Positions 1-35,429 of a stretch of DNA of 35,429 nt are shown piece after piece (positions within the stretch are counted from its first letter, which is position 1; each line of letters begins with the position of its first letter). Both the position numbers and the translations under genes were made by a program. Source of the stretch: Clostridia bacterium (GTDB taxonomy: Bacteria; Bacillota; Clostridia; Oscillospirales; SIG627); the NCBI GenBank assembly GCA_017517325.1, contig JAFWZW010000012.1:1-35429 (forward strand), in the 5' to 3' direction. The notes under the pieces were generated by a model. That model was not told the origin of the DNA. It worked only from the letters and a program-made list of their open reading frames with translations, and did no database searches.

Positions 1-69
1 GAATTTCTTTTGTACTGCATTCGGTTCGCTAAGGCGGCCACAGTATTGGGTTATTCTAAAACCAATCAA

Positions 70-205
70 ACGATAAAAATGCTCCGTACTTTTGGTACAG
101 AGCATTTTCTTTATGCAAACCTCAAAGCTATGATGGATGAACGTATTTTAATTTTTCAGTGCAAAGTTTTCTTGGTTCCTTCTTTTTCAAAAGAAGGAAC
201 GCCTG
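70..205. repeat. Dispersed intergenic element, copy 1
   Basis: A central hairpin at 75-108 (AAAATGCTC..GTAC / GTAC..GAGCATTTT, one mismatch) is followed by the family's conserved linker (GATGGATGAACGTAT) and a second perfect palindrome at 175-200 (GTTCCTTCTTTT / AAAAGAAGGAAC, 2-base loop). The same architecture recurs near 2.7, 10.9, 19.6 and 25.6 kb. It lies just past the stop codon of sigF (minus strand), so the palindromes probably terminate spoIIA transcription; a T-run follows the second palindrome on the minus strand only weakly. The first 250 bases contain no convincing gene. Confidence 0.75.
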
Positions 206-250
206 CCCGGCAAGGGCGTAGGGCGGCGGCCCTGCAAAAACCCCGCCGCT

Positions 251-964
251 CTACGTAAAGGTTTCCCGAAGCTTTTGGAGGATGCGTTTTTCCTCGCGGG
301 AGACCTTCACTTGGGAAAGCCCCATCATACGTGCGGTCTGCTCCTGGGTCAGGGCCTTGAAATAGCGCAGGGAAATAAGACGGCGCTCCTCATAGGGGAG
401 GGCGGCAACCGCCTGACGCAGGGCAATGCCCAAGACCGCTTCTTCCATTGGATCCTCCCCCAAGAGATCTTCGGGGGAAAGGCCTGTTTCTTCATCCCGT
501 GCGGAAAGGGAAAGGGCGGGACGGGCGGAATCCAGTGCTAAAACTACCTTTTCTTCCGTTAATTCAAGGGCGGCGGCGATCTCATTCACGGTGGGATCGT
601 TCCCCGTTTTCCCCCTGTATTCCTCGGTAAAGCGAAAGATCCGCGCCGCATTGGCACGGGTCTCCCGGCCGATCTTGATCCACCCGTCGGAGCGGAGGTA
701 GCGGCGGATCTCGCCCATAATGTGGGGCACGGCGTAGGTGGTGAAGCGACATTCCCTTTCAGGGTCGAAGCCGCGAATGGCCTTGATCATTCCCACGGTG
801 CCGATCTGGATCAGATCCTCCAGCTCTACCCCCCGCCCCACGAAGCGAAGGGCAATGCTCTTGACCAGCCCTAAATTGGTGGAGACCACCGCTTCCATTG
901 CGGCAGGGTCACCCTTGCCTGCAGAGCAAAGGGCCTCAGGGTCGTTGACGTAAGGGCTCGTCAC
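251..964 (-). CDS. sigF: RNA polymerase sporulation sigma factor SigF
   Basis: Forespore-specific sigma-70 family factor, 237 residues. Visible regions are the region 2 core (LVKSIALRFVGRG, then DLIQIGTVGMIKAI and the -10 recognition segment FTTYAVPHIMGEIRRYLR), a region 3 segment (about 110-150) and a region 4 helix-turn-helix near the C-terminus (LTQEQTARMMGLSQVKVSR). Sigma-F and sigma-G are close paralogues; the name rests on the two genes just upstream, which encode its anti-sigma factor and the antagonist. The start is a GTG at 964 that overlaps the spoIIAB stop codon (GTGA), implying translational coupling. Sigma-F directs the first forespore transcription after asymmetric division, once SpoIIAB releases it. 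Confidence 0.95.
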   Translation of the reverse strand: MTSPYVNDPEALCSAGKGDPAAMEAVVSTNLGLVKSIALRFVGRGVELEDLIQIGTVGMIKAIRGFDPERECRFTTYAVPHIMGEIRRYLRSDGWIKIGRETRANAARIFRFTEEYRGKTGNDPTVNEIAAALELTEEKVVLALDSARPALSLSARDEETGLSPEDLLGEDPMEEAVLGIALRQAVAALPYEERRLISLRYFKALTQEQTARMMGLSQVKVSREEKRILQKLRETFT

Positions 965-1395
965 GGCAGCTTTTTACGCATGGTCACCACCGTTCTGCCG
1001 GGGCGGGAACGGATGCGGAGGGAATCGGAAAAGGCCTGCATAATGGGAAGCCCCATCCCGCTGCGCTCTCCTTCCCGATCGGTGGTGAAAAAGGGCTCCA
1101 TGGCATCCTCCACGTTGTCAATGCCCCTGCCAAGATCCGTCACGGTGATCATAAGGGTGCGATCGGAATAGAATTTCAGCTCTAAAAAGACAAAGCACTT
1201 CTTCCCCTCCCGCCCGCGGTACCCGTGAACGATGGCGTTGGTCACCGCCTCGCTCACCATAGTCTTTACGTCTGCCAAAATGGCGGGGGTCACCTGCAAA
1301 TGCATCAGAAAGCCCGCAGTCAAAAGCCTTGCAAAGCCCTCGTTTTCCCCTAAAGCGGGAAAGCGCACACGGGCGCAATTTACCATCTCTTTCAT
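961..1395 (-). CDS. spoIIAB: Anti-sigma F factor SpoIIAB (serine kinase)
   Basis: A 144-residue GHKL-fold protein kinase that binds and silences sigma-F and phosphorylates SpoIIAA. The N-box is seen as VSEAVTNAIVHGY (about 47-59), the G1 box as DLGRGIDNVEDAMEPFFTT and the G2 box as GERSGMGLPIMQAF, together forming the ATP lid. Length matches the family (about 140-146). It is the middle gene of the three-gene spoIIA operon, 10 bases after spoIIAA and overlapping sigF by 4 bases. The ADP/ATP state and dephosphorylated SpoIIAA decide partner choice in the family. No missing key residue was noticed. Confidence 0.96.
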   Translation of the reverse strand: MKEMVNCARVRFPALGENEGFARLLTAGFLMHLQVTPAILADVKTMVSEAVTNAIVHGYRGREGKKCFVFLELKFYSDRTLMITVTDLGRGIDNVEDAMEPFFTTDREGERSGMGLPIMQAFSDSLRIRSRPGRTVVTMRKKLP

Positions 1396-1405
1396 TTTTT
1401 TCTCC

Positions 1406-1717
1406 TTATAGATATTCGATATTCAGGGTCTTTTCCACACCCGCCAGGCGCAGGATCCTTACGATCTGCTCTGTGGGATTCAGTACGGTCAGGCGGCAGT
1501 TCAGCTCACGGGCTTTCCGAAGCCTGCCCAAGATCAGCCCAAGGCCGGAGGAATCCATAAAATCCGTTCCGGAAAGATCCAGTATCAGCTCCCGCGGGCG
1601 GGTTTTCAACAGCTCCTGATCGATCTCCTCCCGAATATTCGGGGCACTGTGGTGATCTACGTCACCGGTGATCCGCACCATGAGCGTTCCTTCTTTTTCT
1701 GCGGTCAAAAGTTTCAT
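1406..1717 (-). CDS. spoIIAA: Anti-sigma F factor antagonist SpoIIAA
   Basis: A 103-residue STAS-domain protein. The motif LSGTDFMDSSGLGLILGR carries the serine (DSSG) that SpoIIAB phosphorylates and SpoIIE dephosphorylates in the family. The unphosphorylated form displaces sigma-F from SpoIIAB. The reading frame is open upstream to 1864, but ATG at 1717 is chosen because it sits behind AGAAAGGA at good spacing and gives the usual length; the upstream extension has no STAS similarity and runs into the divergent exoA promoter. First gene of the spoIIA operon. No convincing sigma-H promoter was recognised in 1718-1810. Confidence 0.95.
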   Translation of the reverse strand: MKLLTAEKEGTLMVRITGDVDHHSAPNIREEIDQELLKTRPRELILDLSGTDFMDSSGLGLILGRLRKARELNCRLTVLNPTEQIVRILRLAGVEKTLNIEYL

Positions 1718-1810
1718 AGTTACGTCCTTTCTTTTGGTTTCAATGCCATCGTAGCAAAAAAATGCGGCGGAAAAGGTCGGAATGGGTCGCGAAAGAAAAA
1801 TTTTCCGCCG

Positions 1811-1839
1811 TTGACTTTTGACCCCGTCACCGTTATAAT
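1811..1839 (+). promoter_or_regulatory. Sigma-A promoter for exoA
   Basis: TTGACT (1811-1816), 17-bp spacer, TATAAT (1834-1839). An AAGGAG ribosome binding site follows at 1852-1857, ahead of ATG 1864. The short leader fits a housekeeping gene. It faces away from spoIIAA. Confidence 0.85.
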
Positions 1840-1863
1840 GGAGAAAAAACCAAGGAGCACCCA

Positions 1864-2616
1864 ATGAAACTCATTTCCTGGAACGTAAACGGCCTGAGAG
1901 CCTGTATGGGCAAGGGCTTTATGGATTTTTTCAAGGCCGCTGATGCGGATCTCTTCGCCGTGCAGGAGACCAAAATGCAAGAGGGTCAGGCAGAGATCCT
2001 TACCACCGGCTATTACCAGTACTGGAGCAGTGCCCAAAAGAAGGGCTATTCGGGCACTCTGATCTTTTCTAAGGCAGAGCCCCTTTCCGTTTTCTACGGG
2101 ATCGACGGTAAATACAGTGACGAGGGGCGGCTGATTACCCTGGAGTTTGATTCATTTTATTTCGTTAATTCCTACACCCCCAACGCGCAGGACGGTCTGC
2201 GCCGCATCGACTACCGACTGGAATTTGAGGAGGACCTGCGCCTCTACCTTTCGGGTCTGGCTGAAAAGAAAAGCGTGATCCTCTGCGGGGATCTGAACGT
2301 TGCCCACAACGAGATCGATCTTGCAAACCCCAAGACCAACGTTGGAAACCCCGGCTTTTCCCCTCAGGAACGGGGCGCCTTTTCTCGCCTGCTGGAATCC
2401 GGCTTTACCGATTCCTTCCGATACCTTTACCCCGACACGAAAAACGCTTATTCCTGGTGGAGCTACCGTATGCGTGCGCGGGAGCGGAACGTGGGCTGGC
2501 GCATTGATTATTTCGTAACCAGCCGTGACCTTGAGCCTCACATTGCCGAGCACCGCATTTTATCCGATATTTACGGAAGCGATCACTGCCCCGTGGAGCT
2601 GACCATTCGGCTTTAA
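1864..2616 (+). CDS. exoA: Exodeoxyribonuclease III (AP endonuclease)
   Basis: A 250-residue endonuclease/exonuclease/phosphatase-fold enzyme of the ExoIII (Xth/ExoA) family, which cuts at abasic sites in base-excision repair. The N-terminus MKLISWNVNGLRACMGKGF, the metal-binding QETKMQ, the GDLNVAHNEIDL motif with its catalytic Asp/Asn, and the C-terminal YGSDHCPVEL with the catalytic His are all present. Length is typical. It has its own promoter and ribosome binding site, stands alone, and ends in a strong palindrome at 2648-2671. Nothing odd was seen. Confidence 0.96.
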   Translation: MKLISWNVNGLRACMGKGFMDFFKAADADLFAVQETKMQEGQAEILTTGYYQYWSSAQKKGYSGTLIFSKAEPLSVFYGIDGKYSDEGRLITLEFDSFYFVNSYTPNAQDGLRRIDYRLEFEEDLRLYLSGLAEKKSVILCGDLNVAHNEIDLANPKTNVGNPGFSPQERGAFSRLLESGFTDSFRYLYPDTKNAYSWWSYRMRARERNVGWRIDYFVTSRDLEPHIAEHRILSDIYGSDHCPVELTIRL

Positions 2617-2624
2617 GCAGCGCC

Positions 2625-2860
2625 CTCGCCGTCCTCGCCGGACGGGCCTCCTTTCTTTGAAAAGAAAGGAGCAAAGAAACTTTGCACTAAAATAATAAAA
2701 ATATTTTCATCCATCACAGTTTTTCATTTTGCATAAAGAAAATGCTCTGTACCTTGTTCGTACAGAGCATTCTTTTTTATTTTTTACGCGAAAGTTTTGA
2801 GGGTTTGGGAACTTTTGAAAAAGTTCCCAAACGGGGTGCGGGGCGGTAGCCCTGCAAACC
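2625..2860. repeat. Dispersed intergenic element, copy 2 (between convergent genes)
   Basis: Three inverted repeats in a row: 2648-2671 (CTCCTTTCTTT / AAAGAAAGGAG), the central family hairpin at 2741-2771, and 2803-2832 (GTTTGGGAACTTTT / AAAAGTTCCCAAAC). The conserved linker TTTTCATCCATCACAGTTTT lies before the central hairpin. It separates exoA from the convergent sugar operon and can plausibly terminate both. Orientation is opposite to copy 1. Confidence 0.8.
2741..2784 (+). terminator. Central hairpin with T-tract
   Basis: A 12-bp perfect stem AATGCTCTGTAC / GTACAGAGCATT with a 7-base loop (CTTGTTC), followed by CTTTTTTATTTTTT. It has the form of an intrinsic terminator reading rightward past exoA. 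The identical stem recurs in the other copies of the element. Confidence 0.7.
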
Positions 2861-2862
2861 AA

Positions 2863-4077
2863 TCAGATCACGTTCTCAAGCTTTGCCGCTACGAGGGAAT
2901 CCGCCTTGCGGCGCAGGGCCTTCAGATCGGCACCTGCCAGAATATCCTCGTAGGTTGAAAGGATCAGGTTAAAGAGCGCGCTGTTCTCTTCCAGAGCGCA
3001 GTGCTCCGTGAGGACCTTGCGGGCGTCTTGTGCACATTGGGTCATATTTTCCGTTTCATTCAGGTAGCGGCGCAGACCTGCGGCGGCACCAATGGCAATG
3101 TAAGCGGGGAACACACCCACCTCCAGCGCCAGAGAGGAGGAGCCGATGAGACGGTCTGCGGGGCTGAGTTTGCGGGCAGGATCACCGCCCACGCGATTGC
3201 ACGTATCCTTCAGAGCGGCGTTGGTAAAGCGATTGAGAAGATCGGTAACGTGGGTGAGGATCTCATCCAGAGAAACGCCGTACTTCTTGGAAAGAGCGCG
3301 GGCACTCTCCTCCATCGCACCGCGAACGATGAGGTAGACCTCATCCACGTCGATGGACTCATAGATGTACTCAAGCCCTAAAATATCGCCCAGGTACGCA
3401 CAGGTAGCGTGACCCATATTGTGCACGTAAAGCTTTCTCTTCAGGTAGAAATCGAAGGGAGAGAAGGGCACCATACCGCGAATGTTGGGAATTTCGCCCT
3501 TGAATGCATCCCGATCCACGGGGAGGAAGCCGTAGCTTTCCACGCAAACGCGCATGGGATCGCCATCCTTCATTTCATCGGTCTGCACGGGCACCATTCT
3601 GCCGATGGAAGCCTCCACGAGGCCGATGTTCTCGTCAAACCAGGCACATTCCTCTTCATTGAGATGCTCCTTGATCATTTTTTCAATGACCTTGTTGGCA
3701 TCCATCAGGTTTTCGCAGATGATGATGTTAAAGGCACCAAGCCCCAGCTCCTTGCGCTTTTTCAAGCCCAAAACGATATTGGGAATGATGAACTTCAAAA
3801 CGTTCACACCCACGGCCGTTGCCATAATATCCGCCTCGGCAATGGCCTCTGCCACCGCTTCGGGGTTCTTTCCGTCTACCGCGGAAACGTTTTCCACCTG
3901 AATATCGGTGTGCCCTTCGCTTGCAATGATGCGAATGGGATAAGCGTGATCCCGATTCAAACGCTCGATCACGGTGTCCACCACGTCAACGAAGGCAACC
4001 TCATATCCGGAGGCGGAGAAGAGATAACCGATAAAGCCGCGGCCGATATTGCCGCCGCCGTACATTACTGCTTTCAT
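2863..4077 (-). CDS. Mannitol-1-phosphate 5-dehydrogenase-like polyol dehydrogenase
   Basis: 404 residues of the long-chain mannitol dehydrogenase family. An N-terminal Rossmann motif (GGGNIGRGFIG, residues 8-18) binds NAD(H). The C-terminal catalytic domain holds the family's Lys/Asn/His signature as KRKLYVHNMGHATCAYLG. MtlD interconverts mannitol 1-phosphate and fructose 6-phosphate; the true substrate here is not shown by sequence. It is the last gene of a five-gene operon whose other products act on amino sugars and phosphosugars, and no PTS mannitol genes are nearby, so it may act on another hexitol or hexulose phosphate. AAGAAGGG precedes ATG 4077. Confidence 0.8.
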   Translation of the reverse strand: MKAVMYGGGNIGRGFIGYLFSASGYEVAFVDVVDTVIERLNRDHAYPIRIIASEGHTDIQVENVSAVDGKNPEAVAEAIAEADIMATAVGVNVLKFIIPNIVLGLKKRKELGLGAFNIIICENLMDANKVIEKMIKEHLNEEECAWFDENIGLVEASIGRMVPVQTDEMKDGDPMRVCVESYGFLPVDRDAFKGEIPNIRGMVPFSPFDFYLKRKLYVHNMGHATCAYLGDILGLEYIYESIDVDEVYLIVRGAMEESARALSKKYGVSLDEILTHVTDLLNRFTNAALKDTCNRVGGDPARKLSPADRLIGSSSLALEVGVFPAYIAIGAAAGLRRYLNETENMTQCAQDARKVLTEHCALEENSALFNLILSTYEDILAGADLKALRRKADSLVAAKLENVI

Positions 4078-4090
4078 AGTAAGCCCTTCT

Positions 4091-5356
4091 TTAATCTAAT
4101 TTTTTTGCGTGAGCCAAAAGGAATTTCTCTGCCTCACCGCTCCAAAGCCCGTTGTTCTTTTCCACCAGCTGATGGAGGGTCTTGAACATAGGATCGGTCT
4201 TGCCAAGCTCGGCAAAATCCTCAATGGCAACAAGAGGCATACTGATCTGGTTGTAGATCAGCTTCTTACCGCCGCGGATCTTGGGCAGATTCAGGGTGGT
4301 CTCCACCACGGCGTCAAGGCCGCCTACGTGGGTAACCATTGCCGCGGGATTGATCTTGCCGCTGTTCATCATTTCAATGGCCTCGCGCATATCCTGGGTG
4401 TTACCGCCGGAGGTACCCACGATGTGGGTGTAGGAATAGTGCACGTTGAAGAAATTGAGTTCCGCCTTGAACTGATTGTCGGTGGGGCCTGCAAAGAAGT
4501 TGAGGCAGCCGTCAAAGCCTAAGATCCCGTCTGCCTGCTCCACTACCTGCTTTACGGGTGCGAAGCAAATGACGTCGTCGTAGCCCTTACCACCGGTGAT
4601 CTCACGGAGAGCCGCTACGGCATCGGGGGTCTTGGCGGTGTTTACGTAGTGCAGCTCCACGCCCATTTCCTTTGCGTGCTCCACGGTGTAAATGCTCTGG
4701 GCACGGGCAAGGCGGGCATCGTCAATATCCGTCACCACCAGAAGCCCGGGGCGGCGGTCGCAATGGAGCGCGTAGTCAATGGCACCCAAGCCCATAGGGC
4801 CAACGGAGGCCAGAAGCGCCATATTACCGCCCTCTACGATCCCCATATCGTGAACGTAGGAGCCTGCCTTGGTGTGATACATGGCGTGGAAGGTGCCGAT
4901 GATACAGCTCATAGGCTCGGCAAGGGAGCCGTAGAAGTACACGTCGGAGTGGTAGGGCAGAAGGCAATCCATCACCAGCGTCTCCATGGGGATATTGCCG
5001 TGCTGGGCGTCACCGCCGCAGAAGGAATAGGAATAGCCCAGCGCCTGCTGGGTGCCCTTGTAGAAGTGGGCGGGCTGAACGGCAACGCCGTCGCCAACCT
5101 TAAATTTATCCTTCCAGTTTTCGCCAACCTCCGTCACGCGGCCGCAAAATTCGTGGCCGATGACGATGGGGTTTTCCGCAACGTTGTCAGGCACTCTCTT
5201 ATGATCGGGTCCTTCAACGGCGGCCTTGTAGCTGGACATACAGATGGAATCGGAAACGATCTCCACCTGTACGTTATCGGGGCCTACGGGAGGAAGTTCC
5301 ACTTCCTCCAGACGCAGATCCATTTTTCCGTACAGTCTGACTGCTTTGGTTTTCAT
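4091..5356 (-). CDS. Zinc-binding alcohol dehydrogenase, sorbose-1-phosphate reductase-like
   Basis: A 421-residue medium-chain dehydrogenase. The catalytic-zinc region is visible as SICMSSYKAA and GHEFCGRVTEVG, and a Rossmann segment lies near 185-215 (GPMGLGAIDYALHCD). The length and the insertions are like those of SorE-type L-sorbose-1-phosphate reductases rather than simple ADHs, but that is a family impression and the substrate is unproven. It lies 13 bases before the MtlD-like gene and 19 after the kinase. AGGAG precedes ATG 5356. Two polyol/ketose oxidoreductases in tandem suggest a redox step on a sugar phosphate. Confidence 0.72.
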   Translation of the reverse strand: MKTKAVRLYGKMDLRLEEVELPPVGPDNVQVEIVSDSICMSSYKAAVEGPDHKRVPDNVAENPIVIGHEFCGRVTEVGENWKDKFKVGDGVAVQPAHFYKGTQQALGYSYSFCGGDAQHGNIPMETLVMDCLLPYHSDVYFYGSLAEPMSCIIGTFHAMYHTKAGSYVHDMGIVEGGNMALLASVGPMGLGAIDYALHCDRRPGLLVVTDIDDARLARAQSIYTVEHAKEMGVELHYVNTAKTPDAVAALREITGGKGYDDVICFAPVKQVVEQADGILGFDGCLNFFAGPTDNQFKAELNFFNVHYSYTHIVGTSGGNTQDMREAIEMMNSGKINPAAMVTHVGGLDAVVETTLNLPKIRGGKKLIYNQISMPLVAIEDFAELGKTDPMFKTLHQLVEKNNGLWSGEAEKFLLAHAKKLD

Positions 5357-5375
5357 TTTCTTTTTCTCCTTTGAT

Positions 5376-6398
5376 TCAAAGGCTTTCTCTGCCGTACTGC
5401 TCGTTCAGCTTCAGAAGCTCCTCCTTGGGGCGCATACCGTCAACGGAGTTTTCCGAAAAGAGATTGGCAGAGGCGGCGGCAATGGCAAATTCAAGGATCT
5501 GTTCATCCTCGAAGCCGTTGTAGATCCCGTAAAGGGAGCCTGCGCAGAAGGCGTCACCTGCGCCCACGCTCCCACGGATTTCACTGCGGGGAATATCAAG
5601 ACTGGTCAGATAGGTGAACTTTCCGGATTTATCCAGACAGAAGCCCGCCTTCTTGCAGTGCACGATGACCTTTTCCTTCACCCCTGCTTCCATCGTCAGG
5701 CGCATTGCCTTTTCCATGGCCGCAAGGTCCACCTTTTTATCGGCGGTGTAAGGCTCGATGCCCCAGATTCCGCAACACTCGATCTCGTTGAAGATAATGT
5801 AATCACAGTACTTTAGCGCGGGCGCGATGATCTTCTTATAATCCACACCGGAGGAGGAGGTCACGTCCACACTGGTCTTGATCCCCTTTGCCTGCACGTC
5901 GTGGAGGAAGCGGGCCATACCCGTGCCGTATTCGGGATCTTCCGCATCGAAGCGATCCAGAAGCAGAATATAGCCTGCGTGAAGCAGATCGCAATCAATG
6001 GGCTGAAGGTCGATCTCCGAGGGCTCAAAGTTCTTGTTGGTGCCCTTGCAATGGAAGAAGGTGCGCTCACCGGTGCTGGTGAGGTTCATAACGTCGGTAA
6101 AGGCGGTAGGCTCGGTATCGGAGAAGAGTACTCCGCGGGTGTCGATACCCTTAGCCTGCATTCTCTCTACCACGTATTCGCCGTATTTATCCTTTCCCAC
6201 CTTGCCGATGGCGGAAATGGGAATGGAGGGATCAATGGTGGCAAGGTCAATGGCGGTGTTGGGAACGCATCCGCCCACCGCCTGACTGACGGAGGTAATG
6301 TTTGCGAGCATACCCATTTCGGGGTAAAAGTCAATTTGCTTTACCACGTCCACCAGAACGGTGCCGGCAAAGGTGATCCCTTTTTTCATAGCAGCCAT
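5376..6398 (-). CDS. PfkB/ribokinase-family sugar kinase
   Basis: A 340-residue carbohydrate kinase. The N-terminal substrate-binding half contains GGCVPNTAIDLATI, and the C-terminal signature RGSVGAGDAFCAGSLYGIYNG carries the anion hole and catalytic Asp (GAGDAF). The family phosphorylates hexoses, nucleosides or tagatose/fructose phosphates; the sequence alone does not fix the substrate. In context it probably phosphorylates the sugar freed by the GH20 and PIG-L enzymes. The start is uncertain: ATG 6398 or ATG 6389 (residue 4). A GGAG lies at the end of the upstream gene, 4 bases away, so the genes are translationally close. Confidence 0.85.
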   Translation of the reverse strand: MAAMKKGITFAGTVLVDVVKQIDFYPEMGMLANITSVSQAVGGCVPNTAIDLATIDPSIPISAIGKVGKDKYGEYVVERMQAKGIDTRGVLFSDTEPTAFTDVMNLTSTGERTFFHCKGTNKNFEPSEIDLQPIDCDLLHAGYILLLDRFDAEDPEYGTGMARFLHDVQAKGIKTSVDVTSSSGVDYKKIIAPALKYCDYIIFNEIECCGIWGIEPYTADKKVDLAAMEKAMRLTMEAGVKEKVIVHCKKAGFCLDKSGKFTYLTSLDIPRSEIRGSVGAGDAFCAGSLYGIYNGFEDEQILEFAIAAASANLFSENSVDGMRPKEELLKLNEQYGRESL

Positions 6399-6402
6399 GG
6401 GA

Positions 6403-7338
6403 TCAGTTGCACTCCGCGTTCAGGGGGCCGGCCAGCTCTTTCAGATAGAAGAGTCTGCCGGGGAGGGTGGGGATGAAGGTGGAGGTGATCCAGGGGGTAG
6501 GTCCGTAGTGCAGAGTGGTCAAAAAGCTCATACCCTGCCAGCCCATGCCGCGACCCAAAGCACCGTCGGCACCGCCGATGGCGTAATCAGCCTGCAGGAA
6601 CAGACCGGGTCCAATGGTGTTAGCGGTGCAGGGCACCAGCGTGGTACGGGATTTGAAGCTGGTCAGCGCGTTCTGCTCGATGGTCAGGGGGTGAAGCTTT
6701 GCGCCGATGCGGTAGGGAGCGGCCTTCCATTCCTCAACGGAAGCGTAGTCAGCGGCAAAGTGGGGCTCCCAGAAGGCGATGTGGCACATTCTGCCGATGC
6801 CGTAAACCAGAACCAGCTTTGCACCCTCTGCCTTCAGAGCGGCGATCTTGCCGGGGTAAGTGGGCAGGTTTTCCTTGGTGGCAAAGTTTCTCTGGCTTTC
6901 GGGAACGGTCTCGTTGAGCTTATTGAAGAAGGCTTCCTTCATGGAGTACTCGAAGGAGGCGGGGTTGGTGCTGTCAAGGGTGTTGCCCTCGGCATCTGCC
7001 CACTCGTCCATATTGAAGGTGGTAACGTGGTCGCAGTTGATCTTCCACTCGTTCAGGAAGTATGCGGCCCAGCGGTACATACCCATAGGACCTACGGGGA
7101 GAATGATGGCAAGCTTTCTGCCCTCTTCGCGGGAGAGCTTGATCTGCTGGGCGATCTCGTGACCCATCAGGGTATCGAAATCACCGAGAGAGGTGCATTC
7201 GATGGGGTTGAACTTTTCGTTCCAGAAATCCTCGCGCTTTACGCCCATTTCGCAGCAGGCGTCGATCTTTGCCATATCCCAGCCTTGGGGGTAGAAGTTT
7301 TCCAGAAGGGAACCTTTAACTGTGCTCATAAAATCCAT
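6403..7338 (-). CDS. Glucosamine-6-phosphate isomerase/deaminase-like protein (NagB family, altered active site)
   Basis: 311 residues of the NagB/6-phosphogluconolactonase fold. The NagB signature FNMDEY appears as TFNMDEW (108-113), keeping the catalytic-type Asp 111. The second motif, GVGxDGHIAFNEP in NagB, reads [13 protein letters not shown] (180-192): His 186 and Glu 191 are kept but the Asp equivalent to E. coli D141 is Met 184. The phosphate loop (PTGGTP in NagB) reads PVGPMG. The protein has an N-terminal extension compared with the usual 240-270. It may isomerise or deaminate a different amino sugar, perhaps unphosphorylated. It sits between a PIG-L deacetylase and a PfkB kinase. 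AGGAG precedes ATG 7338. Confidence 0.78.
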
Positions 7339-7371
7339 AATCGTTTTCTCCTTTAAATTTAGTTTTAATAG

Positions 7372-8097
7372 TTAGGGAAGCAGGCGCTTGGTGGTGCCTT
7401 TCAGGTATACCTGACACTGACGGAAGCCTTCGGCGTAGTCGGCGCCGCACTGGTAACCGCGGAAGCGGGAGCAGGTGCGCACCATATCGGCAAAGTCGAT
7501 GCCGTCGTGCTCTCTCATCCACACCAGCTGGCTGGCGTGGCATTCCAGCATATCGATCTTCAGATCGATCTCCTCGCTGATATCCACAAATTCGGTGGGG
7601 TTGAAGTTGACCCCTGCCAGAGTATCCATATAGTAAATGGGAACCAGCTTTGCAGGTGCGCCGTTCATAGCGCTGTAGCGATGGGGATAATCCGTATGGT
7701 TGGGAAGGGTGGCGGCAAAGCTTGCGTCAAACACAAGGCGGGAGACCGCGGTGTGGTCGGGCATATAGTCGTCGGGGTTGTGGGTGATGATAAAATCGGG
7801 GTTGGCGTAGCGGATCACGTCAATGATCTTATCTCTTGCCTCTTTATTGTTGTCGTAGATATCAAGGTCGTTGAAGCCCGCAGAGATCACCTCGATCCCG
7901 GCAAGCTTGCCTGCCTTTCTTGCCTCCTCGGCACGAATGAGGGTCAGTTCATCCGGGGGGATCACCACGTGGCCTAAGTTGCCCGTGGATACGTGGCAAA
8001 CGATGACTCTGTCACCGCGCTTCACACACTTTGCAAGGGTGCCTGCGCAGGCGATCTCTACGTCATCCGGATGACAGCCGATTGCGAGTACGTTCAT
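7372..8097 (-). CDS. PIG-L family N-acetyl-sugar deacetylase
   Basis: A 241-residue LmbE/PIG-L zinc deacetylase. Zinc-binding and catalytic residues are seen in GCHPDD (residues 7-12) and MPDHTAV (His 115). The family removes acetyl from GlcNAc-type substrates (PIG-L, MshB, BshB, chitobiose deacetylases). There is no signal peptide, so it acts in the cytoplasm. It is the first gene of the minus-strand operon, behind AAAGGAG and a -10 box at 8162-8167. With the divergent GH20 enzyme this suggests hydrolysis of a GlcNAc/GalNAc glycoside followed by deacetylation. Substrate identity is inferred from context. Confidence 0.87.
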   Translation of the reverse strand: MNVLAIGCHPDDVEIACAGTLAKCVKRGDRVIVCHVSTGNLGHVVIPPDELTLIRAEEARKAGKLAGIEVISAGFNDLDIYDNNKEARDKIIDVIRYANPDFIITHNPDDYMPDHTAVSRLVFDASFAATLPNHTDYPHRYSAMNGAPAKLVPIYYMDTLAGVNFNPTEFVDISEEIDLKIDMLECHASQLVWMREHDGIDFADMVRTCSRFRGYQCGADYAEGFRQCQVYLKGTTKRLLP

Positions 8098-8161
8098 AAA
8101 ACACGCTCCTTTGCTTTTTTATCAAAAGGGTTTTCGGCAAAAAATCCTTTTTACCAAATCC

Positions 8162-8190
8162 ATTATATAGCAAGAAGAGGGGAATTGGTA
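8162..8190 (-). promoter_or_regulatory. Probable activator-dependent promoter of the sugar operon
   Basis: On the minus strand a perfect TATAAT lies at 8167-8162 within TGCTATATAAT, but the expected -35 position (TACCAA) is far from TTGACA. A good -10 with a poor -35 is what one expects of a promoter needing an activator, and the AraC-type gene starts on the other strand. Dependence on that regulator is inferred. Confidence 0.5.
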
Positions 8191-8219
8191 TTGACAAAGT
8201 GACAAAAAGTTTATAAAAT
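8191..8219 (+). promoter_or_regulatory. Sigma-A promoter for the AraC-type regulator
   Basis: TTGACA (8191-8196), 17-bp spacer, TAAAAT (8214-8219). The -35 lies in a direct repeat (GACAAAgt, GACAAAaa, at 8193-8208) that could be an operator, possibly for autoregulation; this is speculative. An RBS GGAGAG at 8260-8265 precedes ATG 8271. Confidence 0.78.
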
Positions 8220-8270
8220 AGGCTCATAATAAACGAAAAAACTTGTTTGAACTTTTTTTGGAGAGACGTT

Positions 8271-9173
8271 ATGAAAGAGCACAAGGGCATTACCCTCACT
8301 AGCGAAATTGAGGTACAGCGCCTGATCAGCGTGTTTTATTATGATCTGCCTGAAAACTTTGACTACGCAGGGGAAAAGCACGCGGGGTGGGAGTTCGTAT
8401 ACGTAGAAAACGGAAAGGCCTGCGCAGGGGTAGAGGGAGCCACCTACATACTGAAAAAAGGGGAAATGGTTTGCCACAAGCCCCACGAGTTCCACAGCAT
8501 CAAGCCCTACGACGGCAAGGCCAGCATCGTGATCATTTGCTTCGAATCCGACAGTGCCTATATGGATTACTTCAACAACAAGATCCTTTCCATCAACCAG
8601 ATGCAAAAGCACTATTTAAACGACATCGTGGAGGTGGGAAAAAAGGTCTTTTCCCCGAAAGATCCTATGGATATCGTGCGTGACGGCGCCATGGACCGTG
8701 CGCCGGATGCCACCACCCTGCAGGAGCAGTTCGTGAAAAACGCCATTGAGCTTTTGGTGCTCTCCCTGATGAATTCCGAGGTAACGGAAAAGCAGAACCG
8801 CGTCAGTATGTACGAGCATTTTTCCCAGCGGCAGGCGCTGACGAAGAACATCATCGAATATCTCAACGCGCACATTGACGAGGAAGTGAATTTAGCGGAG
8901 ATCTCCGCCCGCTTTTCTTATTCCCTTTCCAGTATCAAGCGTGTCTTCAAGGAAGTAACGGGCTACAGCATCATTGCGTATCTGATCAATCTGCGTTTGC
9001 AAAAGGCAAAGAAGCTCCTTCAGGAAACGGGAATGCCCGTGGAGGAGATCGCCGAAAATCTGGGCTATTCCAATATTTATTATTTTTCCACCGCCTTTAA
9101 AAAACGCTGGGGAGTCAGCCCCAGCCGCTACCGCTCGGAACACCAAAAAGAGAAAAAGGAGAATGAAAAATGA
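8271..9173 (+). CDS. AraC-family transcriptional regulator
   Basis: 300 residues. The N-terminal ~140 resemble a cupin-type ligand-binding domain (HAGWEFVYVENGKACAGVEG.. followed by KGEMVCHKPHEFHSI). The C-terminal ~100 form the double helix-turn-helix: HIDEEVNLAEISARFSYS then MPVEEIAENLGYSNIYYFS, ending in the family signature FKKRWGVSPSRYR. ATG 8271 is preferred over an upstream in-frame TTG at 8247 because GGAGAG stands 5 bases ahead of it. Its stop overlaps the GH20 start (ATGA), so the two are co-translated. It most likely controls the divergent sugar operon and its own. Confidence 0.92.
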   Translation: MKEHKGITLTSEIEVQRLISVFYYDLPENFDYAGEKHAGWEFVYVENGKACAGVEGATYILKKGEMVCHKPHEFHSIKPYDGKASIVIICFESDSAYMDYFNNKILSINQMQKHYLNDIVEVGKKVFSPKDPMDIVRDGAMDRAPDATTLQEQFVKNAIELLVLSLMNSEVTEKQNRVSMYEHFSQRQALTKNIIEYLNAHIDEEVNLAEISARFSYSLSSIKRVFKEVTGYSIIAYLINLRLQKAKKLLQETGMPVEEIAENLGYSNIYYFSTAFKKRWGVSPSRYRSEHQKEKKENEK

Positions 9174-10780
9174 AAAAAATCCCCTTTAAGCGCTTCGGCG
9201 TGATGCTGGATATGAGCCGCAATGCCGTAATGAAGCCCGACGTGGTAAAAGCCTTTGCCGATGAAATTGCCTCCATGGGCTACAACACCCTGCTTCTCTA
9301 CACCGAGGATACCTACGAGATCAAGGAAGATCCCTACTTCGGCGCCCGCCGCGGACGCTACACCAAGGAGGATATTCGCTCCATCGTAGCCCACTGCGAC
9401 GCTTTGGGGATGGAGGTGATCCCCTGCATTCAGACGCTGGCGCACATGAAAACCTACCTTGACTGGCGAAAGAACAAAAAGCTTGTGGATACGGGGGATA
9501 TTTTCCTGACGGACAGCGAAGAGGTCTACGCTCTGATCCGAAAAATGATCCGCTCGCTCCGCGCCGCTTACACCACAAAAAGCATCCACGTGGGGATGGA
9601 CGAGGCGCACCTTTTGGGTCTTGGAAAGCATCTGGATCTTCACGGCTACGAAAGCCGCTTCGATATTTTGAGAAGACATTTGGAAAAGGTATGCCAGATC
9701 GCAAAAGAAGAAGGCTTTGAGCCCAATATCTGGAGCGATATGTTCTTCCGCCTTGGAAACGGGGGCGTATATTCCCTGAAAAAGCCTCACCTTGAGCCTT
9801 CCGAATTCGGCAAGCTTCCCGAAGGGCTGAATCTCACCTACTGGAATTACTACTCCACCGAGCGCTCCCTCTACCGTGCCATGCTCCGTGCGCACAAAAA
9901 ATTCCAAAGACCCATCTGGTTCGCAGGTGGTGCCTGGAGCTGGAAGGGCTGGGCGCCCGATAACCGCTACACCGTTATGAGTATGTTCCCCGGTCTTTCC
10001 GTCGCGATGGAAGAGGGGATCGAAAACGCCTTTATCACCACTTGGGGAGATAACGGCGGCGAATGCTCCCGCTTTGCCCTTTTGCCCTCTTTGTTTGCCT
10101 GCGCCCGTTTCGTACAGGGCGAAAAAAGCATGCGGGTGATCAAGGAAGAATTTAAAGAAAAATACGGTATTTCCTACGGGGATTACGAAAGTCTCGACCT
10201 GCGGCTGGATCCCAAGAGGAAGCTTGCGGTCAATCCCGAAAAATATCTGCTTTACAACGATCCCTTCATCGGCAAGCTTGACAGCACCGTAACGGGGAAG
10301 GAGGCCGCTTTCTACCGCCGCGCCGCCGCAAAGTTTGCCCGTCTTGCCAAAAAAGGCGTTTACCCCAAGGTCTTTGCCAACCACGCCGCCCTCTCCCGCA
10401 CCCTTTCCTATAAGGCGGAGCTGGGCGTTCGCACCCGCGCCCTCTATCAGGCAGGGGATAAGGAAGGAATGAAGGCCCTTCTGAAGGATTACACCCTGGC
10501 ACGGCAGAACCTGAAGCGCTTTATTCAGACCGAAACGGAGCTTTGGCATTGGGAAAACCGTCCTCAGGGCTTCGAAATTCAGGAGGCACGCTTGGGCGGT
10601 CTGCTCCTTCGCCTTTCCTCCTGTCAAAAGCGCCTTGAAAGCTGGATCGAAACGGGGGAAGCCATTCCCGAGCTGGAAGAGCCCGCTCTTGCCTTTATGG
10701 GGAACGACCCCGATGCAAAGGTGGAGCACCTGCGCATCGCTCGCTACCACGAAATGATCACCGCTTCCTCCATTAAATAA
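9170..10780 (+). CDS. Cytoplasmic GH20 beta-N-acetylhexosaminidase
   Basis: 536 residues with a TIM-barrel. The N-terminal strand FGVMLDMSRNAVM, a barrel segment PCIQTLAHM, and the catalytic Asp-Glu pair in HVGMDEAH (D144, E145) match family 20, in which the Asp assists the substrate 2-acetamido group and the Glu is the acid/base. Later aromatic residues (YWNYYSTE, GGAWSWKGW, TTWGDNGGE) would line the pocket. No signal peptide or anchor is present, so it should cleave imported oligosaccharides, as GcnA-like enzymes do. The C-terminal ~170 residues are helical. It is coupled to the AraC gene by an ATGA overlap. Linkage specificity cannot be read from sequence. Confidence 0.85.
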   Translation: MKKIPFKRFGVMLDMSRNAVMKPDVVKAFADEIASMGYNTLLLYTEDTYEIKEDPYFGARRGRYTKEDIRSIVAHCDALGMEVIPCIQTLAHMKTYLDWRKNKKLVDTGDIFLTDSEEVYALIRKMIRSLRAAYTTKSIHVGMDEAHLLGLGKHLDLHGYESRFDILRRHLEKVCQIAKEEGFEPNIWSDMFFRLGNGGVYSLKKPHLEPSEFGKLPEGLNLTYWNYYSTERSLYRAMLRAHKKFQRPIWFAGGAWSWKGWAPDNRYTVMSMFPGLSVAMEEGIENAFITTWGDNGGECSRFALLPSLFACARFVQGEKSMRVIKEEFKEKYGISYGDYESLDLRLDPKRKLAVNPEKYLLYNDPFIGKLDSTVTGKEAAFYRRAAAKFARLAKKGVYPKVFANHAALSRTLSYKAELGVRTRALYQAGDKEGMKALLKDYTLARQNLKRFIQTETELWHWENRPQGFEIQEARLGGLLLRLSSCQKRLESWIETGEAIPELEEPALAFMGNDPDAKVEHLRIARYHEMITASSIK

Positions 10781-10784
10781 CGAA

Positions 10785-11040
10785 GCCCCGCACCTTCGCA
10801 GGGCTGCCGCCCCGCACCCTGCTTGGAACCTTTTTTCAAAAAGGTTCCAAACCTCCAAAAACTTTCATAATGGGGAATAAAAAAAAGAATGCTCTGTACG
10901 AACAAGGTACAGAGCATTTTCTTTATACAAAACTGTGATGGATGAATATCGTTTTATTTTTCCGGCATAAAGTTTTCTTCGGTTCCTTCTTTTTCAAAAG
11001 AAGGAACGCCTGCGCGGCGAGGGTGCCCCAGCGGCGAGGG
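10785..11040. repeat. Dispersed intergenic element, copy 3 (between convergent genes)
   Basis: Three inverted repeats: 10823-10850 (TTGGAACCTTTTT / AAAAAGGTTCCAA), the central family hairpin 10888-10918, and 10982-11007 (GTTCCTTCTTTT / AAAAGAAGGAAC). The linker GTGATGGATGAATATCG is shared with copies 1 and 5. At the right end, GCGGCGAGGGTGCC is repeated in tandem (about 11015-11043). It separates the GH20 gene from the convergent Phe T-box operon. Confidence 0.8.
10888..10922. terminator. Central hairpin of copy 3
   Basis: AATGCTCTGTAC / GTACAGAGCATT, 7-base loop, with a T-run on the right and an A-run (10880-10886) on the left. It can therefore act as a bidirectional terminator for the GH20 gene and for the ACT-domain gene. 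Confidence 0.65.
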
Positions 11041-11045
11041 TGCCT

Positions 11046-11480
11046 TTACTTCAGGCCCAGCTCCTCAGCGGTGGCAAGGGTCATATTGTGAGCGGTAACC
11101 ACCTTGATAAATTCCTCTTCGTCGGAGATGCGGAATACCATATAGGCCTTGCCGTTCTGGTGGGTAAAGAGGGAATACATATACTGGATATCCACACCGC
11201 CGTCGGCCAGAATGCCCAAAACCTCGGAAAGACCCGCGGGCTCATCGGGCACGGCAATAACGGTAACGGGGTTGAGAGAAAGCACGAAGCCGTGCTCCTT
11301 CAGAGCGGCGCTTGCCTTTTCGGCATCGTTGGCAATGAGGCGAAGCACACCGTAATCCGCCGTCTCTGCAATGGAGAGAGCGCGGAGATTCACCCCGGAT
11401 TTAGCCAAAAGCTGGGTAATTTCGGAAAGGGAGCCCTTGCGGTTCTCCATAAAAACGGAAATCTGTTGAATCGTAGCCAT
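11046..11480 (-). CDS. Tandem ACT-domain amino-acid-binding protein
   Basis: 144 residues made of two ACT domains: about 1-70 (QISVFMENRKGSLSEITQLLAKSGVNLRALSI) and about 71-144 (NPVTVIAVPDEPAGLSEVLGILADGGVDIQYMYS). No catalytic domain is present. Proteins of this type commonly sit beside paaK/ior genes and are thought to sense amino acids. It is the last gene of the Phe T-box operon, 11 bases after paaK, with a strong AAGGAGGT. A likely role is feedback sensing of Phe or another aromatic amino acid, possibly by binding one of the ligases; this is inferred. Confidence 0.88.
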   Translation of the reverse strand: MATIQQISVFMENRKGSLSEITQLLAKSGVNLRALSIAETADYGVLRLIANDAEKASAALKEHGFVLSLNPVTVIAVPDEPAGLSEVLGILADGGVDIQYMYSLFTHQNGKAYMVFRISDEEEFIKVVTAHNMTLATAEELGLK

Positions 11481-11491
11481 ACTGTACCTCC

Positions 11492-12790
11492 TTAAATCTT
11501 GCGCTTGTCAATGACGCGCACGGCCTTGCCTTCACTTCTGGCAATGGTCTTGGGTGCAACCAGCTTCACCTTGGCGTAGATGCCCAGCATAGAGTGAAGC
11601 GCGGCCACAAGGCTCTTTTCCATTTCGCTGATCTTGGAAAGGGAGTCGGAGAAAATTTCGGGGGTCATTTCTACCTGCACCTCAAAGGTATCGGCGTTGT
11701 TCACGCGATCCACGATGATCTGATAGTTAGCGGGGTAGCCCTGCTCCATCAGCACCTGCTCGATCTGGCTGGGGAATACGTTGACGCCCTTGATAATGAG
11801 CATATCGTCGCTTCTGCCCATAGGCTTGGACATTTTCACGTGGGTTCTGCCGCAGGGGCAGGGCTCACGGGTCAAAACGCAGATATCCTTGGTACGGTAA
11901 CGCAGAAGGGGGAAGGCCTCCTTGGTGATACAGGTGAATACCAATTCACCCTTGGAGCCCTCGGGGAGCACCTCGCCCGTATCGGGATCAATGATCTCGG
12001 CAATGAAGTGGTCCTCGTTGATGTGCATGCCGCCCTGAGCCTCGCACTCAAAGGCAACGCCGGGGCCGGAAATTTCCGTAAGACCGTAAATATCGTAGGC
12101 CTTGATGCCAAGGCTCTTTTCAATATCGCGGCGCATTTCCTCGCTCCAGGCCTCGGCACCGAAGATGCCCGCCTTCAATTTGATCTGATCGCGGATCCCT
12201 CTTTCGCGAATGGATTCCGCCAGATATGCGGCGTAGGAGGGGGTGCAGCAGATAATGGTTGCCTCCAGATCCACCATAAACTGAAGCTGGCGATCCGTAT
12301 TACCCGAGGACATCGGCAGGGTCAGACAGCCAACCTTGTGGGAGCCGCCGTTGAGGCCGGGGCCGCCGGTAAAGAGGCCGTAGCCGTAGCAGACCTGACA
12401 AACGTCATCCTCGTTGCCGCCCACTGCTACGATGGCACGGGCACAGCAGTCCTCCCAAAGGTCGATATCCTTCTGGGTATAGAAAGCAACCACGCGCTTA
12501 CCGGTGGTACCGGAGGTAGACTGAATGCGAACGCAATCCTTCAGGGGCTTGCCCATCAGACCGTAGGGGTAGGCCTCACGCAGATCGTCCTTGGTGAGGA
12601 AGGGGAGCTTGTGCAGATCTGCCACACCGGTGATATCGGCGGGGGTCAGGCCCTTTTCTTCCATCTTTTTGCGGTAGTAGGGAACGTTATCCCATACGTT
12701 CTGCACCTGCTTGACCAGGCGCTCGTTCTGCCAGTCAAGGATCTGCTGGCGGGACGCTGTTTCAATTTCGGGTTGATAGTAGCGCTTCAT
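11492..12790 (-). CDS. paaK: Phenylacetate--CoA ligase
   Basis: A 432-residue adenylate-forming enzyme of the PaaK group. Seen are the P-loop STSGTTGKRVVAFYT, the AMP-binding YGLTEISGPG, YRTKDICVLT and a C-terminal Lys in the RSEGKAVRVIDKRKI region. It converts an arylacetate, ATP and CoA to the aryl-acetyl-CoA. Next to iorAB it supplies or consumes the acyl-CoA of the reversible 2-oxoacid:ferredoxin oxidoreductase reaction. Under the Phe-specific T-box found upstream, the biosynthetic direction (phenylacetate to phenylpyruvate) is favoured. An AGGAG site stands before ATG 12790. Confidence 0.93.
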   Translation of the reverse strand: MKRYYQPEIETASRQQILDWQNERLVKQVQNVWDNVPYYRKKMEEKGLTPADITGVADLHKLPFLTKDDLREAYPYGLMGKPLKDCVRIQSTSGTTGKRVVAFYTQKDIDLWEDCCARAIVAVGGNEDDVCQVCYGYGLFTGGPGLNGGSHKVGCLTLPMSSGNTDRQLQFMVDLEATIICCTPSYAAYLAESIRERGIRDQIKLKAGIFGAEAWSEEMRRDIEKSLGIKAYDIYGLTEISGPGVAFECEAQGGMHINEDHFIAEIIDPDTGEVLPEGSKGELVFTCITKEAFPLLRYRTKDICVLTREPCPCGRTHVKMSKPMGRSDDMLIIKGVNVFPSQIEQVLMEQGYPANYQIIVDRVNNADTFEVQVEMTPEIFSDSLSKISEMEKSLVAALHSMLGIYAKVKLVAPKTIARSEGKAVRVIDKRKI

Positions 12791-12808
12791 TTTTCTCTCC
12801 TAATTTTT

Positions 12809-13381
12809 TTAAGCTTGTCTTCCAAGCATAAATGCTTTCTTGTTCAGTTCCAGGAACTTTGGAGGTACGCTTGCCTCCAAGGCACCCAGCCATTCTTCAT
12901 CCGTGAAGTCAAAAAACTTAGAGAGTCTGCCCATAAGGGCGATATTCACAGCCTTGGCACTGCCAGCCTCCTCCGCAAGGGAGAGGGCGTCAAAGGCCTC
13001 AAGCTTCATACCCGCCGCACGGATCTTTTCTTCCAGACCCTGGGGGTATTCCGCCGCACCGATGATCACGGGCATTGGGTTGATCTTCTGGGTATTCACC
13101 ACGATGGTGCCGCCTTTTTTCAAATATTCCGTCCAGCGGGCCGCTTCTAAAAGCTCGAAGGATACGATAAAATCAGCCTCGCCCTTGTCGATCACGGGGG
13201 AATAGACCTTATCCCCGAAGCGCACGTAGGTGACCACACTGCCACCGCGCTGGCTCATACCGTGAACCTCTGATACCTTAACGTCGTATCCGCGGGTCAG
13301 AAGGAGCTTACCCAAAAGCTTGGATGCCAGAAGGCTTCCCTGTCCGCCCACGCCGACGATCATAATATTCTTGGTTTCCAT
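12809..13381 (-). CDS. iorB: Indolepyruvate:ferredoxin oxidoreductase, beta subunit
   Basis: About 191 residues of the gamma/beta-type 2-oxoacid oxidoreductase fold. The N-terminus METKNIMIVGVGGQGSLLASKLLG is typical, and EVHGMSQRGGSVVTYVRFG is the family hallmark. The frame is open to 13462 but ATG 13381 (or 13384) follows GGGAGG directly; the longer form would overlap iorA, whose stop is at 13398. It pairs with IorA to interconvert aryl-pyruvates and aryl-acetyl-CoA using ferredoxin. The order iorA-iorB-paaK is common in anaerobes. Confidence 0.94.
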   Translation of the reverse strand: METKNIMIVGVGGQGSLLASKLLGKLLLTRGYDVKVSEVHGMSQRGGSVVTYVRFGDKVYSPVIDKGEADFIVSFELLEAARWTEYLKKGGTIVVNTQKINPMPVIIGAAEYPQGLEEKIRAAGMKLEAFDALSLAEEAGSAKAVNIALMGRLSKFFDFTDEEWLGALEASVPPKFLELNKKAFMLGRQA

Positions 13382-13397
13382 CATTTCGCCTCCCAAA

Positions 13398-15119
13398 TTA
13401 AAGTGCGCCGAATTTGCAAAGCTGGGTGCAAACGCCGCAGCCGGTGCAAAGGGTGTTATCAATGACGGCCTTTCCGTCCTTCATACTGATGGCGGGGCAG
13501 CCCACCTTCATACAGGCCTTGCAGGAGCGGCACTTCTCTGCGTTTACGGAAATGGGCCCGTTGTGCTTCACGTATTTCAGCAGGGCGCAGGGTCTTCTGG
13601 AAATAATCACGGAGGGCTCTGCGGCAGCCAGCTCTTCCTTAATGGCGCTTTCCGTTTGGGCAAGGTTATAGGGATCCACCACCCGCACTCTGCGGATGCC
13701 GAGAGCACGGCAAAGGGCTTCCAGATCCACCGCGGCGGCGGGCTCACCCTTTAAGTTCATACCCGTGGTGGGGTTTTGCTGGTGACCGGTCATACCGGTA
13801 ATGGAGTTATCCAAAATAATCACGGTGGCGTTTGAATTGTTATAGGCCACGTTTACAAGCCCCGTCATACCCGAGTGCATAAAGGTGGAATCACCGATGA
13901 CGCCAACGGTCTTCCCGTCGACACTGCCCTCCAGCGCTTTTACAAAGCCGTGGAGGCCGGAAACGGAGGCACCCATACAAATGGTGCTGTCCAGCGCGTT
14001 GAGGGGGGGCACGGCGCCCAAGGTATAACAGCCGATGTCACCGAGGGTCGTGATCTTATTTTTGGCAAGCACGTAAAAGAGACCTCTGTGGGGACAGCCT
14101 GCGCACATAACGGGGGGTCTTTGGGGGAGGGCCTCCTCCAGAGCGACGCCCTGAGGAACGGGCGCACCCAATTTTTCCGCTACCAGATTCTGGCTAAATT
14201 CACCGATGGGAGAAAAGAGGCTCTTTCCCTCCACCTCAAGGCCGAGATTACGGCAATATTCCTCCACGAAGGGATCCAGCTCCTCCACCACCACAAGGCG
14301 GGAAACGCTCTCTGCAAAGGCGCGGATCTTCTTTTCGGGCAGGGGCCAGATCATACCCAGCTTTAAAACGGGAAAACGGTCTCCAAGCACTTCCTTCACG
14401 TACTGATAAGAGGTGGAGGAGGTGATGATACCCATACTGTGATCGCTTCCCTCTTCCACGCGGTTCACGTCACTTTCGTCACCAAAGGCGGAAAGGCGGG
14501 CGGTGCGCTCCTCCACCACGGGGTGGCGGCGCTTTGCGTTGCCGGGCATCATAATATACTTCTGGGGGTTCTTTTCGTAGGGCTTCTGTACCTCCACCCT
14601 CTCCCCTTCCTCCACAACGCTTTGGGAGTGGGCCACGCGGGTGCACATTTTCAGGAGCACGGGGGTATCAAATTTCTCGGAGATCTCATAAGCAAGCTTG
14701 GTAAAGCGGGTGGCTTCTTCGCTGTCTGCCGGCTCCAGCATAGGGATCTTGGAGGCGCGGGCATAGTGGCGGGAATCCTGCTCGTTTTGGGAGGAATGCA
14801 TACCGGGGTCGTCTGCAACGCCGATGACAAAACCCGCGTTCACGCCGGTATAGGCAACGGTAAAGAGGGGGTCGGCGGCAACGTTCAGACCCACGTGCTT
14901 CATAGCGCAAAAGCTGCGCTTGCCTGCAAGGCTGGCACCAAAGGCGGCTTCCATTGCCACCTTTTCATTGGGGGCCCATTCGGCGTAGACCTCGGGGTAT
15001 TTTGCCACGTATTCCGTCATTTCGGTACTGGGGGTTCCGGGGTAGCTGGATACAAAGCTGCAGCCTGCCTCGTAAAGCCCACGGGCAACGGCTTCGTTGC
15101 CAAGCATCAATTTCTTCAT
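13398..15119 (-). CDS. iorA: Indolepyruvate:ferredoxin oxidoreductase, alpha subunit
   Basis: 573 residues. The N-terminal pyrimidine domain begins MKKLMLGNEAVARGLYEAG with SSYPGTPSTEMTEY. The thiamine-diphosphate domain includes CAGCPHRG, GDIGCYTLG and GDSTFMHSGMTGLVN. Two C-terminal [4Fe-4S] motifs are seen: CRSCKACMKVGCP and CTGCGVCTQLCK. The enzyme is oxygen-sensitive and indicates an anaerobic life style. It works on aryl pyruvates; direction depends on ferredoxin redox state. It lies 37 bases after the upstream ligase and 16 before iorB. AAGGAG precedes ATG 15119. Confidence 0.96.
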   Translation of the reverse strand: MKKLMLGNEAVARGLYEAGCSFVSSYPGTPSTEMTEYVAKYPEVYAEWAPNEKVAMEAAFGASLAGKRSFCAMKHVGLNVAADPLFTVAYTGVNAGFVIGVADDPGMHSSQNEQDSRHYARASKIPMLEPADSEEATRFTKLAYEISEKFDTPVLLKMCTRVAHSQSVVEEGERVEVQKPYEKNPQKYIMMPGNAKRRHPVVEERTARLSAFGDESDVNRVEEGSDHSMGIITSSTSYQYVKEVLGDRFPVLKLGMIWPLPEKKIRAFAESVSRLVVVEELDPFVEEYCRNLGLEVEGKSLFSPIGEFSQNLVAEKLGAPVPQGVALEEALPQRPPVMCAGCPHRGLFYVLAKNKITTLGDIGCYTLGAVPPLNALDSTICMGASVSGLHGFVKALEGSVDGKTVGVIGDSTFMHSGMTGLVNVAYNNSNATVIILDNSITGMTGHQQNPTTGMNLKGEPAAAVDLEALCRALGIRRVRVVDPYNLAQTESAIKEELAAAEPSVIISRRPCALLKYVKHNGPISVNAEKCRSCKACMKVGCPAISMKDGKAVIDNTLCTGCGVCTQLCKFGAL

Positions 15120-15156
15120 GGATATACTCCTTCGTTTTTAGGTTTGATTTCGGGTC

Positions 15157-16788
15157 TTAACCGTTGATCTGCGCTTCTACCAGACTGCCGCGGCAGTACT
15201 TTTCACGCAGAGCGGGCTTTTCGATCTTGCCCGTGGGGTTGCGGGGCACCTTGTCGAAAAAGACCTTGCGGGGGCGCTTGTAGCGGGGAAGACCCGTGCA
15301 GTAGGCGTCGATCTCCTCCTGGGTGCAGGTGACCCCCTCCTTCAGCTGGATAATGGCGGCGCAGATCTCGCCAAGGCGCGCATCGGGCAGGCCGATCACC
15401 GCCACGTCCTTGATCTTTTCGTTGGCGCGGAGGAAATCCTCGATCTGAACGGGGTAAATGTTTTCACCGCCGGAGATGACCACGTCCTTCTTGCGGTCAA
15501 CCAGATAAATAAAGCCGTCTTCATCGGTTTTTGCCATATCGCCGGTATAGAGCCAACCGTCACGCAATACCTCTTCCGTGGCTTCGGGATTCTTGTAGTA
15601 GCAGAGCATCACACCCGGGCCCTTGACGCACAGCTCGCCCACCTGGCCGGGGGCAACCTCTTTTCCGTTTTCTACGATCTTGGTTTCCCAAAGATAGCCG
15701 GGCTTTCCGATGGCACCCACCTTATGGATGTTTTCCACGCCCAAGTGAACACAGCCGGGGCCGATGGATTCGGAAAGGCCGTAGTTGGTATCGTATTCGT
15801 GGTGGGGGAAGATCCCCTTCCAGCGCTTAATGAGGCTGGGGGGAACGGGCTGAGCACCGATGTGCATCAGCCGCCACTGGTCAAGAAGATATTCATCCAG
15901 GCGGATGCGGCCGGAATCAATGGCATCCAAAATATCCTGCGCCCAAGGCACCAGAAGCCAGACGATGGTACATTTTTCTTCGGTCACGGCACGGAGGATC
16001 CACTCCGGCTTCACCCCGCGCAGGATCACGGCGCGGCCGGCGGAAAGAAGGGAGCCGAACCAGTGCATCTTTGCGCCCGTGTGATAAAGGGGCGGAATGC
16101 AGAGGAACACGTCGTCCTTCTGCTGACCGTGGTGCTTCTGCTCGGTGAGGCAGGAGGAGACCAGCGCTCTGTGATTGTGCAGAATGGCTTTTGGAAAGCC
16201 CGTAGTGCCCGAGGAGAAGTAGATGGCGGCTTCGTCGTCATCCTCCAAAAGAACGGGGGGGCAGGAGGAGGAGCAAAAGCCCATGATCTTCAGGCAGTCC
16301 TCTGCGTAGGGGGGAACGTCCTTCCCCACGAAGAAGAAGGATTGAACGTCCTTCAGATCCTTAATGATGGGATCCATACGGGTCACGAACTCCGGCCCGA
16401 AAATAAGAACGGAAACGTCAGCCAATTCCAGACAGTAGCGGATCTCATCCCCGGAATAGCGGAAATTCATGGGAACGGCAATGCACCCCGCCTTCAGGAT
16501 ACCGAAGTACAAGGGGAGCCACTCGATGCAGTTCATCAAAAGAATGGCAACCTTGGTGCCGCGGGGCACTCCTCTGCTGAGAAGCAGATTGGCGAAGCGG
16601 TTGGCGCGGCGGTCAAAATCACGCCAGGAAAGCTCCCTTCTGTAGGGGGCGTCGGCATTTCCTTCAATGAGCTTAAAATCGCGCCAGGTAAGACCCTGAT
16701 CCCGCTCTTCCGTGGGGTTCAGCTCCACCAGCGCCGTTTCCTGCCCGTACAGGCGGGCGTTACGTTCCAAAAATTCTGTGATCGGCAT
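15157..16788 (-). CDS. AMP-dependent acyl/aryl-acid--CoA ligase
   Basis: A 543-residue class I adenylate-forming enzyme. Core motifs: IYFSSGTTGFPKAI (A3), YGLSESIGPG (A5), GWLYTGDMAKTDEDGFIYLVDRKKD (A7-A8) and the catalytic Lys in PRNPTGKIEKPALREKY (A10). It belongs with medium/long-chain or aryl acyl-CoA synthetases, distinct from PaaK. As first gene after the Phe T-box it is probably another activator of aromatic acids (for example phenylacetate, arylpropionate or 4-hydroxyphenylacetate), but the substrate is unproven. A good AGGAG lies 8 bases before ATG 16788. Confidence 0.85.
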   Translation of the reverse strand: MPITEFLERNARLYGQETALVELNPTEERDQGLTWRDFKLIEGNADAPYRRELSWRDFDRRANRFANLLLSRGVPRGTKVAILLMNCIEWLPLYFGILKAGCIAVPMNFRYSGDEIRYCLELADVSVLIFGPEFVTRMDPIIKDLKDVQSFFFVGKDVPPYAEDCLKIMGFCSSSCPPVLLEDDDEAAIYFSSGTTGFPKAILHNHRALVSSCLTEQKHHGQQKDDVFLCIPPLYHTGAKMHWFGSLLSAGRAVILRGVKPEWILRAVTEEKCTIVWLLVPWAQDILDAIDSGRIRLDEYLLDQWRLMHIGAQPVPPSLIKRWKGIFPHHEYDTNYGLSESIGPGCVHLGVENIHKVGAIGKPGYLWETKIVENGKEVAPGQVGELCVKGPGVMLCYYKNPEATEEVLRDGWLYTGDMAKTDEDGFIYLVDRKKDVVISGGENIYPVQIEDFLRANEKIKDVAVIGLPDARLGEICAAIIQLKEGVTCTQEEIDAYCTGLPRYKRPRKVFFDKVPRNPTGKIEKPALREKYCRGSLVEAQING

Positions 16789-16821
16789 AATCTAACTCCT
16801 TTGTTTTTGGGGTACCGTAAT

Positions 16822-16850
16822 AAAAAAAGCCCTTCTGCCGAAGCAAAAGG
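16822..16850 (-). terminator. T-box-controlled intrinsic terminator
   Basis: Minus strand: CCTTTTGC-TTCG-GCAGAAGG stem with a UUCG tetraloop (one G-U pair) followed by GCTTTTTTTA. It lies 30-40 bases before the ligase RBS and directly after the T-box sequence, as expected for transcriptional T-box control. Confidence 0.88.
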
Positions 16851-17080
16851 ACGACTGTGCCGTGGTACCACCTTCATTTCACCGCAAAGCGGTGCTCTTG
16901 GCGCAATATCGGGCGCACCCGTCTTTCCCTACTGTAAGTTCGGGAGAGCCACTCCGAAGGGAATTCCCGCCGCCGCTTTTCTGCCTTGCACCCACCGGCA
17001 GTTCTCTGGAAAAAGGGGAGGCTGCGGTACTTGTCTTCATCCTCGTGTTTCCTCTTATATAAGAGCACTGAAAAAAACTA
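16822..17080 (-). ncRNA. T-box riboswitch leader, Phe (UUC) specifier
   Basis: Read on the minus strand, this has the full T-box order: Stem I base with GATGAAGACAAGTA (K-turn and AGTA loop), AG bulge (CCAGAGAA), apical loop CTGCC..GGTGGGTGCAA..GGCAG, specifier loop GGGAA-TTC-CCTTCGGAG, the AGTAGGG linker, and the T-box proper AAGGTGGTACCACGGC (16874-16859). The triplet after GAA, at 16963-16961, is TTC, a Phe codon; this register matches known T-boxes such as glyQS (GAA-GGC-ACTTCGAG). Uncharged tRNA-Phe would stabilise the antiterminator and permit transcription of the ligase-iorAB-paaK-ACT operon. Confidence 0.88.
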
Positions 17081-17085
17081 CTTCA

Positions 17086-17114
17086 AGATTATCATTTTTT
17101 TCATTCAAAGTCAA
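17086..17114 (-). promoter_or_regulatory. Sigma-A promoter of the Phe T-box operon
   Basis: Minus strand TTGACT (17114-17109), 17-bp spacer, TAATCT (17091-17086). Transcription would start near 17079, just ahead of T-box Stem I. Confidence 0.75.
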
Positions 17115-17206
17115 TAAAATTGCAGAAAAAATCCGCATTTTTCCCGATTATTTTCAAAAGAGCTTTCCTTTTTTGGGAAAAAGAAGGGGAAAAACGCCCC
17201 GTTCTC

Positions 17207-17235
17207 TTTACAAAAACCGCTTTTCACTTTATAAT
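17207..17235 (+). promoter_or_regulatory. Sigma-A promoter for AEC transporter-hisS
   Basis: TTTACA (17207-17212), 17-bp spacer, TATAAT (17230-17235). The -10 lies in a 17-bp tandem duplication, so a second TATAAT occurs at 17247-17252, exactly 17 bases downstream but without its own good -35. Confidence 0.75.
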
Positions 17236-17262
17236 GGTAGCCGTGTTATAATGGTAGCCGTG
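17229..17262 (+). repeat. 17-bp tandem duplication containing the -10 box
   Basis: TTATAATGGTAGCCGTG occurs twice head to tail (17229-17245 and 17246-17262) with no mismatch. It duplicates the -10 element of the transporter promoter. Confidence 0.95.
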
Positions 17263-17290
17263 TGAAACGGACTCTGAAGGGGGCTTGGGC

Positions 17291-18238
17291 TTGTTCGACC
17301 TTTCCGTATTCCTTTTGACGCTGCAGAACGTGGCGTATCTTTTAATTTTTATTTTCATCGGCTATCTTCTGCGCCGATCGGGAAAGCTGGATCGCAATTC
17401 CGCAACGGTGGTCTCCATTCTCACCACCTTCGTGTTTTCCCCCTGCTATACCGCAAGCAATCTGCCCAAAAGCTTCACCCTTGCAAATTTAGGGCAAAAC
17501 GCTTTGCTCATCGGGATCTCCACCGCTCTGATCCTTGGGGTGATCCTGGTGGCACGCCTTCTGGGCTTTCATTTGGGGCGTGACGGCTTTGAACGGCGCA
17601 CCTTTTCCTATATGTTTGCCTTTGCCAACACCGGCTACTTCGGCTACCCCGTCATTCAGGGAGTCTTCGGCGATGAGGTGCTGGGTAAATTTATGGTCTT
17701 CTGCCTGCCCGTCAACATTGCTATTTACAGCTACGGCTACGGGCTATTCGTCGGCGGTACCGGGGGCAAGTTTCAATTGAAAAAGGTGCTCCTTTCTCCC
17801 CTGATGCTGGGCTTTTACGCAGGTGCCTTTTTGGGGCTGACGGGGCTTGGGCTCCCCTCCCTTTGCGGAAAGGTGCTTGCCACCGCGGGCTCCTGTATGA
17901 GTCCTGCTTCCATGATCTTAGCGGGGCTTGTAATGGGCGCGTTCCCCCTGAAGAGGCTTCTTTCGGGCCTGCGCCCCTATCTTTTGGGACTGATCCGCCT
18001 TTTGGGGCTCCCTATCTTTTGGGGCCTGATCCTTTACCTTGTGGGGGTGCGGGGCTTGCCCCTCTTTCTCTCGCTGGTTTCGGTATCCCTCCCTGCGGGG
18101 ATGAATATCGTAGTCTACCCCGAAAGTCTGGGGCAGGATGCCTCGGATAATGCAAAGCTCTGCTTCGTTTCCGTTTTAATGTCACTGATCACCTTGCCCT
18201 TCGTTTTCACCGTCATTCAGGCGGTGGCTGGGCTATAA
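17291..18238 (+). CDS. AEC-family (auxin efflux carrier-like) membrane transporter
   Basis: About 315 residues, with some ten hydrophobic segments in two halves (for example LTLQNVAYLLIFIFIGYLLRR at the N-terminus and the helix with FANTGYFGYPVIQ around 105-120). FAN-GYFG-P is the recognisable AEC motif. The family exports or imports small organic anions in bacteria (for example malate); the substrate is not predicted. No ATG is available: a stop lies just upstream at 17255, and TTG 17291 is chosen since GAAGGGGG ends 7 bases before it (TTG 17285 would be too close). hisS follows after 20 bases, so the two are probably co-transcribed. Confidence 0.85.
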   Translation: MFDLSVFLLTLQNVAYLLIFIFIGYLLRRSGKLDRNSATVVSILTTFVFSPCYTASNLPKSFTLANLGQNALLIGISTALILGVILVARLLGFHLGRDGFERRTFSYMFAFANTGYFGYPVIQGVFGDEVLGKFMVFCLPVNIAIYSYGYGLFVGGTGGKFQLKKVLLSPLMLGFYAGAFLGLTGLGLPSLCGKVLATAGSCMSPASMILAGLVMGAFPLKRLLSGLRPYLLGLIRLLGLPIFWGLILYLVGVRGLPLFLSLVSVSLPAGMNIVVYPESLGQDASDNAKLCFVSVLMSLITLPFVFTVIQAVAGL

Positions 18239-18258
18239 CATATTTTTTGGAGGATATT

Positions 18259-19512
18259 ATGGGATTTGTAAAGACCCCCGTTAAAGGAATGAATGATTTT
18301 CTCCCGGTGGAGATGGCGCTGCGCCAGAAGGTACTGCGCAAGATCCGGGATACCTACGGTGCCTACGGCTTCCGTGAAATTGAGACCCCTTGTATGGAGC
18401 ACATCGAAAACCTCACCTCGAAGCAGGGGGGTGAAAATGAAAAGCTCATTTTCAAGGTAATGAAGCGCGGTGCCGCTCTGGGCCGTGCACTGGAAAAGGG
18501 AGACGAATTGGCCGATTCCGGTATGCGCTACGATCTGACCCTGCCCCTTTCCCGTTTTTACGCCGCTAATTCCGCTACCCTGCCCGCCCCCTTCAAGGCT
18601 CTGCAGATCGGAAACGTATGGCGTGCGGATCAGCCCCAGAAGGGGCGCTTCCGCCAGTTTACCCAATGTGATATCGATATTTTGGGTGACGCTTCCATTA
18701 TGGCGGAGATCGAGCTGATCGGTGCCACGGGCAATATGCTGGAGACCCTTTTGGCAGGCACGGGGATCGAGGGCTTTACCATTCACGTCAACGACCGCCG
18801 CATCCTGCGGGCTATGGCCCTTTCCGCAGGCTTTCCCGAAGAGAGCCTGGAGGAGGTCTTTATCGTTTTGGATAAGCTTGACAAGATCGGCACCGAGGGT
18901 GTAAAGACCGAGCTTTGCCAGATGGGGCTTGAGGAAGCCGCCGTGGATTCCTACCTTGCTCTCTTCGAGGGGGACCGCGAAAGCGTTGTGGCATTCTGCG
19001 CCGGGCTTGACGACTCCCTTTTGGAGACCTCCGTTGCTACGGGGCTGGATACCATTTTAAACTGTGTGAAAAACAGCCTCGGTGCCACCTGCTCCTTGAA
19101 ATTCGATCCCACTCTGGTGCGCGGAATGGGTTATTACACCGGTACGATCTTTGAGGTGAAGTTGAACGAGTACAACTTCTCCATTGCCGGCGGCGGTCGC
19201 TACGATGAAATGATCGGCAAATTCTCCGGTCAGAAGGTGCCCGCCTGCGGCTTCTCCATCGGCTTTGAACGGATCATTACCATTCTGCGGGATCACCCCG
19301 CCGCAAGGGATACCCAATCCGCCGGAATCGCTCTGCTTTTGGAAAACGGCGCTTCCCCCGAAAAAATGCAGGAGGTCTTTGCCGAAGCCGCCGCTCTGCG
19401 CCGTGAGGGCAAGACCGTTACCGTTCTGCCCCTGAAAAAGAACGCCAAATTCCAGATCGACCGCCTGATGGAGGATGGCTTTACCGACGTTCGCCGAATT
19501 TATCGCGACTGA
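18259..19512 (+). CDS. hisS: Histidine--tRNA ligase
   Basis: A 417-residue class II aminoacyl-tRNA synthetase. Motif 2 appears as WRADQPQKGRFRQFTQCDID, the histidine motif as LVRGMGYYTGTIFE, then AGGGRYDEM, and motif 3 as CGFSIGFERI. The C-terminal anticodon-binding domain is present but short (about 85 residues). The complete histidine motif and C-terminal domain argue against HisZ, which regulates HisG. The ATG at 18259 follows TTGGAGGATATT; an in-frame TTG at 18247 lies inside that RBS. It follows the AEC gene, an unusual partner. RADQP instead of the commoner RxERP marks a divergent subgroup. Confidence 0.9.
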   Translation: MGFVKTPVKGMNDFLPVEMALRQKVLRKIRDTYGAYGFREIETPCMEHIENLTSKQGGENEKLIFKVMKRGAALGRALEKGDELADSGMRYDLTLPLSRFYAANSATLPAPFKALQIGNVWRADQPQKGRFRQFTQCDIDILGDASIMAEIELIGATGNMLETLLAGTGIEGFTIHVNDRRILRAMALSAGFPEESLEEVFIVLDKLDKIGTEGVKTELCQMGLEEAAVDSYLALFEGDRESVVAFCAGLDDSLLETSVATGLDTILNCVKNSLGATCSLKFDPTLVRGMGYYTGTIFEVKLNEYNFSIAGGGRYDEMIGKFSGQKVPACGFSIGFERIITILRDHPAARDTQSAGIALLLENGASPEKMQEVFAEAAALRREGKTVTVLPLKKNAKFQIDRLMEDGFTDVRRIYRD

Positions 19513-19519
19513 TCTTTGC

Positions 19520-19758
19520 CTTCGCCCTCGCCGGGCAGGCACGCTGGCCGCGTAGGCCTCCTTTCTTTGAAAAGAAAGGAGTAAAGAAACTTCGTAATGG
19601 AAAATACAAAAAACTTTCATCCATCACAATTTTATAGTTTTGCAGAAAGAAAATGCTCTGTACCTTGTTCGTACAGAGCATTCGTTTTTTATTTTTTGGC
19701 ATAAAGTTTCTTCGGTTCCTTCTTTTCAAAGAAGGAACGCCTGCCCGGCGAGGGCAGC
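19520..19758. repeat. Dispersed intergenic element, copy 4 (between convergent genes)
   Basis: Inverted repeats at 19558-19581 (CTCCTTTCTTT / AAAGAAAGGAG, the same palindrome as in copy 2), 19652-19682 (central hairpin) and 19715-19738 (GTTCCTTCTTT / AAAGAAGGAAC). Same orientation as copy 2, with the linker TTTCATCCATCACAATTTT. It lies between hisS and the convergent MFS gene. Confidence 0.8.
19652..19697 (+). terminator. Central hairpin with T-tract after hisS
   Basis: AATGCTCTGTAC / GTACAGAGCATT stem, 7-base loop, followed by CGTTTTTTATTTTTT. A good intrinsic terminator for the rightward hisS transcript. Confidence 0.7.
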
Positions 19759-21048
19759 CTACGCGGCTTCGGCTTGGGATAAGCGCTTATCCTTTTCGCA
19801 AAGGCGGTAAAGGATAAAGAAGAGGAGCATCGACACTGCGGCGATCCCTGCGGCGGTAAGGAAGGCAGGGCGATAAGAGCCCGCGATGCTGAAGATAAAG
19901 TTGGAGGCGTAATCCGCCACGAAGTTGGAAACGGTAATGATCCCCAAAAAGATCCCCGTATATTCCGACTGTGCCCGATAGCCGAAAAGGGAAAAGGCAA
20001 TGAGGGAGATGCCCACGGTCACAATGGGAAGGGAGCAGGTATAAAGCACCGTGGCAACAATGGCGGTGCCGTAGTTTTCCACGAAGGCGAAAAGCCCGAG
20101 ACTCAGAACGGCCATTACGTGAAAGATCACGTTGACTCGCTTGGCCCCCAGCCGATCGCTGAGGACTCCTGCTAAGATCTTCGTGCCGGTCAGGATCAAA
20201 AGCATGGCGCTGTGAATGCCGGAGGCCTGATCCTCGGAAAAGCCGCAGCCGATCATATGACTGCGAATGGTGGAATAGGCCATATACATACTGATGCAGG
20301 AAAGGAAGGTGCAGAGCATCATCAGATAAAAGGAGGGGCGGCTCCACAGCCGTTTCATGGAAAAGCCCGGGAAGGCCTCGGCACTGCTTCTACGCTTTCT
20401 TCCCACCTGCTCCCCTTCGCCCAAGGGCGCAAGGCCCATATCCTCGGGCTTATTGCGGGCAAAAAGGAAAAAGAGAAGAGCGGCCGCCAGAATCACCCCT
20501 GCGCAAAGGTAGAAGGAGGAGCGAAAGGAGCCTGCCTTGATGGCGGCGGTCTGAACGATGCACATCACGCTGCCGCCGATGCCCGTTGCCGCGGTGATCA
20601 CCCCCAAAACCGTGCCCTGATAGCGGTGGAACCAAAGGCGGGTCACGTGGGAGGCGGCGGAGGTGGTGCAGAAGCCTGCGGCAAGACCCAAAAGACCGCC
20701 GCCCAAGGAAAGCATCCAAAGGCTGTCAAGATTTGCAAGAAGATAATACGCCCCTGCCGATACCAAAAGCCCCAAGGTAGAGGAAAGGCGTGTACCCATA
20801 CGGGCAATGAGAAAGCCCGAAAAGAAGGTGCTGAGCATCCCGGCAAGGGTCTTGGCACCCATCGCAAGGGAGAAGGCCTCGCGCCCAACCTCAAGCTCCT
20901 CCGTGACGGGGATAATATGAAGACTGGTCAGGTTATTGCCTGCACCGCCGTAGCTGAAGATCATAAGAAACATCACCGCCGCCACCACCCAATGGTAATG
21001 GCTTCGCAGATAAGGGCCAAGGTTGCGGAAAAACGCTTTGGCTTTCAT
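19759..21048 (-). CDS. Major facilitator superfamily transporter
   Basis: 429 residues with 12 likely membrane helices: N-terminal half about 18-195, a hydrophilic loop with KPEDMGLAPLGEGEQ (about 200-235), and C-terminal half about 240-415. The A-loop signature appears as SGFLIARMGTRLSS between helices 2 and 3, echoed in the second half as LSDRLGAKRVN. The overall look is of the oxalate/formate antiporter or monocarboxylate branch; the substrate is unknown. It stands alone with its own promoter (21078-21105) and a GGGAGG site. Confidence 0.88.
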   Translation of the reverse strand: MKAKAFFRNLGPYLRSHYHWVVAAVMFLMIFSYGGAGNNLTSLHIIPVTEELEVGREAFSLAMGAKTLAGMLSTFFSGFLIARMGTRLSSTLGLLVSAGAYYLLANLDSLWMLSLGGGLLGLAAGFCTTSAASHVTRLWFHRYQGTVLGVITAATGIGGSVMCIVQTAAIKAGSFRSSFYLCAGVILAAALLFFLFARNKPEDMGLAPLGEGEQVGRKRRSSAEAFPGFSMKRLWSRPSFYLMMLCTFLSCISMYMAYSTIRSHMIGCGFSEDQASGIHSAMLLILTGTKILAGVLSDRLGAKRVNVIFHVMAVLSLGLFAFVENYGTAIVATVLYTCSLPIVTVGISLIAFSLFGYRAQSEYTGIFLGIITVSNFVADYASNFIFSIAGSYRPAFLTAAGIAAVSMLLFFILYRLCEKDKRLSQAEAA

Positions 21049-21077
21049 AAAGCCCTCCCAAAACAGTACTTGATTTC

Positions 21078-21105
21078 ATTGTACGCTCTTTTTTTTATTT
21101 TGCAA
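21078..21105 (-). promoter_or_regulatory. Promoter for the MFS transporter
   Basis: Minus strand TTGCAA (21105-21100), 16-bp A-rich spacer, TACAAT (21083-21078); the RBS GGGAGG follows before ATG 21048. Confidence 0.6.
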
Positions 21106-21146
21106 GTAATTTTGAAAAAAGATTGGTAAATTCTGCTGTTTTTCGG

Positions 21147-21175
21147 TTGATTTCGACTCCGTTTTTTGCTATAGT
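21147..21175 (+). promoter_or_regulatory. Sigma-A promoter for the amidohydrolase
   Basis: TTGATT (21147-21152), 17-bp spacer, TATAGT (21170-21175). It abuts an in-frame ATG at 21176, which would lie upstream of the transcript start and so cannot be the initiation codon. Confidence 0.75.
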
Positions 21176-21199
21176 ATGGCAAGAAATGGAGATGAAGCT

Positions 21200-22036
21200 A
21201 TGATCGTAGATTTCCACACCCACACCTTTCCCCCTGCCATTGCCGAAGCCGCCTTAACAAAGCTTTCCGCCGCCAGCCGCTCCCGCGCTTTTACGAAGGG
21301 CACGCCCGCAGACCTCGTCGCCTCCATGCAGAAGGCGGGCGTTGACCGCTCCGTGGTATTGCCCGTTGCCACCAATCCCCTGAAGGTGACGAAAATGAAC
21401 GATATTTCTCTGGCGGAAACAGAAAAGAACGGGCTTATTTACTTCGGCTGTATGCACCCCGATGCGGAAAACGCCCTTGAAGAGGTGGACCGTATGGCAA
21501 ATAGGGGTCTGAAGGGCTTTAAGATCCACCCGGTCTATCAGGGGGTGGATATCAACGATCCCCGCTTTCTTCGGATCCTTGACCGTGCAGGGGAGCGTGA
21601 TCTTTGCGTGGTGATGCACGCGGGTGACGACATCGGCTTTCCCGGTGTGGTGCGTTGTAGCCCCGAAATGACCGCCGCCGCCTTAAAGCAGGTGGGGTGC
21701 CCGAAGCTGATCCTGGCCCATATGGGCGGCTGGAAAAACTGGGAGCGGGTGGCAGACGCTCTGGCGGATACCGGGGTATATCTGGATACCTCCTTCTCCT
21801 TGGGTGAGATCCCCGCCATAGACGACACCTATTCCCCCGAAGAAAAAAAGCTCCTTAAGGCCGAGGAATTTTGCGCCCTTGTGCGCGCCTTCGGTGCGGA
21901 GCGCATTCTCTTCGGAACGGATAGCCCTTGGACAGACCAAAAGGAAAGCCTGGAAGCCATCCGTGCTCTGCCCCTTACCCTGTGGGAGCAAAAAGCCCTT
22001 TTAGGGGGCAACGCCCAAAGGCTTTTGGGAATATAA
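21200..22036 (+). CDS. Amidohydrolase (COG2159, amidohydrolase-2 type)
   Basis: 278 residues of a metal-dependent TIM-barrel hydrolase/decarboxylase. Metal-site and barrel motifs: VDFHTHTFP at the N-terminus, FKIHPVYQG, VVMHAGDD (His), LAHMGGW (His) and LFGTDSPW (Asp). The family includes aromatic-acid decarboxylases and lactonases; the reaction here is not known. ATG 21200 follows GGAGATGAAGCT and is preferred to ATG 21176, which overlaps the -10 box. It is monocistronic, with its own promoter and a strong terminator at 22043-22074. Confidence 0.85.
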   Translation: MIVDFHTHTFPPAIAEAALTKLSAASRSRAFTKGTPADLVASMQKAGVDRSVVLPVATNPLKVTKMNDISLAETEKNGLIYFGCMHPDAENALEEVDRMANRGLKGFKIHPVYQGVDINDPRFLRILDRAGERDLCVVMHAGDDIGFPGVVRCSPEMTAAALKQVGCPKLILAHMGGWKNWERVADALADTGVYLDTSFSLGEIPAIDDTYSPEEKKLLKAEEFCALVRAFGAERILFGTDSPWTDQKESLEAIRALPLTLWEQKALLGGNAQRLLGI

Positions 22037-22042
22037 AGACAA

Positions 22043-22076
22043 AAAAGAGCTTTGCTTTTCAGCGAAGCTCTTTTCA
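22043..22076. terminator. Bidirectional intrinsic terminator
   Basis: A 13-bp stem AAAAGAGCTTTGC / GCGAAGCTCTTTT with one wobble and a short loop, A-run on the left and T-run on the right. It ends the amidohydrolase gene. The following 22081-22280 holds no gene I can support, only GC-rich sequence before the DUF1292 stop codon. Confidence 0.85.
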
Positions 22077-22280
22077 TTTGCAGGGGTAAGAATGTACCCC
22101 GCCGCAGCCGTGTGAAGGGAAATGAAAAACCCCACTCAGCCAGGGGCGGTGCCCTCTCTCTTGCTTATGTGCTCCCATCTTCCCCGAGGGGGAGGTCTGC
22201 AGCCGCTTCGAGAAGCCGGGCTCCAATTTCAATTTGTAGGTTTCGTGTCTCCTCCATCACGAGAAGGGCAGGAAAAAGGC

Positions 22281-22589
22281 TTATTTGTTATCTGCGCCCT
22301 CATCCAGATCGTATTCCTCCAGCATTTCATCGTCAAATGCATCGGCAACACGGTCAAATTCATCGTCGTCGTCAATGGTGATGAGCACTTCCTCACCGTT
22401 CTCTTCGATCACCTTGAGAATGATGTATTCATCTTCGTTGCCTTCTACGGCAACCAGAGCAAAATACTCGTTGCCATCCATCTCCAGAGAGCCGATGATA
22501 TCAAATTCCCTTTCCACGCCTTCCTCATCGGTGAGGGTCACGCGATCGGGTTCCATTTCGTCCATCAGTTCAACATTCTTTTCACTCAT
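22281..22589 (-). CDS. DUF1292 protein (YrzB-like)
   Basis: 102 residues, very acidic, with the DUF1292 pattern: TLTDEEGVEREFDIIGSLEMDGNEYFALVAVEGNEDEYIILKV, followed by an acidic tail. In Bacillota such small proteins commonly sit beside yrrK and alaS-region genes; their function is unknown. ATG 22589 is chosen because AGGAGG stands just before it; the ten extra upstream codons would contain that RBS. A good promoter lies at 22628-22656. Monocistronic. Confidence 0.9.
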   Translation of the reverse strand: MSEKNVELMDEMEPDRVTLTDEEGVEREFDIIGSLEMDGNEYFALVAVEGNEDEYIILKVIEENGEEVLITIDDDDEFDRVADAFDDEMLEEYDLDEGADNK

Positions 22590-22627
22590 TACTTCATCCT
22601 CCTTATTTATCATTGACACTTTGCATT

Positions 22628-22656
22628 ATTGTATTCCAAAAAGCCCGATTCGTCAA
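22628..22656 (-). promoter_or_regulatory. Sigma-A promoter for the DUF1292 gene
   Basis: Minus strand TTGACG (22656-22651), 17-bp spacer, TACAAT (22633-22628). Confidence 0.78.
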
Positions 22657-22680
22657 GGCTTTTCCCATTTTTCGGCAAAA

Positions 22681-24159
22681 TCAGCCCTTGACCTTTTCCA
22701 GCACGAAGGCGGCCATCTCCTCCTTGGGGATCACGCTCTTGTGCCGCTCGGGGAGAATCTCCAGCTCTCCAAGGCTTTGGGGAATGGCAAGACCCGTTTT
22801 TTCCGAAAGGCGGTGCAAAAGGGCAAATTCGTCACCCTCTGCATCCTCACCGATGGCGGCAAGCACGGGGCGGGAGAATTTAAAGGGGGAAGCGGTGGCA
22901 AGAACCACCACGGGGTTTTGGGTCTTGGAATCAAGGCGGTATTCCTCTGCGGCGCTCCAGGCCACGGCGGTGTGGGGATCCATCAGATACCCGGTATCAC
23001 GGTAGACCTTGCCCAGCACCTTGGCGGCTTCGGCATCGTCTGCATCGTAACCGCAGAAAACGGTGCGCATCTTCTCAAGAAGGGCGGCGGGAACGGTATA
23101 GACCCCGTCGGTATTCAGGCTCTTCATCCAGCCTGCTACAGCCTTGTCGTCACCCTCGGAGAGGAGGAAGAGCAGGCGCTCTAAGTTGCTGGAGACCAGA
23201 ATATCCATAGAGGGGGAAGCGGTCTGGAAGAAGGGGCGGCGCTTATCGTAGGTACCGGTGCGGATAAAATCGGTCAGGATATTATTGGCGTTGGAGGCGC
23301 AGACCAGCTTTCCTACGGGAAGGCCTAAAATCTTGGCAAAATAACCCGCTAAAATATTGCCGAAGTTGCCCGTGGGCACTACAAAATCAACGGCATCGCC
23401 AAAGGCGATCCTGCCGCTGCGCATCAGATCCCCGTAGGCCTTGAAGTAGTAGACGATCTGGGGTGCGAGGCGGCCGATGTTAATGGAGTTGGCGCTGGAA
23501 AGGCGGGCGCCCGTGCCTGCCATTGTGTTTTCCTTTGCAAAGGTGGCGAAAATATTCTTCACGCCCGTTTGTGCATCGTCAAAGTTTCCTTCAATGGCAG
23601 AAACGAAGGTGTTTTCTCCCTTTTGGGTGACCATCTGGGCTCTTTGAACGGCGGAAACGCCCCCGTGGGGGTAGAACACCAGGATCTTGGTGCCGGGCAC
23701 GTCCTGAAAGCCCTTGAGGGCGGCCTTGCCCGTATCGCCGCTGGTGGCGGTGAGGATCACGGTCTCGTCGGTAACGCCGCATTTTTCACGGCTTTTCACC
23801 ATCAGGTGGGGAAGCACGGAAAGGGCCACGTCCTTAAAGGCGCAGGTGGGGCCGCGGAACAGCTCTAAAATATAGTTTTCGCCAACGGGAACGGTGGGGG
23901 TCAGATCTTCCGTTTCAAACTTGCCCGTATAGGCGGCGCGCACGAGGGTTTCCACCTCGGAACGGGTAAATTCGGGGAAGAGGGCAAAGAGCACGTCGGC
24001 GGCAATGCCGTAAAAATCCTTTTTTACCGTCTCCTCCGAAGAAAAGCCGGGGAAGGAAAATTCTGCAGGAAGATAAAGCCCGCCGTCGGGGGCGATGCCC
24101 GCAAGGATCGCCTCAGCGGGAGAGGCCTGTGCGGAGGATCTGGTACTGCGGTAGATCAT
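22681..24159 (-). CDS. thrC: Threonine synthase
   Basis: A 492-residue PLP enzyme of the long (E. coli/yeast-like) class, converting O-phosphohomoserine to threonine. The N-terminus reads YRSTRSSAQASPAEAILAGIAPDGGLYLP, typical of this class. The PLP lysine is in GPTCAFKDVAL (K109), with phosphate-binding TSGDTGKAALKGF and FVVPTGNFGNILAGY. ATG 24159 follows AAAGAGGA; an upstream ATG at 24183 would include that site. It is divergent from hom, with 176 bases between. I saw no T-box or clear attenuator in that gap. Confidence 0.96.
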   Translation of the reverse strand: MIYRSTRSSAQASPAEAILAGIAPDGGLYLPAEFSFPGFSSEETVKKDFYGIAADVLFALFPEFTRSEVETLVRAAYTGKFETEDLTPTVPVGENYILELFRGPTCAFKDVALSVLPHLMVKSREKCGVTDETVILTATSGDTGKAALKGFQDVPGTKILVFYPHGGVSAVQRAQMVTQKGENTFVSAIEGNFDDAQTGVKNIFATFAKENTMAGTGARLSSANSINIGRLAPQIVYYFKAYGDLMRSGRIAFGDAVDFVVPTGNFGNILAGYFAKILGLPVGKLVCASNANNILTDFIRTGTYDKRRPFFQTASPSMDILVSSNLERLLFLLSEGDDKAVAGWMKSLNTDGVYTVPAALLEKMRTVFCGYDADDAEAAKVLGKVYRDTGYLMDPHTAVAWSAAEEYRLDSKTQNPVVVLATASPFKFSRPVLAAIGEDAEGDEFALLHRLSEKTGLAIPQSLGELEILPERHKSVIPKEEMAAFVLEKVKG

Positions 24160-24335
24160 GGGGGTTCCTCTTTCATATTTCAAAAATTTACTTGACTTTT
24201 TTTGCTTTTTATGTTACCTATAACAATATACCATTTTTCCCTAAAATTCAAGCACTTTTTGAAAAATTCAAATTTTGTATATTTTTCTGCCGCAAACACT
24301 TGTGTGAGTATGGGAAACACAAATCGGAGGTTTTA

Positions 24336-25493
24336 ATGAAAATCGGTCTGTTTGGCTTCGGCACCGTTGGTAAGGGTGTTTTCGATATTTTGGAAGAAAG
24401 ACCCGGTATGGACGTAAAATACGTACTGGATCTGCGCCCGCTTCCGGAGGTGACCACCGCCATCGTTACGAAAGATCTCAATCAGATCCTTTCGGATCCC
24501 GAGGTGGATACCGTTGTGGAGCTGATCGGGGGTATGCACCCCGCTTACGAATTTGTTACCGCTTCCCTTAAGGCAGGGAAAAACGTCGTCACCGCCAATA
24601 AGCTGATGGTGAGTATGCACTATGCGGAATTGATCTCTCTGGCAAAGGAGATGGGCGTTTCTCTGCGCTTTTCTGCGGCGGCCGGGGGCGGTATTCCCTG
24701 GCTGGTGAATCTTCAGCGCGCCCATCGGGCAAGCCGCTTGGAATCCGTTTTCGGTATTATGAACGGTACCACCAATTATATTTTGGATTCCATGGATACC
24801 CTGGATAAGGATTTTGACGAGGCTCTGGCAGAGGCACAGCGCTTAGGCTTTGCAGAGGCTGACCCCTCCTCCGATATCGATGGGCTGGATACCCGCCACA
24901 AGACCACCCTTTCCGCCAACATTGCCTTCGGCGTGGCGCTGGAGGATGACAAGGTGGACGCCTTCGGTATCCGCACGGTGAAAAAAGCGGATCTGGATTG
25001 CGCCAAGGAAAAGGGCTATATGCTCAAGCTCATCGGCAAGGCTTGCCGCGTAGGCGCGGCGGGCGATAAGGTTGCCGCCTGGGTTGAGCCTACCCTCGTT
25101 CCGCTGGATACCCCCCAGGGCAATATCCACGGCTGTGATAACATCATCGCCTTTGAGGGAAGCCACATCGGCAAGACCCACTTTATCGGCGCCGGTGCCG
25201 GTCGCTACCCCACGGGCTACGCCGTGGTGCAGGACGTTGTGGATATCTTCTGCGGAAACGCGGGGCTTTACAATGAAGAAATGGCTCTGATGCCCGTTGC
25301 CAACGAAATGGAGTGCCACAAGTATTACCTGCGCACCGATTTTACGGAGGATCCCTTCTTCGCCGCTTTGGAAAAGACCCCTTGGGGCAACGGCTTTGAG
25401 GTGACTTCTTCCGTTCGTGATATGCACGATTTCGCCGCCCGCGCGAAAGTTGCGGGCAAGGAGATCTTCTTCGCAGGCCACCTTGCATTTTAA
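24336..25493 (+). CDS. hom: Homoserine dehydrogenase
   Basis: 385 residues. The N-terminal NAD(P) motif is GLFGFGTVGKGVFDIL. The catalytic domain contains TANKLM, SAAAGGGIPWL, GIMNGTTNYIL, AEADPSSDIDGLDTRHK with the catalytic Asp/Lys, and GAGAGRYPTGYAVVQD. The reaction is aspartate semialdehyde to homoserine, feeding thrC across the gap. The C-terminal region starts like an ACT domain (HKYYLRTDF) but stops after about 55 further residues without a clear ACT fold, so feedback by Thr may be altered. CGGAGG precedes ATG 24336; the open frame upstream to 24129 has no similarity to the family. Confidence 0.95.
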   Translation: MKIGLFGFGTVGKGVFDILEERPGMDVKYVLDLRPLPEVTTAIVTKDLNQILSDPEVDTVVELIGGMHPAYEFVTASLKAGKNVVTANKLMVSMHYAELISLAKEMGVSLRFSAAAGGGIPWLVNLQRAHRASRLESVFGIMNGTTNYILDSMDTLDKDFDEALAEAQRLGFAEADPSSDIDGLDTRHKTTLSANIAFGVALEDDKVDAFGIRTVKKADLDCAKEKGYMLKLIGKACRVGAAGDKVAAWVEPTLVPLDTPQGNIHGCDNIIAFEGSHIGKTHFIGAGAGRYPTGYAVVQDVVDIFCGNAGLYNEEMALMPVANEMECHKYYLRTDFTEDPFFAALEKTPWGNGFEVTSSVRDMHDFAARAKVAGKEIFFAGHLAF

Positions 25494-25603
25494 CACGCCC
25501 TCGCCGCGGGCTTGCAGGGCTGCCGCCCTACGACCCGCTCGGGAACCTTTTTGAAAAAAGGTTCCAAACCTCCAAAAACTTTATGCCGGAAAAATAAAAA
25601 ATG

Positions 25604-25638
25604 AATGCTCTGTACGAACAAGGTGCAGAGCATTTTTT
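25604..25638 (+). terminator. Central hairpin of copy 5 after hom
   Basis: AATGCTCTGTAC / GTGCAGAGCATT stem (one wobble) followed by TTTTT. A plausible terminator for hom. Confidence 0.6.
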
Positions 25639-25694
25639 ATGCAAAACTATAAAACCGTGATGGATGAACGTATTTCTGTTTTTTGGTATAAAGT

Positions 25695-25820
25695 TTCTTT
25701 GCGGAAAGCGAGAAAATGACACAGGTGTCATTTTCGATGTCTTTTCGACCGCCGGAACCCGACTGTGCCGAGCCGAATGGCGATGGCAGAGTCCCGGTTC
25801 CAAGGTGTCACTTTCTTTTC
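25695..25820 (+). repeat. Long inverted-repeat arm, left of the aromatic operon
   Basis: About 125 bases match, in reverse complement, 35305-35429 with only a few differences (for example ACAGGTGTC against ACGGGTGTC and GTCCCGG against GTCACGG). It contains a perfect 11-bp palindrome GAAAATGACAC / GTGTCATTTTC at 25712-25735. No reading frame or transposase is seen in it. Confidence 0.9.
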
Positions 25821-25867
25821 AAAGAAGGAACAAGTTCAAAAGAAGGAACAAAGTTTTCTTTTGAGGG

Positions 25868-25896
25868 TTGACATTTTAGAATCAAAAGATTATAAT
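25868..25896 (+). promoter_or_regulatory. Consensus sigma-A promoter of the Phe/Tyr operon
   Basis: TTGACA (25868-25873), exactly 17 bases, TATAAT (25891-25896): a perfect consensus. Transcription would begin near 25903, about 25 bases before the leader peptide ATG. So strong a promoter suggests that control is exerted later, by attenuation. Confidence 0.92.
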
Positions 25897-25926
25897 ATAG
25901 GAAATTTTTCCGAAGGGAGCCGCAGT

Positions 25927-26001
25927 ATGACCGCATTTTACAGCAACCGATTTTATTACTTTACTGCAGCGAACTGTTTGTGCTCCGGGGAAAAAGATTG
26001 A
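25927..26001 (+). CDS. Phe/Tyr-rich leader peptide
   Basis: A 24-codon frame behind GAAGGGAG. The peptide begins MTAFYSNRFYYFTAA and ends in GEKD; six of codons 4-12 are Phe or Tyr (TTT, TAC, TTT, TAT, TAC, TTT). It lies between a perfect promoter and a strong terminator, ahead of the operon that makes just these two amino acids. Its function is to stall the ribosome when charged tRNA-Phe or tRNA-Tyr is short. The peptide itself probably has no other role. Confidence 0.85.
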   Translation: MTAFYSNRFYYFTAANCLCSGEKD

Positions 26002-26075
26002 AAGAAACCCGAATCAAAGCAAATAGTTCGCATTTCGTGCGTACCCGCAAGGGCGCGTGTGAATTGCGATTTTTT
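25969..26075 (+). promoter_or_regulatory. Transcription attenuator of the Phe/Tyr operon
   Basis: Two exclusive structures can be drawn. Antiterminator: GCGAACTGTTTG (25969-25980, inside the leader frame) pairs with CAAATAGTTCGC (26020-26031) over 12 bp with one wobble. Terminator: 26028-26069 followed by six T. The two overlap at 26028-26031, so the antiterminator unpairs the terminator base and separates its upper stem from the T-run. A ribosome stalled on codons 4-11 leaves 25969-25980 free; one reaching the stop codon at 25999 covers or passes it and lets the terminator form. The logic is that of the trp/phe attenuators; the pairing is drawn by eye. Confidence 0.82.
26028..26075 (+). terminator. 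Attenuator terminator hairpin
   Basis: Stem arms 26028-26046 and 26051-26069 pair over about 17 of 19 positions (two mismatches, several G-U pairs), closed by CCC/GGG and a GCAA (GNRA) tetraloop, then TTTTTT. It stands 30 bases before the first structural gene. Confidence 0.88.
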
Positions 26076-26104
26076 ATTTTCGGGAGAAAATGGGAGGAAT
26101 CAAA

Positions 26105-27292
26105 ATGATTTCACAAAAAATGTTAAAGCTGGGCCAGCAAAGCTCGGTGATCCGTGCTATTTCCGAATACGGCAACAAGAGAAAAAAGGAGATCGGCGCC
26201 GAAAACGTGTACGATTTTTCCCTTGGCAATCCCAGCATCCCCGCCCCCGAGGTGATCGGGGATACCTTGAAGGAGCTTCTTGATACCATGCCCCCCTGCG
26301 CCCTCCACGGCTATACCTCTTCCGCGGGCAGTATGGAAGCAAGGGAAGCCATTGCCGCCCATATCCGTGCGCGTTTTGGCGCACCTGCAGACGGAGCCCA
26401 TATCTATATGACCTGCGGCGCCGCCGCCAGCCTTACCATCTCTCTTCACGCACTTTTAAACGAAGGGGAAGAGGTGGTGGTGCCCGCCCCCTTTTTCCCC
26501 GAATATCGGGTCTTTGTTGAAAAAGCGGGGGGCAAGCTGGTGCCCGTGCCCTGCCACCAGCCCTCCTTCCAGTTAAATTTGGAAGCTATGGCGGAAGCCA
26601 TTACCGAAAAGACCAAGGTGGTGCTCCTGAACTCCCCCAATAATCCCACTGGCGCCGTCTATACCCGTGAAAGTCTGGAGGCTCTTGCAGAGCTTCTGAA
26701 GAAAAAGGAAGGAGAATACGGCACCGAGATCTTCCTTCTCACCGACGAGCCCTACCGCGAGCTTTATTACGGCGAAGGGCTTCTCCCCTGGCTCCCTTCC
26801 GTTTACGATCGCACCGTGGTGGGCTATTCCTACAGCAAATCCCTTTCTCTGCCCGGTGAACGCATCGGCTATATCTTCGTTTCTCCCACCTGTCCCGATG
26901 CGGAGCTGGTCTTTGCCGCCGTTTGCGGTGCAGGCAGAAGCCTCGGCTTCGTGTGTGCCCCTTCTATGTGGCAGCACCTGGTCACCCGCGTGCAGGGGGT
27001 TACCTCCGACGTGGAGGAATACCGCGGCAATATGCAGATCCTTGCAGGTGCCCTGAGTGAAATGGGGTACGTAGTGACCCCGCCCGAAGGCGCCTTCTAC
27101 CTCTTCGTAAAAGCCTTGGAGGAGGATGCCGCCGCCTTCTGTGAGCGCGCCAAAAAGTACGAATTGCTTCTGGTCCCCAGCGATTCCTTCGGTGTGCCGG
27201 GCTTTGTGCGCATTGCCTATTGCGTCAGCCGCGAGACCATTGAAAAGAGCCTTCCTGCCTTTCGTAAATTGATGGAGGAATACAAGAAATGA
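26105..27292 (+). CDS. Class I/II aminotransferase, probably aromatic amino acid aminotransferase
   Basis: 395 residues, fold type I PLP enzyme. Seen are NSPNNPTGAVYT, TDEPYRELYY (PLP-binding Asp and Tyr), the Schiff-base lysine in SYSKSLSLPGERIGYIF (K245), and a C-terminal FVRIAYCVS with the carboxylate-binding Arg. As the first gene of the Phe/Tyr operon it likely transaminates phenylpyruvate and 4-hydroxyphenylpyruvate; aspartate aminotransferase activity is the alternative. ATG 26105 follows GGGAGGAATC; an upstream ATG at 26090 would include that RBS. Its stop overlaps the pheA start (ATGA). Confidence 0.88.
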   Translation: MISQKMLKLGQQSSVIRAISEYGNKRKKEIGAENVYDFSLGNPSIPAPEVIGDTLKELLDTMPPCALHGYTSSAGSMEAREAIAAHIRARFGAPADGAHIYMTCGAAASLTISLHALLNEGEEVVVPAPFFPEYRVFVEKAGGKLVPVPCHQPSFQLNLEAMAEAITEKTKVVLLNSPNNPTGAVYTRESLEALAELLKKKEGEYGTEIFLLTDEPYRELYYGEGLLPWLPSVYDRTVVGYSYSKSLSLPGERIGYIFVSPTCPDAELVFAAVCGAGRSLGFVCAPSMWQHLVTRVQGVTSDVEEYRGNMQILAGALSEMGYVVTPPEGAFYLFVKALEEDAAAFCERAKKYELLLVPSDSFGVPGFVRIAYCVSRETIEKSLPAFRKLMEEYKK

Positions 27293-28377
27293 ACGATCTG
27301 GAAGAAGCCCGCCGCGATATAGACCGCATCGACAAGGAAATGGCCCGCCTGTTTCAGGAGCGAATGGGTGCGGCAAAGAAGGTGGCTCTGTATAAGAAAA
27401 AAACGGGGATGCCCATTTTCGACGCCGCCCGTGAGGACGCCATTCTGGCTCGCGGCGCAGAGCGTGTGGAGGACGATGCTCTCCGTGGGTATTACAAAAA
27501 CTATCTCCACGCCGTAATGGATATTTCCAAGGCCTATCAGGCACGGCTCATCGACGGTATGCACGTGGCCTTTTCGGGGGTGCCCGGTGCCTTTGCGGAA
27601 ATTGCCGCAAAGCGCATTTTCCCCCAAGGCTCCCCCGTGGGCTTTCGGAATTTTGAAGAGGCATACCGCGCCGTGGAGGAGGGTCGCTGTGACGCCGCCG
27701 TTCTCCCCCTTGAAAACAGCACAAACGGTGACGTGGGCACGGTCATGGATCTTGCCTTCTTCGGCTCTCTTGCCATCAACGGCATCTACGACATTCAGGT
27801 GGAGCAAAACCTTTTGGCAAAAAAGGAGGCTACCCTTTCGGATATCAAGACCGTTATCAGCCACCCTCAGGCCTTAGGTCAAAGTGCAGGGTTTATTAAG
27901 GAAAAGGGCTTTATGACCCGTGAGGTGGAAAACACCGCCCTTGCCGCCAAAATGGTGGCGGAATCGGGAGATAAGAGCCTTGCCGCCCTCGGCAGTACGG
28001 AAGCGGCCGCCAACTACGGGCTTCAGGTGCTCTGCCCTCACGTTCACGATAAAGGGGGGAATACCACCCGCTTTGCGGTGTTTGCCCCCACCCCCAAGGC
28101 ATCGGGTGCCGAGGATCGGCAGTTCGTAATGGTCTTTACCGTAAAGAACGAGGCGGGCGCCCTTGCAAAGGCGGTATCCGCCATCGGTACCCACGGCTTT
28201 AACCTCCGTGCCATTAAGAGCCGCCCCACCAAGAAGCTCACCTGGGAGTATTACTTCTTCTGCGAAGGGGAAGGCGTGATCCACAGCCCCGAAGGGGAAG
28301 AGATGCTCTTGAAGCTGAAGGAAAACTGCAACGATCTGAAGGTCGTGGGCGCATTTGAAAGAGAAAGCGTATTGTAA
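27289..28377 (+). CDS. pheA: Bifunctional chorismate mutase / prephenate dehydratase
   Basis: A 362-residue P-protein. Domains: AroQ-type chorismate mutase (about 1-85, LEEARRDIDRIDKEMARLFQERM), prephenate dehydratase (about 92-268, with the catalytic TRF at 260-262 in NTTRFAVF), and a C-terminal ACT domain (about 278-355) holding the Phe-binding LRAIKSRP motif. It makes phenylpyruvate from chorismate and is expected to be inhibited by Phe. It overlaps the aminotransferase by 4 bases; aroB follows 6 bases later. It provides the only chorismate mutase seen, so TyrA depends on it too. Confidence 0.97.
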   Translation: MNDLEEARRDIDRIDKEMARLFQERMGAAKKVALYKKKTGMPIFDAAREDAILARGAERVEDDALRGYYKNYLHAVMDISKAYQARLIDGMHVAFSGVPGAFAEIAAKRIFPQGSPVGFRNFEEAYRAVEEGRCDAAVLPLENSTNGDVGTVMDLAFFGSLAINGIYDIQVEQNLLAKKEATLSDIKTVISHPQALGQSAGFIKEKGFMTREVENTALAAKMVAESGDKSLAALGSTEAAANYGLQVLCPHVHDKGGNTTRFAVFAPTPKASGAEDRQFVMVFTVKNEAGALAKAVSAIGTHGFNLRAIKSRPTKKLTWEYYFFCEGEGVIHSPEGEEMLLKLKENCNDLKVVGAFERESVL

Positions 28378-28383
28378 ATTGCT

Positions 28384-29400
28384 ATGAGAATCAACGTTAA
28401 GACCGGTATGGGCGAATATCCCGTTTTTATAGAACGAGGCGGGCTTTCCCGCTTGGGAGAGCTTTTCTCCCTTGACCGTAAGTGTATGATCGTCACCGAC
28501 GAAAACATCCCCCAAAGCCTTGTGGAAGCGGCAGAGGGCGCCTGTGGTGAGGCGCACCGCTTCGTCATCACCCCCGGGGAGCATTCCAAGACTCTGGCCT
28601 CCTTTGAGGCCTGCCTTGAAAAAATGCTGGCTGCCTCCTTTACCAGAGGAGATTGCGTCATCGCTTTAGGCGGCGGCGTGGTGGGGGATCTGGCGGGCTT
28701 TATTGCCTCCGCCTATTTAAGAGGGGTGGATTTTTACAATATCCCCACCACCGTGCTCTCTCAGGTGGATTCCTCCGTTGGGGGCAAGGTAGCGGTGAAT
28801 TTCCGTGGCCTTAAGAATATGGTAGGTGCCTTTTACCCACCAAGGGGCGTTCTGGTGGATCTGGATACCCTTGCCACCCTTCCCCCTCGGCACGTGGCCG
28901 CAGGTCTTGCAGAAGCGGTGAAAATGGGTCTTTCTCTGGATGAATCCCTCTTTCGTCTTTTTGAAGAGGGCGACCCCCACGCAAAGCTTGAGACCGTCAT
29001 TGAAAAGAGCCTTCTTGCCAAAGCGGCGGTGGTAGAAGCCGACGAGCGTGAGGGGGGCATCCGCAAGGTGTTGAACTTCGGTCATACTTTGGCTCACGCT
29101 GTAGAAAGCGAAAGCCACAAGGGGGATAGCCCCCTCTACCACGGGGAATGCGTTGCCTTGGGTATGATCCCTATGTGCACCCAAGAGGTGCGGGCAAGGC
29201 TCATTCCCGTTTTGGAAAAATTAGGGCTCCCCACCGCCTGCCCCTTTGATTACGGAACGCTGATTTCCGCTATGGGGCACGATAAAAAAATGAAGGGTGA
29301 TTCCATTTCGGTGATCCGTGTGGAAAAGGTGGGAGAATACCGCATCGATACTCTTCCCTTTACCCAATTTGCTGAAGAAGTGAAAGGCTTGAAGCTATGA
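28384..29400 (+). CDS. aroB: 3-Dehydroquinate synthase
   Basis: A 338-residue NAD- and zinc-dependent cyclase that turns DAHP into 3-dehydroquinate. NAD-binding GGGVVGDLAGFIAS, substrate-binding PTTVLSQVDSSVGGKVAVN, and zinc ligands in GLAEAVKMG (Glu), NFGHTLAHAVE (His) and YHGECVALGM (His) are all present. Slightly shorter than the usual 345-360. Its RBS is weak (AGAGAAAG at the end of pheA), so translation probably relies on the upstream gene. Overlaps aroC by 4 bases. Confidence 0.97.
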   Translation: MRINVKTGMGEYPVFIERGGLSRLGELFSLDRKCMIVTDENIPQSLVEAAEGACGEAHRFVITPGEHSKTLASFEACLEKMLAASFTRGDCVIALGGGVVGDLAGFIASAYLRGVDFYNIPTTVLSQVDSSVGGKVAVNFRGLKNMVGAFYPPRGVLVDLDTLATLPPRHVAAGLAEAVKMGLSLDESLFRLFEEGDPHAKLETVIEKSLLAKAAVVEADEREGGIRKVLNFGHTLAHAVESESHKGDSPLYHGECVALGMIPMCTQEVRARLIPVLEKLGLPTACPFDYGTLISAMGHDKKMKGDSISVIRVEKVGEYRIDTLPFTQFAEEVKGLKL

Positions 29401-30500
29401 AAAATACCTTTGGAACCGCCGTTTCCCTGACCCTGTTCGGTGAGAGCCACGGGGCGGAGATCGGCTGTGTCATCGACGGCCTTGCCCCCGGCATTCCCGT
29501 TTCCGAGGAGAGGATTGCCGCGGCTCTTTCCCGCCGCAGACCCAGCGGTGCCATTTCCACGGGGCGGCAGGAGCCCGACCCCTTCCGCATCGTCAGCGGC
29601 GTTTACAACGGAAAGACAAGCGGCACGCCCCTTTGCATTCTCATTCCCAATACCACCCAGCGTTCCTCGGATTACGCCGCCTTTACCCGTCTGCGCCCCG
29701 GTCACGCGGATCTTACTGCCTTTCAGAAGTATCACGGCTATCAGGACCCCCGCGGCGGCGGTCACTTTTCAGGGCGCATTACCGCGCCTCTGGTTGCCGC
29801 AGGTGCCATTTTTACCGATGCTCTTCTTAAAAAGGGCATTGCCATCGGTACCCGAATCCGCCGTATTGCAGGGGTGCAGGATCGCCCCTTTGAAGACCTT
29901 GAAGCCGATCTTGCCCTGCTTCAGAGCCGCCCCTTCCCCGTATTGGATGAAGCCGCGGGCGAAAAAATGCAGGAAGTAATCTTGGAAGCCAAAAAAGATG
30001 GAGATAGCGTGGGCGGCGTTTTGGAGACCGTAGTTTTAGGAATGCCCGCAGGCGTGGGCGAGCCTTGGTTTGATTCCATGGAAAGCTCCCTTTCCCGCGC
30101 ACTCTTTGCCGTACCCGCCGTAAAGGGCGTGGAATTTGGCGACGGCTTTGCCCTTTCGGATATGCGTGGCAGTGAAGCAAACGACCCCATCTGCCTTGAC
30201 GAAAAGGGAACGATCACCACCCGCACCAACCGAAACGGCGGCATCAACGGAGGGATCACCAACGGTGCGCCTTTGCGCTTCGCCTGCGCCGTGAAGCCTA
30301 CTCCTACCCTTTTAAGGGAGCAGGATTCCGTAGACTATGCCACGGGTGAGACCATTCGCCTTTCCTCAGGCGGCAGACACGATCCCTGTATCGTGCACCG
30401 CGCCGCGGTGGTGGTGGAAAGCGTGACCGCGCTCGTTCTGGCAGACGCCCTTGCCGCCCGCTTCGGAACGGACTGGCTGGCTCCGGAGGCGGAAAAATGA
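29397..30500 (+). CDS. aroC: Chorismate synthase
   Basis: A 367-residue FMN-dependent enzyme converting EPSP to chorismate. The N-terminal signature FGESHGAEIGCVIDGLAPG, the flavin/substrate loop RRRPSGAISTGRQEPD, the central RPGHADLTAFQKY with RGGGHFSGRITAPL, and TNRNGGINGGITNG are visible. The RGGGHFSGR form instead of the commoner ERSSARET variant marks the clostridial/archaeal-like subgroup. ATGA overlaps on both sides place it firmly in the operon. Confidence 0.97.
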   Translation: MKNTFGTAVSLTLFGESHGAEIGCVIDGLAPGIPVSEERIAAALSRRRPSGAISTGRQEPDPFRIVSGVYNGKTSGTPLCILIPNTTQRSSDYAAFTRLRPGHADLTAFQKYHGYQDPRGGGHFSGRITAPLVAAGAIFTDALLKKGIAIGTRIRRIAGVQDRPFEDLEADLALLQSRPFPVLDEAAGEKMQEVILEAKKDGDSVGGVLETVVLGMPAGVGEPWFDSMESSLSRALFAVPAVKGVEFGDGFALSDMRGSEANDPICLDEKGTITTRTNRNGGINGGITNGAPLRFACAVKPTPTLLREQDSVDYATGETIRLSSGGRHDPCIVHRAAVVVESVTALVLADALAARFGTDWLAPEAEK

Positions 30501-31729
30501 AATTCGGTCTCATCGGTGAGAAGTTAGGGCACAGCTTCTCCAAGCCCATTCACGAGGCCATCGGCCTTTACGAATACGAGATCTGCCCCATCGAGCGTGA
30601 AAAGTTAGACGATTTTCTCACCAGAAGGGAATTTCGGGGCATTAACGTGACCATTCCCTATAAGCGGGACGTGATCCCTTATTTAAAAGAAATTTCTCCC
30701 GAAGCGGTGCTTTGCGATGCGGTGAATACCGTGGTCAACCGCGACGGTGAGCTTTACGGCTACAATACCGACCTGATGGGAATGAAGGCTCTCCTTCATA
30801 AAGGGGGCATTGCCGCCACAGGGAAAAAGGTTTTGATCCTCGGCTCCGGCGGTACCTCGGGCACGGCTCTTGCCCTTTGTAAAAGCCTTGGTGCGGAGCG
30901 GGTGCATCGGGTAAGTCGCTCGGGTCGTGACGGCTGTATTACCTACGAGGAGGCCTACGCCCTGACCGATACCCAGGTGATCATCAATACCACCCCCTGC
31001 GGAATGTTCCCCAATGCTGATGCCTGCCCCGTGGAGCTCTCCCGCTTTCCTTCTCTTTCGGGGGTGGCGGATGCCATCTATAACCCCCTGAAGACCAAAT
31101 TTATTTTAGAAGCGGAAAAAAGAGGGATCCCTGCCGTTGGCGGCCTTTATATGCTGGTGGCACAAGCGGTATACGCCGCCGCCATCTTTACCGATACCCC
31201 CGCTCTGGTGGAGCGGATCGACCCCATTTATACTTCTCTTTTGCGTCAGAAGCAAAATATCGTTCTCCTTGGTATGCCCGGCTGCGGTAAAAGCACCTTG
31301 GGCAAGGCCTTGGCAAAGGAAATGGGGAAGGACTTTTTCGACAGCGATGAAGAGATCGAGACCCAAACGGGTCGTCACCCTTCCGTTATCATCCGTGAGG
31401 ATGGGGAACCGGTCTTTCGGGATCGGGAAGCGGAGGCCATCTTCGCTCTTTCCGCCCGTCAGGGTGCGGTGATCGCTACGGGCGGCGGCGCCGTACTTCG
31501 TGAGGAAAACGTGGAAAACCTGCGGGCAAACGGCATTCTCATCTTTTTGGATGCCCCCCTTGAGACCCTGCAGGCAACCTCCGACCGTCCCCTTTCCGCC
31601 GACCCTGCGTCTCTGGCCCGCCGCTACGAGGAGCGCTATGAAAAATACCGTGCCGCCGCGCATCTTCACGTTCCCGTCAGTCGGGACGTAGAGGCAAATC
31701 TTGCGGCCATCAAAAAGGAACTTATATGA
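30497..31729 (+). CDS. Shikimate dehydrogenase / shikimate kinase fusion (AroE-AroK)
   Basis: 410 residues carrying two consecutive enzymes. Residues 1 to ~245 are shikimate dehydrogenase: GHSFSKPIHE, NVTIPYKRD with catalytic K56, NTD with D92, and NADP motif GSGGTSGTAL. Residues ~252-410 are shikimate kinase: Walker A GMPGCGKST (259-267), DSDEEIE (D284), the Arg-containing EPVFRDREAEA and GGGAVLR (329-335). No stop or frameshift separates them and the linker is only about 8 residues. The fusion couples the steps dehydroshikimate to shikimate to shikimate 3-phosphate. No separate aroE or aroK lies in the window. ATGA overlaps join it to aroC and aroQ. Confidence 0.95.
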   Translation: MKFGLIGEKLGHSFSKPIHEAIGLYEYEICPIEREKLDDFLTRREFRGINVTIPYKRDVIPYLKEISPEAVLCDAVNTVVNRDGELYGYNTDLMGMKALLHKGGIAATGKKVLILGSGGTSGTALALCKSLGAERVHRVSRSGRDGCITYEEAYALTDTQVIINTTPCGMFPNADACPVELSRFPSLSGVADAIYNPLKTKFILEAEKRGIPAVGGLYMLVAQAVYAAAIFTDTPALVERIDPIYTSLLRQKQNIVLLGMPGCGKSTLGKALAKEMGKDFFDSDEEIETQTGRHPSVIIREDGEPVFRDREAEAIFALSARQGAVIATGGGAVLREENVENLRANGILIFLDAPLETLQATSDRPLSADPASLARRYEERYEKYRAAAHLHVPVSRDVEANLAAIKKELI

Positions 31730-32166
31730 AAATTCTTGTGATCAACGGGCCCAATCTGAACTTTTTGGGCATTCGTGAGCCCCAGCATTACGGCAACGAA
31801 ACCTACGAGGATCTGTGCCGACTGATTCGCGACCACGCCCAAAAGAGAGGGGTGGAGGTGGAGATCCTTCAGTCCAACCACGAGGGGGATCTGGTGGATG
31901 CCATTCAAAGCGCCTACGGAACCGCCGCGGGGATCGTGATCAACCCCGCCGCCTATACCCACACCAGCGTTGCCATTTTGGATGCGGTGAAATCCGTTTC
32001 CGTTCCCACGGTGGAGGTGCATATCTCCAAGGTGTCGGAGCGGGAGGACTTCCGTCAGGTAAGTTTTATTCGCTCTGCCTGCATCGCCACCATTACGGGC
32101 AGAGGCTTTCAGGGGTATTTAGATGCTATGGATCTGCTTTTGAACGGGGGCGAAAAGGCCCTATGA
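31726..32166 (+). CDS. aroQ: 3-Dehydroquinate dehydratase, type II
   Basis: A 146-residue flavodoxin-like dodecameric enzyme. The N-terminus ILVINGPNLNFLGIREPQHYG includes the catalytic Arg and Tyr on the mobile loop; INPAAYTHTSVAILDAV and VEVHISKVSEREDFR follow, with the general-acid His. Length is typical. It makes 3-dehydroshikimate for the following dehydrogenase step. Start and stop overlap both neighbours by 4 bases. Confidence 0.97.
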   Translation: MKILVINGPNLNFLGIREPQHYGNETYEDLCRLIRDHAQKRGVEVEILQSNHEGDLVDAIQSAYGTAAGIVINPAAYTHTSVAILDAVKSVSVPTVEVHISKVSEREDFRQVSFIRSACIATITGRGFQGYLDAMDLLLNGGEKAL

Positions 32167-33374
32167 AAGCGAGCTTTACCCCATCTCTTGCCCGTGGCAG
32201 CGTGGTAGCACCCCCATCTAAAAGTATGGGGCACCGCGCTCTGTTCGCCGCCGCCTTGGGGGAAGGCGAAAGCTTTGTTTCTCCCATCGCCCCTTCGGAG
32301 GATATGCGCGCTACCATCAGCGCTCTTTCTGCCCTTGGCGCTACCTTTTCCCCTGAGGGAGAGGGGGTGCGTGTTACGGGAATGGGCTTTCCCCGCAGAG
32401 TGGAGCGGGTAGTCAACTGCCGAGAAAGCGGCAGCACCCTGCGCTTTGTTTTGCCCCTTTGCCTTTTAACGGGGGAGGAAATGCTCCTTACGGGTGCACC
32501 GCGGCTTCTTGCCCGCCCTCTTTCGGTCTACGAGGCGCTTTGCCGTGAAAAGGGTTTCCTTTTTCAGCGTACCGAGGAAGGGATCCTTGTGTGCGGGAAG
32601 CTTGCCCCGGGGGAATACGCCGTTCCGGGGAATATTTCCAGTCAGTTTATTACGGGGCTTCTCTTTGCTCTGTCGCTCCTGCCGAGAGAAAGTCTTCTTC
32701 GGGTCACGGGGGAGATGGAGAGCGCCCCTTACGTGGATATGACCCTTTCCGCTATGGCGGATTTCGGCGTTTTAGTCCGAAAAGAGGGGCAGGACTTTAA
32801 CATTTCCGGCTCCGCCCGCTACCGCAGTAGAGAATACACGGTGGAGGGGGATTATTCCAACGCCGCCTTTCCCGATGCCTTTAACCTGCTGGGGGGCTCC
32901 GTATCCCTTTTGGGTCTGCGGGAGGATTCCCTTCAGGGGGATGCGGTCTACAGAGAGATCTACCCCCGCCTTCAGCAGGGCTACGGCACCTTTGATCTTT
33001 CCCAATGCCCCGACCTTGCCCCCATTCTCTTTGCCCTTGCTGCCGCCCTTCACGGCGGGGAATTTACAGGCACTGCGCGCCTGCGGGAAAAGGAGAGTGA
33101 CCGCGGAGCGGCAATGAAAGCGGAGCTTGAAAAGTGCGGGGTGCACCTGACCTTGGAGGCGAACTGCGTGCTCGTGCCGGGAGGATGTCTGAAAGCACCC
33201 GTAAGCCCCATCTGCGGGCACAACGACCACCGCATCGTGATGGCCATGAGCGTTCTCTTAAGTCGCCTTGGCGGTGAGATCCACGGGGCCGAGGCCGTGA
33301 CCAAAAGCTACCCGAATTTTTTTGAAACGATACGAAAACTTGGAATTGAAGTGAAGACAGATGAAACTGAATAA
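32163..33374 (+). CDS. aroA: 3-Phosphoshikimate 1-carboxyvinyltransferase (EPSP synthase)
   Basis: 403 residues. Active-site motifs: VAPPSKSMGHRAL (Lys), CRESGSTLRF, SSQFITGLLFAL, VEGDYSNAAFPDAFNLL with the catalytic Asp, RLREKESDRGAAM and GHNDHRIVMAM. It transfers the enolpyruvyl group from PEP to shikimate 3-phosphate. The open frame starts at 31815, but ATG 32163 overlaps the aroQ stop (ATGA) and begins exactly at the family N-terminus. Its end overlaps tyrA by 14 bases, the longest overlap in the operon. Confidence 0.97.
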   Translation: MKASFTPSLARGSVVAPPSKSMGHRALFAAALGEGESFVSPIAPSEDMRATISALSALGATFSPEGEGVRVTGMGFPRRVERVVNCRESGSTLRFVLPLCLLTGEEMLLTGAPRLLARPLSVYEALCREKGFLFQRTEEGILVCGKLAPGEYAVPGNISSQFITGLLFALSLLPRESLLRVTGEMESAPYVDMTLSAMADFGVLVRKEGQDFNISGSARYRSREYTVEGDYSNAAFPDAFNLLGGSVSLLGLREDSLQGDAVYREIYPRLQQGYGTFDLSQCPDLAPILFALAAALHGGEFTGTARLREKESDRGAAMKAELEKCGVHLTLEANCVLVPGGCLKAPVSPICGHNDHRIVMAMSVLLSRLGGEIHGAEAVTKSYPNFFETIRKLGIEVKTDETE

Positions 33375-34236
33375 AAATGCAGATACGAAAATCCTCATCG
33401 TAGGCCTTGGGCTTTTGGGCGGCTCCTACGCCAAAGCTCTGAAGAAAAAGGGCTATACGGTATGGGCCATTGAAAAAAAACAGGAATCCGTGGATTTTGC
33501 CCTTGCCCACGGCATCGCGGACCGTGCCTCCACCGCCGTGGAGCCCCAGTGGATCCGTGAGGCGAACCTGACGGTCTTTGCCCTTTACCCCCACGTATTT
33601 TTAAAATGGGTGGAGGAAAACGCCGCGCTCTTTCCCGCAGGGGCGCTTCTTACCGACGTGACCGGTGTAAAATCCGCCGTGGTCAGCCGCATTCAGGCAC
33701 TTTTGCCCCAAGGGGTGGAATACGTGGCGGCGCACCCCATGGCAGGCAGAGAGGTGGGCGGTGTTGAAAACAGTGACGATGCCATTTTCCACGGCGCCAA
33801 CTTCATCGTGGTGCCCACCGAGGCCAATACCCACGGAGGGGTGGAGACCTGTAAGGAATTGGGGCGTGAATTGGGCTTTGGCCATATCAGCGTGCTGACA
33901 CCCCAAAAGCACGATGAAATGATCGCCTTTCTTTCTCAGCTGACCCACTGTATTGCCGTGAGCCTTATGTGCGCAGGTGACGATCGGGGGCTCGTGGATT
34001 ACACCGGTGACTCCTTTCGGGATCTGACCCGCATTGCCCGTATTCAGGAGGATATGTGGTCGGAGCTGTTCCTTCTCAACAAGGAAGCGCTGCTTTGCCA
34101 GATCGAAAAATTCCGCCAAAGCTTCGATGCACTGGTTGATGCCATTGCCCGTGAAGATACCGAGACTATGAAGGAAATGATGCGCCTTTCCACCGCCCGC
34201 CGCGCTCTGTTTGACAGAAAAGGAGATACCAAATGA
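33361..34236 (+). CDS. tyrA: Prephenate dehydrogenase
   Basis: 291 residues. N-terminal Rossmann motif ILIVGLGLLGGSYAKALKKKG; conserved catalytic-domain motifs AAHPMAGREVGGVENSD with the prephenate-binding His, and LSQLTHCIAVSLM. It oxidises prephenate to 4-hydroxyphenylpyruvate. There is no C-terminal ACT domain and no chorismate mutase fusion, so Tyr feedback must come from another route. It starts inside aroA and overlaps the DAHP synthase gene by 4 bases. Confidence 0.95.
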   Translation: MKLNKNADTKILIVGLGLLGGSYAKALKKKGYTVWAIEKKQESVDFALAHGIADRASTAVEPQWIREANLTVFALYPHVFLKWVEENAALFPAGALLTDVTGVKSAVVSRIQALLPQGVEYVAAHPMAGREVGGVENSDDAIFHGANFIVVPTEANTHGGVETCKELGRELGFGHISVLTPQKHDEMIAFLSQLTHCIAVSLMCAGDDRGLVDYTGDSFRDLTRIARIQEDMWSELFLLNKEALLCQIEKFRQSFDALVDAIAREDTETMKEMMRLSTARRALFDRKGDTK

Positions 34237-35258
34237 ATTTCATTCGCAAATTACCCATTCCCCAGGAGATCAAAGCCCAGTTTCCCTTAAAGCCCGAGTG
34301 GGAGACGGTGCGCGATGAGAAGATCGCAGAATTGAGAGATATTTTCGCAGGCAAAAGCCAAAAGCTGGTTCTCATCATCGGCCCTTGCTCTGCCGATGCC
34401 CGCAACCCCGTAATGGCGTATCTGGAAAAGCTGGCCCGCGCTCAGGAGGAAACGAAGGACAGGCTTCTGATCATTCCCCGCATTTACACCAACAAGCCCC
34501 GCACCACCGGTGAGGGCTACAAGGGAATGCTTCACCAGCCAGATCCCGCCAGCCGCCCCGATATGCTCCGCGGTATCGTTGCCATTCGTCAGCTGCACCG
34601 TGCCGCCCTTTCCGACTTCGGCTTTACCTGTGCCGATGAAATGCTCTACCCCGAAAACCACCGCTACCTTTCCGACCTTCTGGCCTACATTGCGGTGGGA
34701 GCAAGAAGCGTTGAAAACCAGCAGCACCGCCTCACCGCCAGCGGCCTTGACGTACCCGTGGGAATGAAAAACCCAACCGGCGGTGATATGCACGTTCTGA
34801 TGAATTCCATCTACGCCGCCCAAAACGCCCACACCTTTCTCTACCGTGGGTGGGAGGTGCACAGCGACGGTAACCCCTACGCCCACGCCATTATGCGCGG
34901 CTACGTGGATTTCTCGGGCAAGTGCGTTTCCAATTACCACTACGAGGATCTCTGCGAGCTTCACGAGCTTTACGGTGGTACCAACCTTCGCAATCCCGCC
35001 TGCATCGTGGATACCAATCACGCCAATTCCGGCAAACGCTACCTGGAGCAGATCCGCATTGCCAAGGACGTGATCCATAGCCGCAACCAAAGCGATGATA
35101 TCCGCCGCCTTGTGAAGGGGCTGATGATCGAAAGCTATCTGGAGGATGGGGCGCAGGCCATCGGAGAGGACACCTTCGGTAAGTCCATTACCGATCCCTG
35201 TCTGGGCTGGGAAAAATCTCACCGCCTGATCCTTGACATTGCCGACAGCATCCGATAA
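34233..35258 (+). CDS. 3-Deoxy-7-phosphoheptulonate (DAHP) synthase, AroG/F type
   Basis: 341 residues of the type I-alpha family (E. coli AroF/G/H-like). Motifs: LIIGPCSAD (metal Cys), RIYTNKPRTTGEGYKG (PEP/E4P binding), CADEML, GARSVENQQHR, GMKNPTGGD (Lys) and DTNHANSGKRY (His). It condenses PEP and erythrose 4-phosphate, the committed step; the family is generally feedback-inhibited by an aromatic amino acid. It is the last gene, although it acts first in the pathway. GARSVENQ differs from the commoner GARTTESQ. Preceded by AAAGGAG in the end of tyrA. Confidence 0.95.
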   Translation: MNFIRKLPIPQEIKAQFPLKPEWETVRDEKIAELRDIFAGKSQKLVLIIGPCSADARNPVMAYLEKLARAQEETKDRLLIIPRIYTNKPRTTGEGYKGMLHQPDPASRPDMLRGIVAIRQLHRAALSDFGFTCADEMLYPENHRYLSDLLAYIAVGARSVENQQHRLTASGLDVPVGMKNPTGGDMHVLMNSIYAAQNAHTFLYRGWEVHSDGNPYAHAIMRGYVDFSGKCVSNYHYEDLCELHELYGGTNLRNPACIVDTNHANSGKRYLEQIRIAKDVIHSRNQSDDIRRLVKGLMIESYLEDGAQAIGEDTFGKSITDPCLGWEKSHRLILDIADSIR

Positions 35259-35261
35259 GAA

Positions 35262-35429
35262 ACGAAGCGGGGCGCGCTCGCCGCGTAGGCCTTACTTCTT
35301 TTGAAAAAGAAGGTGACACCTTGGAACCGTGACTCTGCCATCGCCATTCGGCTCGGCACAGTCGGGTTCCGGCGGTCGAAAAGACATCGAAAATGACACC
35401 CGTGTCATTTTCTCGCTTTCCGCAAAGAA
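35262..35429. repeat. Intergenic repeat after the Phe/Tyr operon, cut by the window edge
   Basis: A short degenerate palindrome CTTCTTTTGAAAAAGAAG (35295-35312) is followed by the right inverted-repeat arm 35305-35429, the reverse complement of 25820-25695. It carries the same palindrome GAAAATGACAC / GTGTCATTTTC (35389-35412) and runs on past the window end. No central AATGCTCTG hairpin is seen within the window. Confidence 0.85.

Follow-up and report, generated by a model that had tools for sequence, protein, structure and literature searches.

A conserved Phe/Tyr-rich leader frame with alternative RNA helices, probably a transcription attenuator, precedes aromatic amino acid operons in Clostridia

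The leader and the operon

The window, by which we mean the whole stretch of DNA analysed, is a 35-kb contig (35,429 nt) of a Clostridia genome assembly of 1.74 Mb and 81% completeness. On its forward strand it carries a nearly gapless run of nine genes that cover the shikimate pathway and both branches leading to Phe and Tyr. By best match, these genes encode a PLP-dependent, aspC-like aminotransferase (NF005305; 26090–27292), the chorismate mutase-prephenate dehydratase PheA (27289–28377), AroB (28384–29400), AroC (29397–30500), an AroE-AroK fusion (30497–31729), the type II dehydroquinate dehydratase AroQ (31726–32166), AroA (32166–33374), the prephenate dehydrogenase TyrA (33361–34236) and a DAHP synthase of the aroFGH type (34233–35258); the dehydratase part of pheA, aroE-aroK, aroA and tyrA score under the NCBIfam cut-offs.

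Upstream of the first gene, on the same strand, lies a sigma-70-type promoter, TTGACA-17-TATAAT (25868–25896), which matches the consensus at 12 of 12 positions, as the first-pass annotation of this DNA had read it. The promoter is followed by a short frame with its own Shine-Dalgarno sequence, both read directly from the sequence. The frame, MTAFYSNRFYYFTAANCLCSGEKD (25927–26001 including the stop), has 24 codons, and the six Phe/Tyr codons earlier reported in it are indeed there, at codons 4, 5, 9, 10, 11 and 12. These putative control codons (F4 Y5 and F9 Y10 Y11 F12; 25936–25962, forward strand) correspond to an aromatic cluster that can be aligned in relatives, and they agree with the end products of the operon, Phe and Tyr. 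None of 2000 dinucleotide shuffles of positions 25860–26089 contained a frame of 10–45 codons preceded by a Shine-Dalgarno sequence and holding six Phe/Tyr codons among nine.

Four further stretches of the leader, all on the forward strand, can pair with one another and are referred to below as segments 1 to 4. Segment 1 comprises the leader Shine-Dalgarno sequence (25915–25919) and the spacer to the start codon (25915–25926 in all). Segment 2, the 5' arm of an antiterminator that is defined by covariation, lies within the leader frame (25969–25981), and segment 3 (26019–26031), placed by alignment and covariation, is the 3' arm of the antiterminator and is common to the base of the terminator. 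Segments 3 and 4 form an intrinsic terminator before the first gene (26028–26075, from folding and alignment), with the base at 26028–26032/26065–26069, a GCAA loop at 26047–26050 and six T at 26070–26075, which is the GNRA-capped terminator with six T that had been described. A 12-bp antiterminator had also been claimed, joining 25969–25980 to 26020–26031 and invading the terminator base; it is present, with one G-U among its 12 pairs and one more G-U that lengthens it to 13, and the stretch that it has in common with the terminator base is 26028–26031 (4 bp). The promoter, the frame, the antiterminator and the terminator are confirmed as real elements of this locus. Taken alone, the leader of the window has an unremarkable fold energy (z −1.78; 13 of 200 shuffles as good), and the hairpin at 26028–26075 was not listed by a simple terminator scan of the window; the case therefore rests on comparison.

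Conservation of the leader among relatives

Loci were gathered by the protein of the first gene. From 59 genomes (the window's own included) came 21 of them; the others are the best 80 of 389 relatives found in named genome contigs, for the most part metagenome assemblies that carry the label Clostridia or Oscillospiraceae. With three duplicates removed, 99 distinct loci were available. Leaders rich in Phe/Tyr were chosen first with a script threshold and then by visual inspection, at which stage one was added (L003) and four with frames above the threshold were dropped (L020, L062, L063 and L084). The resulting set of 34 leaders includes that of the window and some near copies, such as L019 and L021. 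In all 34 loci pheA comes next, whereas in the other 65 loci pheA comes next with enough upstream sequence and no leader in 8, pheA comes next with too little upstream sequence in 3, and the remaining 54 either lack an operon gene within 400 nt or offer insufficient sequence (51, 2 and 1). The leader is present in 34 of the 42 loci that combine pheA in this position with enough upstream sequence. A covariance model built from the 34 leaders and run against the other 65 loci, including the four dropped by eye, gave only matches at E 0.29 and 0.64, neither of them convincing.

A promoter-like site matching at least 10 of 12 consensus positions, taken as the best per locus in about 110 nt with no shuffled control, is found in all 34 aligned loci; its −10 box ends 27–47 nt 5' of the leader start codon, which argues against a transcript start downstream of 26001. 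The leaders are 19–28 codons long. Of their 769 residues past the start, 119 are F, 125 are Y and none is W, about 32% F/Y in all. The aromatic codons are also kept in 23 of 23 further loci, although the model by which these were found has the codons built in; this second set holds a single W, in the tail of L140. The last aromatic codon ends 3–9 nt 5' of segment 2 in the 34 loci and 0–9 nt across all 57. F and Y are interchanged at three of the last four aromatic positions (27 F/7 Y, 29 Y/5 F and 23 F/8 Y), a pattern expected if both amino acids are under selection. One of these positions has a mixed third base (TAT 14, TAC 16), and the other three nearly always have T, so that codon choice or a constraint at the DNA level contributes there as well. 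Because sensing is read here from sequence, one could suppose that the conserved leader keeps read-through at a fixed level, or helps re-initiation, with no amino acid being sensed; the F/Y content, the lack of W in the 34 leaders and the close approach of the aromatic run to segment 2 all fit sensing better, and we regard a fixed-level leader as very improbable.

Most of the 57 peptides also share a motif resembling [DGN]C[LPS] 3' of the aromatic run, a recurrence that might point to a functional small protein, with the helices belonging to an ordinary attenuator or terminator that acts independently of its translation. The peptides vary in length across the 57 loci (17–29 residues) and have differing tails, and the motif tracks the RNA: L124 has its frame shifted through segment 2, which is then read as RAAR while the RNA is intact, and in L009, L121 and L132 F or Y stands in place of the Cys, with segment 3 altered to match. 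These changes indicate that segment 2 is conserved as RNA, and a small protein as the reason for conservation is hardly credible.

Mutually exclusive helices

The antiterminator and the terminator base are both supported by the alignment of the 34 leaders (A1). In the antiterminator (columns 61–73/138–150) 77.1% of cells are paired, against 72.9% with shuffled letters (a level reached in 0 of 500 shuffles), and two-sided change is seen in 10 of 13 pairs; the corresponding values for the terminator base (columns 145–151/186–192) are 92.9% and 88.8% (again 0 of 500), with two-sided change in 5 of 7 pairs. When the partner is slid by 1–3 columns, pairing falls to 28–42% in the antiterminator and 31–44% in the terminator base. 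Since columns 145–150 are common to the two helices, antiterminator and terminator base exclude each other there. Columns 64, 147 and 190, one in each of the three arms, read G/C/G in 32 of 34 loci, A/U/A in the window and A/U/G in L010. RNAalifold, applied to the whole alignment, returns the terminator base alone, as expected for alternative structures. Comparison with related operons had been proposed in the first-pass annotation as the way to check its reading, and in the 34 leaders it bears that reading out: the F/Y codons and both helices are conserved, the latter with covariation.

The 23 further loci agree in part, with 79.8% of antiterminator cells paired against 76.3% for shuffled letters (0 of 500 as high); two of five covariation measures are unremarkable in this set, namely the number of two-sided pairs, equalled or exceeded in 51 of 500 shuffles, and that of pair types, in 327 of 500. 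A covarying antiterminator that excludes the terminator is therefore found, with weaker support in the 23-locus set. As a separate observation, columns 69 and 142 of the antiterminator do not pair in 23 of 34 loci; by eye the mismatch is often C-A, even though TGT, the alternative codon for Cys, would allow pairing with the A.

A third helix

Segment 2, together with the sequence 3' of it, can base-pair with the stretch that runs from the Shine-Dalgarno sequence to the start codon. In the 34 loci this helix between segments 1 and 2 scores 17.5 when the two sides come from the same locus and 14.6 (sd 0.48) across loci, a difference reached by none of 10,000 permutations; after thinning by identity to 28, 22 and 17 loci, P is at most 0.00015. 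In the 23 loci, which had not been used before, the scores are 18.0 and 14.5 (sd 0.56; 0 of 20,000). Kinship can inflate such permutation tests, an effect that the thinning and the second set lessen and do not remove. The helix is short in the window (GGAGC/GCTCC) and is illustrated by L006 (GTGTGCAAA/TTTGCACAC), L036 (TTGAACAG/CTGTTCAA) and L140 (AAAGGAGACGGG/CCCGTCTTCTTT). Across the 34 loci the centre of segment 1 falls between −10 and −3 relative to the start codon, and in 10 of them the segment overlaps the core of a Shine-Dalgarno sequence by at least 3 nt. While the terminator and antiterminator of the first-pass structure stand, this third helix and the position of segment 2 inside the frame were missing from it.

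Distribution and gene context

Searches with a covariance model built from the aligned leaders (R1) found the element in 37 of 395 genomes of the order, representing 16 of 168 genera (window included). In the class, 7 of 391 genomes have a match, 4 of them from other orders, and in the phylum 3 of 398, one of which is false. That one (G1148, E 0.007) was rejected because no gene of an aromatic operon lies nearby; by eye, the next frame is recombinase-like. The window's own genome has one convincing match; three weak extra ones (E 0.18, 1.6 and 7.0) were set aside, as they fall in loci with no match to the proteins of the operon.

As R1 selects the letters of the leader, those of the new matches are not independent evidence; the genes that follow do provide an independent test, since no gene sequence went into the model. 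Among 30 of the 37 matches in the order that were inspected, 11 of which came from the training set, 15 precede aspC-pheA, 9 pheA-aroB, 5 aroF-pheA and 1 a pheA near a contig end; the remaining 7 of 37 (one at E 0.008) lie outside this count. The four matches in other orders have aroF-pheA (2) or pheA-aroB (2) downstream. Conserved F/Y codons, covarying helices and gene context thus support, in silico, the earlier proposal of ribosome-mediated attenuation of the nine-gene Phe/Tyr operon. Judged from this comparative evidence, the leader is very probably a Phe/Tyr transcription attenuator that works through translation of the leader and would sense the charging of tRNA-Phe and tRNA-Tyr together.

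Layout and proposed mechanism

The arrangement of the leader can be compared with that of the classical attenuators of E. coli. The likeness lies in a short leader peptide, control codons for the end product and mutually exclusive antiterminator and terminator helices, and E. coli pheL precedes pheA, which is likewise present in the operons described here. The differences are that F and Y codons are mixed here, that a whole shikimate-Phe-Tyr operon lies downstream, and that the segments are placed otherwise. A helix scan of E. coli K-12 places the start of segment 2 just past the stop, 3 nt after it in trpL and 2 nt after it in pheL, whereas in none of our 57 loci does segment 2 follow the stop in this way: all of them (34/34 and 23/23) have it within the leader frame. 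In E. coli trp, segment 1 holds the control codons, and those of pheL can be seen inside segment 1 in its sequence; in our 34 loci they lie outside it, segment 1 being the stretch from the Shine-Dalgarno sequence to the start. With segment 2 inside the frame and a third helix available, the terminating ribosome need not act as it does in E. coli trp.

In the proposed mechanism, a shortage of Phe or Tyr would stall the ribosome at F9, Y10 or Y11, codons whose identity and position are observed. The stalled ribosome would leave segment 2 free to pair with segment 3, so that the terminator base would stay open and the operon would be read. When both amino acids are plentiful, the ribosome would pass segment 2 and reach the stop between segments 2 and 3, and pairing of 3 with 4 would terminate transcription. 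Because of the position of the stop, a ribosome ending translation is expected to sit between segments 2 and 3. With less assurance, a ribosome stalled on the F/Y codons may be placed between segments 1 and 2, while one at the stop may separate 2 from 3 and let segment 2 fold back on segment 1. The pairing of 1 with 2 would then cover the start region of the leader, damp re-initiation and make termination the default if the leader is not translated.

We tentatively put forward a distinct layout in which the ribosome would serve as a movable barrier and the helix favouring termination would also shut the leader start, and by which two amino acids might be integrated in a lineage where a T-box serves to sense Phe by itself; this is quite conceivable while falling short of probable. 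Its main competitor is action of the E. coli type, in which the terminating ribosome covers segment 2 directly, at least in part, and the pairing of 1 with 2 is incidental. What matters here is the distance from segment 2 to the end of the stop, which is 8–35 nt in the 34 loci and 8–41 nt in the 23. It is only 8–17 nt in 29 of 57 loci (15/34 and 14/23), near enough for a ribosome at the stop still to cover part of segment 2; these short-tail loci lessen the weight of the barrier layout and raise that of direct masking. In the other 28 loci the distance is 20–41 nt. Together with these, the position of segment 2 upstream of the stop in every locus, so unlike the 3 and 2 nt beyond it in trpL and pheL, and the support for the 1:2 helix in two sets of loci weigh against direct masking, which we consider a somewhat doubtful yet serious possibility.

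The barrier layout was modelled by folding, with pairing of 2 with 3 across the ribosome forbidden by assumption. For the window, a ribosome stalled at F9–Y11 gives 0.03–0.18 for the terminator base and 0.94–0.99 for the antiterminator, and a ribosome at the stop gives 0.97 and 0, respectively; stalled at F12, the terminator base is already favoured (0.93). The mean for the terminator base over the 34 loci is 0.69 with the ribosome stalled at the first codon of the cluster and 0.98 at the stop. As the terminator base dominates at equilibrium in many stalled relatives, kinetics must matter. In the ribosome-free state the antiterminator stands at 0.84 in the window, unlike the 34-locus mean of 0.11. 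Plain-footprint folding of the window's stop state gives 0.45 for the terminator and 0.86 for the antiterminator and does not reproduce the switch. In four loci the stop lies close to segment 3, ending 1 nt 5' of it in L140 and 5–7 nt in L036, L006 and L057, near enough for a terminating ribosome to overlie some of segment 3. The layout offers a natural test of how an attenuator works when the stop codon falls beyond segment 2.

Relation to known systems

The first-pass annotation considered ribosome-mediated attenuation of a Phe/Tyr operon unexpected in Bacillota; leader-peptide attenuation does have precedents in this phylum, in Clostridia among others. In the excerpts of the papers on which we draw, His leaders are predicted in Bacillus (PMC2965389) and in Eubacteriales, including C. 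difficile and its kin, and Erysipelotrichales (PMC9413887), and a predicted leader before hisZ in C. difficile is cited (PMC4833913). Leaders of branched-chain ilv-leu operons in S. aureus and Listeria are backed by experiments (PMC5794164, PMC5864092), and are also the subject of PMC11109978 and PMC1262725; a model of attenuation is given in PMC1183508. The His attenuators resemble the present leader in having predicted leader peptides and a terminator in Bacillota including Clostridia, and differ in their His codons and his genes (PMC2965389, PMC9413887). Listeria Rli60 and the S. aureus ilv-leu leader are likewise cases of leader-peptide attenuation in Bacillota, but respond to branched-chain amino acids, and in Listeria the alternative hairpins lie downstream of the leader peptide (PMC5864092, PMC5794164).

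Another related system is the uORFC-13-1 motif, a proposed upstream frame with at least one Phe codon that lies, with a promoter, a ribosome-binding site and a terminator, before aroF in Acholeplasma (PMC8632094). Compared by description rather than by sequence, it differs in being known, in the excerpt cited, from 24 examples confined to Acholeplasma and environmental sequences (PMC8632094). In the excerpts of open-licence PMC papers that were searched, no Phe/Tyr leader in Clostridia was found described. The leader is best explained, on sequence evidence, as a known kind of control that appears new to these operons as far as searched and whose layout differs from that of E. coli in two tested features. 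For gut bacteria, in which T-boxes are the textbook answer, it would represent an additional, conserved RNA sensor of Phe and Tyr that occurs in several families and extends to other orders of the class.

T-boxes and leaderless operons

The T-box is the usual means by which Bacillota sense uncharged tRNA. Four T-boxes are found in the genome studied here, and UUC (Phe) occupies the specifier position of two, so that it might be supposed that a T-box, a riboswitch or a protein-sensed antiterminator controls the operon and that the F/Y frame is a coincidence. The T-box model (RF00230) has a single match in the window, on the reverse strand at 16844–17052 (127.5 bits), and none at the leader; an Rfam search of the leader to E 10 gave one unrelated match (E 2.7) and none to the enterobacterial Phe leader. 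Nor is there any Rfam match at gathering score in the loci of 20 relatives, with and without the leader, while frames rich in F/Y are found time and again, in 57 loci and ahead of operons that begin in three different ways. Control of the operon by one of these other devices is accordingly very improbable, and the leader-peptide attenuator is the reading retained.

The T-box of the window, with UUC in the specifier position, precedes genes for an acyl-CoA ligase, the alpha subunit of indolepyruvate ferredoxin oxidoreductase (IorA), a POR-domain protein and a second AMP-binding protein, the last of the phenylacetate-CoA-ligase type as we read its Pfam match. The others lie before pheS, also with UUC (L105 1501–1722, reverse strand), before trpB, with UGG (L104 1501–1737, an Rfam match), and before thrS (L106 1501–1703, reverse strand); those before pheS and thrS score under the Rfam gathering score. 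The specifiers were read off an alignment, in which the T-boxes of the window and of pheS have UUC where that of trpB has UGG, and the readings are to be taken as deduced from it. It is likely that the window T-box, at a distance of 9 kb from the leader, senses Phe and serves an arylacetate/arylpyruvate operon.

Thus Phe seems to be sensed by a T-box nearby and Phe together with Tyr by a leader peptide at the biosynthetic operon, both mechanisms being present in one genome, with UUC T-boxes before the arylpyruvate operon and pheS and the leader peptide before the Phe/Tyr operon. Since a T-box reads one tRNA and a leader peptide can read two, this may be a reason for the choice, and a testable one.

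Eight aspC-pheA operons have no leader. Four of them (L029, L031, L054 and L074) have no leader, Rfam element or GTTAAC palindrome. The other four carry GTTAACNNNGTTAAC near the promoter (L063 2731–2745, L064 2956–2970, L073 977–991 and L095 2980–2994), and these are the only ones of 146 loci to do so. A divergent gene of the TetR family is present in all three of these loci examined (L063, L064 and L095), which suggests that in the operons bearing GTTAACNNNGTTAAC a protein has possibly replaced the RNA attenuator.
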